From Acidobacteriota bacterium (GTDB taxonomy: Bacteria > Acidobacteriota > Terriglobia > Terriglobales > Acidobacteriaceae): a DNA stretch of 64,000 bases. Made by a program: the position numbers and the translations under genes. Location of the stretch: positions 1-64,000 of the forward strand of contig JAJYSV010000006.1 in assembly GCA_021793405.1 (NCBI GenBank), written 5' to 3'. Shown one piece after another: positions 1 to 64,000 of the stretch; position 1 is the first letter of the stretch; every line of letters begins with the position of its first letter. Below the pieces are notes generated by a model. It saw nothing but the letters and a program-made list of their open reading frames with translations, was not told the DNA's origin and did not search any database.

Positions 1-104
1 TCCTCCGCCGTGCGATACACCCGCTTCGCCCGGCCACCATCCACACCAACTTCAATCGCATCGCTCACAAACAGATCGTCGCCCACGCACACGCTTATGT
101 CCAT
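1..104 (-). CDS. 5' part of an unidentified gene, divergent from the mobilisation module
   Basis: The minus strand is open from an ATG at 104 to the window edge (34 codons) and begins MDISVCVGDDLFVSD. An in-frame stop lies seven codons upstream of the ATG, so this would be the true start. The composition (Val, Asp, Gly, Glu) looks like protein, while the opposite strand reads as a Ser/Thr/Pro/Arg-rich run typical of antisense. No clear ribosome binding site is visible and I do not recognise the family. If real, it is transcribed away from the TrwA-like gene and shares a 65-base control region with it. Confidence 0.35.
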   Translation of the reverse strand, partial: MDISVCVGDDLFVSDAIEVGVDGGRAKRVYRTAE

Positions 105-169
105 ACGGCGAGAGCCGGACGCTTACGCCAAAATCATAGGGTGCAAGCTGATTTCGAGGCGGTTTTCCC

Positions 170-520
170 ATGAGTGTTCCCCGCGTCCCGGCTCCGTTGC
201 AGTCTCCGGCCTCACCGCAGGGCGAAGCGCGTCCGGTTCTCCGTGCCAAAACCATTGCAACCAGGGTCACACCGGAAGAACTGGCCGAGGTAGAAGCTGC
301 CGCCGAAGGCGCGGGGAAAACCTTGGCCGAGTGGCTGCGTGAGCTGGCTTTGAAAGCCGCGCGGGAGCGCCCGGCAGACCCTACAGAGTTGGTACTGGCC
401 GAGGTCTCGGCGCTCCGCTACATGCTCCTGAATCTCTTCCATGCGACGGCCCAGGCGGACGCCCGCAAATTGCTCGCAGAGTTTCTGTCCCCGGAGGGAC
501 CGGACGGGGGCAAGCCGTGA
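170..520 (+). CDS. Ribbon-helix-helix mobilisation accessory protein (TrwA/MobC-like)
   Basis: This 116-residue protein has a disordered Pro/Ala-rich N-terminus followed by a segment at about residues 28-62 (RVTPEELAEVEAAAE, then TLAEWLRELALKAA). That pattern matches the beta strand and two helices of ribbon-helix-helix DNA-binding proteins. Such proteins act in the relaxosome: they bind oriT, assist the relaxase and repress their own operon. The role is inferred mainly from position: it overlaps the coupling-protein gene by four bases (GTGA), and a MOBF relaxase follows, the order seen in TrwA-TrwB-TrwC systems. It could instead be a plain transcriptional repressor of the module. Confidence 0.75.
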   Translation: MSVPRVPAPLQSPASPQGEARPVLRAKTIATRVTPEELAEVEAAAEGAGKTLAEWLRELALKAARERPADPTELVLAEVSALRYMLLNLFHATAQADARKLLAEFLSPEGPDGGKP

Positions 521-2484
521 GCCGCCCCATGCATTTCCCAGGCCGGACGGGGCGGCTGTTCTGGTTCCTTTTCTGGCTTGCGGTCGGCCCTCTTGTGCTC
601 ATCTTCCCGGCGGCGGCTTGGCTAGCCTGGACACTCCAGCCACTCCAAAAGGTCTACCTCACGACCTATGCCGCCAGCTCCCTCGGAACCGGTCTGCCCC
701 GCAACGAGATGAGCCTCCGATGGGTGATGAAGACCGCGCCCAGGCGGAAACCCGTTCCTGCCTCAGTCGAGGATGTGGTTGCTGGACCGGACTCGAAGCT
801 GCCCGTCAGCCTCTCGCCCAAGGCCATCGCGGAGGGCTGGCGTGGAGTGGCATATAGTGCCCCGGAGAAGGTGCCCGCCGACAGTCTCGCCAAAGGATTG
901 CGGGACTACGTTTATGACGGCGTTAGCGTGTGGTGGTTGTTTGGCCGTCCCATGCTGAATAGCCTTGCGGTGCTCATGCTGCTCTATGTGCTCCGGCTCC
1001 AGATGAAGCAGGGATTCGGGCGACGACAGCAGGAAGAACGTCACGGACGCAGAACCAAAGGCCCGGAGCTGGCCTCGGCCTTCCGGTGGCGTGGTGCAAA
1101 GACGGACGGCATACGGTTCCGCTTGTGCTTCGAGAACGCGCTTTTGCGGTGGCTGCCCTTTGGCCCAAGCTATTGCATCCCGAGGCGCCTTGAGGCAAGT
1201 CACATTCTGATGATGGGCGACACCGGCAGCGGAAAGTCGAATGCCATCCGGCAGCTTCTTCGCCAGATGCGGGAATGCGGCGAGAGCGCCATCGTTTACG
1301 ACCCGGCAATGGACTTTGTGAGCGAGTTCTACTCGCCCGCGCGCGGCGATTTGATTCTCAATCCGCTGGACCAGCGTTGCCCGTATTGGGGTCTAGGCGA
1401 TGAGATCGACCGCGACGAAACAGCGGCGACCATCGCCGCCGCGTTCCTGCCCGAAAAAGAATATGAGAAGGAGTTTTTCACCGATGGGCCGCGCCGGATA
1501 CTGGCCCATCTGCTCAAGCGGAGGCCGCAGCCGAGGGACATTCTGAGGATGATGGCCGACCCATCGCGGATCGAGGCGGCGGTGAAGGGAACGCCGCTGG
1601 CCGCCCTGCTCGATTCGGGAGCACCGGCACAGCGGGCGGGTGTGCTCGCGAGCTTAAACATGGTGGCCGACAGCCTAGAGCTGCTGCCGGAGTGGGAACA
1701 TACCAGGCCGACGTTTGCAACGGCAGAGTGGTACGCGAGCCGGAAGCGTTGGGTGTTTCTGACTTCCACTCCCGCCTACCGTGCGAAGATTCTGCCGCTT
1801 CATTCCGTGTGGCTCGATTTATTCATCCTTCGCATGATGGGCTACTGTGAGGACCACACGGCGAAGCCGGTATGGTTTGTGATGGACGAGCTGGCGAGCC
1901 TCAATAAGCTGCCGCAACTCCACGCCGCCGTCACGGAAAACCGCAAGTATGGGAATCCTGTTGTATTGGGTTTTCAGGGGCGCAGCCAGCTTGAAAAACG
2001 CTACGGTCAGGATGCCGAGGCCATGCTTTCGCAGCCCGCAACCAAGCTGTTTTTTAAGACCACCGAGCCGCGTGCGGCCAAGTGGATTTCCGATGCTATC
2101 GGGGAAATTGAAGTGGAGCGGTTGAAGGAGTCGCGCAGCATGAGGCTGCTAGGCAGCAGAAAGTCGTATGCGATGGAGATTGCGACCAAGCCGCTTGTCA
2201 TGGCTTCGGAAATCTCCGGCCTCGAACCGCTGCACGGCTTCATCAAGCAGGAAAACCGCGTTGTGCCGGTTCACTTCCAGTTCGCCAAGAAGCACGGCAG
2301 ACAGCCGGAGTTCATTGAGCGCAAGTTGCCAGAGATCGTGCCCAAGCCGTTACCGCCGCCGGTAGCTCATACAGAGCAACCTAAGACACCGGCAGCGGCC
2401 CAGACCGCGCTCCCACTCTTCGATGCACCGGCTGACAAACCTAAAGAGGCGTTTGTGTGGGATGAATCCAAGGGGATTGAGTGA
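517..2484 (+). CDS. Type IV coupling protein (VirD4/TraD/TrwB family)
   Basis: This 655-residue ATPase should dock the relaxase-DNA complex onto a secretion channel at the inner membrane. Two N-terminal hydrophobic segments, near residues 10-35 and 140-163, are the usual membrane anchor. The Walker A motif GDTGSGKS lies near residue 234 and the Walker B region FVMDELASL near residue 453. The tail after about 600 is Pro-rich and probably disordered. The GTG start overlaps the upstream stop by four bases, implying translational coupling. The length is in the normal range for TrwB/TraD proteins. No other secretion-channel component is visible in the window, so the channel must be encoded elsewhere or be absent. 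Confidence 0.9.
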   Translation: MSRPMHFPGRTGRLFWFLFWLAVGPLVLIFPAAAWLAWTLQPLQKVYLTTYAASSLGTGLPRNEMSLRWVMKTAPRRKPVPASVEDVVAGPDSKLPVSLSPKAIAEGWRGVAYSAPEKVPADSLAKGLRDYVYDGVSVWWLFGRPMLNSLAVLMLLYVLRLQMKQGFGRRQQEERHGRRTKGPELASAFRWRGAKTDGIRFRLCFENALLRWLPFGPSYCIPRRLEASHILMMGDTGSGKSNAIRQLLRQMRECGESAIVYDPAMDFVSEFYSPARGDLILNPLDQRCPYWGLGDEIDRDETAATIAAAFLPEKEYEKEFFTDGPRRILAHLLKRRPQPRDILRMMADPSRIEAAVKGTPLAALLDSGAPAQRAGVLASLNMVADSLELLPEWEHTRPTFATAEWYASRKRWVFLTSTPAYRAKILPLHSVWLDLFILRMMGYCEDHTAKPVWFVMDELASLNKLPQLHAAVTENRKYGNPVVLGFQGRSQLEKRYGQDAEAMLSQPATKLFFKTTEPRAAKWISDAIGEIEVERLKESRSMRLLGSRKSYAMEIATKPLVMASEISGLEPLHGFIKQENRVVPVHFQFAKKHGRQPEFIERKLPEIVPKPLPPPVAHTEQPKTPAAAQTALPLFDAPADKPKEAFVWDESKGIE

Positions 2485-2635
2485 CCGGAAACGTTTACGG
2501 GGACTGATCGGGCTTCGCGCAAACAAGAATAAATTTCGTTTTCTGTTCGCCTTTTTGCCCCGATTCGGTTTATATTGTGGTTGAGGCACGCGCGCTGCTG
2601 TACACCGGCTGGCGGCGGGAACGGAAGGGGCAGAA

Positions 2636-2878
2636 ATGACAGAACAGAAGTTCTTTACAGGACAGACGGTCAAGCTGAAGTCCGGCGGCCCTGTGATGAC
2701 CGTCATGGGTACTCCCGTCTTCGGCATGAATCCGTATATGTATGTGTGTCAGTGGTTTGTTGGAAAGTCATACAAGCAAGCCGAATTTCCGGGACCGAAT
2801 CTCAAATTGGCAGCCCCGGAAGAAACGCCGAAGCGCGTGGTTGCCCGCAAGCCGCGCGGTATGTATCTCGGGCGATAA
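2636..2878 (+). CDS. Small DUF2158 (YodC-like) protein
   Basis: An 80-residue protein beginning MTEQKFFTGQTVKLKSGGP, which matches the start of DUF2158 proteins: a short beta-barrel-like fold with a Val-x-Leu-Lys-Ser-Gly-Gly-Pro-x-Met core, followed by a Cys-x-Trp segment. Their function is unknown, and they are often found on plasmids and integrated elements. A strong Shine-Dalgarno (AAGGGG) sits about five bases before the ATG. It lies 150 bases after the coupling-protein gene and may be cargo of the module rather than a transfer function. Confidence 0.8.
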   Translation: MTEQKFFTGQTVKLKSGGPVMTVMGTPVFGMNPYMYVCQWFVGKSYKQAEFPGPNLKLAAPEETPKRVVARKPRGMYLGR

Positions 2879-3005
2879 GGCCACCCCACGACTGCTACAA
2901 AGCGCCGCCGAACCCGCCACGGAAGCCCAACTACTCAAAGCGAATTCGGCGTTAATTCCTACAATTGAAGCGAACAGCCGCATCAAGAGTCTGCACGAGG
3001 AAAGT

Positions 3006-3947
3006 ATGCTCAGACGAGGCTTACATCTCACAGTTGCGTTGGCCGGGCTGATGTGTGGAGCCTGTTGGGGACAGCAAAACCAGAGTGCAGCACTGCAAAC
3101 CCAACTTGACCGCTATTGCGAGCAGCGCGGCAAAGAGCAGATCGACAACAACGATAAGCCGCTCCGAGTCGAGGCATTCTTCAGCCCGCGAATCGACACT
3201 TGCATTCAGTTGATCGTCAGCAGCGACCCGAAATACTGGCACTACACAATCAGCGACATCACGAATGGGTTTATGCACGGGCCAAAATGGACGAAAACAG
3301 AAGTCCCGTTAAAGGTGTTCCATTACGATCAAATTGCAAGTGCGGAAGGATACTGGGTGTCTACTGACCCAAGTCCTGACAAACAATTAGTAGGTCAGAC
3401 CGCCGTTAAGATCGAATGTACCCAGTACGATCACGTTTGCAGGGAAAACGATGCGTCCATGCTCATAGGTACGCTTGAGCCTGATACTGAGGAATACGAA
3501 ATCTCAAGTTGGACGAACAGCGGCATTGAGGCTGACGACACTGGCGCGGGGCGTTGCGGCATCGGGCATAAATTGTCAATCGACTTTGCCAGCAACAGCA
3601 TAGTAGTCACCGATTATCCAACGAAAATTGATAACAGTAACCCCAAGAATCCCTTTCTCTCGTGCAAAGCATTCCAAAATGCCAATTCCTATGCGCTTCA
3701 CGGTGGCAGCCTGATTTACTACGGCCAAAATGAACTGTTTGACTGTAGCGGCGACGGAGTGAACAATGCAGTTCTTTCCAAGGTGGCAGAGTTTCACGGC
3801 GATGTGGCGGATAAGAACTATCCGCTTTGGATGGATGATGGGGCCGGAGGGCCACCGGCAACAATGAAAACCCCGCCGAAGCCGTTTACCCGAAGCGACT
3901 GCGAGCGCGCCACTGCGAAAAAACTGGAAGAGCTAAGAGGTAATTGA
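3006..3947 (+). CDS. Secreted protein of unknown function, cargo between coupling protein and relaxase
   Basis: I do not recognise this 313-residue protein. The chosen ATG follows GAGGAAAGT and gives a good signal peptide (MLRRGLHLTVALAGLMCGACWG, about 24 residues) with predicted cleavage near GQQ. The mature part is polar, with scattered Cys residues (positions suggest disulfides) and no transmembrane segment, so it should be periplasmic or extracellular. The open frame extends further upstream, but only with codons overlapping the DUF2158 gene. Its lower GC content and position inside the transfer module suggest acquired cargo. An exclusion or adhesion role is possible but unsupported. Confidence 0.75.
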   Translation: MLRRGLHLTVALAGLMCGACWGQQNQSAALQTQLDRYCEQRGKEQIDNNDKPLRVEAFFSPRIDTCIQLIVSSDPKYWHYTISDITNGFMHGPKWTKTEVPLKVFHYDQIASAEGYWVSTDPSPDKQLVGQTAVKIECTQYDHVCRENDASMLIGTLEPDTEEYEISSWTNSGIEADDTGAGRCGIGHKLSIDFASNSIVVTDYPTKIDNSNPKNPFLSCKAFQNANSYALHGGSLIYYGQNELFDCSGDGVNNAVLSKVAEFHGDVADKNYPLWMDDGAGGPPATMKTPPKPFTRSDCERATAKKLEELRGN

Positions 3948-3954
3948 AGCGGAC

Positions 3955-3970
3955 GGCGGGCGGCCCCGCC
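3955..3970 (+). terminator. Possible GC-rich hairpin after the secreted cargo gene
   Basis: GGCGGG (3955-3960) pairs with CCCGCC (3965-3970) around a four-base loop, eight bases after the stop codon. The following bases are not U-rich, so an intrinsic terminator is only a weak call. Confidence 0.3.
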
Positions 3971-4122
3971 CCCGGTGTACTTTCCAACCAAAATGAGTGT
4001 GCCCACGGTCCCTCGCAGTTGGGTACTGGAGATACCCCAGATCTCAACCCGGAATCCGATTACGATACTCCAGTTCAATCCCCATAGTCGGCTTCTGTTG
4101 AGTTGCGGATTAGAATCTCCCT

Positions 4123-6882
4123 ATGCTGACGATCTCCAAACCTCTGTCAGCTTCACAGGTACGGACGTACCATGAGCGGGAGTTTGCATCAGAGCGACAA
4201 AACTACTGGAGCCGCGACCAGCAAGGACATAGCGAGTGGCAAGGCAAGCTGGCCGAGCAGTGGGGCTTGGAAGGTGCAGTTGGCAATGAGCACTTTGCGC
4301 GTCTGACCGAAGGCCAGCACCCAACCACGGAAGCGCAGCTCGTTCGCCATCAGGTTTCCAAAACCTATGAGGGCAAGTTCGGCAAGGAAGTGACGAGTGT
4401 AGAACACCGCGCCGGTTGGGATGCTACGTTCTCCGCGCCGAAGTCTGTTTCTCTCACCGCCCTTGTGGGCGGCGATGAGCGCGTGCGAGAGGCGCATCGG
4501 GAGAGCGTGCGGGTAGCCCTGACCGAGTTGGAACGCTACACACAGGCCCGCATCGGCAACGTCCACGCGCCGGAGACAACCGGCAAATTCGTTGCGGCTA
4601 CCTTTGAGCACGACACCGCGCGGCCTGTAGACGGCTACGCCGCGCCGCAGCTCCACACCCATGCTGTGATCTTCAATGTCACCGAACGCGACAACGGCCA
4701 AACACGCGCTTTGCAGCCGCAGGAGCTATTCGCGTCGCAGCGCGTCGCCACCAGCGTTTACCGTTCCGAGCTGGCGATGCGGTTACAGGGTTTGGGTTAT
4801 GAGCTGGAGCGCGGCAAGCATGGGCAGCCGGAGATCAAGGGCTATACGAAGGAATATCTGGAAGCCAGCAGTCCACGCCGGGAGCAGATCAAAGACCATC
4901 TCCGCGAACAGGGATTGGATGGAGCGGGAGCCGCGCAGGTGGCCGCACACCGGACGCGCGACAACAAAGAGCTGCTATCGCCGGGAGAGGTATTAGCGCG
5001 GCACCGCGAGCTGGCCGCACAATACGGACACCAGGCCGACCGGGTTGTGGCCGAAGCGCGGGCGCATGAACAGCGCCACGTCTACGAACCCGACCGAATC
5101 GCGCAGCAGGCTGTGACGTATGCCCGCGATCATCTCTTCGAGCGTTCCGCTGTGCTGGACCGGCGCGACATTCTGGAAGCGGCGCTCAATCGCGGCATGG
5201 GGGAGACGACGTATGCCCATGTCCGGCAGGAGTTCGCGCAGCGGGCCGCGCAGGGCGAGTTCCGCACGGTCGATCATGGTGACAGAGGGCAGCAGTACAC
5301 TACTGCCGCGATGCTTCGCATGGAACGAGAGATTGTTCAACGGATGCAGGAAGGCAATCAACACGCGGTAAATGCCCCGACGCTGGTTGATGCACGTATC
5401 CGCATTGCGACGGAGGACCGCCACCCGGAGCTGAATGTCTCGCAGCGCCAAGTCGCCGATCAGATATTTCTCTCTCGCGAAAAGATGGTGGGGCTGGATG
5501 GCGTCGCCGGGGCTGGCAAGACAACGACGCTGGCCGTCATTCGTGAAGGCGCAGAGGCGCAAGGGTACAAGGTCGAAGGCTTCGCGCCTACATCCCGCGC
5601 GGCGCAAAAACTGGCCGATGCAGGCATGGAAACATCCACGCTGCAAAAGCATCTTGCACGCGGGCAGCAGCCGGACACCGGAGAGCGCCGCCTGTATGTG
5701 CTCGATGAATCCTCGCTCGCCTCCACCAAGCAGATGCACGAGTTTGTGAATCGCCTGCATTCCAACGACCGCGTGTTGCTGGTAGGTGATCGTCGGCAGC
5801 ATGAGGCGGTTGAGGCCGGGCGTCCCTTCGCGCAGCTCCAGGACGCGGGCATGAAAACGGTGAAGCTCGAAGAGATCGTCCGACAGAAAAACCCGGAGTT
5901 AAAACAGGTGGTCGAGCAGCTTGCGCGTGGCGAGGTGCGCGAAGCCGTGCAGGGTTTGGAGCGGCAGGGCCGCGTCCATGAGATTTCAGGCCGCGAGGAA
6001 CGCATCGCCGCGATTGCGAAGGAATACGCGAAGTCGCCAGAAGGCACGCTGGTTGTCTCTCCCGACAATCGTTCCCGCGTGGAGATCAATGAGCGTATCC
6101 ATGCAGTGATGCAGGAGCGCGGCTTAGTAAGCAAAGAAGAGCATCGCATCGAGGCGCTTGTGCCCCGCCAGGACCTCACCGGGCCGGAGCGCACATGGGC
6201 AGCGCGGTATGAGTTCAACGATATTGTGCGCTACGCGCGTGCATCGAAAGAGACGGGCATGGAGCGCGGCGAATACGCGCGGGTCAAGAGCGTGGATACG
6301 GAGAAAAACCTGTTGACGGTGGTTCGGGCCGATGGCTCAGAGCTGACCTATGATCCGCGACGGCAGCAGGGCGTGTCTGTGTATCGGGAAGAGCCGCGCA
6401 GCTTCGCCGTGGGCGACCGCATCCAGTTCACCGCACCGGCGAACGATTTGAAGGTTGCCAACCGCGAATTAGGGACGGTCGAAGCCATTGGCCAGGATGG
6501 GCAGATGCGTTTGAAGATGGATGGTGGCCGTGACGTGCAGCTCGATCCACGCGAGCATCCCCATCTCGATCACGGCTATGCTGTGACGAGCCATTCCAGT
6601 CAGGGACAGACCGCCGAGCGCGTATTGATTCACGTCGATACCGAACTGGCTGCGAAAGACCTGCTCAACAGCCGCATGGCATACGTCGCCGTCTCGCGTG
6701 GCGCGGAGGATGCGCAGCTTTACACCAACGACCGCGAGAAGCTGCCCGAAGCATTAGGGCATGACGTATCCCACGAGAGCGCCCACACGCCAGCGATAAA
6801 GCCGGAGCAATCCATCAAACCGCCGCAGCAGGAAATCGCGCCAGTAAAAGAACACGACTTAGGCATGGGGCATAGTCTCTAA
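4123..6882 (+). CDS. MOBF conjugative relaxase-helicase (TrwC/TraI type)
   Basis: This 919-residue bifunctional protein would nick oriT, stay covalently attached to the DNA 5' end and unwind the plasmid. In the N-terminal relaxase domain, candidate catalytic tyrosines are Tyr16 and Tyr28, and the metal-binding triad is His163 (FEHDTAR) with His178 and His180 (QLHTHAVIF), matching the TrwC arrangement. The RecD-like helicase half carries Walker A GVAGAGKTTT near residue 460 and a UvrD-like C-terminal motif GYAVTSHSSQGQTAERV. The length is close to TrwC (966) and far below F TraI. No strong ribosome binding site is seen at the ATG. All key residues are present, so it may be functional. Confidence 0.95.
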   Translation: MLTISKPLSASQVRTYHEREFASERQNYWSRDQQGHSEWQGKLAEQWGLEGAVGNEHFARLTEGQHPTTEAQLVRHQVSKTYEGKFGKEVTSVEHRAGWDATFSAPKSVSLTALVGGDERVREAHRESVRVALTELERYTQARIGNVHAPETTGKFVAATFEHDTARPVDGYAAPQLHTHAVIFNVTERDNGQTRALQPQELFASQRVATSVYRSELAMRLQGLGYELERGKHGQPEIKGYTKEYLEASSPRREQIKDHLREQGLDGAGAAQVAAHRTRDNKELLSPGEVLARHRELAAQYGHQADRVVAEARAHEQRHVYEPDRIAQQAVTYARDHLFERSAVLDRRDILEAALNRGMGETTYAHVRQEFAQRAAQGEFRTVDHGDRGQQYTTAAMLRMEREIVQRMQEGNQHAVNAPTLVDARIRIATEDRHPELNVSQRQVADQIFLSREKMVGLDGVAGAGKTTTLAVIREGAEAQGYKVEGFAPTSRAAQKLADAGMETSTLQKHLARGQQPDTGERRLYVLDESSLASTKQMHEFVNRLHSNDRVLLVGDRRQHEAVEAGRPFAQLQDAGMKTVKLEEIVRQKNPELKQVVEQLARGEVREAVQGLERQGRVHEISGREERIAAIAKEYAKSPEGTLVVSPDNRSRVEINERIHAVMQERGLVSKEEHRIEALVPRQDLTGPERTWAARYEFNDIVRYARASKETGMERGEYARVKSVDTEKNLLTVVRADGSELTYDPRRQQGVSVYREEPRSFAVGDRIQFTAPANDLKVANRELGTVEAIGQDGQMRLKMDGGRDVQLDPREHPHLDHGYAVTSHSSQGQTAERVLIHVDTELAAKDLLNSRMAYVAVSRGAEDAQLYTNDREKLPEALGHDVSHESAHTPAIKPEQSIKPPQQEIAPVKEHDLGMGHSL

Positions 6883-6939
6883 AAAGAGCATGTTCGCTAC
6901 ACTGTTCCAAGGGGTCATAGGAGCGAAATATCTGAAAAA

Positions 6940-6970
6940 CTACACATTTCTCCTACACAATTCCTACACA
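6940..6970 (+). repeat. Three direct CTACACA repeats in an AT-rich spacer
   Basis: CTACACA occurs at 6940-6946, 6953-6959 and 6964-6970, spaced 13 and 11 bases. The last two lie in a near-tandem TCCTACACAAT / TCCTACACAGC. The surrounding 130 bases between the relaxase stop and the transglutaminase stop are AT-rich compared with their neighbours. Confidence 0.6.
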
Positions 6971-7018
6971 GCCAAAAATAGGCTTATTATCTCCATAAAA
7001 ATCAAATATATGGAAAAA

Positions 7019-8062
7019 TCAACTCACTCGCTCAGGATGACAACCCTGCTTGTGAGGCGGAGTGTATGCCGCCATCGAAGATTGCTGTTGCTGCATATGC
7101 TGCAGCTGGAGCAAGGTCGAAGGCGGTGGAGGCGGCTCCTGCGCGCGCTCGACGAGAATCGACCAATCTTCAGGGACTGGCATGTCCTGGTCGAGTTCGG
7201 GTGCCTTGTCGAAGGCCGTTACCTGGACGGCGACGTAGAGTTCGCTGTCGGAGCGGCCGCGATAGATGCCGGTCGTGGGGGGGACGTCGGCGTAGTCGCG
7301 GCCAATAGCGGTGCGAATATGCCGTTCATGGGCGAGAAGATTGTTGGTGGGATCGAAGCCAACCCAACCCACATGGGGAAGAAAGGCCTCGGCCCACGCG
7401 TGCGTCGCGTCGGATACGGACCGGTCCATGTGCTCTTTGCCGTGGTAGAAATAGCCGCTGACATAGCGGCAGGGAATGCCGAGATGGCGCACCAGCGCAA
7501 TCATAGTGTGAGTGAAATCCTGGCAAACTCCATTGCGCGACTGGATGGCTTCGTCGATGGGCGAGTCGACGCGGGTGCTGCGCGGCACGTAGTTGAAGTA
7601 CTGGTACAGCTTTTCATTCATCTCACGCAGCAGGATGAGCGGGTCATCACGGCGGCGCACGTCAAAGAGTTCGACCAGACCCATGAGTGCCGGAGTGGGC
7701 TTGGCGAATTCGCTGGGTAGCAGCATCTCCCAGTAATCGCCCTCAGCAACAAGAGCGTCCAGTTGCGCCCAGGCGCCAGGATGCAGAAAATGCGGCACTG
7801 CGCCGAGCGACTGCTGTTCGACCAGAGCTTCCGCGACGATGACGAGCTGGGAATGCTCGCCGGGAATGTCGAAATGGTGGACATTGTTGCCGAGGTGATC
7901 GCGATAGGAAAAGACGCGGCAGCGCGGGCTGACGGAAAGGGAGAAGGAGAGGCAGCGCTGGTTGCTGTCACTGCGCGGGTGCATGCGCGTTTCCATGACG
8001 CTTTCACTGACCGGGTCGCTATAGCGGAATTTGGTAAGGTGCCGGATAGAGAAAAATTTCAT
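7019..8062 (-). CDS. Transglutaminase-like protein of the Anbu cluster (second copy)
   Basis: A 347-residue protein with an N-terminal transglutaminase-associated region and a transglutaminase-fold core. The catalytic Cys is in GVCQDFTH, the His in ATHAWAEAF and the Asp in VGFDPTNN, so the Cys-His-Asp triad is complete. The ATG at 8062 was preferred because GAGGG lies five bases upstream. Such proteins sit beside ATP-grasp and alpha-E genes in predicted peptide-ligation systems, where they may cleave or transfer amide bonds. It is the last gene of a four-gene minus-strand operon. Oddly, the last ten or so codons (ending HPERVS) are formed by a dispersed intergenic repeat that also supplies the stop codon. 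Confidence 0.92.
   Translation of the reverse strand: MKFFSIRHLTKFRYSDPVSESVMETRMHPRSDSNQRCLSFSLSVSPRCRVFSYRDHLGNNVHHFDIPGEHSQLVIVAEALVEQQSLGAVPHFLHPGAWAQLDALVAEGDYWEMLLPSEFAKPTPALMGLVELFDVRRRDDPLILLREMNEKLYQYFNYVPRSTRVDSPIDEAIQSRNGVCQDFTHTMIALVRHLGIPCRYVSGYFYHGKEHMDRSVSDATHAWAEAFLPHVGWVGFDPTNNLLAHERHIRTAIGRDYADVPPTTGIYRGRSDSELYVAVQVTAFDKAPELDQDMPVPEDWSILVERAQEPPPPPSTLLQLQHMQQQQSSMAAYTPPHKQGCHPERVS
7023..7053 (-). repeat. Dispersed GTCATCCTGAGC-type repeat, copy 1
   Basis: Read on the minus strand, this contains GTCATCCTGAGCGAG, the core of short repeats common between genes in acidobacterial genomes (recalled, not searched). It aligns with the copy at 32209-32243 over 25 bases with 20 identities. 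It forms the 3' end of the transglutaminase gene. Confidence 0.6.
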
Positions 8063-8097
8063 CTTGCCCTCGCGGAAAAAATTCGTTCCAGATAAGG

Positions 8098-9057
8098 TTA
8101 GGCGGAAAGCGCCGCCTGCACGGAATAGTGAATGTAGGAACCGTAAATCAGGTCGTGGATCAGCAGACACTGGCGCAGAATGTTCGACATGTACGCGGAG
8201 ACGTCCTGGTCGAGAATCTCAGTGATCTCGGCAAAATTGAGCGAGGCTTGCAGGCGTCCGGTCATTCGGCTCAGCTCATCCGAGGAAAGCCTGCCGCTGG
8301 ACTGCTGCACGGAAATCACGGCCTGCCGCAGGCCATCGATGGCATAGCGGACAGAGTGCGGGAAGTCCGGATTGAGCAGCAGAAATTCAAGAATCCATTC
8401 GTGGGTCAGGTCCGCGGTATAGACGCGACAGTAGGCTTCAAACGCAGTGCAACAGCGGAGAAGGCCAATCCATTCCAGATATTGATTGCTGTCGGGGGTC
8501 TGCTGGGCTGTCACAAAGAAATCCCGATAATAAATATCGAGGAGTTTCACGGTCGCGAAGGCGCGCTCAATAGAGCGGCCCATCTGGATGAACTGCCAGC
8601 CTTCCCCATGGTTCATGGTGGTGTCCGTGACGCCCTGGAACAGATGCAGGCCATCGAGCACGGAGGGAATAAACTCTTCCAATCCGTGACCGCTGCCAGA
8701 GGTGTTCGGTTCGGTGGCCTGGAGGTAGAGACGATTCAGTCGCTGCCATTGTTCCGTGCTCAGCTCATCGCGAACCTGGCGCGCATTTTCGCGGGCGGAA
8801 ACGATGCAGGCAGTAATCGACGCGTGGTTGTCGGCATCGAAGGTGAGCGCGCGCACCAGCTGGTTGTAATCGCCCTGCCATTCGATTTCCTCCGGGTTGC
8901 CGAGCGCCGCCAGGACGCGGAGCCAGCGGCCCTCCGCGCTGGTGCTGGAGCGGTCGAGCATCAGGCCCATATTTACATCGAGCAGGCGCACCGTATGCTC
9001 TGCGCGCTCGAGATAACGGCTCATCCAGTAGAGACTGTCAGCAACTCGTGAAAGCAT
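8098..9057 (-). CDS. Alpha-E domain protein (DUF403)
   Basis: A 319-residue all-helical protein beginning MLSRVADSLYWMSRYLERAE, the signature start of alpha-E proteins. They co-occur with circularly permuted ATP-grasp proteins and transglutaminases and are thought to be helical partners of the ligase; no enzymatic activity is established. The ATG at 9057 was chosen because GAGG lies six bases upstream; an in-frame ATG at 9063 and a TTG at 9069 are less well placed. It is separated by 35 bases from the second transglutaminase gene and by 37 from the ATP-grasp gene, consistent with one transcript. Confidence 0.93.
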   Translation of the reverse strand: MLSRVADSLYWMSRYLERAEHTVRLLDVNMGLMLDRSSTSAEGRWLRVLAALGNPEEIEWQGDYNQLVRALTFDADNHASITACIVSARENARQVRDELSTEQWQRLNRLYLQATEPNTSGSGHGLEEFIPSVLDGLHLFQGVTDTTMNHGEGWQFIQMGRSIERAFATVKLLDIYYRDFFVTAQQTPDSNQYLEWIGLLRCCTAFEAYCRVYTADLTHEWILEFLLLNPDFPHSVRYAIDGLRQAVISVQQSSGRLSSDELSRMTGRLQASLNFAEITEILDQDVSAYMSNILRQCLLIHDLIYGSYIHYSVQAALSA

Positions 9058-9094
9058 ACGCATCCTCAACTAGTTCCGCGGTTCCATGAAACTG

Positions 9095-10603
9095 CTAGTC
9101 ATTCAATACCCAGGTATCTTTGCTGCCGCCGCCCTGCGATGAGTTGACGACCAGCGAGCCCTTGGGCAATGCGACTCGCGTCAGGCCGCCTGGGACGATG
9201 GTGACCTTATCTCCGTACAGAATGTAAGGCCGCAGATCGACATGACGGGGTTCGATGCTTGGCAAATCGGGGCTGCCCATCAGGCAGGGAGCGCGGGAGA
9301 AGTCCAGTGTCGGTTGGGCAATGTAATTGCGCGGGTTGGTCTCAATCAAGGCACGGAACTCGTCACGCTGGGCCTGTGTACTCTTGGGGCCAATCAACAT
9401 GCCGTAGCCGCCGGATTCGCCGACCGCCTTGATGACCAGCTTGTCGAGATTCTGTAGCGTGTGCTGGCGCTGCGCGGGATCAGTCATCAGATAGGTCTCG
9501 ACATTCTGAAGCAGCGGCTCCTCCCCAAGGTAATAGCGGATGATGGCGGGAACGTAGGCGTAAATGGCCTTGTCGTCGGCGAGACCGGTGCCGAAAGCAT
9601 TGGCGAGTGTCACATTCCCGGCGCGATAGGCGTTGAAGAGCCCGGCCACGCCGAGGATCGAATCGGAACGGAAGGCCAGGGGATCGATGAAGTCGTCGTC
9701 GACGCGGCGATAAATCACATCGACGCGCTTGAGGCCGGCCGTGGTGCGCATATACACGACGTTGTCATGGATCACCAGGTCGCGGCCCTCGACCAGTTCA
9801 ATGCCCATCTGGCGGGCGAGGTAGGTGTGCTCAAAGTAGGCCGAGTTGTAGATGCCCGGAGTGAGCAGCACAATGGAGGGTTCAGGGCGGCCCTCGGGAG
9901 CGAGCGAGCGAAGCGTGCTGAGCAGAACTCGCGTGTAGTGTTCGATGGGACGCACGCCATATTTGGTGAAGAGTTGCGGAAAGATCCGCTTCATGACGCG
10001 ACGGCAGGTCAGCATGTAACTGACGCCGCTAGGGACACGCAAGTTGTCTTCCAGCACAACGAAGTCGCCATTGCCGAGACGCAACAGGTCGGTGCCGGTG
10101 ACGGCGATATAGACATTGCGCGGGACCTGCAGACCCCGCATTTCACGGCGAAAGTGCCGGCAGCTGTAGACGATCTCGCGCGGGACAAAGCCGTCCGCGA
10201 GGATTTTGCCTTCGTTATATACGTCGCGGAGAAATAGATTCAGCGCGGTGATGCGCTGCGTCAATCCTTTTTCAATCCGTTCCCATTCTCCGGCCGTAAT
10301 GATGCGGGGCAGCAGATCGTAGGGAAAAATGCGCTCCGTGCCCTCATCCCGTCCATAGACGGTGAAGGTGATTCCCTGCATCAGGAACGAGAGATCGGCG
10401 GACTGCTTACGCCGATGCAATTCTTCTTTGGGGAGTTTTGAAAACGTGCTCAGCAGGGACTCGTAGTGAGGGCGAACCACCCCCTGATCGTCGAACATCT
10501 CGTCAAACGCGGCATCGAGAAAGTATTCTTCGAGAGCCGGGTCTTTGCGCCGCGGCCTATCTACGCCGGGCGTTTGCGCGCGGACTTCACTGTTGGTGGG
10601 CAT
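9095..10603 (-). CDS. Circularly permuted ATP-grasp protein (DUF404/DUF407 type)
   Basis: A protein of 502 residues from the ATG at 10603. It belongs to the circularly permuted ATP-grasp family predicted to ligate amino acids or peptides with ATP. Typical segments are [16 protein letters not shown] near the start, [11 protein letters not shown], a Tyr-Ser-Cys-Arg segment, [20 protein letters not shown], and GESGGYGML, the phosphate-binding-like loop. The C-terminal part carries LRPYILYG. The start overlaps the end of the upstream transglutaminase gene by 17 bases, suggesting coupling. An upstream in-frame ATG at 10696 lies deeper inside the neighbour and is less likely. The actual substrate is unknown for the whole family. 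Confidence 0.93.
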
Positions 10604-11408
10604 CTTCGCTGGCCTCTTCCGTGATGACGGTGAACTGCGTAAGGTCGGCAAATCCAAAGGAAGTGGTAAGGGCGACATCGGACGCATCGCGGCCAACCGC
10701 CATCAGAACTCGCCCGATGCGCGGAATGTTATGCCTGGCATCGAAGGTCCACCAGCGATGATCCAGGTACACCTCGAACCATGCGCTGAAGTCCATGGGG
10801 CCGGAGGCAGGGAAGCCAATATCCCCCAGATAGCCGGTCGCATAGCGCGCGGGAATATTGAGCGCGCGGCAGAACGTGACGGCGAGGTGCTGGAAATCCC
10901 GGCAGACGCCGACCCGCTCCGTAAAGGTATCAAGCGCGGTGCGCGTGGGGCGGGCGAAGTTATAGCCGAAGCGGATGCGCGCGTTCACCCAGCTGCAGAC
11001 GGCATAGACGCGTGCCCACCCGCGAGGGATGTGGCCGAACAAGTCGAGTGCAATGCCGGAGAGCTGGTCCACCTCGCAGTAGCGGCTGTTCAACAGGTAG
11101 ATGAGCGTTTCATTGGGGAGCTCTTCAATGGGAACTTCGCGCGCGTCCGGATGGATGGGGTCCGGATCGCCTGAGTCGCGGATGAGGGTTTCGCCATAGA
11201 GGCGCAGATCCCCCTGGGGCGCAAAGATGCGGGAGCAGATATTGCCAAAGGAGTCCTTATATTCCGGGACTGAAATCGTGGGTTCGACGTGCAGCGTATC
11301 GGGTTCGAGCAGATCGGCGTGTCGCGAGGGATGAACGTGCAGCATCGCCACGATCGAAACCGGAGCTGGAAGAGAGAAACGAATGTCGTACCCTAATCGT
11401 ATCAACAT
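10587..11408 (-). CDS. Transglutaminase-like protein of the Anbu cluster (first copy)
   Basis: A 273-residue transglutaminase-fold protein, first gene of the minus-strand operon. The likely nucleophile is the Cys in [11 protein letters not shown]. The [17 protein letters not shown] segment supplies the Asp region. At the place where the second copy reads His-Ala-Trp, this one reads Ser-Ala-Trp (MDFSAWF), so the usual catalytic His is not evident; this may be a subfamily feature, and the His in DARHN could substitute. The C-terminal [20 protein letters not shown] tail is typical of the ATP-grasp-linked type. AGAGGG lies about nine bases before the ATG. Confidence 0.92.
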
Positions 11409-11619
11409 GAAGGTAGTGCCCTCTCGCCGGAATCGTCCGCGCTACTTTCAATGTAAGATCCGGCCGCAAATCCGAGCAGACAGGATTTTTTGGGAGATGT
11501 TCCAGAATGTATCAGACTTTTCCAGCATTCATTTCTACTTTTGCGTCGAATTTCGATCGATTTCACCGGCTGCGAGTTTACGATTGAGTCTAACCAGCTG
11601 CATTCTGCCAAGGAGAAGC
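11409..11619. promoter_or_regulatory. Divergent control region of the Anbu cluster
   Basis: A 211-base spacer separates the minus-strand operon from the Anbu protease gene and should hold both promoters. It is more AT-rich than its flanks. I did not find a convincing pair of -35 and -10 boxes for either direction. A clear Shine-Dalgarno (AAGGAGAAG) precedes Anbu. Confidence 0.5.
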
Positions 11620-12387
11620 ATGACGTATTGTGTGGGCATCATGACCCATGAAGGATTGATTCTTGCATCCGACTCACGCACGAACGCCGGCTACGACCAG
11701 GTGAATACCTGTCGTAAGATGCACAGTTTCGTTCAGCCGGGGCAGCGCGCATTCGTTATTTTGACTAGTGGCAGCCTCTCGCTGACGCAATCGGTGATTA
11801 CGCTTCTTCGCGACGATTTTGATGCAGGCAGAGGATTGGCACGGGTGGCAACCATGTATGCCGCGGCCCGGATCGTGGGCGATGCGGTGCGGCGCGTCTC
11901 CGATCTGGATCGCGTCGCCTTGGAGCGCGACGAGTACAACTTCAATATTCATCTGGTCCTGGGCGGACAGGTGAAGGGGGAAAGGCCGGACCTGTATCTG
12001 ATCTATCCGCAGGGAAATCCTTTGAGCGCGACGCAGGACTCGCCCTATCTCCAGATCGGCGAAGTCAAGTATGGCCGGCCCATTCTCGATCGCGGCATTG
12101 CATATGGATTGACGACTCTGGAGGCCGCGGCAAAATATGCGTTGCTCTCATTCGACGCCGCTATGCGCTCGAACGTTACGGTAGGTCCGCCGGTAGAGTT
12201 GGTCTTGTATCGCAACGACGCTCTGGAACTGAATTGCTATCGAAGATTCAAGGCCGACGATCCCGAATTGCAGGCGATTCACGCGCGCTGGGAACAGTCG
12301 TTGCGGCGGGCCGTCGAGGAGTTGCCGGATATTCAATTTGACGGGCTGGCGGGGATTGGACTGCCGCCCATCCTATATTCCCGGTAG
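11620..12387 (+). CDS. Anbu (ancestral beta subunit) proteasome-like protease
   Basis: A 255-residue Ntn-hydrolase related to HslV and proteasome beta subunits. It begins MTYCVGIMTHEGLILASDSRTNAG. After Met removal the N-terminal Thr would be the nucleophile, and the Asp (ASDSR) and Lys (CRKMHSF) occupy the equivalents of proteasome Asp17 and Lys33, so the active-site set is present. Anbu assembles into open helical or ring oligomers without a known ATPase partner (family knowledge). The ATG follows AAGGAGAAG; the frame is open further upstream but has no better start. It is divergent from the ATP-grasp/alpha-E/transglutaminase operon, the conserved genomic partner set for Anbu. Confidence 0.95.
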   Translation: MTYCVGIMTHEGLILASDSRTNAGYDQVNTCRKMHSFVQPGQRAFVILTSGSLSLTQSVITLLRDDFDAGRGLARVATMYAAARIVGDAVRRVSDLDRVALERDEYNFNIHLVLGGQVKGERPDLYLIYPQGNPLSATQDSPYLQIGEVKYGRPILDRGIAYGLTTLEAAAKYALLSFDAAMRSNVTVGPPVELVLYRNDALELNCYRRFKADDPELQAIHARWEQSLRRAVEELPDIQFDGLAGIGLPPILYSR

Positions 12388-12452
12388 TCCTTTGGCGCAG
12401 AGCAAAGTGTGAGCATGCCGCGTCCTGTTTCGGATGGCGGCTGGGCGCGGCG

Positions 12453-12914
12453 TTATTGCTGACCGGTTTGAAGAAATTTCTGACACCGAGCCGCATATTC
12501 AGCTTTATATTGCTCGACCGCGCGATCGCCTGTCGCGGGTCGCTTGTAACGGTTATCGGGAATTCCACCGGTCGAATTGATCAGCCCCTCGTAGCGCATT
12601 CCTGTGGAGATCCAGGCCGTTGTTGGAACTTTATTCTCGTTCTCGACGCGCGCGCGGATAAAATCGACCAGCGGACCGGAAGGAGTTCCGTCGAGGGTGG
12701 CCGCAAATGCCGTGAAGTCGTAGCGGATGCCACCTCGAACGAAGCCGTATTCGACCAGGGCAAATATCCGTGCATCAAAGTTTTCACTCGCTGCGCGATG
12801 GCGACTTCCGGATTCCCGGCAAAGAACATCAACTCGCCGTATCCCAATCCATTTCTCGGCCGAGATAGGTTTGGTATCGGTTTTTCCTCGTAAATTGATG
12901 AAATCTTCTTGCGG
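12453..12914 (-). pseudogene. Start-less ORF, probable 5'-truncated gene
   Basis: A 153-codon minus-strand frame runs from just below an in-frame TAA at 12915-12917 to a TAA at 12453-12455. Its translation looks like real protein, for example SENFDARIFALVEYGFVRGG, then RYDFTAF and ISTGMRYEGLINSTGG. No ATG, GTG or TTG occurs before the Met about 46 codons from the end. The alternative frames on this strand are poor. I infer a gene that lost its 5' end through deletion or frameshift; a non-standard start such as ATT or CTG cannot be excluded. I do not recognise the family. Confidence 0.55.
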
Positions 12915-12938
12915 TTACCCCCAGAACATTGGATAATC

Positions 12939-13856
12939 GTGGCGAGAGACGGTACCTGCGAGCACTTATCTGTGACCCGATACAACCGTCAAGATGTTCT
13001 GCGCATTCTGCAAGTGTCCGCCCGCCAACTGCAAGCCTGGGAGCGGGCTGGCCTAGTCGACTCTCAAGATACCTACACATTTCAGCAACTCTCTCAGCTC
13101 AGGAAGCTTCGTCTTTTATCTTTGCAGCGGATACCGAGTTCGCGCATTTCGGCTTCCGTGGCGGCGATGCAGCGTGTTTCCGGAATGACCAACCCCCTGC
13201 TGGAAGCGGGCGTCGTGCAGGTGGGCAGCCGAGTGGTGTTCCGACATCAGGGCGCCATTGTCGATCCGTTATCGAGACAACTTGTTTTCGATTTCGAGGG
13301 GCGCAATCCCGACGGGCAATGCATGGTTGTCGGAGAAGCCGCCAGTCAGCGCTCTCGCGAAGCGCAAGCCGCCCAGCTTTTTTACGAAGCCGTACGTCTT
13401 GAAGATGAGCGGGGTGTGCTGGGACAAGCGATCCAACTCTATACCCGCGCCATCGAATTGCATCCTGCACACGCGGCCGCGCTGATCAACCTGGGAACCA
13501 TTTATTACAATCAGCGGCAATATCCGGAGGCAGAAGAAGCGTATCGCCGGGCAACGCTGGCCGACCCAAATTATGCTCTGGCCTTTTTTGATCTCGGCAA
13601 TGCGCTGGATGAGTTGCAGCGTTTGCCGGAAGCCATTGAAGCCTACAAGGCCGCGATTCGCATTGTGCCGAGATATGCCGATGCGCATTACAACCTGGCC
13701 CTTGCCTATGAGCGAACCGGCGAGCATCGCAAGGCGCTCCCCCATTGGATGATATATAGCAAGCTTGATCCGACTGGGCCATGGTCGAACCACGCGCGCG
13801 GCCAGGCCCGCCGCCTGATCGAGGCCGACCACCTGCAGATTGTCGCTCGCAGATGA
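12939..13856 (+). CDS. MerR-like HTH protein with TPR repeats
   Basis: About 305 residues. The N-terminus (YNRQDVLRILQVSARQLQAW, then ERAGLV) is a MerR-type winged-helix DNA-binding segment with a Trp-Glu-Arg-x-Gly-Leu turn. The C-terminal half holds at least three TPR units (AAALINLGTIYYNQRQYPEA, ALAFFDLGNALDELQRLPEA, ADAHYNLALAYERTGEHRKA). This domain pair recurs in acidobacteria; it is probably a DNA-binding scaffold or regulator with an unknown signal. GTG at 12939 has GGA five bases upstream; a TTG at 12909 in frame would add ten residues. The neighbours give no functional clue. Confidence 0.85.
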   Translation: MARDGTCEHLSVTRYNRQDVLRILQVSARQLQAWERAGLVDSQDTYTFQQLSQLRKLRLLSLQRIPSSRISASVAAMQRVSGMTNPLLEAGVVQVGSRVVFRHQGAIVDPLSRQLVFDFEGRNPDGQCMVVGEAASQRSREAQAAQLFYEAVRLEDERGVLGQAIQLYTRAIELHPAHAAALINLGTIYYNQRQYPEAEEAYRRATLADPNYALAFFDLGNALDELQRLPEAIEAYKAAIRIVPRYADAHYNLALAYERTGEHRKALPHWMIYSKLDPTGPWSNHARGQARRLIEADHLQIVARR

Positions 13857-13920
13857 TTCAGCTAAACTTAAAGTGTTGCGGGTAATTCGAAGATAAGGTT
13901 CATCGAAGCGAGGCATCCCT

Positions 13921-14103
13921 ATGGCGTTCAATAAGCAGACGGACAGTCGCCAACCCAACCCAATCAACAGGACTGTTCGTGGCACAGCGAACGATAGTAT
14001 GCCCAGCAGCTTGCGCAAATTTAAGTCAACTGTACCTCTCAATTACAAATCTCCGAAACCCGTGCGCGTTCCCGATCCACCCCGCTCAAATAAAGAAAAT
14101 TGA
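13921..14103 (+). CDS. Possible small protein upstream of the DUF6338 gene
   Basis: A 60-codon frame starts at an ATG preceded by GAGG at a workable distance and ends 20 bases before the DUF6338 gene. The product is basic and Pro/Ser/Asn-rich without hydrophobic core, so it would be disordered. Codon evidence is weak. It could equally be leader DNA of the next gene. No family recognised. Confidence 0.35.
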   Translation: MAFNKQTDSRQPNPINRTVRGTANDSMPSSLRKFKSTVPLNYKSPKPVRVPDPPRSNKEN

Positions 14104-14123
14104 GTCGGGGCTGATACTGGACT

Positions 14124-14780
14124 ATGCCGAATTCCATCCAGGCGCTTGGTGTCTTCCTCATTCTTCTGCCGGGGTTCACTTGTGCTTATATCGCCCAGCA
14201 GCTTGCTGTCCGTCCGAAACAAACTGAACTCGACAAGGTGGTAGAAGCCCTCTTGTTCAGCCTGGTCCTGTACATTGCAATCGGGCCACTCTTCCATTTC
14301 GCATTGCCTGTGGGCTGGCATCAGGAGGCATCCGCCTCTCCTGGCGATTATCTTGTTGTTGTTGAATGGAAGGAGTTGGCTTCCCTGGCTGGCGCCGCCG
14401 TTTTACTCGGAATCGCCTTCGCGGCCAACCTGAATCATGACTGGATATTGTCTCTTCTGCGAAAAATAGGTGTCACAGAGCGTACATCCAGAACGTCGAT
14501 ATGGAGCGATACGTTTCAGGAGATTGTCGGGGGCACCACAGTGCAGGTGGTGCTTGCCGATGACAGAACAGTCAGCGGCTGGGTCCATTATTATTCGGAT
14601 GATTTGGGGGATGCTTCGCTGTTTCTAGAAAGAGCAGAATGGATTGATAAGGAAAACCAAAAAATACCCATTCCTGGACCGGGAATTCTCTTAATGCCCG
14701 CAGCAGGAATTAAATATGTGATGTTTCTCGATCCGGAAACCACAGACGCCGAGGAGAGCGGGACTGAATCTGTTCGCTAA
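14124..14780 (+). CDS. DUF6338 membrane protein
   Basis: A 218-residue protein with hydrophobic segments at about 6-25 (ALGVFLILLPGFTCAYIAQQ), 42-65 and 82-102, followed by a soluble part. The phrase LPGFTCAYIAQQLAVRPKQT with the Glu-Leu-Asp-Lys-Val-Val-Glu-Ala-Leu-Leu-Phe-Ser segment is characteristic of DUF6338, a membrane family with a C-terminal Sm-like or WYL-like beta domain. Here that domain is seen as VQVVLADDRTVSGWVHYYSD. Function unknown; relatives are common next to defence or surface genes, but this one sits between unrelated housekeeping genes. Confidence 0.75.
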   Translation: MPNSIQALGVFLILLPGFTCAYIAQQLAVRPKQTELDKVVEALLFSLVLYIAIGPLFHFALPVGWHQEASASPGDYLVVVEWKELASLAGAAVLLGIAFAANLNHDWILSLLRKIGVTERTSRTSIWSDTFQEIVGGTTVQVVLADDRTVSGWVHYYSDDLGDASLFLERAEWIDKENQKIPIPGPGILLMPAAGIKYVMFLDPETTDAEESGTESVR

Positions 14781-14802
14781 GTCTTTGGCGTTTGCATGAC
14801 TT

Positions 14803-14810
14803 GCTAAAAT
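14803..14810 (+). promoter_or_regulatory. Extended -10 promoter for gatB, probably giving a leaderless mRNA
   Basis: TGCTAAAAT is an extended -10 element (TGn plus TAAAAT, five of six to consensus). It ends ten bases before the gatB ATG, so transcription would start within about four bases of the start codon. No -35 box of quality and no Shine-Dalgarno are visible, both consistent with this reading. Confidence 0.5.
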
Positions 14811-14820
14811 CAAATCTGTC

Positions 14821-16296
14821 ATGCCAGCAACCTCAACGCTCTCTCCTGAAGTTCTTGCGAAGTACGAGCCAGTCATTGGACTGGAAGTCCATGTCCAGCT
14901 GCTGACGGAAACCAAGGCCTTTTGCGGCTGCTCCGCGCGCTTCGGCTCCGCGCCCAACACGCAGGTGTGCCCGGTCTGCCTGGGGCTGCCCGGAGCGCTG
15001 CCGGTCCTGAATCGACGCGCGGTGGAATTCGCGACACTGGCAGCCATGGCGCTGCATTGCCGGATCAACGAAACTTCCATCTTCGCACGCAAGAATTATT
15101 TCTATCCCGACCTGCCGAAGGGCTATCAGATTTCTCAATTCGACAAGCCGCTTGGGGAGCATGGCTGGATCGAAGTGCCCGCGCTCACGGGCACGAAGCG
15201 CATCGGCATCACGCGGCTGCATATGGAGGAGGACGCGGGCAAGAGCATGCATGATGGATTCCGCGACTCACGCGAGCGGACCTACATCGATCTGAACCGC
15301 TGCGGCACACCGCTGGTGGAGATCGTCAGCGAGCCGGACCTCCGTTCCGCCGACGAGGCATACGAATATCTGACGCGCATCAAGGAGATACTGCTGTACA
15401 CAGCTGTCAGCGACTGCAACATGGAAGAAGGCTCGCTGCGGTGCGATGCCAACGTGAGTGTGCGGCTGAAGGGCGCGGAAAAATTCGGCGTCAAGGCGGA
15501 AGTAAAAAATGTAAACAGCTTTCGCTTCGTTCGCGCCGCGCTGGAATATGAAATCGAGCGACAAATCGAAGTTATCGAGGCTGGCGGCCGCGTGGTGCAG
15601 GAGTCGCGACTCTACAACGCCGGGGAAGGCCGCACTTACTCCATGCGGTCGAAGGAGCAGGCGCACGACTATCGCTATTTCCCTGACCCTGACCTGCCGC
15701 CCTTAGTGGTCAACAAAGCCTGGCAGGAAGAGATTCGCGCGACTATGCCAGAGCTGCCCGAAGCGCGTCGCGAGCGCATGATTGCCGAATATGAAATTAC
15801 CGCCCAGGACGCGCAGGTGCTGACCAGCAGCCGCGCCTTCGCTGATCAGTTTGAGCAGGCAGCCAAGGCAGCGAAAAGCCCGAAGCGCGTCGCGAACCTT
15901 GTACAGGGGGAACTCGTGGGGCGCCTGAAGGCGGCCAATTTGGATCTCGCCCAGTCACCTATTTCGATGCAAGGAATTGCGCAGGCAGCCGACCTTGCCG
16001 AGAGCGGCGCGCTGTCGAGCAAGATGCTGAAGCAGCTGTTCGACCGTTGCTTTGAGACCGGCGAAGATTTTGCCGTAGTCTACGAACGCGAGAAGCCGCA
16101 GCAGATCAGCGATTCGTCGGCGCTCGAAAAAATGATCGACGAAGTGATCGCCGCTAACCCGAAGCAGGTCGAGCAATATCGCGGCGGCAAAAAGACGGTG
16201 GCGGCATTTTTTGTCGGCCAGGTGATGAAGCTATCCAGGGGACAAGCGAATCCCGCGCTGCTGAATGAATTGGTCACGAGGAAACTGGATGGTTGA
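14821..16296 (+). CDS. gatB: Aspartyl/glutamyl-tRNA(Asn/Gln) amidotransferase subunit B
   Basis: A 491-residue kinase-like subunit of GatCAB, which amidates Glu-tRNA(Gln) or Asp-tRNA(Asn) in the cytoplasm. Diagnostic segments are YEPVIGLEVHVQLLTETKAF, the zinc-site region FCGCSARFGSAPNTQVCPVC, YFYPDLPKGYQISQFDKP, LRCDANVSVR and NSFRFVRAALEYEIERQ. The C-terminal YqeY/tail domain ends with KKTVAAFFVGQVMKLSRGQA. The length is normal. gatA and gatC are not nearby. The ATG lacks a ribosome binding site and appears leaderless. It overlaps the next gene by eight bases. Confidence 0.98.
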   Translation: MPATSTLSPEVLAKYEPVIGLEVHVQLLTETKAFCGCSARFGSAPNTQVCPVCLGLPGALPVLNRRAVEFATLAAMALHCRINETSIFARKNYFYPDLPKGYQISQFDKPLGEHGWIEVPALTGTKRIGITRLHMEEDAGKSMHDGFRDSRERTYIDLNRCGTPLVEIVSEPDLRSADEAYEYLTRIKEILLYTAVSDCNMEEGSLRCDANVSVRLKGAEKFGVKAEVKNVNSFRFVRAALEYEIERQIEVIEAGGRVVQESRLYNAGEGRTYSMRSKEQAHDYRYFPDPDLPPLVVNKAWQEEIRATMPELPEARRERMIAEYEITAQDAQVLTSSRAFADQFEQAAKAAKSPKRVANLVQGELVGRLKAANLDLAQSPISMQGIAQAADLAESGALSSKMLKQLFDRCFETGEDFAVVYEREKPQQISDSSALEKMIDEVIAANPKQVEQYRGGKKTVAAFFVGQVMKLSRGQANPALLNELVTRKLDG

Positions 16297-16747
16297 GCCG
16301 TCGCAAACTGCACACGTGAAGGAAGTAGGCGCGGAAGAGACGGCCCGCACCTACGCTGCGTTCTATGCACTGCGGGAAGGGCGCCCGGTGATGGCGACTG
16401 TCGAGCGCTTCACGCAATGGATCAACCAGACGCAGCGGCCGGAAGGCTATCGCGTGGTGGCTGCCTTCCTTCCAGAAATTCCCGATGCGGTTGCTGCTGC
16501 CGGATTTCGCGTGCTGCACCAGCTTTCAAAGGCGCGGTTTCTTTACGTCGACGATCTGGTGACACTTCCTCCCCATCGCTCGAATGGCCATGCGGGCCTG
16601 ATATTCGATTGGCTGGTAGCGGAAGCTCGTCGCCAGGGCTGCGAGCAATTGCATCTGGATTCAGGACACCAGCGGTTTGATGCGCACCGCTTCTACTTGA
16701 AACACGGCATGGTCATGAAGGCCCATCACTTCAGCATGGATGTTTGA
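16289..16747 (+). CDS. GNAT-family N-acetyltransferase
   Basis: A 152-residue acetyltransferase-like protein. The core runs through ARFLYVDDLVTLPPHRSNGH, a GNAT beta4 segment followed by a variant acetyl-CoA loop (RSNGHAG), then LIFDWLVAEARRQGCEQLHL and HRFYLKHGMVMKAHHFSM. It starts at an ATG that has GAGG seven bases upstream and lies inside the last codons of gatB, so the two are probably co-translated. Substrate unknown; the tie to gatB is not a known functional link. Confidence 0.85.
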   Translation: MVEPSQTAHVKEVGAEETARTYAAFYALREGRPVMATVERFTQWINQTQRPEGYRVVAAFLPEIPDAVAAAGFRVLHQLSKARFLYVDDLVTLPPHRSNGHAGLIFDWLVAEARRQGCEQLHLDSGHQRFDAHRFYLKHGMVMKAHHFSMDV

Positions 16748-16780
16748 TTCGAGCAGGCCGGATGAATTACTGGAGCGCTT

Positions 16781-16860
16781 ATATGCGCGCAGCTTACCCC
16801 GGGACGCCTGCACCGTTCCAGCAGTCACCGTTTGCAGCGCGATCACGGTGAGCGCTGAAA
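16781..16860 (-). pseudogene. DinB-family gene fragment
   Basis: Reading the minus strand gives VIALQTVTAGTVQASRGKL, close to VIALQTISAGTVHASRRKL in the intact DinB gene downstream. DNA similarity extends over about 65 bases (16781-16845 against 17303-17369). Outside this block the similarity fades and the frame has no DinB start. It is a relic of a duplication or of a second DinB copy. Confidence 0.7.
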
Positions 16861-16874
16861 TGTTTCAGATGGTC

Positions 16875-17087
16875 CTACGCGGTTTCGTCCGCGCCCTTTT
16901 TCCCGATCATGTTCATCAGGAGCGGAATGGTCGTGAGGCCCCCTACCAACACCAGGGCCCACCCGGCGGACTTTCGTTGATCGTCGTCAAATCTCGGAGA
17001 GAGCAAAAGTCCCAGCCCAAAACCAAGGGCGACGCGGGTTCCGGCAAGAAGCATGATTTCGGCAAGCGTGACCTTACGTTCGATCAT
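16875..17087 (-). CDS. Small membrane protein
   Basis: A 70-residue protein with two hydrophobic segments, about residues 10-28 (EIMLLAGTRVALGFGLGLLL) and 42-60 (GWALVLVGGLTTIPLLMNMI), separated by a charged loop with SPRFDDDQRKSAG. The layout is that of small inner-membrane proteins found in many bacteria without assigned function. It lies between two DinB-related sequences on the same strand. Confidence 0.7.
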   Translation of the reverse strand: MIERKVTLAEIMLLAGTRVALGFGLGLLLSPRFDDDQRKSAGWALVLVGGLTTIPLLMNMIGKKGADETA

Positions 17088-17193
17088 GGTTTCAATCTAC
17101 TCGCTTTCTCGCAATTGCGTTGCGCACTTTCGAAGTTCTGGGAAGCGTCCGCTTCCGGAGGTCTCATAGTGCGGAATTCTGCGTGACGTGCGA

Positions 17194-17691
17194 CTAGGCT
17201 ATCGCCTCAGAAAATAAAAAATCTTTAGGCCAGTCGGTTTTGTAGCCAGCCTCGCGCAGTAGGGAACTCAACTGGGCCCAGTGGCGCATGGAATGCAGCA
17301 AAATATGCGCGAACAGCTTGCGCCGGGACGCATGCACCGTTCCGGCAGATATGGTTTGCAGCGCGATGACTTCGCGCAGCGCGGTGTCATCTGTATGAGA
17401 CAGAAATCTGCGCAGATTCCGGATTGCCTGGGAGTGAATGGCGACTAAATCATCGAGCGAGCCGGCAGGAATGGCGTCATATGCGACTACTTCTTCGCCA
17501 TTAAGCCGCTGCGAGTCACGCAGTTCCACCGCGAAGATATGTTTGAGCAGTCCTCGGACCGTGGCGCTGTTGTAAATTGCGCACGGTAGTTCCAGCGCGG
17601 CCGGGTTGGCGGCGAACCATGCTTCCCACGTGCCGGTGCTGGCTTCGTTATCGGCCAGCAGTTCTTCCAGCGTGATCGCTGCAGCCATCAT
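17194..17691 (-). CDS. DinB-family protein
   Basis: A 165-residue four-helix-bundle protein of the DinB/YfiT superfamily, members of which bind a metal through three His and act as thiol transferases or remain uncharacterised. Candidate ligands are His in GLLKHIFAVE and the two in HILLHSMRHWAQL. Its ATG overlaps the purD stop codon (ATGA), so it is translated from the purD message. The same family occurs as a relic 330 bases downstream. Confidence 0.9.
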   Translation of the reverse strand: MMAAAITLEELLADNEASTGTWEAWFAANPAALELPCAIYNSATVRGLLKHIFAVELRDSQRLNGEEVVAYDAIPAGSLDDLVAIHSQAIRNLRRFLSHTDDTALREVIALQTISAGTVHASRRKLFAHILLHSMRHWAQLSSLLREAGYKTDWPKDFLFSEAIA

Positions 17692-18977
17692 TCCTTTTCC
17701 TTGCCTTTCTTCAACGCGCGATGGGCGATATCCCGCCGATAGTACATCCCGTCAAAATGAATTTTCCCCAAGGCCGCATAGGCATGATCGCAGGCCGACT
17801 GCAGAGTTTCGGCGACGGCTGTCACGGCCAAGACGCGGCCTCCGGAAGTGACAACTTTATCGTCGCTCAGCGCGGTGCCGGCATGGAAGACGGTGACGCC
17901 TGTTTCTTGCGCGGCTAGATCGAGCCCCGTGATCTCATGCCCGGTCTGAACGCTTCCAGGATAACCCTTCGATGCGGCGATGACCGTGACGGCGGGTTCG
18001 CTGCGCCACCGCAGCTCCACCTGATCCAGCCGGCCTTCGACAGCTGCCTCGATCGCTTCCAGCAATGCGCCGTCCAGCAGCCTCGGCAGAATCGCTTCTG
18101 TTTCCGGATCGCCAAATCGGGTGTTGAATTCGAGCAGCATGGGGCCGCGCGCCGTCATCATCAAGCCACAGTAAAGGACGCCGCAAAACGGCGCGCCTTC
18201 TGCGGCCATGCCGTCGATGACAGGCTGCGCGATGTGGTGCACCAGCCAGTCGCGCATCTCAGGTGCGAGCAATGCGTCTGTCGAGTACGAACCCATTCCG
18301 CCGGTGTTCAATCCGGTGTCTCCTTCACCGATGCGCTTATGATCCTGGGCGGCGACAAGCGGCAGCACATGGGCTCCATCTGAAAACACAAGCCATGATA
18401 TTTCCTCACCTGTAAGGAATTCTTCAAGTATAACTTGATGCTGAGCTTCGCCCAGCAATTGGCCTGTCAGCATCTGCTTGGCTGCTGTTTCCGCTTGCTG
18501 TTTCGACTCGCAAATGACCACGCCCTTGCCTGCCGCTAGACCGTCGGCCTTCACCACAATCGGAGCATGGAAATGTGCCAGTGCGTCCGGCAGTTCCTGG
18601 GTGGACTGGCAGATGGTATATCCCGCAGTGGGCAGATGATGACGCTGCATAAATTCCTTGGCGAAAACTTTGCTGGTTTCGAGCATCGCCGCGCGTTGGG
18701 TTGGGCCAAAGACGCGCATGCCTCGACGCGTCAGTTCATCGACCAGACCAAGACTCAGCGGAACTTCCGGGCCGACGATGGTCAGGTCCGGCTGCTCGGA
18801 CGCGGCCACTCGCACCAGGTCGTCGAGATCTTTCTGATTGACTGGGACGCAGCGAGCCAGTGCTGCGATGCCGCCGTTTCCCGGCGCGCAGACCACTTCC
18901 TGCACGCGAGGCGATCGGGCGATTGCCCAGACCAATGCGTGTTCGCGGCCCCCGCCGCCGATGACAAGAACCTTCAT
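17688..18977 (-). CDS. purD: Phosphoribosylamine--glycine ligase
   Basis: A 429-residue ATP-grasp ligase for the second step of purine synthesis (phosphoribosylamine + glycine + ATP to GAR). Key segments are the start VLVIGGGGREHALVWAI, GPEVPLSLGLVDEL, VVKADGLAAGKGV, LEEFLTGEEISWLVFSDG, and LLEFNTRFGDPETEAILPRL. The length is standard. AAGGAG stands about eleven bases before the ATG. It heads a short minus-strand operon with the DinB gene; no other pur gene is near. Confidence 0.98.
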   Translation of the reverse strand: MKVLVIGGGGREHALVWAIARSPRVQEVVCAPGNGGIAALARCVPVNQKDLDDLVRVAASEQPDLTIVGPEVPLSLGLVDELTRRGMRVFGPTQRAAMLETSKVFAKEFMQRHHLPTAGYTICQSTQELPDALAHFHAPIVVKADGLAAGKGVVICESKQQAETAAKQMLTGQLLGEAQHQVILEEFLTGEEISWLVFSDGAHVLPLVAAQDHKRIGEGDTGLNTGGMGSYSTDALLAPEMRDWLVHHIAQPVIDGMAAEGAPFCGVLYCGLMMTARGPMLLEFNTRFGDPETEAILPRLLDGALLEAIEAAVEGRLDQVELRWRSEPAVTVIAASKGYPGSVQTGHEITGLDLAAQETGVTVFHAGTALSDDKVVTSGGRVLAVTAVAETLQSACDHAYAALGKIHFDGMYYRRDIAHRALKKGKEKE

Positions 18978-19060
18978 GCGTACATTGACTCCTTGGTATA
19001 AAAACAGGGTATCAGTCCGGAACGCCGTGTGCGTCCCGGCATGTACGCCAGAGAGTTGCG

Positions 19061-19492
19061 ATGAACGTTGCCATGGACGACCCCTACCATCTAAAACGGT
19101 TTGTTGACGCGCAGGCGCCGGTGTATCGGCACGTATGTGCGGAGTTGCGCGGCGGCAGGAAAACCGGCCACTGGATGTGGTTCATCTTTCCGCAGATTCG
19201 GGGCCTCGGTTCCAGTGAAATGGCGCTAACGTATGGCATCTCTTCTCGCGAGGAAGCTATAGCCTACCTCGCGCATCCCATCCTGGGAGCGAGGTTGCGA
19301 GAGTGCGCCCGTCTGGTTGTGGACGTGGACGGAAAGTCCATCGATGAGATTCTCGGCTTTCCCGACAATATGAAGTTCCAATCTTCGATGACACTGTTTG
19401 CGTATGTCACTAAGCAAAACGAAGTTTTCCTCGAAGCGTTGCAGAAGTATTTCGGCGGCGCGTTCGATTCTCAGACAATTGCACGGCTGTAG
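19061..19492 (+). CDS. DUF1810 family protein
   Basis: A 143-residue protein matching the DUF1810 pattern: LKRFVDAQAPVY, GRKTGHWMWFIFPQIRGLG, a Tyr-Gly-Ile-Ser/Glu-Ala segment, HPILGARLRECA, DNMKFQSSMTLF and a C-terminal FGGAFDSQT. The fold is helical; function unknown. A GAGAG precedes the first ATG, and a second Met five codons in is an alternative start. It is divergent from purD with 83 bases between. Confidence 0.92.
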   Translation: MNVAMDDPYHLKRFVDAQAPVYRHVCAELRGGRKTGHWMWFIFPQIRGLGSSEMALTYGISSREEAIAYLAHPILGARLRECARLVVDVDGKSIDEILGFPDNMKFQSSMTLFAYVTKQNEVFLEALQKYFGGAFDSQTIARL

Positions 19493-19567
19493 CGCACCGC
19501 GAGCGCAGCCCTGCGTGTCTACCTCGGGAATCGACGCGGCGAACTGTATTGTCGGCGAGGAGTGAAC

Positions 19568-20407
19568 TTAATTCGCCCACATGTTGGCTTCATCTACGTA
19601 CTCGCTCACCGTGGCAGTGCCGCCCGTCATGGGGGTCGCATCGAGTTGGAACTGGAATCCACTCACGGAATGCCATCCGGGATGAATCGCTCCTACGGGC
19701 TCCGTCCTCTTCAGTGTGTAGGTCGTTCCGTTCAGCGTCATCGAGTCGTAGTACAAGCATTCCGTGCCGTCGCAATTGGTGTCGCCAATCACGCGATGGT
19801 CAGCAAACTGTAGATGGTTCCAGGCGCCAAACGTCGGCCCAGCGGTCACATTGGTATCGATCCAGGAGTTTTTTCCCTGGTTCCAAATCTGCCATTTACC
19901 TGTGCGCTGGTTCCATTGCACGCCCCACATGATGTTCAGCTGATTCGTAGCATCGAACAGGAAAGCGTCGTATTCCAGCGACGCCACGTGAGAGGAACTG
20001 ACGGGATACACCCAGAAATCCGTGTTCATTTGCGTGCAGGCGTCGCAGCCCTTCATCTTGTACGGCCACAGAACGTCGGTGTAGAAAGTTGGCGAATCGA
20101 CCGTCTCGGTCACCATCATGGACGCTCCATCGACCGATGGGCTGGCGTTGCCGATCGTCTGGCTGGTCGAAACTGGAATGCCCTTGCCGCCCGGATGACA
20201 TTCCGGCTGGGCGCAGGTGCTCCAATGGCCCAGGGAATCGTCGGCATTGGTCACCGCAATCCTGCTTCCGGGTCGAGGTGTTGTAGCTTGCCGCGATCCA
20301 TGCTGGGGAATCGGCGCGCCGGAAGTCGCTTCATGCTTGAGGGCGTTCGCGTGCGGTGCGGACAAAATCCCGACGGCGATGGAGACCAAAAGAAGTGCGA
20401 TGCGCAT
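19568..20407 (-). CDS. Secreted protein with a predicted beta-sandwich domain
   Basis: A 279-residue protein with a signal peptide (MRIALLLVSIAVGILSAPHANA). The mature part contains Cys pairs (CAQPEC, CDAC, DTNCDGTEC), many aromatic residues and segments such as SPTFYTDVLWPY, NIMWGVQWNQRTGKWQIW and WNHLQFADHRVIG, in the manner of concanavalin-like carbohydrate-binding or lyase-like sandwiches. I do not recognise the exact family. It is convergent-adjacent to a GH30 enzyme transcribed the other way, which hints at polysaccharide handling. Confidence 0.75.
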   Translation of the reverse strand: MRIALLLVSIAVGILSAPHANALKHEATSGAPIPQHGSRQATTPRPGSRIAVTNADDSLGHWSTCAQPECHPGGKGIPVSTSQTIGNASPSVDGASMMVTETVDSPTFYTDVLWPYKMKGCDACTQMNTDFWVYPVSSSHVASLEYDAFLFDATNQLNIMWGVQWNQRTGKWQIWNQGKNSWIDTNVTAGPTFGAWNHLQFADHRVIGDTNCDGTECLYYDSMTLNGTTYTLKRTEPVGAIHPGWHSVSGFQFQLDATPMTGGTATVSEYVDEANMWAN

Positions 20408-20621
20408 GAAGTCGAGCCTACAGGAATGTAGGATGTTCGCGTGGAGGCCCCAGATGCACCGCGTGTTTGCGTCCCATGTGAGAATCCCAGAGTATCCTGC
20501 AGCGAAGGGAATATAGGCAAGCCGCTGTCCGTACGCATTGCCGCACAGAAGCCTGATTATCTGGTAGATCGAATCGGTGTGCTCTCTGTCGACTGTGCGT
20601 GAGTCTTTCTGAGGAGATCGA

Positions 20622-22037
20622 ATGAGGTTTCGCGTTGCATTTCTGTTGCCGATGGCATGCTGTTGGATGCTGTCGCAGGTAGCCAGGGGCCAGTCCCGGG
20701 GCGATGTTCAACTCTGGTTGACCAACCAGGATAAATCCGCATTATTCGCTCGCCAAGCCGCCCCTCTGCATTTCTCCGTGCCGAACAACCAGTCTCCGAC
20801 GATCGACGTGAATGCCCGGCGATATTTCCAAACCATCGATGGCTTCGGTTTTGCACTGACGGGCGGCAGCGCCCAGCTGCTAATGCATATGGATCCTGCC
20901 CAGCGAGGCGTCCTTCTGAAGGATTTGTTTTCTACAGAAGGCAATGGCATCGGCGTCTCGTATTTGAGAGTCAGCATCGGGTCTTCCGACATGGATGATC
21001 ATGTGTATTCCTTCGACGATATCCCAGAAGGAAAAACGGATGTCCACGTAACCAAATTTACCCTTGCCCCGGTCGAAGACGCTGTGATTCCCGTGCTACG
21101 GGAAATATTGACGATCAATCCAAAGATTCAGATCGTCGCTTCTCCGTGGTCGGCGCCGGCATGGATGAAGACCAACGAGAATTCCAAGGGAGGCAGTCTC
21201 AAGCCAGAGTATTTTAAAAGCTACGCGAAATATTTTGTGAAGTATATCCAAGGGATGAAGGCGGCGGGCATACCGATCCACGCCATTACCGTTCAGAACG
21301 AGCCGTTGAACCCAAAGAACAATCCCAGCATGGTGATGCTCGCTCCACAGCAGGATACGTTCATCGTCCAGTACCTCGCGCCGGCCTTACGAAAAGGTGG
21401 GATTAAGACAAACATACTTCTGTACGACCATAACCCCGACGTTCCATCGTATCCCCTGTCGATCTTGAAAGATCCCCGTGCCTACAAGGATGTCGCGGGA
21501 ACCGCGTTTCATCTATATGGCGGCGAGGTCGGAACGCTGACAGCTGTGCATGACGCCTACCCGAACAAGAACCTCTACCTCACAGAGCAGTGGGTCACTG
21601 GAAAACCCGGCGCAACCGCAATGGACATCGCGGACCCGGTCAGCCGGGTGGTGATCGGCGCCACTCGTAACTGGAGCCGGAATGTTCTGCTTTGGAATCT
21701 CGCGGCCGATCCCAACGATGGACCGCACACGAAGGGCGGATGTACGCAGTGTCAGGGGGCGATTACTCTGGACGGCAACAAAGTGACCTTCAATCTGGCC
21801 TATTACACGATTGCGCAGTTTTCGAAATTTGTGCGGCCCGGTTCCGTGCGAATTGGGTCGAACGATTTGGAACAACTGACGAATGTGGCCTTTCTTGCTC
21901 CCGATGGGAATATGGTGCTGGTCGTCGCCAATACTGGAACTTCGCGGCAGACATTCAATATTCGATATCGAGGCAACACGGTCACGGCATCGTTGCAGGC
22001 GGGTTCGGTAGGAACATACATTTGGCGGCTGCAATGA
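20622..22037 (+). CDS. Secreted glycoside hydrolase family 30
   Basis: A 471-residue exported beta-glycosidase. A signal peptide of about 23 residues precedes a (beta/alpha)8 barrel beginning FQTIDGFGFALTGGSAQLL, a GH30 hallmark. The acid/base Glu is Glu227 in ITVQNEPLNP and the nucleophile Glu322 in LYLTEQW; both are present. A C-terminal beta-sandwich ends the protein (GTYIWRLQ). The subfamily resembles glucosylceramidase/beta-glucosidase types (GH30_1 or GH30_3) rather than xylanases. It starts 215 bases from the divergent secreted beta-sandwich gene. Confidence 0.95.
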   Translation: MRFRVAFLLPMACCWMLSQVARGQSRGDVQLWLTNQDKSALFARQAAPLHFSVPNNQSPTIDVNARRYFQTIDGFGFALTGGSAQLLMHMDPAQRGVLLKDLFSTEGNGIGVSYLRVSIGSSDMDDHVYSFDDIPEGKTDVHVTKFTLAPVEDAVIPVLREILTINPKIQIVASPWSAPAWMKTNENSKGGSLKPEYFKSYAKYFVKYIQGMKAAGIPIHAITVQNEPLNPKNNPSMVMLAPQQDTFIVQYLAPALRKGGIKTNILLYDHNPDVPSYPLSILKDPRAYKDVAGTAFHLYGGEVGTLTAVHDAYPNKNLYLTEQWVTGKPGATAMDIADPVSRVVIGATRNWSRNVLLWNLAADPNDGPHTKGGCTQCQGAITLDGNKVTFNLAYYTIAQFSKFVRPGSVRIGSNDLEQLTNVAFLAPDGNMVLVVANTGTSRQTFNIRYRGNTVTASLQAGSVGTYIWRLQ

Positions 22038-22060
22038 GCGGGACGGCTTAGGTGCGCGGC

Positions 22061-22579
22061 TCAGGCCAGGTCAGCGGGGCCGAGGGTCGTTTCAGGCGCG
22101 TCCGCTTCGGCCAGCAGTGCATGCAAATCGAGCGGCAGCGTGACCATAGCCAGGTCACCCGTTGGCGTCCGCGGCCATTGCTCTGTGGGTAGATCCCAAT
22201 ACAACTCGACCCCATTGTTGTCCGGGTCGCGGAGATAGAGCGCGTGGCTCACGCCATGGTCGGCCGCGCCCTCCAGCGAGATGCCGGCACGGAGCAGTCG
22301 CCGCAGCGCATCGGCCAGCTCGGCCCGAGTTGGATAGAGGATGGCCAGATGATATAGGCCGGTCGTGCCATGCGCAGGGGCCGCGCCGCGAAGGCTTTCC
22401 CATGTGTTCAGGGCAATGTGGTGGTGGTATCCACCTGCCGACAGAAACGCGGCCGAATTACCCATCCGCTGCGTGACGGTGAATCCCAGGACATCGCGGT
22501 AAAAGGCAAGCGCGCGATCCAGGTCAGCCACCTTCAGGTGCACATGTCCGATACGAGTTTGTGGGTGAATGGATGACAC
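22061..22579 (-). CDS. VOC-family (glyoxalase/ring-cleavage dioxygenase) protein
   Basis: A 172-residue vicinal-oxygen-chelate protein starting IHPQTRIGHVHLKVADLDRA, typical of CatE-like two-module dioxygenases. Candidate metal ligands are His in GHVHLK, the His in LYHLAILYP and the Glu in NNGVELYWD. The GTG at 22579 gives the canonical N-terminus; a TTG at 22603 in frame is less likely. Substrate unknown; the length corresponds to one half of full CatE-type enzymes. Confidence 0.88.
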   Translation of the reverse strand: MSSIHPQTRIGHVHLKVADLDRALAFYRDVLGFTVTQRMGNSAAFLSAGGYHHHIALNTWESLRGAAPAHGTTGLYHLAILYPTRAELADALRRLLRAGISLEGAADHGVSHALYLRDPDNNGVELYWDLPTEQWPRTPTGDLAMVTLPLDLHALLAEADAPETTLGPADLA

Positions 22580-22715
22580 AATGCTCAGATGACGGGCCGC
22601 CAAAAAAGATGCGCGGCTTCGAGGCTTTCTGCGTCGTGCTGGTGCGCACTAGATGCGCCGCGTCTTTGCAGAACATCCAGAAATAAAGATATACAGCAGT
22701 GCGGAAGGATCGGAG

Positions 22716-23033
22716 CTACTTGCCGATTTCCTTCAACATTTTTTCCCGTAGAAAGATGTTCACTTTCGTCTGATACCCGCTGCCCTGTGACTTGAGCCAG
22801 GCCAGCACATCCGCATCTAGACGGAGCGATACCGGCTGTTTTACGGGTCGATACCACTTACCCTGCACCGCGTTCTTCCAGGCTCCGGGAGGAAGCTCCG
22901 AAATGTCCGAAGTATCGATCTCGTCTTCGGGCAACGTAGCCAGCGCCCGAATCTCGCGCTTCTGGCGTGTTGTCAGCGGCTGGCCGGGCTTCAACTCGTA
23001 GACGACTGGTTTAGATCTTGCTCGCTTCTTCAT
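22716..23033 (-). CDS. brnA: BrnA-type antitoxin
   Basis: A 105-residue antitoxin. The basic N-terminal stretch with REIRALATLPEDEIDTSDIS and the C-terminal ribbon-helix-helix (PVSLRLDADVLAWLKSQGSG, then YQTKVNIFLREKML) match BrnA, which neutralises BrnT and, with it, represses the operon. The gene overlaps the toxin gene by 23 bases on the same strand, toxin first, the usual order for this pair. Confidence 0.93.
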   Translation of the reverse strand: MKKRARSKPVVYELKPGQPLTTRQKREIRALATLPEDEIDTSDISELPPGAWKNAVQGKWYRPVKQPVSLRLDADVLAWLKSQGSGYQTKVNIFLREKMLKEIGK

Positions 23034-23298
23034 ATTCGGTTCGCTCCTGCCGAGTGACTTTGCGTGCTGAAATGATGCGGATGATTTCTTCTTCCTCGTC
23101 CATCACGGCGTGGGCGACCAAAACCAGCAGTACGCCATCTACCATTCCGATGGTCTGCCAGCGCTCTTCGCCTTCGACGACTCGATCCTGCCGGGTAAGG
23201 TGCATGGGATCGAGAAAGACCCGTAGCGCCGTATCGAACCCGATGCCGTGCTTCCGCCGATTGCTGCGGTCTTTCAGCGCATCCCAGGCGAATCGCAT
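23011..23298 (-). CDS. brnT: BrnT-type ribonuclease toxin
   Basis: A 95-residue toxin of the BrnT family, related in fold to RelE mRNA interferases. It starts MRFAWDALKDRSNRRKHGIGF, includes the DRVVEGEERWQTIG strand region and ends RIISARKVTRQERTEYEE, all family hallmarks. No Shine-Dalgarno is present; the ATG directly follows a perfect palindrome and lies eight bases after a predicted -10 box, so translation may be leaderless. The pair probably acts as a stress-responsive growth regulator or as a stability module. Confidence 0.93.
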   Translation of the reverse strand: MRFAWDALKDRSNRRKHGIGFDTALRVFLDPMHLTRQDRVVEGEERWQTIGMVDGVLLVLVAHAVMDEEEEIIRIISARKVTRQERTEYEEASKI

Positions 23299-23335
23299 CT
23301 GTATATACAGTATTGCATGTACTGTCAGGAGTCAA
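23299..23335 (-). promoter_or_regulatory. brnTA promoter and operator
   Basis: On the minus strand TTGACT (23335-23330) is followed by a 17-base spacer and TACTGT (23312-23307). Two symmetric elements overlap it: the perfect palindrome CTGTATATACAG (23299-23310) abutting the start codon, and ACAGTA-N7-TACTGT (23307-23325). They are natural binding sites for the BrnA ribbon-helix-helix dimer, consistent with autoregulation known in the family. Confidence 0.6.
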
Positions 23336-23496
23336 ATAAAAGCGCTACGGAGCCGGGAGTTACCTTGGTGCCCCAGAAATGCCGCGTTCTTTGCGGTCTA
23401 ACTGGGAAATCGGAGTATTCTGTTTCGGGTGGAGTGCCTCCACATGTCATCCGCAAAAATCGCGGATATGCGGCGCTCGGCACAGGGAGCCCTCCC

Positions 23497-23763
23497 ATGT
23501 CTTACGCGGCATACAACAAATCGCTGACTACCCTCAACCCAGTTGCGATCAAGACGGGCCAGACGGAAATACATGCGCCGGAACACAATGGCTGGGGCAT
23601 TCTTACTTGTGACGATTGCGGCGACAGGTTTTGTATCGGCCCTAACCGTATCTATGGCTCAAGGCAATCCGAGGGATGGTGCGTGGAAGTGCTTCAAGAA
23701 AAGCTCGCACAAGACCACAAGATTATGCGGTCCCACCAGAACAGTTACGAGTTTCCCGAATGA
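23497..23763 (+). CDS. Small protein with a Cys-x-x-Cys motif
   Basis: An 88-residue protein of unknown function. It contains ILTCDDCGDRFCIGPNRIYG, reminiscent of a one-knuckle zinc ribbon, and a second Cys in EGWCVEVLQEKLAQDH. The ATG at 23497 follows AGGGAG. Its stop overlaps the ATG of the lipoprotein gene (ATGA), so both probably form an operon. Confidence 0.65.
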   Translation: MSYAAYNKSLTTLNPVAIKTGQTEIHAPEHNGWGILTCDDCGDRFCIGPNRIYGSRQSEGWCVEVLQEKLAQDHKIMRSHQNSYEFPE

Positions 23764-24302
23764 TGAAATGCCTAGTTCTGTTCTCGCTGCTCTTGACGAC
23801 GATTACCGTCGCAGGATGTTCACGCTCCAAGCAGCCAGAACTCAACCCCACGGGACAGATTGAGAACGCTTACGTTATAACGGCGCACACCGTCGTTCAG
23901 CGAAAGCCAGTTTATTTGGATGGCTATCTCCAAACTGGACTTCCGACACAGGAAGACGACTACACCGTGGTGTACGGCGTTGATGTTCTGAAGGTCAAAT
24001 ATGCGGACTCGCAAACCAATAGTGCAAAGCCCGGCGAATCACCCAAGACTCATGAGCATTCGTATGATCGTGATCCCGATCTAAGCCAAGTGCCGCAAGT
24101 GGGTGTGCCAATTCGACGATGCAAATTGAGTAAGGAAGTCATGCCGGACGGTGGTCCAATTATTGCCGACCAACCAACGTCAGAGCCATGCATGATTCAG
24201 TTTGGGGACACCTTGCAGTATGACCCGTCCCCAAATGCGGGTGATGGCCCCGGAGCTTACACCTACGTGGGATTCGACATCATCTCCGAGAGGGCTCGAT
24301 GA
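23760..24302 (+). CDS. Lipoprotein of unknown function
   Basis: A 180-residue protein with a lipoprotein signal peptide (MMKCLVLFSLLLTTITVAGC), lipobox TVAGC with the Cys about residue 20. The mature part has long Asp/Pro/Gly-rich loops and no membrane helix. No family recognised. It is translationally coupled to the small upstream gene. Start could be either of two adjacent ATGs. Confidence 0.7.
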   Translation: MMKCLVLFSLLLTTITVAGCSRSKQPELNPTGQIENAYVITAHTVVQRKPVYLDGYLQTGLPTQEDDYTVVYGVDVLKVKYADSQTNSAKPGESPKTHEHSYDRDPDLSQVPQVGVPIRRCKLSKEVMPDGGPIIADQPTSEPCMIQFGDTLQYDPSPNAGDGPGAYTYVGFDIISERAR

Positions 24303-24438
24303 AGGTCAAGGGGTCGGCGGACCCGTGGAACCGTGCGGCGGTAGGTTTAGTTACTCCGCTAAGACTCGTGTGCGCGTACACGATGCGTTTACATGATGCT
24401 CTTCCGGTCTAGTACGATAGGTTCTACGAGTTTTCCGA

Positions 24439-25020
24439 ATGATGATGAGACGTCTCGTCCCGTTTGCTTTGCTGATGGCTGTTATTGCCGCCGCTTCTGG
24501 ACAGAGCAGAGCACGGAGGGCAAACGGTGTGAGACATACATACACGACTGCTCGAGATTATTACCACGAACCCTACGAGGCTGGCGGACTCGACAATCTT
24601 GCAGATGAGTATGTGTGTTTTCGCGACGATAATGTGCCTACATTTATTCTCATAGCAAAGGGCGAAGACTTGAAGGAAAACCTCACGACATTGGGAGTAT
24701 TCAGCAAACTCCCGCCGCAAGCTCGATCTTATTTGGATAAGGCGCCCTTGTTTTACGTGTCTTACAACAAAGGCATCTCCAATGGGACGGAGTACTTTTC
24801 TCTTAATGATTCAGGCGACGAATACATCGAGAACCTCGGTATACCGGAGCAGTCTTCCAAAAAGCTAATGGAATTAACCGTCACCCTTAGAGTTAACTGG
24901 CAGACCCTGCGATACAAGCACGGCATTGAAAAAACAGGCGTTCCGGGCTTGCTTTATGAAGAGACTGGTAGATGTGAGGTTGTAAAGCCCGGCATCCAGC
25001 AACACGGCCACAGGGAATAG
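24439..25020 (+). CDS. Exported protein of unknown function
   Basis: A 193-residue protein with a signal peptide ([21 protein letters not shown]). The mature part includes [20 protein letters not shown] and [16 protein letters not shown] with two Cys that could pair. I do not recognise the family. The 20 bases at its start are nearly identical to those at the start of the preceding lipoprotein gene (ACGAGTTTYCCGAATGATGA). Confidence 0.65.
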
Positions 25021-25364
25021 TCGGTTCACATCGCAGCACCTCAGGCCTTGGTGGAGCGCTGGCTCCCGTCCTTTGCAAAAGTGCGAAGGATGAGGCACCC
25101 GGAATGATCTCCGCCGCCGCTTTATTCTCCTTACCCTCCAGCGCTACCATAGAGGTAGGCGGCGACAGGCCGCCGAATCGCTATGCTCTTCACGCCCAAG
25201 GTTCTGTTCCTGAAACGCTGGCACCGCGGCAAGCCCGATCGCGGGTAAAGGTCGCCGTATTCCTCATTTCTCATGACGCAGTCGTAGAATCATTACGACA
25301 CATTCCTGATTCGTCGGGCACGGTTTTGTGCCTGCCCGCCACGCCTTTTGAGGGAGTTATCATC
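25021..25364 (+). promoter_or_regulatory. acnA upstream region with hairpin leader
   Basis: The 344 bases contain no supported gene. TAGAAT (25285-25290) could be a -10 box, though a matching -35 is poor. Downstream, CGGGCA (25315-25320) pairs with TGCCCG (25333-25338), and an overlapping alternative GGCAC (25317-25321) pairs with GTGCC (25328-25332). GGGAG precedes the acnA ATG by about nine bases. Confidence 0.4.
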
Positions 25365-28172
25365 ATGAACAGTTTTCACAGCCGGTCGGAATTGAAATCC
25401 GGCAACAAGACCTATGAAATTTTCAAGCTGAGCGCGCTGGAAAAGCAGGGTGTTTCGCTCGAAAGCCTGCCCTACTCGCTGCGGATTTTGCTCGAAAATC
25501 TATTGCGCCATGAAGATGGCAAGAGCGTCACCCCTGATGACATTGAGTTTCTGGCCAAGTGGGACGCGAAGACCGAACCGTCGCGGGAAATCGCTTACAT
25601 GCCGGCGCGTGTGCTAATGCAGGACTTTACTGGCGTGCCTGCCGTGGTCGATTTGGCGGCGATGCGCGATGCCATGCGCTCGCTGGGCGGCGATCCGGAG
25701 AAGATCAATCCGCTGCAGCCTGCCGAGTTGGTGATTGACCACTCGGTGCAGGTGGACCAATACGGTACCAGCGATTCGTACTCGATCAACTCGCTCCTGG
25801 AATACCAGCGCAATGTAGAGCGATATGCGTTTCTGAAATGGGGGCAGACGGCGTTCCATAACTTTTCTGCCGTGCCGCCGGGCATGGGCATCTGCCATCA
25901 GGTGAATCTGGAATATCTGGCGCGCGTCGTGTTCACCACGCAACCAAATGCGAGCGGCGTCGTGCAGGCATATCCAGACACGCTGGTCGGAACGGATTCC
26001 CACACCACCATGATTAACGGTCTGGGCGTACTCGGCTGGGGCGTCGGCGGCATCGAAGCAGAAGCGGCGATGCTGGGCCAGCCAGTTTCCATGCTAGTTC
26101 CGCAGGTGGTTGGTTTTAAGCTGGCGGGCAAGCTGCGCGAAGGCACCACAGCGACCGATCTGGTGTTGACCGTAACGGAGTTGCTGCGCAAGCATGGCGT
26201 CGTCGGGAAGTTTGTCGAGTTTTACGGTCCGGGCATCAGCGAGCTTTCGCTCGCCGACCGCGCAACGATTGGCAACATGGCGCCGGAATATGGCGCGACC
26301 TGCGGCATCTTCCCGGTGGACGCGGAGACGCTGCGCTATCTCAAGCTGACGGGACGGAGCGACGAGCAGATCGCGCTGGTAGAGGCCTACTACAAGGAGC
26401 AGGGCCTGTTCCACACGCCGAATGCGCCGGAGGCAAAGTATTCCGCGACGCTGTCGCTCGACCTGGGTACTGTGGAACCGAGCGTGGCTGGCCCGAAGCG
26501 CCCGCAGGACCGCGTGCGATTGAGCGAAGCAGGCGCGAGTTTCAAGAAGCAATTGCCTGCGCTGAAAGGGCCGAACGCGCACGCCAACAACGAGCGTCAG
26601 GTGCAACGCTGGAATGGGGAGGGTGGTCATCCCTCCGCGAATGGAAACGGCAACAACAATGCAAAGGGAGCGCCCGAGCCGGGCCATGCAAACTCTGTCC
26701 ATGACCGCTTTGGGATGGAGGTTGACAAGTATCTCGACCACGGTTCCATCGTCATCGCGGCGATTACAAGTTGCACGAACACGTCCAATCCTTCGGTGAT
26801 GTTGGCGGCGGGTCTACTGGCGAAAAAGGCGGTGGAAAAAGGATTGAAAGTTCCGCCGTGGGTGAAGAACTCGCTGGCGCCGGGTTCGCGCGTGGTCGCG
26901 GACTATTACGATAAGGCCGGGTTGACAAAGTATCTCGACGCGCTGCGGTTCAACATCGTCGGCTACGGCTGCACGACGTGCATTGGCAACTCCGGCCCGC
27001 TGCCGCCGGACGTGACGAAGGCGATTGACGATCATGGTCTGGTGGCGGTGTCTGTGCTGAGCGGCAATCGCAATTTTGAAGGCCGCATTAACTCCGATGT
27101 GCGCGCGAATTATCTGATGTCGCCGCCGCTGGTTGTGGCATACGCGCTGGCCGGACGCATCGATCATGACTTCGAACATGATCCGCTTGGAAAAGACAAG
27201 CAGGGCCAGCCAGTGTATCTGCGGGACATTTGGCCGTCGCAGCAGGAAGTGCAAAGTACGCTGGCCAGTTCGATCGACTCCGGTATGTTCCGCAAACAGT
27301 ACTCGACGGTGAGTGATGGCGACAGCAACTGGCAGAACCTGAAGTTTCCCTCCGGCAACACGTACGGCTGGGAGGCGGACTCGACCTATATTCGCAAAGC
27401 GCCGTACTTCGATGGGATGAAAGCTGCGCCCGCGGCCGTCGAGGATATCCACGGCGCGCGCGTACTGGCAGTGCTGGGCGACAGCGTGACCACGGACCAC
27501 ATTTCCCCGGCGGGCTCGATCAAACTGAATGGCCCGGCAGGGAAGTATCTTACCGAGCATGGAGTGAAACCCGCCGACTTTAACAGCTACGGGTCGCGTC
27601 GCGGCAATCATGAGGTGATGGTGCGGGGAACCTTCGCCAACGTGCGGCTGCGCAACAAGCTGGCGCCCGGCACGGAAGGCGGCGTGACGCGTCTGCTGCC
27701 GGAAGGCGAGCCGATGAGCATCTTCGACGCTTCGGTGCTGTATGCGGAGCGCAAGACGCCGCTGATCATCCTGGCGGGCAAGGAGTATGGTTCCGGATCC
27801 AGCCGCGACTGGGCGGCGAAAGGACCGAAGTTGCTGGGTGTGCGCGCGGTGATCGCGGAGTCCTTTGAGCGGATCCATCGTTCGAATCTGGTCGGCATGG
27901 GGATTTTGCCGCTGCAATTTGAAGCGGGACAGAATGCCGAATCGCTGGGACTGACCGGGGAAGAGGTCTATAACATAACGGGCGTTCAGCAAATGCTTGC
28001 AAATAAGTTCCGCGATGGACGAACAGTCATCGTGACAGCCACAAATCCAGTTGGTGACTTAAGACACGAACTTAAAGCGACGGTCCGCATCGACACACCG
28101 CAGGAAATTCTCTACTACCAGCACGGCGGAATTCTGCTGTATGTGTTGCGGCAACTGGCGGGGAAGGCGTAG
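25365..28172 (+). CDS. acnA: Aconitate hydratase A
   Basis: A 935-residue aconitase converting citrate to isocitrate through a [4Fe-4S] cluster. Cluster ligands are Cys470 ([11 protein letters not shown]), Cys536 and Cys539 ([14 protein letters not shown]). Other hallmarks are [31 protein letters not shown] and the swivel-domain [11 protein letters not shown]. The ATG at 25365 follows GGGAG; open frame further upstream is non-coding leader. The protein is about 40 residues longer than typical AcnA because of a low-complexity insert (residues about 395-445, rich in Asn, Gly, His). A strong terminator follows. Confidence 0.98.
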
Positions 28173-28196
28173 ACAGCATCTCAATCAAAAGACACA

Positions 28197-28222
28197 AAGG
28201 CCCGGAGCGATCCGGGCCTTTT
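28197..28222 (+). terminator. Intrinsic terminator after acnA
   Basis: AAAGGCCCGGA pairs with TCCGGGCCTTT around a GCGA tetraloop, an 11-bp stem ending in a run of U residues, 25 bases after the stop codon. Confidence 0.9.
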
Positions 28223-28257
28223 GCTATTGCCCATGAACCTCGGTATCGGACGTGCAT

Positions 28258-29034
28258 ATGCTGCCCGATCTGCTGCATGGCGCAGAGAAGAAGGTCTGGG
28301 GCGACGCTGGCGATAGGATTTTTCGAGCCAGTAACTCCCTCGCGTTGGCTGGCGTTTATGCTGGACTCTTGCTGTACGGGCTCTCGGCTGGATGGAAATT
28401 ACGGAAGGTCGCTGGCGTGGTCATATCGGGTCTAGCGGCTGCAATTTTAGGGGCGTTGTTTTTCCTGACATCGTGGATATTGTCGCATCACACGACGGCA
28501 TTTCTGACCCTAGGAATCGGCCCCGCTGCGATGTGGACCTTGAAAATGCACGTCGGCCGGTTTATGTACAAAGTGATCTATCTGTTTGGCCCTATCGCCA
28601 CATGCATTCTCTTGTTCCTGCTGGCGTGCAACCGCAAGCCGTCGAAACTCTCGAGCATGAATGCCAATGCGGGAAGGGGATTCGCAATTTTCCTAGGGGC
28701 TTTCAGCGGAAATATTGTAATTTTCTTAAAGTTTCCGCTTAAAGTTAGTTACCTGCCACCTCGAATGGTTTTCTTTCTACTCGTGGCGGGCATCAGTTTC
28801 TTGAGTTCGTCCCGGATGGGAATCGTTGCTAGCCTGTGCGGGATTATCGTTTTTAATTTCTTTTCGGTTTCCTTTACAAAACCGGATATCCCGTTGCACG
28901 CCACAGGCGCGAAACTGACGTTTAGCCCGCGGAGTGGAGTTCTTGTTGAAGGTATAAGAATATGTCTGAAGGCCAAGAGATGCGATTCGGTCCCTTGCTG
29001 GGCGAAGTATGCGCAGGAGCAACCGGAGTTATAA
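28258..29034 (+). CDS. Polytopic membrane protein of unknown function
   Basis: A protein of 258 residues with about six hydrophobic segments (for example LALAGVYAGLLLYGLSAGW, VVISGLAAAILGALFFLTSW, VIYLFGPIATCILLFLLAC, GFAIFLGAFSGNIVIFLKF, VFFLLVAGISFLSS, ASLCGIIVFNFFSVSF). The C-terminal tail has two Cys. I do not recognise the family. The ATG at 28258 or a GTG two codons earlier may be the start; neither has a good ribosome binding site. It is preceded by the acnA terminator and thus separately transcribed. Confidence 0.65.
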   Translation: MLPDLLHGAEKKVWGDAGDRIFRASNSLALAGVYAGLLLYGLSAGWKLRKVAGVVISGLAAAILGALFFLTSWILSHHTTAFLTLGIGPAAMWTLKMHVGRFMYKVIYLFGPIATCILLFLLACNRKPSKLSSMNANAGRGFAIFLGAFSGNIVIFLKFPLKVSYLPPRMVFFLLVAGISFLSSSRMGIVASLCGIIVFNFFSVSFTKPDIPLHATGAKLTFSPRSGVLVEGIRICLKAKRCDSVPCWAKYAQEQPEL

Positions 29035-29053
29035 CCCGGGTTGCGACAGTCGT

Positions 29054-29260
29054 CTAGATCCCTACGCCGTATTCCACGTTGGTGCCGTTGTCTCCCGCAT
29101 GGGAATAGAAGTCCAGAGGGGTGCGATGGTTCATTAAATAGCGGGCGCGAAGGTTCCGTCCAACGTAGAAGCCGACTGCCACCGCTCCCGTTGCAACGGA
29201 GGCCCAGCCCAGGATGCGAACCCAAGGTTTCTTCGCCAAGCATGCATTCATTTTCGTCAT
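29054..29260 (-). CDS. Small single-span membrane protein
   Basis: A 68-residue protein with one hydrophobic segment (ILGWASVATGAVAVGFYVG), a basic patch (RNLRARYLMNH) and a polar tail. GGA sits five bases before the ATG. Function unknown and no family recognised; it is convergent with the membrane protein on the other strand. Confidence 0.5.
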   Translation of the reverse strand: MTKMNACLAKKPWVRILGWASVATGAVAVGFYVGRNLRARYLMNHRTPLDFYSHAGDNGTNVEYGVGI

Positions 29261-29437
29261 TTATTCCGGCCCAACCTTCCTTTGAGGCTGCTCCTGCCTG
29301 ACCCGACATACGCTCAGACGCGTCATAAAAAAATCTTACCGCAAATCAGTTCCCAAGAAACGCTTATCGGAAAAGAATTGAAAAACTTCCATCGGTACAG
29401 ATGTGCCAATCTGGCAAATGGTTTCACGCTCAGTCTT

Positions 29438-30487
29438 CTATGGTTCCATCGGCCCGGGATATTGCTCGACACGCTGCAACAGTTCCAGCTTGCGCCCGGG
29501 CGGCAGAAAACTGGCTTCAATGGAATTCCCGGCCAGCTCGCGCAAATGTTCCAGCGTTAGACGAAACTCGGTGTGTGTCCGCCAATACTCGTCGCAAAGA
29601 TCGCTGCCAAACAGCGCCGGGTCATCGGAGTTCAGGGTTACCATCAGTCCATTTTCAAAATAATCACGGACAGGGTGGTCTTCCAAGCGGGCGCAGCAGC
29701 CGGTACGCAGATTGCTGGTGATGCAGATTTCCACGGGAATCTGCTTGATAGCCAGGGCCTCGATCAAATCTGGATCCTGTGCGGCTGTCAGCGCGTGGCC
29801 GATTCGTTCCGCGCCAATGTTCACAGCCGACCAGATGCCCTCCGGCCCCACGGTTTCTCCAGCGTGCGCGGTCAGATGGAGACCACGTTCGCGGGCTTCC
29901 GCATAGAGTTCGCGGAAGGGGTCGGCGCTGATGCGGCGTTCATCGCCGCCGATTCCGATGCCGATGATAGAAGGGGACTGCTGCCTGAGTTCCGCGGCTT
30001 TACGAAAAACGCGTGCCGCTTCTTTGGGCCCAAAATGGCGCACCGCGTCGAAGATCCAATAGAGAGAAATGCCAAATTCCCGCTCACCGCGCAGGCGTCC
30101 GCGCTCCATGCCCGCAAATAACGCCTCGAATTCTACGTGCCGCCAATAGTAGACGACGCCGACCGAGACGTAGACCTCCGCGTGGACAACTCCCTGACCG
30201 GCCAGTGTTTCCATCATTCGGTACGTAATCAGCTCGTAGTCTTCCGGCGTGCGCAGCCGCTCTGTGATGGCTTTGAAGGCCATCAGGAAGCCGGTGAAGT
30301 CTTCATAGTGGTACATTGTGCGGGCCTGGTCGAGCGTGAGCGGTGCGGCATCGTGGTGCCGGCTCAGTTGCACCAGAGTTTCCGGAGCAATGGCGCCTTC
30401 CAGGTGCAGATGCAGTTCCGCCTTGGGCAGACCGCGAATCCATGATGTCGTGTCGAACGGTTGCGCGGATTTGGCTTTGGGAGACAT
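29438..30487 (-). CDS. Adenosine deaminase-family enzyme
   Basis: A 349-residue metal-dependent amidohydrolase. Zinc ligands are His26 and His28 (AELHLHLEGA), the His in LHLTAHAGETVGPEG (with catalytic Glu nearby in that segment), and the Asp in TLNSDDPALFG. It would deaminate adenosine, adenine or a modified nucleoside such as aminodeoxyfutalosine; sequence alone does not decide. The ATG overlaps the permease stop in a TGATG arrangement without a Shine-Dalgarno, so the two are translationally coupled, suggesting the transporter supplies the substrate or exports the product. Confidence 0.93.
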   Translation of the reverse strand: MSPKAKSAQPFDTTSWIRGLPKAELHLHLEGAIAPETLVQLSRHHDAAPLTLDQARTMYHYEDFTGFLMAFKAITERLRTPEDYELITYRMMETLAGQGVVHAEVYVSVGVVYYWRHVEFEALFAGMERGRLRGEREFGISLYWIFDAVRHFGPKEAARVFRKAAELRQQSPSIIGIGIGGDERRISADPFRELYAEARERGLHLTAHAGETVGPEGIWSAVNIGAERIGHALTAAQDPDLIEALAIKQIPVEICITSNLRTGCCARLEDHPVRDYFENGLMVTLNSDDPALFGSDLCDEYWRTHTEFRLTLEHLRELAGNSIEASFLPPGRKLELLQRVEQYPGPMEP

Positions 30488-32085
30488 CAAGGGATAGGCC
30501 GTTGGGTAGACGAAAACTCGCTGCGATGACGGCTGTAAAAGAAGTAGATTAGCAGTCCGATGGCCAGCCAGACAAAGAAGCTGACCCAGGTGAGCATGGG
30601 CAGACCCAACATGAGAAGCAGACAGAAGAACACGCTGAGCAGCGGGATGACGGAGCCGCCGGGACAACGAAAGGAGCGGTGACGGTCCGGATCCTTATAG
30701 CGCAGAATGATCACGCCCGCGGAGACCAGCACAAAGGCAAAGAGAGTGCCGATGTTGGAGAGGTCGGCGAAGGTGCCAATGTCCAGCAGTCCGGCGGGAA
30801 AACCGACAAAGAAACCGGCAATCCAGGTGGCCGCGGCGGGGGTGCGGAACCGTGGATGGACGCGGCTGAACAGCGCGGGCAGCAGGCCGTCGCGCGACAT
30901 GGAGAACCATACTCGCGCCTGGCCGATCTGGAAGACCAGGATGGAGGAGATCATCCCCATCAGCGCGCCGCATAAGACGACCAACTGGGTCCAGTGCAGC
31001 ATCTGGCTGTGGTTTTCCAGGTAGAGCCGGCGCAGCGTGTTCACCACCGGCGCCGCATCCTCCATCAGCAGCGGCCAATGAATCAGGCCCGTCAGCACGA
31101 GGGCGACGCTGACGTAGAGAATGGTGGCGACGACGAGCGTGGCGATGATACCGATAGGGACATCGCGCTGCGGATTCTTGCATTCCTCGGCCGCAGTGGA
31201 AACGGAGTCGAAGCCGATATAGGTAAAGAAAATGATGGAACCGCCGGTCAGCACCCCGGACCAGCCATTGGGATAAAACGGATGCCAGTTGGAAGGGTGA
31301 ATAAAATGGGAGCCGACCACAACGAACAAAAGGACTGCGCCTATTTTCAGCAGCACCATGACGTTATTGGTTTCCGCCGATTCGCGGATGCCGCGCACCA
31401 GGACCATGGTCAACAACATCACGATGAGGAAGGCCGGGACATTGAAGCCGAAGTGCCAGCCGGATCCGTACAGTGCGTGGCCGCTCAGGTCCTGCAGTCC
31501 GCTGGGCAGATAGGCCGGAGAGATCCAGCGCAGCGCCGGGTGGATGCCAAGCCAATCCATCAGGGCCACGACGTGCGCGGCGAACCCGACGCTGACGGCC
31601 ATGTTGGAGAAGGCGTATTCCAGGATCAGGTCCCAGCCGATGATCCAGGCAACCAACTCCCCCATGATGACGTAGGTGTAGGTGTAGGCGCTGCCGGCGA
31701 TGGGGATCATGGAGGCCAGCTCTGCATAGCAGAGGCCAGTAAATCCGCAGACGATGGCCACCAGCACCAGCGAAACCGCCAGCGCGGGACCGGCGCCGGG
31801 ACGACCCAGCATAGCGGTGTGTCGCACCAGATAATCCAGCACGGGCGTGTTGAGGATAGAGGAGGTATTGAAGCGCTGCCCGGCAATGGCCGTGCCAATG
31901 ACCGTGAAGATGCCGGAGCCGATGACCGCGCCGATGCCCAGTGCGGTGAGCGACCACGGCCCAAGCGTTTTTTTCAGGCTGCACTCGGGATTTTCCGACT
32001 CCCGGATCAGCTTATCGATGGATTTCGTGGCGAAGATCTGTCTGGACAGGGCTTTGCTCCCGAAATTGCATTTCGCTCGATCCAT
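30487..32085 (-). CDS. APC-superfamily amino acid permease (cationic amino acid transporter type)
   Basis: A 532-residue transporter with roughly 12-14 membrane spans. The first, SLTALGIGAVIGSGIFTVIG, carries the Gly-rich unwound helix that binds the amino group in APC carriers. CYAELASMIPIAGSAYTYTY is another hallmark of the CAT subfamily. An extra loop between the first two spans (residues about 70-95) is common in this group. It is coupled to the downstream deaminase gene. Upstream lies a spacer with dispersed repeats. Substrate is not readable from sequence. Confidence 0.93.
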   Translation of the reverse strand: MDRAKCNFGSKALSRQIFATKSIDKLIRESENPECSLKKTLGPWSLTALGIGAVIGSGIFTVIGTAIAGQRFNTSSILNTPVLDYLVRHTAMLGRPGAGPALAVSLVLVAIVCGFTGLCYAELASMIPIAGSAYTYTYVIMGELVAWIIGWDLILEYAFSNMAVSVGFAAHVVALMDWLGIHPALRWISPAYLPSGLQDLSGHALYGSGWHFGFNVPAFLIVMLLTMVLVRGIRESAETNNVMVLLKIGAVLLFVVVGSHFIHPSNWHPFYPNGWSGVLTGGSIIFFTYIGFDSVSTAAEECKNPQRDVPIGIIATLVVATILYVSVALVLTGLIHWPLLMEDAAPVVNTLRRLYLENHSQMLHWTQLVVLCGALMGMISSILVFQIGQARVWFSMSRDGLLPALFSRVHPRFRTPAAATWIAGFFVGFPAGLLDIGTFADLSNIGTLFAFVLVSAGVIILRYKDPDRHRSFRCPGGSVIPLLSVFFCLLLMLGLPMLTWVSFFVWLAIGLLIYFFYSRHRSEFSSTQRPIP

Positions 32086-32109
32086 CCCAAAGTGATCCGG
32101 GCCGCAATA

Positions 32110-32243
32110 GCAATATTTGTGGCCCGGCGAAGAATGACGAACGCTTGGACGTTCTTACGACAGCTTCAGAATCTCCGCGTGTTCAGGAAGAATGCAAATG
32201 CACAGGTACTTCGCTCAGCTCAGAATGACAGTTCCGCTTGTGC
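32110..32243 (-). repeat. Dispersed GTCATTCTGAGC-type repeats, copies 2 and 3
   Basis: On the minus strand GTCATTCTGAGCTGAGCGAAG occupies the right part (32209-32243), and a shorter CGTCATTCTTCGCCG variant lies near 32124-32139. They resemble copy 1 at 7023. The 186 bases between the basic-protein gene and the permease hold these repeats and nothing else that I can support. Confidence 0.55.
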
Positions 32244-32271
32244 GCGACCGTACTCGATCCGCAAAAATGCT

Positions 32272-32427
32272 TTACCGTTTCGAGGCTCCGCGCGCCAGCT
32301 TCTTGACTCTCTGCTTGTTGGAGCCGCGGGGTACGGTGCGCTTTGGTTTGGGAGCGGCCTTTTTCCTCGCCGTCCGTTTTACTTTCTTGCGTTCCGCTGT
32401 ATCGGTGATTGCTTTCGTATTTGCCAT
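32272..32427 (-). CDS. Very basic 51-residue protein
   Basis: The minus strand encodes MANTKAITDTAERKKVKRTA followed by another Lys/Arg/Ala/Pro-rich stretch ending GASKR. About 40 percent of residues are Lys or Arg, with no hydrophobic core, so it is disordered and likely binds RNA or DNA. Codon use looks coding and the frame is closed by TAA. Upstream GAGAGAGA could serve as a weak ribosome binding site. It lies just downstream of the helicase gene. Resembles small histone-like or ribosome-associated basic proteins, but no family is recognised. Confidence 0.7.
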   Translation of the reverse strand: MANTKAITDTAERKKVKRTARKKAAPKPKRTVPRGSNKQRVKKLARGASKR

Positions 32428-32503
32428 TGGCTAAAGGATTCTCTCTCTCTCTTGAACTCTGTTGATTGTGCTTTGCAGCGATTGCGTCCGGATAGCGACG
32501 CCT

Positions 32504-35152
32504 CTAAACGCGCTCCAGTTGCGCAAATTTCTCCACCAGTTTTTTTACGCCGAACCGAGGAAATTGTACCGTAATCTTTGCGTTTTCCCCGTCTCCTTCG
32601 CGTTTGAACACGACTCCTTCTCCGTATTTCGGATGTCGAACACGCTGTCCGTTGCGAAATCCGGTGGTGTCTGTCGTCTCAGGAACCGGAACTTGCGGGC
32701 GAGGAAAGTTTTGTCCGCGCGCCGCAAAAAATTGTGCGATGTTATCGATCGAGCCGGCGGGAAGACCGCCAGCCACCTTGGCTCGCGCGCTGGATCTGCC
32801 GGACGCGAAGCTTTGCGGAGTCTGGTCTTCGTCCTCGTAACTCCAATGCCGCTCGCCTTCGCTGTCGCGAGCGATGCGATGCGAGTTGGGACGCGTGGTT
32901 TGCGCGGCATAACCGCCCCAGGTGTTGGCGGGGACTGGCGCGCTCAGGTCCTCAATCAAATGTGCTGGAATTTCGCCGAGGAAGCGCGAAGGAGTGGATT
33001 GCTCCGGCGCATCATTGCCGTAGCGGCGGCGAAACCGCGCCCGGGTGACCAGCAGCGCATCCATGGCGCGAGTCATGCCGACGTAGCAGAGACGGCGTTC
33101 TTCTTCGAGACCCTCCCCGCCGTTGATGGTGCGTGAATGCGGGAAAAGCCCTTCTTCCAAGCCGGCGAGGAAGACCAGCGGAAACTCCAACCCCTTGGCC
33201 GCGTGCAGCGTCATCAATGTGACGCGAGCTTGCGGGTCATACTTGTCGGTGTCACTCACCAGGGCGGCGTGATCGAGAAATTCCGTGAGTGTTTCGCCGC
33301 GCTCATGAGCGTCGCGAGCGGCATTGACAAGCTCGCGCAAATTTTCGATACGCGACTGCGACTCCGGCGTCGCTTCCTCTTCCAGCACGCGAATATAGCC
33401 GCTACGGTCGATCAGGAATTTCATCAGTTCGGGCAGCGTTGCGGCATCGCCGGGCCTGCGGAATGTATCCTCTTCCGTCGATGAAGCTGCTTGCATCGCA
33501 GATTTCAGTTCATGCGGAGAGAGCTTGTTCGTCTCCCGGCGTGCGGGTATCGGCGCGAAGGGAGAGAATTCCGCCGGGTCAAATGCCTTGGCCATGCCAA
33601 AGTCGAAGCTGGTGTCGGCATCATCGTGCGCGGCTCCACTTTCGTCTACGCTTGCCGCCTCCACGCCGGAAGCCGCGATATCCAAGGTGAGCTTCTCCGC
33701 AAAATTGGGAGTCAGCATGGCGCGCGCATCTTCGATCATGCGCCGGAAGCTTTCCAGCGATGCGACGGCGCGCGTGGACACCAGTCGCTGCGCCATAGTT
33801 TCGCGCATCGCATCCCATGTACTCGTACCGGTTTCCAACGCCAGCCGCTCGATGGTTTCCAGCGTCGTTTTGCCGATGCCGCGCGGCGGCGTGTTGATGG
33901 ACCGCTGGAGCGCAATCGAGTCGCTGGGATTCAGCACCAGTTTCAGGTAGCTGAGCATGTCTTTGATTTCCGCGCGGTCGTAGAACGAGAAGCCGCCCAC
34001 CATCGTGTACGAAATGCCGTAGCGGCGCAGCGCTTCCTCCACCAGACGCGATTGCGAGTTGGTACGATAGAGCACGGCGATGCGCGGCGGTTCGGGCTCA
34101 GTGCCCGTCTGGCGGATATATTTCTGGATGTGGTCGGCGATAAATAGCGCCTCGCCCTCGCCATCCAGGGCTTCGTAATAGCCAATTTGCGCTCCGCCCC
34201 CTCTTGAGGTCCACAACGTTTTCCCTTTGCGCTGGAGATTATTCGCAACCACGGCGCCGGCCGCTTCCAGAATCACCGGGGTAGAACGATAGTTTTGTTC
34301 CAGGCGAATGATCTTCGTCTGGGGGAAATCCTTTTCGAAATCGAGAATGTTGCGGATGTCCGCGCCGCGCCAGGAATAGATGCTCTGGTCCTCATCGCCG
34401 ACAACGCAGATATTTTGTTCTTCGCCCGCCAGCATTTTCATCAACTCGTACTGCGGACGGTTGGTATCCTGATATTCGTCGATCAGAATGTAGCGGAAAC
34501 GGCGGTTGTAATAGTTGCGGACCGCAGGCACGGCGCGCAGTAGGCGAACCGCCTCCAGCAGCAAGTCGTCGAAGTCGAGAGCATTCGCCCGCTCCAGTTC
34601 TTTGTTGTAGAGGTCGTAGAGATGGGCGATGCGCTCCGTCTTCTGGTTCGACGATTGCAGGTAAATTTCCTGCGGACCGAGCATGTGATTCTTAGCCCAG
34701 GAGATACGCGAGAGCACAATGCGTGGCGTCAATTGCTTGTCGTCGAGGCCAAGACGGCGCATCGTTTGCTTGATCAGACTCTGCTGTTCAGTTTCGTCGT
34801 AGATGACAAAATCTTTGCTGCGTCCTTTGTCGCCGATGCGCAAGGCTTCAATGTCGCGGCGCAGAACCCGCACACAGAAGGAATGGAACGTCGCCAGCAA
34901 AGGCCGCGCCAGGCTGCGATGGTCGAGCAAGCGTTCGACGCGCTCGGACATTTCCTTGGCTGCCTTATTGGTGAAGGTGACAGCCATGATCGCATCCGCG
35001 GGCACACCGCGTTCTTCGATCAGATAGGCGATGCGGTGTGTAATGACACGTGTCTTTCCCGATCCCGCGCCAGCGAGAATCAGCAGCGGACCATCGACAT
35101 TTTCAATCGCCGCCTGCTGTTGCGGATTCATATGTTCAAGCAATCGGGACAC
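32504..35152 (-). CDS. UvrD/PcrA-type ATP-dependent DNA helicase
   Basis: An 882-residue superfamily 1A helicase that unwinds DNA in repair and replication. Motifs in order: MNPQQQAAI (Q motif), LAGAGSGKTRVITHR (Walker A), AVTFTNKAAKEM (Ia), DEYQDTNRPQYELM (II), VGDEDQSIYSWRGAD (III), LEQNYRST (IV), VTLMTLHAAKGLEF (V) and EERRLCYVGMTRA (VI). The C-terminal RVRHPKYGEGVV segment is the RNA-polymerase-interacting Tudor-like domain found in PcrA. A long insert near residues 480-560 is Ala/Ser-rich. Start is a GTG with GGAG upstream. Confidence 0.97.
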   Translation of the reverse strand: MSRLLEHMNPQQQAAIENVDGPLLILAGAGSGKTRVITHRIAYLIEERGVPADAIMAVTFTNKAAKEMSERVERLLDHRSLARPLLATFHSFCVRVLRRDIEALRIGDKGRSKDFVIYDETEQQSLIKQTMRRLGLDDKQLTPRIVLSRISWAKNHMLGPQEIYLQSSNQKTERIAHLYDLYNKELERANALDFDDLLLEAVRLLRAVPAVRNYYNRRFRYILIDEYQDTNRPQYELMKMLAGEEQNICVVGDEDQSIYSWRGADIRNILDFEKDFPQTKIIRLEQNYRSTPVILEAAGAVVANNLQRKGKTLWTSRGGGAQIGYYEALDGEGEALFIADHIQKYIRQTGTEPEPPRIAVLYRTNSQSRLVEEALRRYGISYTMVGGFSFYDRAEIKDMLSYLKLVLNPSDSIALQRSINTPPRGIGKTTLETIERLALETGTSTWDAMRETMAQRLVSTRAVASLESFRRMIEDARAMLTPNFAEKLTLDIAASGVEAASVDESGAAHDDADTSFDFGMAKAFDPAEFSPFAPIPARRETNKLSPHELKSAMQAASSTEEDTFRRPGDAATLPELMKFLIDRSGYIRVLEEEATPESQSRIENLRELVNAARDAHERGETLTEFLDHAALVSDTDKYDPQARVTLMTLHAAKGLEFPLVFLAGLEEGLFPHSRTINGGEGLEEERRLCYVGMTRAMDALLVTRARFRRRYGNDAPEQSTPSRFLGEIPAHLIEDLSAPVPANTWGGYAAQTTRPNSHRIARDSEGERHWSYEDEDQTPQSFASGRSSARAKVAGGLPAGSIDNIAQFFAARGQNFPRPQVPVPETTDTTGFRNGQRVRHPKYGEGVVFKREGDGENAKITVQFPRFGVKKLVEKFAQLERV

Positions 35153-35264
35153 GAAAGTGAAGACTCCTGCGGTTGGCGAGCGCGTTTTTTATCCGCTCGC
35201 ACGAGACTCTTTCAGTGTATCGCGTGCAAGAGAGCGGCCTGGCCGCGATATCCTCAATGCTAGA

Positions 35265-35810
35265 GTGTCAAAACAAAAAACAATTTGCGTTTATTGCGGA
35301 TCTGCGCAGGGAACGCGCGCGGAGTATCGGGCGGTCGCAGAGGAGTTGGGCAGCGCCATGGCGGAGGCTGGTTTTCGGCTGGTCTATGGAGGCGCGCATG
35401 TCGGCCTGATGGGCGCTGTTGCCGATGCCGTGCTGTCCGCGGGAGGCGAAGCCATCGGCGTGATTCCGCAGCAGTTGGTGGATCGTGAGGTCGCGCACAC
35501 CGGCTTGACAGAGTTGCACGTCGTTCGAACCATGCATGAGCGAAAACACTTGATGGCAGGGCTGGCCGACGCGTTCGTCGCGCTGCCCGGCGGCTACGGC
35601 ACGTTGGATGAATTATGCGAAGTGCTTGGCTGGGCGCAACTGGGTCTTCACGACAAGCCGATACTTCTGCTCGACACGGCGGAATACTGGCAGCCATTGT
35701 TCGCCATGTTGGATCGTGCCGTGGAAGAGGGGTTTCTGAAACTGCATCATCGCCAGGCTGCGTTGCGCGCAACCAGCGTGGCGGAAGTATTCAGGATTCT
35801 GAGGGCGTAG
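35265..35810 (+). CDS. LOG-family protein (nucleoside 5'-monophosphate phosphoribohydrolase)
   Basis: A 181-residue Rossmann-like protein of the LOG/TIGR00730 group, which hydrolyse AMP or cytokinin ribotides to base plus ribose phosphate. It shows TICVYCGSAQGT, LVYGGAHVGLMG, MHERKHLM (the Arg-Lys motif) and the signature PGGYGTLDE. The GTG start is divergent from the helicase gene and lacks a Shine-Dalgarno. Its 3' end overlaps the convergent DUF971 gene by 20 bases. Confidence 0.94.
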   Translation: MSKQKTICVYCGSAQGTRAEYRAVAEELGSAMAEAGFRLVYGGAHVGLMGAVADAVLSAGGEAIGVIPQQLVDREVAHTGLTELHVVRTMHERKHLMAGLADAFVALPGGYGTLDELCEVLGWAQLGLHDKPILLLDTAEYWQPLFAMLDRAVEEGFLKLHHRQAALRATSVAEVFRILRA

Positions 35811-36255
35811 CGGTCTCCGCGGGATCGTTGCCAGGCCGACACGCATTGCAGTTGCAGACAGACCGCAGGTAATGCCAGGAATAAATTCCGCTGGTGTGTC
35901 CATCGTTCCAATCGAAGCTGATGGCGTAGCGTCCGACTGCGTGTACTTTGTTGGGACGTGCGGCAGGCTTAAAGATGGGAAGCGCGGTTTTCGGCTCAGG
36001 TTTCGGCTGGCCAGGCTCGCGTCCATCGGCTTCGCGTTGTTCCACGCAAGTGGCGCACGGGCAGGCGGCCCGCAGCCATGCAAAAGTCCAATGGCTCGCG
36101 TGGCCGTCCTTCCATACGATTTCTACACCCGTGCCCTCGCTCTGATGGACGCGAACGCGCTCCGGATCGATAGCTTCGCGCGGCAACTCCTCTTGCCGAC
36201 CGATCGCTTTGCGGGCTACATCTTCCGGGACGATGCGTATACCCTCATGGCTCAT
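35791..36255 (-). CDS. DUF971 (gamma-butyrobetaine hydroxylase-like N-terminal domain) protein
   Basis: A 154-residue protein with a DUF971 domain: VRVHQSEGTGVEIVWKDGHA, WTFAWLRAACPCATCVEQRE, then YAISFDWNDGHTSGIYSWHY and LRSVCNCNACR. The Cys-x-Cys-x-x-Cys cluster (CPCATC) and the C-terminal CNCNAC could bind zinc or an iron-sulfur centre; similar domains occur next to Mrp/ApbC iron-sulfur proteins and in carnitine hydroxylases. It is nine bases downstream of the YedZ-like gene and probably last in its operon. Confidence 0.92.
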   Translation of the reverse strand: MSHEGIRIVPEDVARKAIGRQEELPREAIDPERVRVHQSEGTGVEIVWKDGHASHWTFAWLRAACPCATCVEQREADGREPGQPKPEPKTALPIFKPAARPNKVHAVGRYAISFDWNDGHTSGIYSWHYLRSVCNCNACRPGNDPAETATPSES

Positions 36256-36264
36256 ACTCTTGTT

Positions 36265-36984
36265 CTACACCTGAACCTGATTGGGCGAAATGTCGCGCGC
36301 ACGCCGCCGTTGATATCCAAGTGCCTGCATGAGGAGAGTCGCTCCCGCACATGCCACAACCGTCAACACAAAAGGCATGTGCTGTTTTTCAATGATTTGA
36401 TATGCGGCTGCGTGCAGGAAGGCCAGCAGAAAGAGCAAATAATTCCAACGTTGCAGCTGTTTCCAGCGTGGCGTGCCCAACACACGGAGGGCGTAGTCGT
36501 TGGATGTGACGAATAAGAGAACGAGAATGATGGTTGCGATCGACCCGGTGTCATTCGCAAACCCGAACAGATCGTGGCGCAATGGGAAACTGTGGTGCTG
36601 GCTGCGCGGATAGATGAAATAGAGCCAGGGTCGTCCACGTAGATGCACAAATAATCCAATGCCGGAATGCACAATGCCGAGAATTGCAGCCCAGATTCCG
36701 ATATCGCGCCGTAGATCGCTCGAAACAGGCGTACGGCGTCCGCGCAGCAGATTCCATGGGCCGATCAATAGTGTTGCCACCAGCAGCACGAAGGCGGGGT
36801 ATGCGGTGGAAAAGCTAGCCTTCATAATCGCGTCACGAGAGGGGCGCGTGACGTAGAGAACACACACGGTCAGCACTGCCGCAATCATCAGGACGAGGTG
36901 GTGTGCTATCAGGCGATGCGTCAAGCGTTTCGTTCGAAGCGCCGCCGTAGAGCGCGGCGTCTCGTCGGTGGAGAAAACAGTCAT
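36265..36984 (-). CDS. Ferric-reductase-like heme membrane protein (YedZ/MsrQ-like)
   Basis: A 239-residue membrane protein with about six spans and His pairs in spans (IVHSGIGLFVHLRG; FLLAFLHAAAYQIIE), as in the ferric reductase-like transmembrane domain that binds b-type heme. In MsrPQ systems such a subunit passes electrons to a periplasmic molybdenum enzyme that repairs methionine sulfoxide. No msrP-like gene is next to it here. The ATG overlaps the stop of the TauE/SafE gene (ATGA), so it is co-translated. Heme binding is inferred. Confidence 0.88.
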   Translation of the reverse strand: MTVFSTDETPRSTAALRTKRLTHRLIAHHLVLMIAAVLTVCVLYVTRPSRDAIMKASFSTAYPAFVLLVATLLIGPWNLLRGRRTPVSSDLRRDIGIWAAILGIVHSGIGLFVHLRGRPWLYFIYPRSQHHSFPLRHDLFGFANDTGSIATIILVLLFVTSNDYALRVLGTPRWKQLQRWNYLLFLLAFLHAAAYQIIEKQHMPFVLTVVACAGATLLMQALGYQRRRARDISPNQVQV

Positions 36985-37769
36985 CGATAGAGTTTCCAAA
37001 AGAAGTATGTGGTCACAATACATCCCATGGCGACGACGAAGGCGCGGACTCCGCGAGGTTTATGCTTGCGCGCGAAGCGCGCGCTCCCATACCCTCCGAG
37101 ACTCGCCGCAATCATCATTACGATCCCATAGCGCCAGACGACGGCGCCATAGGCGATGAAGGTCGCGGCCGCCACGGCGTTCGATGTGCTGGTAATCACT
37201 GTCTTTAAGGCGTTGATTTCATGCACGCTGTCGATACCGGCAAAACTGAGAACGCCCATAATCAACAGGCCTGAACCTGCGCCGAAAAAACCGACATACA
37301 GACAAACGGAAAAAATCCCCAACGGCAGCAGAATCCGTGCCAGCGGCCGCAACCCTGTGACGTGCGCCTGAGGCGTTTCTTTGAACAGGCGCTGCTGCAA
37401 AGGCGATCCCAATGCAAATAACAACGTCGCCGTGAGCAATAGCCACGGGACCATGCGGAGGAAGGTATCCTGCCGTGTCGCCATCAAAAGCCGCGCCCCG
37501 ATCAGACCTCCCGCAAGCGCGGCGATCAGCAGGATGGGAACCATGGAGCGATATCGCTGCAGCTCTCGCCGGTAAGCGGCGGCAGAGGTAAACTGCCCGG
37601 GCAGCAAAGCCACCGTATTCGTGGCATTGGCATGTACCGGCTTAACGCCAATTTGCATCAACGCGGGAAACGACAGCAAGGATCCGCCGCCGGCAATCGC
37701 ATTGATGCCACCCGCAAGGAAGCAGACAATGGCGAGCCATGCGGCGTGAAACATGGAAAGTAGGGACAT
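36981..37769 (-). CDS. TauE/SafE-type (TSUP) sulfite or organosulfonate exporter
   Basis: A 262-residue membrane protein with about eight spans. The family signature is in the first span, LAGGINAIAGGGSLLSFPAL, and mid-protein VGFFGAGSGLLIMG repeats the motif. TSUP carriers export sulfite, thiosulfate, sulfoacetate or taurine-derived anions. The ATG at 37769 was taken; Shine-Dalgarno support is weak, and a Met five codons in is an alternative. It sits between a LysR regulator and the YedZ-like gene on the same strand. Confidence 0.93.
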   Translation of the reverse strand: MSLLSMFHAAWLAIVCFLAGGINAIAGGGSLLSFPALMQIGVKPVHANATNTVALLPGQFTSAAAYRRELQRYRSMVPILLIAALAGGLIGARLLMATRQDTFLRMVPWLLLTATLLFALGSPLQQRLFKETPQAHVTGLRPLARILLPLGIFSVCLYVGFFGAGSGLLIMGVLSFAGIDSVHEINALKTVITSTSNAVAAATFIAYGAVVWRYGIVMMIAASLGGYGSARFARKHKPRGVRAFVVAMGCIVTTYFFWKLYR

Positions 37770-37843
37770 TCGTAAATTGTAGCTTGCGAGCGGAAGCTCG
37801 AAAGGGTGCGCGCAGGACGCGAGCAATCTCGCGCGGTCTTTTG

Positions 37844-38749
37844 TTAACTAACAGCCGCGCTGCGCGGCATTCCAACGCTGGTCTGCATGATTTCTATAAA
37901 AGCCTGCGCGGCCCGGCTCAGGGATTTGTCTTGACGATAGACCAGCACCATATCTCGAGCAATGTGCATATCCTCCAACTCGACCACGCCCAGCAGGCCA
38001 GCCGCAAACTCGGTCTGCGTGTTGGAACGGGCCAGGAAACCGACGCCCACATCTGCCGCCGCAAATCTCTTGATGAGTTCGTTCGATTCCAGCTCCATTG
38101 AAATCTCCGGTTTCAGTTGACGGAGGAAGAACATCTGATCGATTGCGTCCCGCGTGCGGCCCTGCTTCGGCAGGATCAGAGGATAGTCTGCGACATTCGC
38201 CAATGGTGTGGTTGGCTTGACTGTCAGGGGATGACCCACGGCGGTGATCACCACGATTTCATCCTTATGCACAGGCACAATGGTCAAACGGGGGTCGTTG
38301 ATGGGCTGCGTCGTCACTCCAAAGTCGACCTCCTGCGCCAGCACTGCTTCGATCGTTCGCGAACGCTCATGGCGGGCGATCGACACGGAGACACGTGGAT
38401 GCTTTCGCTTGAACTGCGCGAACACCTGTGGCAGGACGTAGAGACACGTGGCCTCATTGGCGCTGACTACGAGCTGGCCGCCCGGTGTGCGCGCCATCTC
38501 CGCCAGGGCGCGCACGATATTGCGGCGCGCCTGCAGCGTCTCTTCCGCGTATTCCAGGAAAAGCCTGCCGCCGCTGGTCAACGTGACCCGTCCGCCCGTG
38601 CGGTGAAACAACCTGGCGCCGACGTCTTCTTCGAGCGAACGGATCTGCGAAGAAATCGCGGGTTGAGTGCGAAACAGCTTTTCCGCCGCGCGGGAAAAGC
38701 TGGCGTTGCGAGCTACTTCGACAAATGCCTTGAGTTGTTCAAAGTCCAT
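37844..38749 (-). CDS. LysR-type transcriptional regulator
   Basis: A 301-residue regulator with the N-terminal winged HTH (MDFEQLKAFVEVARNASFSR, then AAEKLFRTQPAISSQIRSLE) and a periplasmic-binding-protein-like effector domain starting near residue 90. CysB and CbbR are among its general relatives. Located 75 bases upstream of the TauE/SafE gene on the same strand, so it probably controls that cluster; the inducer could be a sulfur compound but this is inference. LysR genes are usually divergent from their target, which is not so here. Confidence 0.93.
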   Translation of the reverse strand: MDFEQLKAFVEVARNASFSRAAEKLFRTQPAISSQIRSLEEDVGARLFHRTGGRVTLTSGGRLFLEYAEETLQARRNIVRALAEMARTPGGQLVVSANEATCLYVLPQVFAQFKRKHPRVSVSIARHERSRTIEAVLAQEVDFGVTTQPINDPRLTIVPVHKDEIVVITAVGHPLTVKPTTPLANVADYPLILPKQGRTRDAIDQMFFLRQLKPEISMELESNELIKRFAAADVGVGFLARSNTQTEFAAGLLGVVELEDMHIARDMVLVYRQDKSLSRAAQAFIEIMQTSVGMPRSAAVS

Positions 38750-38943
38750 AACTGTTGCAGCAATATTCGGCAGCGCTTACATAAAAAATTGCTGTGTACA
38801 GAATAAAGGAAATCTATTCCAGTTTACGCGGGAAGCTACGTTGGGATGGAATAAGCGGTCGAATCTCTGCCACATGACGGTGCCTCTGGCGGCGCGTATG
38901 GCTGTGCGGGAGATGAGGAGCGATCGATGGGCGCCGCAAAAAT

Positions 38944-39583
38944 CTAATCCTGCTGGTTCGCAAGGGCGGGCGCGGGATGGGAGCCGCGCTGCGAATCTCT
39001 CTGGGCAGACTCGCGCGCGAGCTTCTCCGCCTTTTCCGCTTGTAATGGCGCACGACGTCGGGCCAGAACTCGATGAGCTCAGCACCCACGGCTCCTTCGA
39101 CAGTCACGGTAACTCCACGCTCGATGGTGCCATTCACCGTACTATCATCGGCCGGGTAGTACACGTTGGAAATGGCGGCGCCGATCAGGTTGCCCATGAT
39201 ATTCGCATAGTTCGGTCCCCAACTGCCATTATCGCGCTTGCACCAGCCCGTGCTTGCGGCCGCCCACAAGGCGCGGTAACGACCTTGCCGGTGCCTTTCT
39301 GGAAGTAGCGCGGATCTTCGTGCAGCAGGCTAGGCAGCACGGCATTCCCGAAAAAATTGCCGGTGAAGTAGTCCGCATACGAAGCGCCATATCGTCTGGC
39401 GTAGCCTGCCATACCCTGGCCGTATTCTGCGAAGCTGTCGTTGGCCTGGTCGATGCCGGCAACAAAACCTGTCAGGACAAAGGGCCACGGATCGGTCACG
39501 CTTTTGAGGAAGAGTCGATATTTCTGGCTGGGACTGAGAGGAAGCGCGTTTTTATTCTGGGTGGTGTTGAAGGTTGCCATCAC
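38944..39583 (-). pseudogene. Doubly frameshifted secreted-protein paralogue
   Basis: The minus strand encodes, in three frames, pieces collinear with the intact gene at 39712-40593: NKNALPLSPSQKYRLFLK through HEDPRYFQKGTGK (frame 1), RYRALWAAASTGWCKRDNGS through EFWPDVV (frame 2, junction near 39275), and LQAEKAEKLARESAQRDSQR to a TAG at 38944 (frame 3, junction near 39045). Each break moves the frame the same way. The first break falls near HEDPRYF, where the paralogue continues as an unbroken frame. The two genes face away from each other. Confidence 0.8.
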
Positions 39584-39711
39584 ACCCAGAATTCGCTGTT
39601 TTTCCTGTTGTCATTCGGCCCGCCTGCGCGTCTCAAGCCTAAAATAAAGGGAACAGAATCCTTTTTTTCCGATCTGCGTCAAGATTTCCGTCAGTTTGTA
39701 AATGAGGTTTT

Positions 39712-40593
39712 TTGATCGAACACAAGTATCGCGCTCTGCGTTCGTGCGTCAGACGTATGGCTGCTGTGATGATTTTCATCAGCGGAGGGATGCTCTGGGC
39801 GCAAGCGGCTCCCCCGGCTGATTCAAAGACGGCTGCAACCGCGCGCGTCCAGGGGGCAGATTCGGAGCCCATTCAGAGACGAAAATCCGAGCAAGCGCCG
39901 CGAGTCCCAAACGCACCTGCATCCGCTGCCGTACCTGCTCCTCCATCGACCAGTGATCAGGCCGAGCAGCAGTTACGGCAGCAGGAACGTCAACGAATCC
40001 TCAGTGTCATTCCAAACTTCAATACCAGTTATATCCAGAACGCGGCTCCTCTTTCGCCGCGACAGAAATTTCGGTTGGCATTTCGCGGCGGCATCGACCC
40101 GTTTGAATTTGTTGCCGCAGGCGCGATTGCGGGCTGGGGTCAGGCTGAAAACGACAATGCCGGCTACGGTCAGGGTGCGCAAGGATATGCCAAGAGGTAT
40201 GGCGCGGCTTATGCCGACAGTGCCGACGGCATCCTTTGGGGAAATGCCATCTTTCCCGTGCTGTTCCATGAAGATCCACGGTATTTTCGCCAAGGCGCTG
40301 GCAGCTTCTCGAGCCGGTTTCGACATGCTGTCCTCACGACCGTGTGGACGAAGAACGATAACGGGACTTTTGGCCCCAATTACTCAAACGTTCTCGGCAA
40401 TATCGTTGCGGGAGGGATTTCCAACAGCTACTATCCGAGCGGGGACCGCGGCGTTGGGCTTACGTTCGAAGGTGATGCGACGGTGACGGCCGAAGGTGCG
40501 CTTGGAGCGATCGGGGTGGAATTCTGGCCGGATATCTCCCACAAACTTTTTCATACGCCCCTGCCGAATTCCTTCCAGGACGCGCCAAAATAG
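39712..40593 (+). CDS. Exported protein of an uncharacterised family, intact paralogue
   Basis: A 293-residue protein starting at a TTG with GAGG five to six bases upstream; an in-frame ATG at 39757 would still give a signal peptide (MAAVMIFISGGMLWAQA). A disordered linker rich in Ala/Gln/Arg (residues 30-105) precedes a conserved domain with PLSPRQKFRLAFRGGIDPFE, GYGQGAQGYAKRYGAAYADS, FHEDPRYFRQGAG, FGPNYSNVLGNIVAGGISN and GVEFWPDISHK. The Gly/Tyr-rich segments resemble an outer-membrane or matrix domain. I do not recognise a named family. It has a broken paralogue immediately next door. Confidence 0.75.
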   Translation: MIEHKYRALRSCVRRMAAVMIFISGGMLWAQAAPPADSKTAATARVQGADSEPIQRRKSEQAPRVPNAPASAAVPAPPSTSDQAEQQLRQQERQRILSVIPNFNTSYIQNAAPLSPRQKFRLAFRGGIDPFEFVAAGAIAGWGQAENDNAGYGQGAQGYAKRYGAAYADSADGILWGNAIFPVLFHEDPRYFRQGAGSFSSRFRHAVLTTVWTKNDNGTFGPNYSNVLGNIVAGGISNSYYPSGDRGVGLTFEGDATVTAEGALGAIGVEFWPDISHKLFHTPLPNSFQDAPK

Positions 40594-40612
40594 GGTCCGG
40601 CGTGCAGTCCAC

Positions 40613-41785
40613 TCAGGTTGAAAGCGCCTGTCCGGCGCAGAAACCCGAAGCCCAGGCCCACTGAAAGTTGAAGCCCCCCAGGTGTCCCGTGACATCGACC
40701 ACCTCGCCAATAAAGTACAGGCCCGGCACACTGCGGCACTCCATGGTTTTTGCGGACAATTCATCTGTGTCCACGCCGCCTGCGGTGACTTCCGCTTTCC
40801 GGTAGCTCTCTGTATCGGCGGGAACGATGTGCCAGCGATGCAGTTGCCGTTCCCATTCCTCCAGAGACGGGTTGGTCCAGTCCCGAGGCGGATGCAGGGC
40901 TAGCCAGCGATCCGCAAGCCGATGAGGAAGAACAGCGCGCAGAACATTTCGTGCAGTGGCTGGATTTCTCGGAACCAGCGGACTGCGCAGCGGCTTTGTC
41001 CATTCCTGTTCTGGGGCGAGGTCGATTTCCAGCGGATCGCTGGGTCTCCAATAGGAAGAAATTTGCAGAATCGCAGGACCGCTCAATCCACGGTGGGTAA
41101 GCAGCATGGCCTCGCGAAATTGGTGACCGCCGCAGCGAACTAGAATCTCCGTCGAGATTCCCGCCAGGTCGCCATATTTGGCGAGGTCGTCGCGGGAGAA
41201 GAGAAACGGTACCAGTGCAGGGCGGCAAGGCCGTACAGCAATTCCAAACTGAGTAGCCAACTGGTAGCCGAACGAAGTAGCGCCCATTTGCGGGATGGAA
41301 AGGCCGCCGGTTGCCACGACCAGGGCGCCGCAGGAGAAGACTGCATCCTGAGTGCGCACGCGAAAGCCAAGATGGTGTTCCACCGTTTCTACCTCAGCAT
41401 TCACAAAGATCTGCACGCCGGCCTGGCGACATTCTTCTTCCAGCATGGCAACGATATCCCGCGCGGAGCGATCGCAGAACAGCTGGCCAAGAGTCTTCTC
41501 GTGATACGGAATTTTATGTTTCTCAACCAGCGCGAGAAACTCCCGCGGGGTGTAACGAGCCAGCGCCGATTTTGCGAAGTGTGGGTTTGCGGATAGAAAA
41601 TTGTCTGGGCTGCAACGAATGTTGGTGAAGTTGCAGCGGCCGCCGCCGGAGATCAGAATCTTTTTGCCGACTCGATCGGCGCGCTCCAGCACCGCGACTC
41701 GCTTGCCACCTCGTCCCGCTTCCATGGCGCACATCAGACCTGCCGCGCCGGCTCCGAGAATGAGGACGTCAAAGACTTGGGTCAC
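40613..41785 (-). CDS. HI0933/BaiN-like NAD(P)/FAD-dependent oxidoreductase
   Basis: About 390 residues. The N-terminal FAD-binding fold reads FDVLILGAGAAGLMCAMEAG with KKILISGGGRCNFTN following, the signature of this family. The C-terminal ends VPGLYFIGEVVDVTGHLGG with GFNFQWAWASG. Members reduce or hydroxylate varied substrates; BaiN acts on bile acids, and most are unassigned. The start at GTG 41785 is placed by homology of the FDVLILGAG segment; GTG at 41800 is an alternative. Confidence 0.92.
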   Translation of the reverse strand: MTQVFDVLILGAGAAGLMCAMEAGRGGKRVAVLERADRVGKKILISGGGRCNFTNIRCSPDNFLSANPHFAKSALARYTPREFLALVEKHKIPYHEKTLGQLFCDRSARDIVAMLEEECRQAGVQIFVNAEVETVEHHLGFRVRTQDAVFSCGALVVATGGLSIPQMGATSFGYQLATQFGIAVRPCRPALVPFLFSRDDLAKYGDLAGISTEILVRCGGHQFREAMLLTHRGLSGPAILQISSYWRPSDPLEIDLAPEQEWTKPLRSPLVPRNPATARNVLRAVLPHRLADRWLALHPPRDWTNPSLEEWERQLHRWHIVPADTESYRKAEVTAGGVDTDELSAKTMECRSVPGLYFIGEVVDVTGHLGGFNFQWAWASGFCAGQALST

Positions 41786-41877
41786 GATGCGATTGGCCAC
41801 GTAAAGCGAAAAGACTACTCCATTATGCCTCGCTCCCATGGAGTGAGCACATCACGAATCTCGACTACCCTGAGTAG

Positions 41878-42087
41878 ATGGCGCTACGGGACACCTCCAC
41901 CATCATCGGCTTCCATCAAGACGAGCATGAGGATTGGGTTGCGGAACTTTCGTGCGGCCACACGCAACACGTGCGGCATCGTCCACCGTGGATGTTGCGG
42001 CCTTGGGTTATCCACGAAGAGGGCCGCAGGCAGCATCTTGGCATGGTCTTGATATGTAAAGAATGCTCGCAGAACAGCCAGGGCTAG
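41878..42087 (+). CDS. DUF3565 protein
   Basis: A 69-residue protein matching DUF3565: IIGFHQDEHEDWVAELSCGH, TQHVRHRPPWMLRPWV and the terminal CKEC. The His/Cys content suggests metal binding, but function is unknown. Its stop overlaps that of the convergent SCO1-like gene by four bases. Confidence 0.92.
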   Translation: MALRDTSTIIGFHQDEHEDWVAELSCGHTQHVRHRPPWMLRPWVIHEEGRRQHLGMVLICKECSQNSQG

Positions 42088-43028
42088 GCAGCGGTAGGAG
42101 ACGACGGCGGAAAGTTTCGTCCCCTCGGCTTGCGCGTCAGCAGATAGATCATGCCCAGAACGATCAGAATCGTGACGCAACCGGCCAGACCCATCACTCG
42201 CAGGATGGCGACCGTATATCGACCGGACGACGGATTGTAATTGCAGCAGTAGAGCAGGAAAAGATCGGCAGCTGAACCTATCTTGTGATTGGAGGCATCG
42301 ACCATGGCCAGGCGAAGATCGCGCGGCGCATATTGAATGCCAGAGAAATATTTTGAGAGCCGTCCATCCGGCGTCGCCACCATAATGACGCTGGAGTGGG
42401 CGAACTGGTCCATCTTGCCATCGAGACCCGGCACGCGAACATAATGGAAACCCGTCGCCGTAGTCAGCGCGTCGATCGAAGGCTGCGTGCCAGTCAGAAA
42501 ATGCACGCCCGACTCGGCAGCCGGATCGCCCAGCCAGCTGATAAAGAGCTGCTTCTCGCCCACGGCTTCTTGCGCCGTGTCCTTCGGATCGAAGCTGGCC
42601 ACCACCACATCGTAATCTTTGCCCGCCTTCAGGCCGGTTTGCTTCAGCGCATCCGCCGCGCCGTGCAGAACCTGCGGACACAGCATGCCGCAGCTGAAAT
42701 AGACTTCCGCCAATACGACTGGCCGCTTGCCAAAATATCTGCCCAGAGCGACGGCTTCGCCGGAAGAATCGATAAACTCCGCGGACAAAGGAAGCTTGCG
42801 ATTCAGATTTTGCGCGATGCCGGCATGTTGTAAATATTTCGGCAGACCTGTTTGTACTGTTCCCATGGAGGACTGACTGTCGCCGCCATATTGCGCCCGG
42901 CAATTTGGGCTGATGAAAACGACGAACAGCATGGCCAGCCACGCGCCGCGCCGCGCAATGCTGCCAAACGAATAATTGAGAGGGAGTCTTGGAACCGTGC
43001 GTAGGGTGGATGCTGGCACATCTTCCAT
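42084..43028 (-). CDS. SCO1/SenC-type copper chaperone with C-terminal membrane anchor
   Basis: A 314-residue protein. After an N-terminal signal or anchor (GAWLAMLFVVFISPNCRAQ) comes the SCO1 thioredoxin-like domain with YFSCGMLCPQVL (the Cys-x-x-x-Cys copper site) and the third ligand His in MDQFAHSSVIMV. A C-terminal span (GCVTILIVLGMIYLLTR) ends in a basic tail. SCO1 inserts copper into the CuA centre of cytochrome oxidase; no oxidase genes are nearby. The ATG at 43028 was chosen; upstream codons add an unlikely N-terminus. Confidence 0.92.
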   Translation of the reverse strand: MEDVPASTLRTVPRLPLNYSFGSIARRGAWLAMLFVVFISPNCRAQYGGDSQSSMGTVQTGLPKYLQHAGIAQNLNRKLPLSAEFIDSSGEAVALGRYFGKRPVVLAEVYFSCGMLCPQVLHGAADALKQTGLKAGKDYDVVVASFDPKDTAQEAVGEKQLFISWLGDPAAESGVHFLTGTQPSIDALTTATGFHYVRVPGLDGKMDQFAHSSVIMVATPDGRLSKYFSGIQYAPRDLRLAMVDASNHKIGSAADLFLLYCCNYNPSSGRYTVAILRVMGLAGCVTILIVLGMIYLLTRKPRGRNFPPSSPTAA

Positions 43029-43188
43029 CCTAGATGAGTTTGCGGGTGTCGTGTAGGGAACAGCTCGATGGATTTGATTCGCGGATCGAAATACTCCGAG
43101 TTTGCATGGAGCCGGATTCTGGCGGTGATGGAAATGGAGTGGTAGCCTGAACAAGGACAATCCGTTACTCAATTGGAGAACTTACGCA

Positions 43189-44610
43189 ATGCAGGCAAGT
43201 TATAGTGGCGTCGCGCTGCCCAAGGATGGCAAGCCGATCGAATATTCCAACGGAACGTATCAAGTACCCGACAATCCCATCATTCCTTACATTGAAGGCG
43301 ACGGCACCGGTCGCGACATTTGGCGCGCGTCGCAGCGCGTATTCGATGCCGCGGTCGCAAAAGCCTATGGCGGAAAGCGCGCAGTGAAGTGGTTTGAAAT
43401 TTTCGCCGGCGAAAAAGCCTTTGCCAAATTTCAGAACTGGCTGCCGGATGATACAGTGCAGGCGGCGCGCGATCTGCGTGTTTCGATTAAAGGACCGCTG
43501 ACCACGCCGGTGGGCGGCGGCATTCGTTCCTTAAACGTCACCCTGCGGCAGATGTTGGATCTCTACTCCTGCATTCGACCCGTTCGCTATTACCAGGGCG
43601 TGCCCAGCCCGGTGAAGCATCCGGAAAAGCTGGACATCATGATCTTCCGCGAGAACACCGAAGATGTGTACGCCGGCATTGAGTTCAAGGAGGGAACTCC
43701 CGAGGCGAAAAAAGTCCTCGACTTTTTGAACAACCAGATGCTGGCCGGCACCGGGAAAAAGATTCGCGAAGATTCCGGCATCGGCATTAAGCCGATTTCG
43801 ATTACCGGGACCAAGCGGCTGGTGCGCGCGGCGATCGCCTACGCTCTGAAGCATCATCGCAAGTCGGTCACGCTGATGCACAAGGGAAACATCCAGAAAT
43901 TCACCGAAGGCGCGTTTCGCGAGTGGGGCTATGAAGTCGCGGTGGATGAATTTCGCGATGACATCGTCACCGAGCGGGAGAGTTGGATACTCGGCAACCT
44001 GGAATCGACGCCCGGTCTGACAATTGAGCAGAATGCGGCGTTGATCGAGCCGGGGCTGGAACATGCGCCGCAGAAATTCCGCGACGAAATTTATGCGGAA
44101 GTGAAGCATGTCGTCGAAAGCATCGGCGCCAGCCACGGGCAAGGGAAGTGGAAGAAGAAGTTACTGGTCAATGACCGCATCGCGGACTCCATCTTTCAGC
44201 AGGTGATTGTTCGCCCTGACGAATACAGCGTTCTGGCCACGCCGAATCTGAACGGAGATTATATTTCCGATGCCTGCGCCGCGCAGGTGGGCGGGCTGGG
44301 TATTGCTCCCGGCGCGAACGTCGGCGATGGCTATGCCGTATTTGAAGCGACGCACGGGACCGCGCCGAAATATGCGGACAAGGACGTCATCAATCCGGGA
44401 TCGGTCATGCTATCGGGAGTCATGCTGTTCGACTTTATTGGCTGGGGCGAAGCAGCCCGGCTGATTGAAAGTTCCATGGAGCGGACCATCCAGCAAAAAT
44501 TTGTCACCTACGATTTCGAGCGGCAGATGCAGGGCGCGACGAAGGTCAGCACCAGCGAATTTGCCACGCGCATGATTGGAAATATGGATGCCGTTCACGC
44601 TGCCGTCTGA
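43189..44610 (+). CDS. icd: NADP-dependent isocitrate dehydrogenase
   Basis: A 473-residue enzyme oxidising isocitrate to 2-oxoglutarate and CO2. Diagnostic segments are [20 protein letters not shown], the substrate loop [19 protein letters not shown] with [32 protein letters not shown] and [20 protein letters not shown]. It is about 55 residues longer than E. coli Icd because of an insert around residues 285-320 ([20 protein letters not shown] region). GGAG lies about nine bases upstream of the ATG. mdh follows 40 bases later on the same strand. Confidence 0.97.
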
Positions 44611-44650
44611 CACAACTGTTCGACTTGAAGAAGATTTGTAAAGGAGAAGT

Positions 44651-45577
44651 ATGCGAAAAAAAGTATCGATTGTTGGAGCAGGAAACACTGGCGCCACCTG
44701 TGCGCATTGGATAGCGGCCAAGGAGTTGGCCGACATTGTGCTGGTCGATGTTGTGGAAGGTATACCGCAGGGTAAGGCGCTCGATCTGCTGGAGTCCATG
44801 CCGATCGAGAAGCATGATATTCACATTATTGGAAGTAACGACTACGCGGCTACCGCGAACTCGGACATCGTCGTCATCACAGCGGGCATTCCGCGTAAGC
44901 CCGGGATGAGCCGCGATGACCTGCTGCAGACAAACTACAAGATCATGTCGGATGTGGTCGGCAAGGTCGTGGCGGCGTCGCCGGACGCCATTCTGATCGT
45001 CTCCTCCAATCCGCTGGACGTGATGGTCCAGACCGCGTTCAAGCAGTCGAAGTTCAATCGTGAACGCGTAATTGGCATGGCGGGAGTTCTGGATTCGGCT
45101 CGCTTCCGCACCTTTATTGCCGAGGAGTTGAAGGTAAGCGTAGAAAATGTCTCAGCGTTCGTTCTAGGCGGACATGGCGACACCATGGTTCCCATGCCGC
45201 GCTATTCCACCGCATACGGCGTGCCCATCACGGAGCTGCTCGACAAGGCCACGATCGACCGTCTGGTGCAGCGCACGCGCGATGGCGGCGCGGAGATCGT
45301 CAAGTATTTGAAGGCGGGCAGCGCCTACTATGCTCCCGGTTCGGCTACCACCGAGATGGTGGAAGCCATCCTCAAAGACAAGAAGAAGGTGCTTCCGTGT
45401 TCGGCGCATCTGGAAGGGGAGTATGGTATTCAAGGTCTCTGCGTGGGTGTCCTCTGCAAGCTGGGAGCACGCGGCCTGGAAGAAATCATCGAACTCAAGC
45501 TGACGCCGGAGGAGCAGGCAGGTCTGCAGAAGAGCGCGGACGCGGTGAAGGAACTTTGCGCTGTGATTGGCGTCTAG
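44651..45577 (+). CDS. mdh: Malate dehydrogenase (LDH-like type)
   Basis: A 308-residue NAD-dependent dehydrogenase. The Rossmann loop reads [13 protein letters not shown], Asp in [11 protein letters not shown] favours NAD, catalytic His is in [14 protein letters not shown], with the substrate Arg of that segment, and the mobile loop holds [20 protein letters not shown]. Strong Shine-Dalgarno AAAGGAGAAG. It forms an operon with icd and ends in a terminator. Confidence 0.97.
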
Positions 45578-45598
45578 GAATTCCGCTTGAACTAAAGC

Positions 45599-45625
45599 AA
45601 AAGGCCCGCACACTGCGGGCCTTTT
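45599..45625 (+). terminator. Intrinsic terminator between mdh and the convergent SDR gene
   Basis: AAAAGGCCCGCA pairs with TGCGGGCCTTTT (12 bp) around a CAC loop. U-runs flank both sides, so it can terminate in both directions for the convergent pair. Confidence 0.92.
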
Positions 45626-45656
45626 GCATTCTGGAAAGCTTCACACTCCGCGCGAC

Positions 45657-46394
45657 TCACCAGGGCAACGGCTTGCCCATGTGGAGAAATGCGCCCGTCG
45701 GACCATCGTCGGGCAACGTTGCCAAGGCAACCGAAGTCGTTGCGCCGTCCACAATCTCCATGGGAGCGGCATCGGTGCCCATGTCCGTCTTGACCCAGCC
45801 GGGATGCGCGGAGTTGACCTTGATCCTGGTATCGCGCAGTTCGTGCGCCAGATGAATCGTGAAGGCATTCAGCGCGGACTTCGACGCATCATAGGCAAAG
45901 GCCTTGCTGCTATAGATGGGGGACTTCGGATCACTGTGCAGGGTCAGGGAACCCAAAATGCTCGACAGATTGACGATGCGCCCTGCGCTACTCTTGCGCA
46001 GCAAAGGCAGCAGCGCCTCTGTCAGCGCCACCGGAGCGAACAGATTTGTTTCGAAGGTCTGCTGCAATACCGTCTCTGGCGTAGAACTGGTTCGGTTCAC
46101 GCCCCAGGTTTCCAGGGTAATACCCGCATTGTTGATCAGAATATCGAGCTTGCCAAAATGCTGGTTGAAAAACTTGACGGCTGCGTCTCGATCAGCCGCG
46201 TTTGTAACATCCAACTGCAGCGGGCGCGCATCGATGCCCTCTGCGCGAAGCTTCGCCGCCGCCGCTTCGCCTTTGGCGAGATCGCGCGACCCCAGGATGA
46301 CCGTAATGCCCAGCTTGCCAAGCTGGCGCGCTGTCTCCAGCCCAATGCCCTTATTTGCGCCTGTAATCAGCGCGACTTGCTTGCCTTCACTCAT
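45657..46394 (-). CDS. Short-chain dehydrogenase/reductase
   Basis: A 245-residue classical SDR: cofactor loop TGANKGIGLETA, NNAG segment (LINNAGITLE), catalytic Ser in VNLSSILG and Tyr-x-x-x-Lys in YDASKSALNAF, then HPGWVKTDMG. The GSRD ending of the second strand favours NADP. GGGGA is five bases before the ATG. Likely acts on a carbonyl substrate; resembles plant-type menthone/carbonyl reductases in AHPGWVKTDMG. Convergent with mdh. Confidence 0.93.
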   Translation of the reverse strand: MSEGKQVALITGANKGIGLETARQLGKLGITVILGSRDLAKGEAAAAKLRAEGIDARPLQLDVTNAADRDAAVKFFNQHFGKLDILINNAGITLETWGVNRTSSTPETVLQQTFETNLFAPVALTEALLPLLRKSSAGRIVNLSSILGSLTLHSDPKSPIYSSKAFAYDASKSALNAFTIHLAHELRDTRIKVNSAHPGWVKTDMGTDAAPMEIVDGATTSVALATLPDDGPTGAFLHMGKPLPW

Positions 46395-46506
46395 AGCGTT
46401 CCCCAAATCCTTTCTACTCACCTTAGATCGTTCCATCGGCAAAAAGATTCAGGGAACACGAAGAGATGCGCTGCCACGACTTTGCGTCAATATCATCAGC
46501 TTCTGT

Positions 46507-47037
46507 TTATGCGACCCGCTCTATTTCGACCGATTCGAGGATTACGGGATTGCGAGGTTTGTCCGTGCGGTCGCGATCGACCTCAGAGATTTTGTCCACA
46601 ATGTCCTGACCCTCGACTACATCTCCAAAGATGGTGTGATTGCCGGTCAGCCATGGAGTCGCGGCGACTGTGATAAAGAACTGCGAGCCGTTGGTGTTGG
46701 GGCCGGAATTTGCCATGGCCAGCTTGCCCGGTTTGGTGAAACCGTGCGGCGAGCCTTTGGTTTCATCTTCAAACTTGTAGCCTGGGCCGCCGAAGCCAGT
46801 CCCCGCCGGATCGCCGCCCTGAATCATGAATTTTGGAATGACCCGATGGAAGATTGTGCCGTTGAATAGCTTGTCTTTGGATTTCTTGTTATTGGTGGGG
46901 TGCGTCCACTCGCGTGTGCCTTCGGCGAGTTCGATGAAATTGGCTACCGTTTTCGGGGCGTCCTTTTCATGGAGCCTGCAGACGATTTTTCCCTGCGATG
47001 TATGGAAGATTGCATAGGTGCCTGGGGTCTGACTCAT
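46507..47037 (-). CDS. Cytoplasmic cyclophilin-type peptidyl-prolyl isomerase
   Basis: A 176-residue cyclophilin without signal peptide, catalysing cis-trans proline isomerisation. Hallmarks: GTIFHRVIPKFMIQGGDP, LAMANSGPNTNGSQFFITV and IFGDVVEGQDIVDKI. AAAGGAG lies about eleven bases before the ATG. Next to an exported paralogue on the same strand, 102 bases upstream. Confidence 0.94.
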   Translation of the reverse strand: MSQTPGTYAIFHTSQGKIVCRLHEKDAPKTVANFIELAEGTREWTHPTNNKKSKDKLFNGTIFHRVIPKFMIQGGDPAGTGFGGPGYKFEDETKGSPHGFTKPGKLAMANSGPNTNGSQFFITVAATPWLTGNHTIFGDVVEGQDIVDKISEVDRDRTDKPRNPVILESVEIERVA

Positions 47038-47138
47038 AGAATGATGAACTCCTTTAAGAATAGAAATCTTTTCTTCAACGCTGCGTAGGGTGAAAACTTG
47101 TCCGCAAGCGGATTCGTCCAGAGCGGATTCCTTCCGTC

Positions 47139-47957
47139 CTAAGGCTGCTCCGTTGGCGGTTGTGTTGCTCCAGGCTCCGGTTGCGGTTTTGCTGGCGGTG
47201 GGACGGGCGGCATCGGTTGCCCAGGTTGCACGATGGTGACTTTGTTGAGATACACCGGATTCAGCGGCTTGTCCTGGGGATCGCGCGGCACCTGAGTGAT
47301 TGACTGGGCGACAAGGACGCTGTCCGGATCGCACTGCCCAAAGATGCTGTAATTCTGATCGAGAGAAGGTTGCGGCGCGACCGTGATGAAGAACTGCGAT
47401 CCATTGGTGTTGGGCCCGGCATTGGCCATCGCCAGCCGGCCGGCTATATCAAAGTTCAGATCGGGTGTGATCTCGTCGTTAATAAAGTAACCTGGGTCAC
47501 CGGTTCCTGTGCCGCTCGGGTCGCCCCCCTGGATCATGAAACCCGGAATGACACGGTGAAATATCGTTCCGTCATAATATGGCTTGCGCTGGATCTTCTT
47601 GTGACTGAGAGGGTCGGTATATTCCTTGCTGCCCGTCGCAAGGCCGACAAAATTGGCGACCATGTGCGGCGCTTCCTTGGAATATAGTCCGCATGTCATT
47701 CTTCCCATCGAAGTGTCAAAAACGGCGGTTGGTCCCTCCGGTTGAATTGGCGGCTGGATGTGCGCGGTTGTTCCCGGGTCATCCGGCAACGCATCACTGG
47801 GACTCGATTGGGAGGGTGCGGATGCTGCGGGGGAGGTCTGTTGTTGGCTCTGGCTGGCGTTGCCGGATGCGGGAGCAGCGGATTGTTGCGCATATGCAAC
47901 AAAACTGAACAGCACGACTGGGAGAGCAAGAGCGAGTCGATACGTTGAGCGAACCAT
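47139..47957 (-). CDS. Exported cyclophilin-type peptidyl-prolyl isomerase
   Basis: A 272-residue cyclophilin with a signal peptide (VRSTYRLALALPVVLFSFVA, cleavage near YAQQ), a Ser/Ala/Gln-rich linker, the isomerase domain (TIFHRVIPGFMIQGGDPSGT, LAMANAGPNTNGSQFFITVA) and a Pro-rich tail. It probably acts in the periplasm on outer-membrane or secreted proteins. The ATG at 47957 lacks a strong Shine-Dalgarno. Pairs with the cytoplasmic paralogue downstream. Confidence 0.93.
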   Translation of the reverse strand: MVRSTYRLALALPVVLFSFVAYAQQSAAPASGNASQSQQQTSPAASAPSQSSPSDALPDDPGTTAHIQPPIQPEGPTAVFDTSMGRMTCGLYSKEAPHMVANFVGLATGSKEYTDPLSHKKIQRKPYYDGTIFHRVIPGFMIQGGDPSGTGTGDPGYFINDEITPDLNFDIAGRLAMANAGPNTNGSQFFITVAPQPSLDQNYSIFGQCDPDSVLVAQSITQVPRDPQDKPLNPVYLNKVTIVQPGQPMPPVPPPAKPQPEPGATQPPTEQP

Positions 47958-48369
47958 CACTTCGTATTGTAACGGTTCGAGTGCCGGCGTGGAGAAGCCG
48001 CGGGCTTCATGGCCGCGTGTATTTATCTCTGTAAGGCTTTCGCCGTTCGACACCTGTCGTCACTCGGGTTGACGTTAAGAAGTACGACCATTCCGCCTGT
48101 CGGCGTGGAACGCAGCTCCATGTAAAAAGTACTCGACGCGGAAGCTTTTGCAGCACTGTAAATTCCCAAAATGGGAAAATTATTAAGATTAAGTAACCAC
48201 AAGGTAACCTATCGGGCATCTTTTAGTGCTATCCTGTTAGCACTTTACGTGAAATATAAGAACTGCCTCGCTTCAAGGGGTAGCTGTGGAAAAACATTGG
48301 CACAGCGCGTGCACATGTCTGGGCACAACCATATTTGTATGTAAGTACTACAGGTAAATTGGAGATTGA
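47958..48369 (+). promoter_or_regulatory. Leader region of the first DUF4382 gene
   Basis: No supported gene occurs in these 412 bases. They are AT-rich towards the right. AGTGCTA (48225-48231) pairs with TAGCACT (48238-48244). A Shine-Dalgarno TTGGAG precedes the gene. No clear -35/-10 pair could be fixed. Confidence 0.4.
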
Positions 48370-49854
48370 ATGCGCTCCCATCTTTCCCCCGCGTGCGCAG
48401 TCTTATTGATGTGCTTGATTTCATCTGGCTGCAAAGGCGGCGCTCCCTTTAATGCAGGCGCCACCCTGAACAACACCGCCGCACCGAGTACTACTCCGGT
48501 TACTACTCCGGTTACCGATCCGGTTACTCCGACAACTCCGGCTGGCGCCGCGAACGTCTCTGTAATGGTCAGCGCCCCGACTGCTTGCGAGGCGCCCAAC
48601 GGGCCCTATACCCACGTATACATTACGATTTCCGATATTCAGGGCAGCACCAATCCCGATGCTCCGGCGGGCGATCCTAGTTTTGTCGACCTCACGCCCG
48701 GACTCTCATCGGCTCCCCAGCAGATTGATTTACTGGGCAAGGCGAACAGCAATTGTTTTCTGGCTTCCCTAGGTGTCAGCCAGCAAGTGACTGCCGGCAA
48801 TTATCAGCAGGTCCGAATTTTCCTTGCACCGGATTCGCACGCATCGAGCATTTCGAACAACGCCTGCGGTGCCTCCTATTCGAACTGTCTGGTACGCTCC
48901 GACAATAGTCTCCATGACCTGATTCTGCCCCCTGCAACCAGCCAGGGTATTGAGATGACGTCGCGCAACCTGGTCAACGGGGGCATCGCATTCAATGCGG
49001 GGGATCAGCCGTTCATCGACTTGAATATCGATGTGTGCTCTTCCATATTGGCTACTGCGGATGGCAGCTATGAATTCAATCCCGTTCTGTATGCCGGACT
49101 GATTCCCTCGACCGGCAGCACGATTGCCGGTACGGTGGTCAGTTCTAAGAGTGGTCAGCCGCTGTCCGGAGGCAATGTCGTCGTGGCGCTGGAGCAGAAG
49201 GATTCCACGGGGATCGACCGCATTCTGATGCGCACCGCCGCCAGCAGCGATGGATCGTTTGTCTTGTGCCCCGTTCCTCAGGGAACGTATGACCTGGTGG
49301 CCGTAGGGGTCGATGGAGCCAACATCGCGTATTCGGCGGGCGTTGAGACGGGAATCCAATCGGGTCAACTGGCGGGCAAGATTCCGTTGGTGCCTGGGAC
49401 CCAGCAGGGAACCTTGGAGGGCCTGATCAGCACCATGAACGGCGGCCTGCCTCCAGCAGGCGTCCCGGTTGCGGTGCAGGCGGACGCACTGCAGCAAATC
49501 GCCAGCAATGGCACCATGATTACCGTGCCGCTGCTGCCGTCGCAGAGTCCGTTCAACGAAGCGATGTTGACGACGAATGGATCTAGCTGCCCGGCCGGCG
49601 GCGACTGTGCTCCCTTCGCCATGCAGCTTCCGTCGAACGCGCCCAATGTTGTGGCCTGCTCCGAGCAAACAGCGCAGTTCACCCAGCAACGCAGTGCTCC
49701 CGCCTACACGGCGGACTCCAGCGCCCAGATTCCCGGTTCCGGCGGCACCGCGGCTTGTGCCGCAAGTAAACTGCTGGCCCCTGACGGCGCGGTCGTCGTA
49801 GGTCCAGGTGAAACGGCGATGTCGGGGAATATGGCCTTCAGCCAGTGTCAGTAG
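48370..49854 (+). CDS. DUF4382 lipoprotein with Pro-Val-Thr repeat linker
   Basis: A 494-residue lipoprotein. The signal ends in lipobox SSGC (about residue 21), followed by a Thr/Pro linker made by a 12-base tandem repeat. The DUF4382 domain (residues about 55-250) starts VSVMVSAPTACEAPNGPYTH with VYITISDIQGSTN and SFVDLTPGL, and holds four to six Cys. A carboxypeptidase-regulatory-like beta domain follows (residues about 255-350: VVSSKSGQPLSGGNVVVALE). Function unknown; cell-surface adhesion or matrix roles are typical guesses. Paralogous to the next gene. Confidence 0.85.
   Translation: MRSHLSPACAVLLMCLISSGCKGGAPFNAGATLNNTAAPSTTPVTTPVTDPVTPTTPAGAANVSVMVSAPTACEAPNGPYTHVYITISDIQGSTNPDAPAGDPSFVDLTPGLSSAPQQIDLLGKANSNCFLASLGVSQQVTAGNYQQVRIFLAPDSHASSISNNACGASYSNCLVRSDNSLHDLILPPATSQGIEMTSRNLVNGGIAFNAGDQPFIDLNIDVCSSILATADGSYEFNPVLYAGLIPSTGSTIAGTVVSSKSGQPLSGGNVVVALEQKDSTGIDRILMRTAASSDGSFVLCPVPQGTYDLVAVGVDGANIAYSAGVETGIQSGQLAGKIPLVPGTQQGTLEGLISTMNGGLPPAGVPVAVQADALQQIASNGTMITVPLLPSQSPFNEAMLTTNGSSCPAGGDCAPFAMQLPSNAPNVVACSEQTAQFTQQRSAPAYTADSSAQIPGSGGTAACAASKLLAPDGAVVVGPGETAMSGNMAFSQCQ
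48489..48524 (+). repeat. Three tandem 12-base repeats in the DUF4382 gene
   Basis: TACTACTCCGGT occurs twice and TACCGATCCGGT once, back to back, encoding a Pro-Val-Thr linker behind the lipobox. In-frame repeats of this kind can change copy number by slippage. Confidence 0.85.
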
Positions 49855-50262
49855 GCGATCTTGTTAGAAGTGAGACCGCTCGCGCGCATACCCGCCGCGT
49901 TTGCCTGGCGACGGCATTGTGCCGGCCCTATCAAATCGCGTGCAGATTACAGATGCCTCTGCATTTCTTCCATTACCATTCAACTATCTATTTCAATGTG
50001 TATTCAACTTAGTTTAGTTAAGGGTTAGACAGGTTGGATTGAGCATAGCTTCGATCCAACAATTTATCTGGCATTGCTTAGTCCCTGCAATGTTTCGGAT
50101 AAATTACTAACGGAACACACGAGTTGCATAGTTGAATAAGTAAGTAGGTTGATTCCTAGCGGCAGAGTTTGCAAAGAATTCTGCTAAACCTATTGATTTC
50201 TTTTTCTGAATAGTAGCGTCTATGTTGGTTAGCTTAGCCCAATAGATTTTAGGAGGCATTTT
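49855..50262 (+). promoter_or_regulatory. AT-rich leader of the second DUF4382 gene with long hairpin
   Basis: The 408 bases have no gene. GTTGGATTGAG (50033-50043) pairs with TTCGATCCAAC (50050-50060), an 11-bp stem (two G-T pairs) with a six-base loop and no U-tract. The segment is notably AT-rich in contrast to the flanking genes. A strong Shine-Dalgarno (TAGGAGGC) precedes the start. Confidence 0.5.
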
Positions 50263-51714
50263 ATGCGGACAATCCTTTCCCTTTTAATCGGGCTGACAAT
50301 TGCCGGTCTTATCGTGATCGGTTGCAGTTCGGGCGGATCGTCAACTGGAACAAGCGCGAAAGCCGCATCTGTGAGTGTGAGCTTGAGCGATCCGGCAACC
50401 TGCCAGGCGCCAAACGGGCCCTACAAAGCGGTGTACGTCACCATCACGGATGTAAAGGCCAGCACCAATGCCAACGCCCCAGCCAATGATCCCAGTTTTG
50501 TCGACCTCACTCCCAATCTATCCTCGTCTCCCATGCAGGTGAATCTGCTGGGGCCGGCCGGCGGCCAATGTTTCCTCGCCATGCTGGGTTCTAAGGTAGA
50601 GTTACAAGCCGGAAATTACCAGCAGATCAGGATCATTCTCGCCCCCGATTCGCAAGGCGCTTCCATCGCCAATAATCAGTGCGGAAACTATGCCAACTGT
50701 GTTGTTACCTCGGATGGCACTGCGCATGATCTGGCGCTTTCCAGCGAAGTGCAGACTGGATTGAAAATTCCATCCGGGCAAATTGCGAATGGACAATTCA
50801 CGGTGGGAGCGGGTCAGACAGAGGATCTGGACATCGACTTCAACACTTGTTCCTCCATCATTCAGGAAGGGAACGGGACTTACCGGCTGAAGCCAGTTCT
50901 CCATGCGGGCGAAATGAGCACGACATCGAATTCAACTAATGGAACAGTCGTCAGCTCGGTCACGGGAAAACCGATTACCAGCGGGCCAGTGGTAGTTGCC
51001 GCGGAGCAAAAGGATGCGAACGGCATCGATCGCATCATGATGAGCACCCTAACGGATTCCAATGGCAATTTCGTCTTCTGTCCGTTACCTGCGGGTACGT
51101 ACGACATTGTCGCGGTAGGCCCGGCAACCCTTGCGAATGGCACCGTGCCCGGACTCGCCTATTCCGCGGGTGTGGTGTTGAGCATCCAGCCGGGGCAAAC
51201 GACGGGAAACATAGCACTGGTGCCCAATACGCAGGAGTCTTTACTGAACGGACTGGTGACCACGCAAAATGGCGCTACGCCGTCAGCCGGCACCGCTGCG
51301 GACTTGCAGCTTGCCGCGCTCCAACAGCTTCCCGGCAATGGACCGACGATCACAGTGCCTCAGCTTCCCATGACAGGGATAACTGGGGCTTCTACTGCGT
51401 ATAGTCCGGATGGAACCTACACAACCGCATCGGGCGGAAGCTGCGCCGCAAACGTCGATTGCGTCAACTATGCGTTGTATGTTCCATCGGTATGGCCCAA
51501 CGTCGAGACATACCAGGCGAGCGGATCTCAGTTCAGTCAATCGACCTCGACGCCTGTGAACTATGCGGTCGATGCCGGAGCGGAAATACCTGGATCGGGA
51601 GGCACTCTCGATTGTTCGCCGAGCGAAATGCAGGTCAGTACCACCACCGCGGGTGGGCCACTAACGGCTGCATCTGGAGACGCCGCCACGATTGCATTTA
51701 TCGGCTGTCAGTAA
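50263..51714 (+). CDS. DUF4382 lipoprotein, second paralogue
   Basis: A 483-residue lipoprotein with lipobox VIGC (about residue 21). It repeats the plan of the preceding gene: DUF4382 domain (SVSLSDPATCQAPNGPYKA, then VYVTITDVKASTN and SFVDLTPNLSSSPMQVNLLG), then a carboxypeptidase-regulatory-like domain (VVSSVTGKPITSGPVVVAAE), and a C-terminal part with GAEIPGSGGTLDC. It lacks the Thr-Pro repeat linker of its neighbour. The two arose by duplication; they are separated by an AT-rich leader and are probably independently expressed. Confidence 0.87.
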   Translation: MRTILSLLIGLTIAGLIVIGCSSGGSSTGTSAKAASVSVSLSDPATCQAPNGPYKAVYVTITDVKASTNANAPANDPSFVDLTPNLSSSPMQVNLLGPAGGQCFLAMLGSKVELQAGNYQQIRIILAPDSQGASIANNQCGNYANCVVTSDGTAHDLALSSEVQTGLKIPSGQIANGQFTVGAGQTEDLDIDFNTCSSIIQEGNGTYRLKPVLHAGEMSTTSNSTNGTVVSSVTGKPITSGPVVVAAEQKDANGIDRIMMSTLTDSNGNFVFCPLPAGTYDIVAVGPATLANGTVPGLAYSAGVVLSIQPGQTTGNIALVPNTQESLLNGLVTTQNGATPSAGTAADLQLAALQQLPGNGPTITVPQLPMTGITGASTAYSPDGTYTTASGGSCAANVDCVNYALYVPSVWPNVETYQASGSQFSQSTSTPVNYAVDAGAEIPGSGGTLDCSPSEMQVSTTTAGGPLTAASGDAATIAFIGCQ

Positions 51715-51724
51715 CGCATAGGAG

Positions 51725-51764
51725 GGGCGGGAGGTCCAGACGACAGAATCCGGACAACCCGCCC
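51725..51764 (+). terminator. Hairpin after the second DUF4382 gene
   Basis: GGGCGGG (51725-51731) pairs with CCCGCCC (51758-51764), with GTCC and GGAC inside extending the stem. The following bases are only partly U-rich, so terminator function is likely but not certain. Confidence 0.5.
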
Positions 51765-51804
51765 TTCAGTTTCTGCCATCCTCTAATTGATAGAGGAAAA
51801 AACA

Positions 51805-51987
51805 ATGACCGACATGCATGATCTAAACAAAAACACCCCGGCAACGACCCCGACGGAACATGTCACCAGTGAAGCGGAGAAAGCGCATCAGCGCGTGGAA
51901 CGCGACGCCAACAAAGCAGCCGAGCGCGGCATCAATCGGGAACGAAAAGACGAGCCGGGCGAGTTCAGCAATGTAGGCCCCGTCTAA
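51805..51987 (+). CDS. Small hydrophilic protein
   Basis: A 60-residue charged protein (Glu, Lys, Arg, Ala) with a helical middle (SEAEKAHQRVERDANKAAER). GAGG sits eight bases before the ATG. No family or function recognised; the helix and charge resemble stress- or desiccation-type small proteins. Confidence 0.6.
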   Translation: MTDMHDLNKNTPATTPTEHVTSEAEKAHQRVERDANKAAERGINRERKDEPGEFSNVGPV

Positions 51988-52442
51988 ACCTGGCAATGCT
52001 CCCCTGCCGCGAGAATCCAACGCATTTTCCATCAAGGTAGTTTCCCCCCGGAAAAGCCTTCCAAATCCCGCCTCGGCTTGAGAAACCGGAGCGGGACATC
52101 GTCCGCCCATTCGCCGAATCTCACCACCTCGTGTCGGCCAAGGAATGATTGTTTCCGTTGGAAGTCACCGGACAATAATCCGTGGTCTCCTTGACTCTTG
52201 ACCGTTGCGCTCCAATAATGGTGGGTGACTCTTCCACAGCCTTTTCATGTTCGTCAATCGGTGCCTCGGCGCAGACAGGTTCTGCAGTCGGCCGGAGGGA
52301 CGGGACTCTGTTCTGGCACGCACCCATCGCTTGCGCGACCCATTGATTACAAATGCTGGACAGAACGCGCACTGGCTGAGACTTCGACGAAGGCACAGGC
52401 TCGAATTTTGACGATTCACCTCGACAAGGCTGGAAAAAACAA
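51988..52442 (+). other. sdh upstream region, no gene
   Basis: 455 bases without a supported gene. It contains the promoter at 52191-52219 and hence a leader of roughly 215 bases before sdhC. A 73-codon frame in it (52225-52446) has no plausible composition. No riboswitch of a known class was recognised. Confidence 0.5.
52191..52219 (+). promoter_or_regulatory. Sigma70-like promoter for sdhCAB
   Basis: TTGACT (52191-52196), a 17-base spacer and AATAAT (52214-52219): each box matches five of six consensus positions at the ideal spacing. Transcription would start near 52226. Confidence 0.65.
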
Positions 52443-53144
52443 ATGAGCGCAGCAACCAGTGCGGCTGAGGTTAGCTCGCAGCAGAATAGGATCGTAACTT
52501 TCTGGCAATCGACAAACGGCAAGAAGGTCGTCATGGCGGTTACAGGCGCCATGATGTTTCTCTTCGTGATTGGCCATTTACTGGGAAATCTGCAGGTTTT
52601 TGAAGGCCCGGAAAAGATCAATGCATATGGCCACTTTCTACACAGCATTGGCGAAGTGCTCTGGATTGTGCGTGGCACGCTGATACTCGCGATCGTTCTG
52701 CACATTACCGCGACCGTACAGTTGGGGATGCGTAGCTGGAAGGCGCGGCCCATCGGCTACTCGCGCAAAGAGGCCATCAACTCCTCCTACGCCTCGCGCA
52801 CCATGTACTGGAGCGGCCCCATCGTTCTCGCCTTCATCATCTTTCACCTGCTGCAGTTCACCGCCGGGTATATCCATCCCGAGGCTAGTTTTGTCGAGGG
52901 GGATGTCTACCACAATCTGGTGTCGGGTTTTCAGGTCTGGTGGGTTTCGGCTTGGTACATCTTCGCGATCATTTTGCTGGGCTTTCACCTGCGCCACGGT
53001 ATCTGGAGCATGTTCCAGTCGGTCGGGCTTGCCCATCCGCGTCACACGAAGACACTCAAGGGCGCTGCGCTCCTGATCGCCACTCTGATTGTTCTGGGAT
53101 ACATTTCCATCCCGATTAGCATTTTGCTGGGGCTCGTAAAATAA
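52443..53144 (+). CDS. sdhC: Succinate dehydrogenase cytochrome b subunit (type B, di-heme)
   Basis: A 233-residue membrane anchor with five spans; the single-subunit SdhC of the cytochrome b558 type. Candidate heme ligands are His in [41 protein letters not shown] and [12 protein letters not shown]. It transfers electrons from SdhB to quinone. The gene starts the C-A-B order operon; the stop is separated from the sdhA ATG by one base. Confidence 0.95.
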
Positions 53145-53145
53145 C

Positions 53146-55058
<1,913 letters not shown>

Positions 55059-55059
<1 letters not shown>

Positions 55060-55856
55060 TGAAACTCACACTGAAAATCTGGCGCCAGAAAAACTGCAAA
55101 GACAAGGGCGCATTTGCCACCTACGTGGTCGACAATGTCGATCCGGAAATGTCGATGCTGGAATGTCTTGACGTGCTGAATGAATCCCTGATCGAGCGCG
55201 GCGAACTGCCGGTGGCATTTGAGCATGACTGCCGCGAAGGCATCTGCGGCTCCTGCGGTTTTATGATCAACGGCGTTGCCCACGGGCCGGAGCGCGCTAC
55301 CACAGTTTGCCAGTTGACCATGCGGCACTTCAAGGACGGCGACGAGTTGGTGCTTGAGCCATGGCGCGCGTTGGCGTTTCCTCTCATCAAAGACCTTGTC
55401 GTTGATCGCAGCGCTTTCGATCATATTATCGAAGCTGGCGGCTACATCTCCGTTTCGACCGGCAACGCCCAGGATGGCAACACGCTTCTGATCGGCAAAG
55501 AAACCGCCGACCAGGCGATGGATGCCGCCGCCTGCATCGGGTGCGGGGCCTGTGTGGCCGCTTGCCCCAACGCCTCCGCGGCGCTGTTCACTGGCGCAAA
55601 AATTGCCCATCTCGGGACCCTCCCACAGGGCAAACCGGAACGCGATCGCCGCGCCCTGAGCATGGTGGCACAGATGAATGCGGAAGCCTTTGGCAACTGC
55701 ACCAACATTGGCGAGTGTACGGGCGCGTGTCCCAAAGAGATTCCGCTGGAAGTGATTGCCAGGATGAACCGCGACTATCTACTGGCAAGCTGCAAAAAGC
55801 GCGAGGATGTTCCGACGACCATCACCCCGGGGTTTGAACTGAGCGCCAAGAGATAG
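55059..55856 (+). CDS. sdhB: Succinate dehydrogenase iron-sulfur subunit
   Basis: A 265-residue subunit with a [2Fe-2S] site ([15 protein letters not shown], then TTVC), and [4Fe-4S]/[3Fe-4S] sites ([28 protein letters not shown]). The ATG overlaps the sdhA stop, with GAGG inside the end of sdhA. Twelve bases separate its stop from the convergent ITPase stop. Confidence 0.97.
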
Positions 55857-55868
55857 CGAAGGCCCGAG

Positions 55869-56522
55869 TTATCGGCGCGACGCTTCAGAATGGTGCGGAA
55901 GAATTTTCGCCAGCAGGCTGCGTAAAGCATTCCCACGATGGCTGATCGGGTGCTTCTGTTCCAGGCTGATTTCAGCCATCGTCCGATCTAGCTCGGGCAA
56001 ATAAAAAAGAGGGTCGTAGCCAAACCCGCCCATGCCGCGCGGAGCCTTGAGAATGGTTCCTTCCACGGCGCCATGCCCCACTGCAATGCATGCTCCATCG
56101 CGGGCAGCCGCCAGCACGCAACGATACCGAGCACTGCGCTGATCCTTCGCCACTCCTTGCATATTTTGCAGGAGTAATAAGTTATTGCGCTGGTCATCGG
56201 TCAGGGCGCGGCCGTGATCCCCAGCGAACCCCGCGTCTGCGGCGTAGCGGGCGGAGCGCACACCGGGCGCACCGTGCAACGCGTCTACTTCCAGGCCCGA
56301 ATCGTCCGCCAGCACAATGCAGCCAGGGGCGTGCCGGCTGTATTCGATCGCCTTGCTGCGAGCATTCTCTTCAAACGTGGCCCCGGTTTCCGGCGGCGGT
56401 TCGATGTTTTCCATTCCACGCAGGGAGACGAATTCAACTTCTCCGGCATGTCGTTCGGCAGCGGTGGCGAAATCGCGCAGCTTGCCGGGATTCGTGGTCG
56501 CTACGTGCAGTGTGAGAGGCAT
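55869..56522 (-). CDS. rdgB: Non-canonical purine NTP pyrophosphatase (ITPase/RdgB)
   Basis: A 217-residue house-cleaning enzyme hydrolysing ITP, dITP and XTP. Motifs: LHVATTNPGKLRDF, GATFEENARSKAI, VLADDSGLEVDAL, APGVRSARYAAD, APRGMGGFGYDPLFYLPE and HPISHRGNALR. Length is normal. Located seven bases after the small exported protein gene on the same strand. Confidence 0.97.
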   Translation of the reverse strand: MPLTLHVATTNPGKLRDFATAAERHAGEVEFVSLRGMENIEPPPETGATFEENARSKAIEYSRHAPGCIVLADDSGLEVDALHGAPGVRSARYAADAGFAGDHGRALTDDQRNNLLLLQNMQGVAKDQRSARYRCVLAAARDGACIAVGHGAVEGTILKAPRGMGGFGYDPLFYLPELDRTMAEISLEQKHPISHRGNALRSLLAKILPHHSEASRR

Positions 56523-56529
56523 CCCGCGT

Positions 56530-56865
56530 TTATTTGCCCGGCGCTACAGAGGCAACTTGTATCGTCGTTCCGGAAAGGGTGCCCTTGACCACAGCCGGCG
56601 CGCCCGCCAACGCATACAGCTCTTTCTTTACCTCGGGGCTGGCTTGCAGCGTATACACTTTGTCGCCGACCACCAGCGCATAAGGAGAGCCCATGCCAAC
56701 GCATTCCCGCGTGCATTTTGCCGCGCTCGCGCCGGCCATCATGTGTTTCGCGCCGCACATCTGGTCGCTGACGACCCCTTTCAGTGTGGTGGTTTGGGCA
56801 ATGGCAAGTCCGCCGCTCAGCAGGCCGGCGAGGACGAATGTGGTCAACGTTCGTGAGAGTTTCAT
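56530..56865 (-). CDS. Small exported protein of unknown function
   Basis: A 111-residue protein with a signal peptide (MKLSRTLTTFVLAGLLSGGL, cleavage near AIAQ) and a small domain with four Cys/Met-rich positions (VVSDQMCGAKHMM, KCTRECVGMGSPYALV). Similar short exported proteins are frequent in acidobacteria; metal binding is conceivable. It is upstream of rdgB in the same direction. Confidence 0.8.
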   Translation of the reverse strand: MKLSRTLTTFVLAGLLSGGLAIAQTTTLKGVVSDQMCGAKHMMAGASAAKCTRECVGMGSPYALVVGDKVYTLQASPEVKKELYALAGAPAVVKGTLSGTTIQVASVAPGK

Positions 56866-56952
56866 CGAGGCTCCCTTTCAGTTTCAGCGATCGGCTCCGC
56901 ATGGCAGCGAGAACCGGCGTGAGAGTGTTTAGTATAACGGTGGAATCGGAGG

Positions 56953-57666
56953 TCAGGGAAGAAATGGTAGCAGGGGACAGCCATCGCAGCGCGGGGTGGT
57001 GCCGCAGTGGCGTTTGCCTACTTCGACAATCAGCGCGTGGAGTTCATTGGCGTGGCGGGCGGTTTCTTCGCGGGTACGGCTCGCAATGGCAGCATCGCCC
57101 AGGGCCTGCAACTCCGCGTACCGCGCATTTGCCGCGACCAGTTCATGCCGGGTCGCCACTCGTCGGAAGTATTCATCCACAACAAAAATCGGATGTCCCA
57201 ACGCGTAGAGAAGAATCGCGTCGGCAGTTTCGGGTCCGACGCCGGGAAGCGCCAGAAGCTGGACACGAACGACCGCCGTTGGCTGGCTCGCCATCTGTTC
57301 GAGCGAGCCATCGTAATGCTCATCTAAAAATCGCACGAAAGTCTTGATGGAGGCTGCCTTGCGCACAACAAAACCCGATGGCCGAATCAATTCGCGCAGC
57401 GTCTCTTCTCGAATGCCACGAATGCCTTCCACTGTCAGCATATTCGCCTGTCGCAGGTTGGTGATGGAACGCTCCACGCTGCGCCATGCCGTGGCCTGCG
57501 TCAGGTACGCTCCAAGCACCACCTCAAACGCAGTATCGGCTGGCCACCACTTGCGGGTTCCGTAGGCAGCCAGCAGCGCGATGTACATGGCGCGCAGAGT
57601 TTCCTCCGGTCCAAGGGCAGGACTGGAATTACGCGAAGTCTTCCGGTTGCGACGGGTCCTAGCCAT
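56953..57666 (-). CDS. HhH-GPD base-excision DNA glycosylase (EndoIII/MagIII-like)
   Basis: A 237-residue helix-hairpin-helix glycosylase: [20 protein letters not shown] followed by [12 protein letters not shown]. The catalytic Asp (Asp164) is present. The position of the EndoIII catalytic Lys reads Glu146, so lyase activity is unlikely; monofunctional alkyl-base glycosylases of the MagIII type are the closest reading. The C-terminal cluster region has only three Cys (221, 227, 230) and lacks the fourth, because the protein ends shortly after. Confidence 0.88.
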
Positions 57667-57714
57667 TTCACATGCGCTGGCAGCACGCCAACTCTTCTCA
57701 GTATCCTATGTTGC

Positions 57715-58149
57715 ATGAAGGTACATACAGAATACTTGCAGATGCAGACCACTGAGCGACGCGAGATCGTCCACATTACTCCGCAGGTCGAGGAAATTGT
57801 TCGCCGCAGCGGGATTCAGGATGGGCTATGTTTTGTTTCGCCGATGCACATCACCGCCGCGGTGTACGTCAACGACCTGGAAGAAGGTCTGATTGAAGAC
57901 ATCATGGAATGGCTGGACAAGCTGGCGCCCGTGGGACCGGATTACAGACATCACCAGACCGGCGAAGACAACGGAGATGCCCATCTGAAATCGCTGCTGC
58001 TGCACCATGAAACCACGCTGCCCATCACCGGGGGCAAACTCGATCTGGGCCCATGGCAGCGCGTATTTTATGCGGAGTTCGATGGACAGCGGCGCAAACG
58101 CGTCATCGTCAAAGCGATGGGAATAACGGAATCCGGCAAGGCGAAGTAG
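57715..58149 (+). CDS. YjbQ family protein (secondary thiamine-phosphate synthase type)
   Basis: A 144-residue protein of the YjbQ/UPF0047 family: [40 protein letters not shown] and [19 protein letters not shown] are the conserved blocks, with His/Asp/Glu residues. Some members have weak thiamine-phosphate synthase activity; the main function is unknown. The ATG has no Shine-Dalgarno and may be near the transcription start. Confidence 0.95.
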
Positions 58150-58160
58150 GCTCCAAGGGA

Positions 58161-59924
58161 TCAGCCGACCACGGCGAGTTCTTCTTCCAGCATCTGCTTC
58201 TCATGCAGCTCGGTGTAATAGCCGTTGCGCGCGATCAACTCGTCGTGGGTGCCCAGCTCGACGATGGAACCGTTGACAAGGACGGCGATCTGATCGGCAT
58301 GGCGTACGGTCGAGACGCGATGAGAAATAAAAATCGTGGTGCGGCCGCGCATGGCTTCTGCCAGGCCGCTGAGAATGCGCTCTTCCGTATAGGTATCGAC
58401 GTTCGACAGTGCGTCGTCGAGGATCAGGATGCGAGGATCGCGCACCAGGGCCCGCGCGATGGCAGTGCGCTGCTTTTGCCCGCCGGACAAGGTAATGCCG
58501 CGTTCGCCCACCAGGGTGTCAAATCCCTTCGGAAACTGGAGAATTTCATCGCGGATATGTGCGGTGCCAGCAGCTTTCAGAATTTCTTCCTCCGGGGCGC
58601 CCGGAGCCCCAAAGGCAATATTCTCGCGGATCGATTGACTGAAAAGGAATGTTTCCTGCGGAACAAACCCGATGGCACGCCGTTCCGTTGCCAACGGATA
58701 ATCCATGACAGAATGGCCATCCAGCAAGAGCATTCCTCGTTCCACCTCGAGCAGCCGGGGTATGAGCCGCACCAGCGTGGTTTTGCCGGCGCCGGTCGGT
58801 CCAACGATCGCGAAACTGCTGCCCGCCGGAATCCGGAGACTGATGTTGCGCAGTACCGGCGCGGCGCCGTTGTCATACGTGAAGCTCAAGTTGCGAAATT
58901 CAATGTCGCCAATAATTTCCGCCGTCATCGGCCCGGCCGCGGGCAACGTAGCGTCTGAGATAGATGGCACCGCAATGAGAATCTCATGGATACGCGTGAC
59001 GGACGCCGTGCCGCGCTGTACCAGGTTCACCACCCAGCCGAGCGCGATCACCGGCCAGGTCAGCATGGCCATATACGTGGTGAAAGCAACAAATGCGCCC
59101 ACGGAAATCCTGTGCGAGATGACTTCATGGCCGCCTACCAGCAGGACCACGACAAGAGACAATCCGAGCATGAATTCCAGCGTCGGCCACAGCATTCCCA
59201 TCAGCCGAACCAACAGCAACGCGCGCCGAATGTACTCCGCATTGGCCTGCTCGAAGGCACGGATCTCCGCGTCCTCCTGGGCGAAGGCTCGTACCAGGCG
59301 TGCACCGGCAACATTCTCCTGCACCTGCGCGGAGATGTCGGAGTACATGGCCTGGATGCGCTCGAAGCGCTCGTGTATTCTGCGTCCAAAATACTGCACG
59401 AGAATGCTGGCCGCCGGCAATGGCACAAATGCCAGCAGAGTGAGCCACGGACTGATGCGAATCATAAAAACTAGCGCGCCCACCGTGAACAGCAGCGTGT
59501 TCGCGCTATACATGATGGCTGGACCCAGCAGCATGCGAACGGCGTTCAGATCGTTGGTCGCACGCGCCATGATATCGCCGGTGCGATTTTCCTGAAAGTA
59601 CGAGGGAGATTGCCGTTCGAGAACTTGGAACAGGTCATTGCGAATATCGTACTCAATATCGCGCGAGATGCCGATGAGAACCCAGCGTGTCAGAAAAAGA
59701 AAGATGCCCTTCGACAGCGCGACAGCGATCAACAGTCCGGCGTACAAAAGAATGCCGCGGTAGCTCATGTGCTGCGTCATGTCGTCGATCGCACGACGAA
59801 TGACTTCAGGGAACATGACCCAGATGGCATTGCTGCAAATCGCGAAGAAGCCGCCAACCGCAAATCCGCGACGGTAGCGCCGCATGTAGGGAAACAGGGG
59901 CCGCAGGTTTTCGAGCAGAGTCAA
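58161..59924 (-). CDS. ABC exporter, fused membrane and ATPase domains
   Basis: A 587-residue half-transporter: six spans (residues about 20-300), then the nucleotide-binding domain with Walker A GPTGAGKTTLVRL (about 374), signature LSGGQKQR (about 480) and Walker B ILILDDALSNVD (about 503). It resembles MsbA/LmrA-type multidrug or lipid exporters; the substrate is not readable. It begins at a TTG preceded by GGAAGG. It lies upstream of nothing co-directional except yjbQ on the other strand; the LptFG gene precedes it by 101 bases on the same strand. Confidence 0.95.
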   Translation of the reverse strand: MTLLENLRPLFPYMRRYRRGFAVGGFFAICSNAIWVMFPEVIRRAIDDMTQHMSYRGILLYAGLLIAVALSKGIFLFLTRWVLIGISRDIEYDIRNDLFQVLERQSPSYFQENRTGDIMARATNDLNAVRMLLGPAIMYSANTLLFTVGALVFMIRISPWLTLLAFVPLPAASILVQYFGRRIHERFERIQAMYSDISAQVQENVAGARLVRAFAQEDAEIRAFEQANAEYIRRALLLVRLMGMLWPTLEFMLGLSLVVVLLVGGHEVISHRISVGAFVAFTTYMAMLTWPVIALGWVVNLVQRGTASVTRIHEILIAVPSISDATLPAAGPMTAEIIGDIEFRNLSFTYDNGAAPVLRNISLRIPAGSSFAIVGPTGAGKTTLVRLIPRLLEVERGMLLLDGHSVMDYPLATERRAIGFVPQETFLFSQSIRENIAFGAPGAPEEEILKAAGTAHIRDEILQFPKGFDTLVGERGITLSGGQKQRTAIARALVRDPRILILDDALSNVDTYTEERILSGLAEAMRGRTTIFISHRVSTVRHADQIAVLVNGSIVELGTHDELIARNGYYTELHEKQMLEEELAVVG

Positions 59925-60025
59925 AGCGATGCCTTCCAGGTTTCATTGTAGCCAAGACGCATCGCTGCCGGGGAAATGAAGGTGATGTCTAGAAGTGGAG
60001 ACGCGTCTGCCGTGACCCGCTTTGC

Positions 60026-62461
60026 TTATGTCGGCGTGCGCAACAGAAGATATCCGCCGACCAGGCCAAACAGCAAATCCGGCGACCATGCGGCCAGCAC
60101 GGCGGGCAAGGTGTTCACGTTCCCCATGGCCTCAAACAATCCCGCACACACCCAGTATGCAATGGCCACGCCGATCGCGACAGCGACGCCCGTCAGAGAC
60201 CCGCGCCGGCCCATGGAAAGCGAAAATGGAACCGCAAGGATCGCCATGACAAGGGTGACCAGCGGATAGGCGATTTTCTTGTTCAGTTGTACGCGCAAGG
60301 GTAACGTGTCAAAGCCGCTCTGGCTCAGGTCGTGGACGTAATGGGCCAACTCAGAGAAGGTCATTTCTGACGACTGAAGGTCTTCCTTCTTGAAGTAACC
60401 CGGTGACTCGGTAATGGCGGGAAATACCTGTGAAGTAAATGTCTGATAGGAAGCGATGGTGCCGCCATTGAAGGTCCTTTCCCATCCCTTCTCAAAAATC
60501 CATTGGCGTTGCTGCGGGTCCCAGACCACGTTGGACGCGAAAATGCGGCCGGCAAGAACAAAACTATTCGGCTGAAATTCCAACACCGTCAAATTGGCGA
60601 ATCGATTGTTTGCGGAATCGAAATACTCGTAATAGAAGATGCGCGCGCCTTCCTCGGGCTTGGTTTTTCCAAATACCCATTCGCGGTCGGGGCGCAGAAA
60701 AGTACGGGGCGGCTTGCCTTTGATTTCGCTGCGCAGCGCTTCCTGCCTGCGATTGGCATTCGGCAGATAAAACTGGTCGAAGGTGAACATCAAGACGGAG
60801 AGCGTGGCGGCGATGAAGAAAATTGGCACCACAGCACGGTAGAGACTGATGCCCGTGGCTTTCATGGCGGTCAGTTCGCTGGAACGATTCAGCGTCCCAA
60901 TGGTCGCCAGCACCGCGATTAGCACGCTCAATGGAGTGATGCTGTAGATCATGCTTGGCGTCAGGTTCAGCAGATATTCACCGACGACCTCCAGCGAAGC
61001 ATGATTCCGGATGATGTCGCTGAGTAATTCAAACAGAGAAAAAATCAGTGACAGCATCACGAAACTGATTTCCACCAGGAGAAAACTGCCGACAAACGAG
61101 CGCAGCACGTAATCATCGAGAATCAGCGGAAACCCTTCATGCAGGCGCCGCCGAGGAAGGGCATCGAACACAGTATCGGCTGTGGGGTCGGTTTTGCGGC
61201 GGAGAACTTTGCGCACTTTTTCGCCCAGCCCCACGGCCGGAAAACTAAGGGTGCCGCGCGACATCTGATAGAGCAGCAACAATCCAGCCATGCCGAACAA
61301 CAGATTCGCTCCCCACACGCCGAGCAGTACGGGAATCTTTTGCTGTTTTGCCAATGCCATGCCAGTGGAAGATAGAAAGTAATAGATAAAAACCAGAAAA
61401 ATCGTGAGCACAAAACCCATGCTCTTGCCGCCCCGCCGGGAAGATAAACCCAGGGGGACACCGATCAACATCAGTACCAGACATGCTGTCGGATAGGCGA
61501 AACGCTTCTGCATTTCAATCTGGTACCAGCGGCCATCCGCGGAATGAGAGCGCACGAACAGTTCACGGTTGGACATGGCCAGAATCGGCACGTCGCTATG
61601 TCCGATGCGGACCGTATCCTGGCCGCCGCTGCTCACCTGGATCGGCAGGTCTGTTTCCGCAAAGGTGGAGATGTTGTAGACGCCCGGATCGTTCGCAGGC
61701 ATGTCATGTTGTTCGCCGTCGCGCAGCCGCATCCGCAGGTCGTGGTGCTCCCCACTCACTACAGTCGCTTGCTGCGCCATAGTGATTCTTGGAGACGCGG
61801 GATCGCTGATATCCGCAAGAAACACATGCGACCAGACCGAGGCGCGGCGACCCATGCGGACATCCTGTACATAGAGAATCGAGTTGCGAAAATCCTCATA
61901 GAAAACTCGCGGTTGCACCTGGAAAGTCGCCTGCGAATCACGCAGGGAGTTTTCCACTTGCAACATGGCGGTCGTTGCCTTGGGCGCCAGGTAGAGAGAG
62001 TTAAACAGTCCAAGGAACCATGCTCCCACGCCGACAATCGCCACAATGCGAACGAACTGAAACACGCCGAAGCCGCAGGCGCGCATGGCGGTCACTTCGC
62101 TGTCCGCTGCCAGGCGACTGAGCCCCAACAAAACTCCCACTAACACCGCCATCGGGATGGTAACGGTCAAAGAATTCGGCAGCGTAAAGACGACCAGTTT
62201 CAGAACGCTGGCCGGGGACGCGCCGTCCTGCACGACCAACTCCAAAATCTGTACCAACTGGGGCATGAACAGGACAAAGGTGAACAACGCCATCCCCACA
62301 AGTGTGTGGGAGAGGACTTCGCCGAGAATGTAGCGTGTCAGGATGCGCACAGTCGTTGTCTTAATAGTTCTGCGAATTTTCCGGCCGCAGTCGCGCGCCT
62401 TGGATACCTCAAGTGTAGCGCCAGAGGCTTCGGCATCGCTTTGCACAATACAGCATTTCAT
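60026..62461 (-). CDS. Fused LptF-LptG lipopolysaccharide export permease
   Basis: An 811-residue protein that contains two LptF/LptG-type permease units in one chain. Unit 1 starts at RILTRYILGEVLSHTLVGMA and ends near 400; unit 2 starts near residue 462 at LILDDYVLRSFVGSFLLVEI and ends near 800, each with N-terminal spans, a periplasmic beta-jellyroll and C-terminal spans. In LPS export, LptF and LptG work as separate subunits with LptB2; fusion as one protein is found in acidobacteria (recalled). The ATG at 62461 follows AGGG; a GTG at 62350 would remove an atypical 37-residue N-terminus. Confidence 0.9.
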   Translation of the reverse strand: MKCCIVQSDAEASGATLEVSKARDCGRKIRRTIKTTTVRILTRYILGEVLSHTLVGMALFTFVLFMPQLVQILELVVQDGASPASVLKLVVFTLPNSLTVTIPMAVLVGVLLGLSRLAADSEVTAMRACGFGVFQFVRIVAIVGVGAWFLGLFNSLYLAPKATTAMLQVENSLRDSQATFQVQPRVFYEDFRNSILYVQDVRMGRRASVWSHVFLADISDPASPRITMAQQATVVSGEHHDLRMRLRDGEQHDMPANDPGVYNISTFAETDLPIQVSSGGQDTVRIGHSDVPILAMSNRELFVRSHSADGRWYQIEMQKRFAYPTACLVLMLIGVPLGLSSRRGGKSMGFVLTIFLVFIYYFLSSTGMALAKQQKIPVLLGVWGANLLFGMAGLLLLYQMSRGTLSFPAVGLGEKVRKVLRRKTDPTADTVFDALPRRRLHEGFPLILDDYVLRSFVGSFLLVEISFVMLSLIFSLFELLSDIIRNHASLEVVGEYLLNLTPSMIYSITPLSVLIAVLATIGTLNRSSELTAMKATGISLYRAVVPIFFIAATLSVLMFTFDQFYLPNANRRQEALRSEIKGKPPRTFLRPDREWVFGKTKPEEGARIFYYEYFDSANNRFANLTVLEFQPNSFVLAGRIFASNVVWDPQQRQWIFEKGWERTFNGGTIASYQTFTSQVFPAITESPGYFKKEDLQSSEMTFSELAHYVHDLSQSGFDTLPLRVQLNKKIAYPLVTLVMAILAVPFSLSMGRRGSLTGVAVAIGVAIAYWVCAGLFEAMGNVNTLPAVLAAWSPDLLFGLVGGYLLLRTPT

Positions 62462-62541
62462 TCATGCTACCCTGTCCCGTGGCCTCTATAGATAGCTGCA
62501 TCATTACGTTTGGAATACGCACCGGAACGAGGAGCGTCCGA

Positions 62542-64000
62542 ATGAAATTTGAGTCGTCCAGGAATTTTTATGCCTATTTCAGTCTCTGCATTTTTCTCGC
62601 GACCTCGGTGCTTGCCGCTCACGCGCAGAGCGCGCAGATTTCGCCGTCGTCGGTAACTCACGGCATCGCCGTAGCCAACATGGATCGCTCGATCACGCCG
62701 GGGGACAATTTCTACCTCTATGCCAATGGCGACTGGATCCAGCGCACCGTGATTCCAGCGGACCGCGCCGCGGTCGGAGTTTTCTCCACGCTCGATGACG
62801 TGGCGAATAAGAATACCGCGGCGCTCATTCAGGAGGCCGCTAAATCCAATGCTCCCGCGGGCTCGAATACACGCAAAATCGCCGACCTCTATAACTCCTA
62901 CATGAACGAAGCTGCGATCGAGGCCAAGGGGCTGGCGCCGCTGCATCCGCAGCTTACCGCGATCGCTGCCATCCAAACGAAGCGCGAATTAGCGCGTGCC
63001 CTGGGCGAAAGCCTCCGCGCCGACGTCGATCCACTCAACAACACAAATTTCCATACGGCCAACCTCTTCGGGTTGTGGGTCGCTCCTGGCTTCAACGATT
63101 CCGACCACTACACCGCATACCTTCTGCAAGGAGGTCTGGAGTTGCCGGACCGCGAATACTATCTGAACGACAGTGCCCACATGAAGGAGATTCAGGCGAA
63201 GTATCAGACGCATGTTTCGGCAATGTTCCGGCTCGCCGGGTTCGACGACGCGGATGGACGCGCCGCTCGCGTCATTGCCCTGGAGCATGCGATCGCGGAG
63301 ACCCACACCAGCCTGGCGGATGACGAAGACATCCACAAAGCGAACAACACATGGAAGCATTCGGATTTTTCCGCGAAAGCTCCTGGTTTGGACTGGGCGG
63401 AGTATTTCAGCGGCGCCGGACTTACGCAGCAGGCGAGCTTCATCGTGTGGCAGCCGAATGCGTTCACCGGTGAGGCTGCGCTGGTCGCATCCACTCCTGT
63501 AGACACATGGAAAGACTGGCTCGCATACCACGCGATCGAAAATTATGCCGGAGTACTGCCGAAACCCCTGGCGGATGAGGAGTTCGCCTTCTTTGGCAAA
63601 ACGCTGACGGGCGTGCCCCAGCAGCGTCCACGTTGGCAGCGCGGTGTGCGCCTGGTCGACGATTTGCTGGGCGACGCTGTGGGGAAAATTTACGCGCAAC
63701 GCTATTTCTCGCCGCCAGCGAAGGCGGAAGCGCAGGCCATGGTGGCCAACATCATCGCGGCCTATCGAGTGCGCATCGAAGCGTTACCGTGGATGGCGCC
63801 CGCAACTAAGGCGGAGGCGGAAGCGAAGCTCACTACCCTCTATGTGGGCGTCGGATATCCGGAAACTTGGCACAGCTATGCCGGCTATGATGTCAGGCCG
63901 GATGATATTTTCGGCAACATCCGGCGCGCTGCCTTGTTTCACTATCACCAGCAGGTCGAACGGCTGGGCAAGCCAGTTGATCGCAAGGAGTGGAGCATGA
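62542..64000 (+). CDS. M13-family (PepO/neprilysin-like) metallopeptidase, 3' end outside the window
   Basis: The frame from the ATG at 62542 stays open to the window end (486 codons). A signal peptide (FYAYFSLCIFLATSVLAAHA) precedes the M13 N-terminal domain: MDRSITPGDNFYLYANGDWI, VFSTLDDVANKNTAAL, LELPDREYYLN, and TLTGVPQQRPRWQRGVRLVD. The catalytic HExxH region should be beyond the window. It would cleave peptides in the periplasm. GAGG lies about eleven bases upstream. The gene is divergent from lptFG. Confidence 0.93.
   Translation, partial: MKFESSRNFYAYFSLCIFLATSVLAAHAQSAQISPSSVTHGIAVANMDRSITPGDNFYLYANGDWIQRTVIPADRAAVGVFSTLDDVANKNTAALIQEAAKSNAPAGSNTRKIADLYNSYMNEAAIEAKGLAPLHPQLTAIAAIQTKRELARALGESLRADVDPLNNTNFHTANLFGLWVAPGFNDSDHYTAYLLQGGLELPDREYYLNDSAHMKEIQAKYQTHVSAMFRLAGFDDADGRAARVIALEHAIAETHTSLADDEDIHKANNTWKHSDFSAKAPGLDWAEYFSGAGLTQQASFIVWQPNAFTGEAALVASTPVDTWKDWLAYHAIENYAGVLPKPLADEEFAFFGKTLTGVPQQRPRWQRGVRLVDDLLGDAVGKIYAQRYFSPPAKAEAQAMVANIIAAYRVRIEALPWMAPATKAEAEAKLTTLYVGVGYPETWHSYAGYDVRPDDIFGNIRRAALFHYHQQVERLGKPVDRKEWSM

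What the first reader, a model, noticed from the sequence alone, without database searches (positions are those of the whole stretch)
170..6882. Compact TrwABC-like MOBF mobilisation module with cargo between coupling protein and relaxase
The order RHH accessory protein, VirD4-type protein, DUF2158, secreted protein, MOBF relaxase is visible, with catalytic Tyr16/Tyr28 and the His triad intact. No secretion channel, integrase or replication gene is in the window. Either a mobilisable element uses another element's channel, or this is one end of a larger integrated conjugative element cut by the left edge. The two intervening genes are unusual there.
Basis: partly seen in the sequence, partly recalled or inferred. 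Interest (0 to 1): 0.55.

Follow-up and report, generated by a model that had tools for sequence, protein, structure and literature searches.

The report
Hitchhiking mobile element in genomic repeats
The DNA-transfer genes at the start of the window are the right-hand end of a "hitchhiking" mobile element of a soil acidobacterium, which appears to slot itself into short repeats scattered over the host chromosome and to need another element's secretion channel in order to move.

Summary
In detail: NikA-like RHH protein, TrwB, DUF2158, orphan secreted protein and MOBF relaxase with Tyr16/Tyr28 and the His triad. The module is the right end of an integrative mobilizable element (IME), not a fixed locus. 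The nearest relative searched has the same site empty, with both flanks contiguous. The element ends at window 7029-7040 in a 12-bp core (CGCTCAGGATGA) that also sits at its left end, on another contig. A sister (contig C54) has the same ends in an unrelated place. Both empty sites are copies of a REP-like repeat. Relatives have a tyrosine integrase inside the left end (its contig is missing here); 45 of 45 integrase loci with a matched N-terminus start beside a GGATGA core. The relaxase falls in a 10-row clade without a detected T4SS; T4SS-bearing elements co-reside. The trwB-trwC interval is a cargo slot: over 600 bp in four of six full-TrwB pairs of this clade, at most 19 bp in the 27 pairs outside it. 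The window stops at an IS that separates nikA from a putative oriT. Three clade members carry a TrwB-like protein without motor domain. MOBF IMEs are known; this is a new variant.

The parts
1..126 (-). End of a multicopy insertion sequence (N-terminus of a transposase OrfA on the - strand; terminal GTAAGCG; IS66-like, label recalled). It cuts the element and probably causes the contig break.
   Evidence: The same 122-132 bp lie at the ends of contigs C89, C59, C35, C50, C137 at 98-100%, near an end of C135 at 92% and in C28 at 70%; the six aligned contig ends diverge right after GCTTACG; PF01527 in the longer C135 copy; IS end at 126, nikA ATG at 170.
127..169 (.). 43 bp left of the nikA leader. 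The oriT-like region upstream of nikA in relatives (CACGTCACCCCC box, GTTTAC/GTAAAC-type repeats) is not on this contig: the IS lies in between.
   Evidence: Alignment of nikA upstream regions, motif positions.
170..520 (+). NikA-like ribbon-helix-helix accessory protein (TrwA position)
   Evidence: PF21983 E 4.6e-9
517..2484 (+). TrwB/VirD4-type coupling protein, 655 aa
   Evidence: PF10412 E 3.3e-82; Walker A GDTGSGKS
2636..2878 (+). Cargo slot gene 1: DUF2158 small protein
   Evidence: PF09926 E 1.8e-11; the only DUF2158 match in this genome; an 81% homologue in the same slot of G007:C60 on the opposite strand
3006..3947 (+). Cargo slot gene 2: orphan protein of 313 aa with a signal-like N-terminus
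   Evidence: ORF; no Pfam or NCBIfam family, no plasmid match, no relative in viral contigs, no other locus of those compared
4123..6882 (+). MOBF relaxase-helicase TrwC, 919 aa
   Evidence: PF08751 E 1.3e-84, AAA_30 helicase; NF041492 MobF above cut-off; catalytic residues
6940..7028 (+). Right attachment arm with three CT[GA]CAC[AG] repeats (starting at 6940, 6953, 6964), probably integrase arm sites
   Evidence: Similar right ends in seven other loci; the motif occurs 1-3 times in 8 of 8 right arms and on average 2.8 times per 160 bp in 45 left arms against 0.07 background
7029..7040 (+). attR core CGCTCAGGATGA, identical to the core at the left end on contig C7 (positions 105-116); chromosome follows
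   Evidence: Junctions against G009, left end, coordinates
7019..8170 (-). Chromosomal flank: transglutaminase-like gene; its last codons lie inside the element end. Collinear with G009 at 93% from 7028 rightwards

Best explanation
The window begins inside an integrative mobilizable element (IME) of an acidobacterium. Shown from sequence: the element ends at 7029-7040; it sits in a REP-like repeat that is empty in a relative; both ends match those of a sister element elsewhere in the genome; relatives carry a tyrosine integrase just inside the left end; no T4SS was detected in the relaxase clade, while T4SS-bearing MOBF elements co-reside. Inferred: the integrase recombines a core that resembles the REP (attP) with REP copies in the chromosome (attB); NikA and TrwC nick an oriT upstream of nikA; the element's own TrwB docks the relaxosome on a channel supplied by a co-resident T4SS element; the trwB-trwC slot carries maintenance or accessory cargo. 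This copy is probably impaired, since an IS separates nikA from the putative oriT and promoter.
For: Empty site: G009:C61 is collinear with window 7028-10441 and with G000 contig C7. Sister C54 has the same right end at C54:12163 and the same left end on C91, with its empty site in G009:C57. Integrase (PF00589) inside the left end in G002, G007, G009 and G048; C54 base 1 is homologous to the DNA just after that integrase. GGATGA core (44 exact, 1 with one mismatch) 138-158 bp before 45 of 45 integrases examined, with 44 distinct flanks; one of the 11 loci left out, L220, shows the same junction. REP 22-mer CTTCGCNNCGCTCAGGATGACA: 8 times in G009, 3 in G007, 0 in the reversed control. Shared arm motif at both ends. 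Relaxase clade of 10 rows at 100/100, none labelled T4SS. T4SS genes beside the relaxase in C51, C58, C75 and C11.
Against: The integrase contig and the middle of this element are not assembled in G000, so for this copy integrase presence and T4SS absence are inferred from its sister and relatives. The exact 22-mer REP is absent from G000, G026 and G015; of the 8 in G009 one is the C57 empty site and one the C210 element end, and of the 3 in G007 one is the C87 element end, so 6 and 2 are independent. In G000 the repeat is known from six diverged copies. In 0.97 Mb of fetched DNA TTCGCTCAGGATGAC with up to one mismatch occurs 8 times, but two of these are element ends and one lies 14 bp before a truncated integrase, leaving 5 clear ones (0-1 for 20 permuted motifs). 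8 of 45 attL flanks lack T(T/C)CG in the 12 bp tested and only 34 of 45 have TCAGGATGA. Excision, transfer and helper use are untested. No IS target duplication could be matched.
Confidence: 0.85

Rival explanations
1. The module is one end of a full ICE whose T4SS lies in the unassembled part left of the IS.
For: The middle of this element is missing; other MOBF elements in the same genome carry T4SS genes next to trwB-trwC.
Against: In those elements the VirB genes lie upstream of trwB and the relaxase is only about 55-57% identical. The bounded relatives C54 (apart from about 1.5 kb) and G048 have no T4SS hit.
Confidence: 0.08
2. A dead remnant: the IS insertion and decayed copies elsewhere mean that this copy has no present mobility.
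For: The IS ends 43 bp before the nikA start codon; degenerate copies exist in G026 and Edaphobacter L206.
Against: NikA, TrwB and TrwC frames are open and the catalytic residues intact; the left end is identical over the 127 bp shared with the sister's contig (127 may be the assembler's word size, so the identity may be longer), which suggests recent spread.
Confidence: 0.3
3. Fixed chromosomal relaxase locus with a housekeeping role.
For: None found.
Against: Empty site in G009; PF08751 found in 19 of 81 genomes searched, own genome included, patchily.
Confidence: 0.01
4. Integration is by the relaxase itself (as recalled for R388 TrwC) rather than by a tyrosine integrase.
For: The relaxase gene lies near the right end (stop at 6882, core at 7029).
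Against: A tyrosine integrase lies at the left end in relatives, and both ends share a direct-repeat core and arm-type repeats as expected for tyrosine integrases; the core differs from the putative oriT boxes.
Confidence: 0.04

Closest known systems
R388 TrwABC mobilization module (recalled; Pfam TrwC, TrwB)
   Same: Gene order RHH protein - TrwB - TrwC; MOBF relaxase with two Tyr and a His triad; in relatives an oriT-like region upstream of the RHH gene.
   Different: No adjacent T4SS; cargo genes between trwB and trwC; chromosomal, with a tyrosine integrase in bounded relatives. The RHH protein matches NikA-like; it was not compared with TrwA itself.
IMEs with their own VirD4 coupling protein and MobC relaxase (two putative streptococcal IMEs; Guedon 2017, PMC5704250: section 5 part 1, section 11 and passages read)
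   Same: Own relaxase and coupling protein; the helper's T4SS is used.
   Different: MOBF instead of MobC; that review says no known canonical IME encoded MobF or MobH (passage) and names MobC for the two coupling-protein IMEs.
MOBF IMEs of Mesorhizobium (Colombi 2021, PMC8627217; passages read)
   Same: Integrated mobilizable elements with MOBF relaxases; mobilizable plasmids and IMEs there that lacked traACD carried a virD4-like gene, and one IME had a lone MOBF gene.
   Different: 25 IMEs there are of TraACD type; the att sites named are tRNA genes and radC. Here TrwC-type with TrwB, at REP-like sites.
Granulicella tundricola plasmids pACIX904 and pACIX905
   Same: pACIX904: NikA-like gene, motor-less TrwB-like gene, mobF 70% identical, typed mobilizable; pACIX905 of the same strain is typed conjugative (MPF_T) with VirB genes next to mobF.
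   Different: Replicating plasmids, not integrated elements; the NikA-like match on pACIX904 is below Pfam's cut-off (22.1 against 27 bits).

Membership tests
Integrative mobilizable element (IME) | Integrated between att sites with a short direct repeat; empty site in a relative | tested here: met
   12-bp core at both ends; empty site in G009
Integrative mobilizable element (IME) | Encodes its own integrase | tested here: inconclusive
   Tyrosine integrase inside the left end in four relatives; the corresponding stretch was not found in G000
Integrative mobilizable element (IME) | Own mobilization gene(s), no complete T4SS | tested here: inconclusive
   Relaxase, RHH protein and T4CP present; no VirB/TrbI hit in the window nor in sister C54, of which about 1.5 kb is unassembled; the middle of this copy is not assembled
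Integrative mobilizable element (IME) | Transfer in trans by a helper element | not testable with these tools
   T4SS-bearing elements co-reside; transfer needs a mating
MOBF relaxase family | TrwC domain, catalytic Tyr pair, HxH triad, C-terminal helicase | tested here: met
   PF08751, PF13604; NF041492 over cut-off; residues in 43 of 43
Integrative conjugative element (ICE) | Own T4SS / mating-pair apparatus | tested here: inconclusive
   No hit in the assembled part, in the bounded sister or in the G048 relative; the unassembled middle is unknown
R388-type TrwABC module | trwA-trwB-trwC order with oriT upstream of trwA | tested here: inconclusive
   Order met; GTTTAC/GTAAAC-type repeats upstream of nikA in 7 of 7 relatives, the CACGTCACCCCC box exact in 4 of 7; both absent from the 43 bp left here; nic site not mapped

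The most novel reading that the evidence does not exclude
A family of tyrosine integrases across the Acidobacteriaceae has specialised on the host's dispersed REP-like palindromes as multicopy, gene-safe attB sites, letting several MOBF IMEs with defence and toxin-antitoxin cargo accumulate in one genome; and in some members the coupling protein has been reduced to a motor-less adaptor (membrane and periplasmic part plus a conserved C-terminal tail) that would link the element's relaxosome to the helper's TrwB.
Probability: 0.4. Interest if true: 0.78.

Novelty: new variant of a known kind. Interest (0 to 1): 0.6.

Why it matters
IMEs are thought to be very common but little studied. Here an abundant soil phylum appears to hold a family of MOBF IMEs with their own coupling protein, integrated in repeated sequences rather than in tRNA or housekeeping genes. 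A repeated attB would explain how related elements pile up in one genome (one MAG has six integrase loci of this family; G000 has 11 TrwC matches, only some of this clade) and would give REP-like repeats a role as landing sites. The motor-less TrwB variants offer a natural way to separate docking from pumping in a coupling protein.

Tried and rejected
Fixed locus: contradicted by the empty site. tRNA attachment: ARAGORN found no tRNA in the window or in ten relaxase loci of G000. Matching the IS target duplication to find the contig left of the IS: no hit. Finding the rest of this element: no other fetched G000 contig starts like C54 or carries a second copy of the C54 left part; unresolved, and only part of G000 was fetched.

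Function of the secreted protein: no Pfam or NCBIfam family, no plasmid hit, no relative in viral contigs; a single-sequence structure prediction was useless (mean pLDDT 35.8), so no fold search was run. The pair DUF2158 + secreted protein was not found in the other loci compared.

Print searches for a REP-like attB: searches returned no paper; others (2 listed of 2; 15 of 92; 12 of 343) listed papers of which none showed this in its title or abstract start. on a coupling protein lacking the ATPase domain returned none. Searches were list views too; of the papers listed I opened four: PMC5704250 (section 5 part 1, section 11, passages), PMC8627217, PMC11389934 and PMC5900883 (passages only; the last two gave nothing on REP-like sites or on MOBF IMEs in Acidobacteria). 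This does not show that nothing is in print.

The count of 45 attL loci leaves out 11 of the 56 loci (L201, L203-L206, L214, L217-L221) because their match lacked the integrase N-terminus, was very short or was distant; one of them, L220, turned out to have the same junction. The count of the core motif masked only the 45 mapped left ends; one search lists the eight hits and shows that two are element ends.
Full report
WHERE THE WINDOW LIES. The window is bases 1-64000 of contig C14 in a 4.6-Mb draft genome of 137 contigs, G000. Several relatives have contigs of the same length as records titled Acidobacteria or Acidobacteriaceae, so I take the host to be an acidobacterium (inference). The left edge is a contig edge. 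Bases 1-126 are the end of a multicopy insertion sequence: the same 122-132 bases lie at the ends of five other contigs at 98-100% identity, near the end of a sixth at 92%, and in C28 at 70%; six aligned contig ends diverge just after it, and its longer copy encodes a PF01527 transposase start. The terminal GTAAGCG suggests IS66 (recalled).

THE MODULE. Tyr16, Tyr28, His163, His178 and His180 are present in 43 of 43 aligned relaxases. The genome has 11 TrwC matches (10 long, one fragment) and 7 strong TrwB matches among 16 listed.

THE RIGHT END AND THE EMPTY SITE. G009 was the closest match to the window's flank among 31 genomes searched (94%). It is collinear with the window from 7028 rightwards at 93%. 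Left of that point G009 continues into a gene whose G000 homologue is on another contig, C7:106-2107. So C7 and C14 flank an insertion that G009 lacks. C7 carries the same REP-like repeat, and next to it a new sequence beginning GAACTATATC.

A SISTER INSERTION. Contig C54 holds a sister module (TrwC 92-93% identical) whose right end is the same...AAATCAACTCACY then CGCTCAGGATGACA, at C54:12163. Its flank is again collinear with G009 (90-91%), and its left flank lies on contig C91, which ends in the same left end as C7, identical over 127 bp with the core and flank included. Two insertions of related elements therefore share both ends and the same target position. The empty sites in G009 read GGATCCTTCGCTTCGCTCAGAATGACA and AGATCCTTCGCTGCGCTCAGGATGACA.

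THE TARGET IS A DISPERSED REPEAT. Six further diverged copies of this repeat came up in G000. The pattern CTTCGCNNCGCTCAGGATGACA occurs 8 times in G009 and 3 in G007, but 0 times in G000, G026 and G015, with 0 for the reversed control in all five. Two of the eight (the C57 empty site, the C210 element end) and one of the three (the C87 element end) are sites discussed here, so 6 and 2 are independent. In 0.97 Mb of other fetched DNA TTCGCTCAGGATGAC with up to one mismatch occurs 8 times; two are element ends (the window's own and L220), one lies 14 bp before a truncated integrase, five are elsewhere; 20 permuted motifs gave 0 or 1. I call the repeat REP-like from its inverted-repeat look; it was not compared with curated REP families.

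THE INTEGRASE. The left end was found in G002, G007 and G009 (the weaker matches of that search were not followed). Just inside it lies a tyrosine recombinase (PF00589, E 1.9e-12 for the G009 copy), also in G048 (92% identical to the G007 one) and, truncated, in G003 and G026. C54 base 1 is homologous to the DNA just after this gene, so in G000 about 1.5 kb with the integrase is missing from the assembly, probably because two copies are identical (inference). A GTDB scan gave 56 loci. In the 45 whose integrase N-terminus was matched, a GGATGA core (44 exact, 1 with one mismatch) lies 138-158 bp upstream of the start, against 0.012 exact ones expected per such interval; 44 of 45 flanks are distinct, and 37 of 45 have T(T/C)CG within the 12 bp tested to the left. 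Both ends carry the repeat CT[GA]CAC[AG]: mean 2.8 per 160 bp in 45 left arms against 0.07 background, and 1-3 in 8 of 8 right arms, mostly at similar distances. The motif was chosen from these ends, so the numbers describe it rather than test it blindly.

BOUNDED RELATIVES. In G048 the whole element lies on one contig, 20.7 kb between cores: integrase, a type IIG restriction-modification protein (PADLOC 1.4e-280), a helicase, NikA, TrwB, TrwC, ArdC. C54 (about 13.8 kb including the gap, my sum) has ArdC, a PIN/RHH pair, a Sel1-trypsin protein, NikA, TrwB, RelB-ParE and TrwC. G003 carries ArdC, type I methyltransferase and specificity genes and GajA/GajB, but no TrwB or NikA hit. None shows a VirB or TrbI hit, partial hits included. 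Broken copies with a right end occur in G026 and in Edaphobacter.

THE RELAXASE CLADE AND HELPERS. In a tree of 45 relaxases, ten rows form one group with 100/100 support: C14, C54, C80, C24, G007:C60, G048, G045, G003:C47, G003:C171 and plasmid pACIX904. The nine genomic rows have no T4SS hit, and pACIX904 is typed mobilizable, with no VirB gene annotated in the 42.7 kb seen. All 21 rows labelled T4SS lie outside the group. Several stretches are short because contigs end (6.4 kb for G045, 9.7 kb for G003:C171), so absence is not proof. In G000 four other relaxase loci carry T4SS genes: all five queries hit at C51 and C58, three at C75 and two at C11, whose contigs end there.

THE CARGO SLOT. 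The distance from TrwB stop to TrwC start was measured for 33 pairs. In 20 of 20 T4SS-linked pairs it is at most 9 bp, and in the 27 pairs outside the IME clade at most 19 bp. Over 600 bp occurs in 4 of 33: C14 (1638), C54 (675), C80 (2018) and G007:C60 (1140), all in the IME clade, where the other two full-TrwB pairs have 21 (G048) and 49 bp (G045). Contents: DUF2158 plus orphan secreted protein (C14); RelB-ParE (C54); RelB-ParE plus an aspartyl protease with PDZ domain (C80); DUF2158 on the opposite strand (G007). The function of the C14 pair is not known; from its place I guess accessory or maintenance cargo.

MOTOR-LESS TRWB. C24 (256 aa), G003:C171 (301 aa) and pACIX904 (311 aa) have, between NikA-like gene and TrwC, an intact frame resembling the N-terminal part of TrwB and ending in a similar WDxS/T tail, with no Pfam match at E 0.1. 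BLAST similarity is weak (33% over TrwB residues 36-157 for C24, 35% over 17-168 for G003:C171); pACIX904 was compared only in the multiple alignment. In the tree the three do not form one group (2 changes).

ORIT. Upstream of nikA, GTTTAC/GTAAAC-type repeats recur in seven of seven relatives examined and the box CACGTCACCCCC exactly in four of them (C54, C24, G007:C60, G048); C80 has a near-copy and the G045 contig ends inside the box. The motifs were read off the alignment. In C14 the IS leaves only 43 bp before the nikA start.

LITERATURE. Guedon 2017 (PMC5704250; section 5 part 1, section 11 and passages; [quoted passage not shown] Colombi 2021 (PMC8627217; passages) describes MOBF IMEs in Mesorhizobium, at tRNA and radC sites. 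So MOBF IMEs are known; a TrwB-bearing one in a dispersed repeat did not show up in my searches (list views, two of them capped).

Noticed in passing
L012:8658-9428; L082:667-1572; L223:19049-19984: Three relaxase operons of the same clade carry a TrwB-like protein lacking the ATPase motor but keeping the N-terminal membrane part and a WDxS/T C-terminal tail; open frames in three replicons.
   Followed up: partly
L199 (Micavibrio MAG contig JAPWJZ010000006.1): An integrase 83% identical to the acidobacterial ones, with the same GGATGA core, lies on a 382-kb contig binned as Micavibrio: cross-phylum transfer or a binning error.
   Followed up: no
L012:12284-12422; L017:4506-4641; L015:15842-15980; L011:4836-4995: A palindromic repeat of about 140 bp bounded by TGACATTCCCCGGATA-like inverted ends near several relaxase loci; looks like a miniature transposable element (the C54 copy is partial).
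   Followed up: no
L072:446-9186 (G003), L077:15598-18348 (G048): Elements of this family carry defence genes: type I methyltransferase and specificity subunits and GajA/GajB in G003, an MmeI-like type IIG enzyme in G048.
   Followed up: partly
L169, L178, L181, L182, L183, L216 (JAKATU010000054/58/79/73/41/77): One MAG (YP3.bin104) has six integrase loci of this family (one with only the N-terminal 135 residues matched).
   Followed up: no
L014:16707-16901 (contig C80): A second relaxase C-terminal remnant lies about 13.6 kb from the intact relaxase gene: trace of an older or tandem element.
   Followed up: no
L011:32-135 (contig C54): A stretch of about 100 bp just after the integrase gene is conserved in many of the integrase loci; function unknown (excisionase, RNA or attachment site?).
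   Followed up: no
L015, L017, L078, L079, L081, L083, L086: A distant relaxase group (about 30-34% identical to the window's) without a TrwB or T4SS hit in the stretches fetched; its role was not studied.
   Followed up: no
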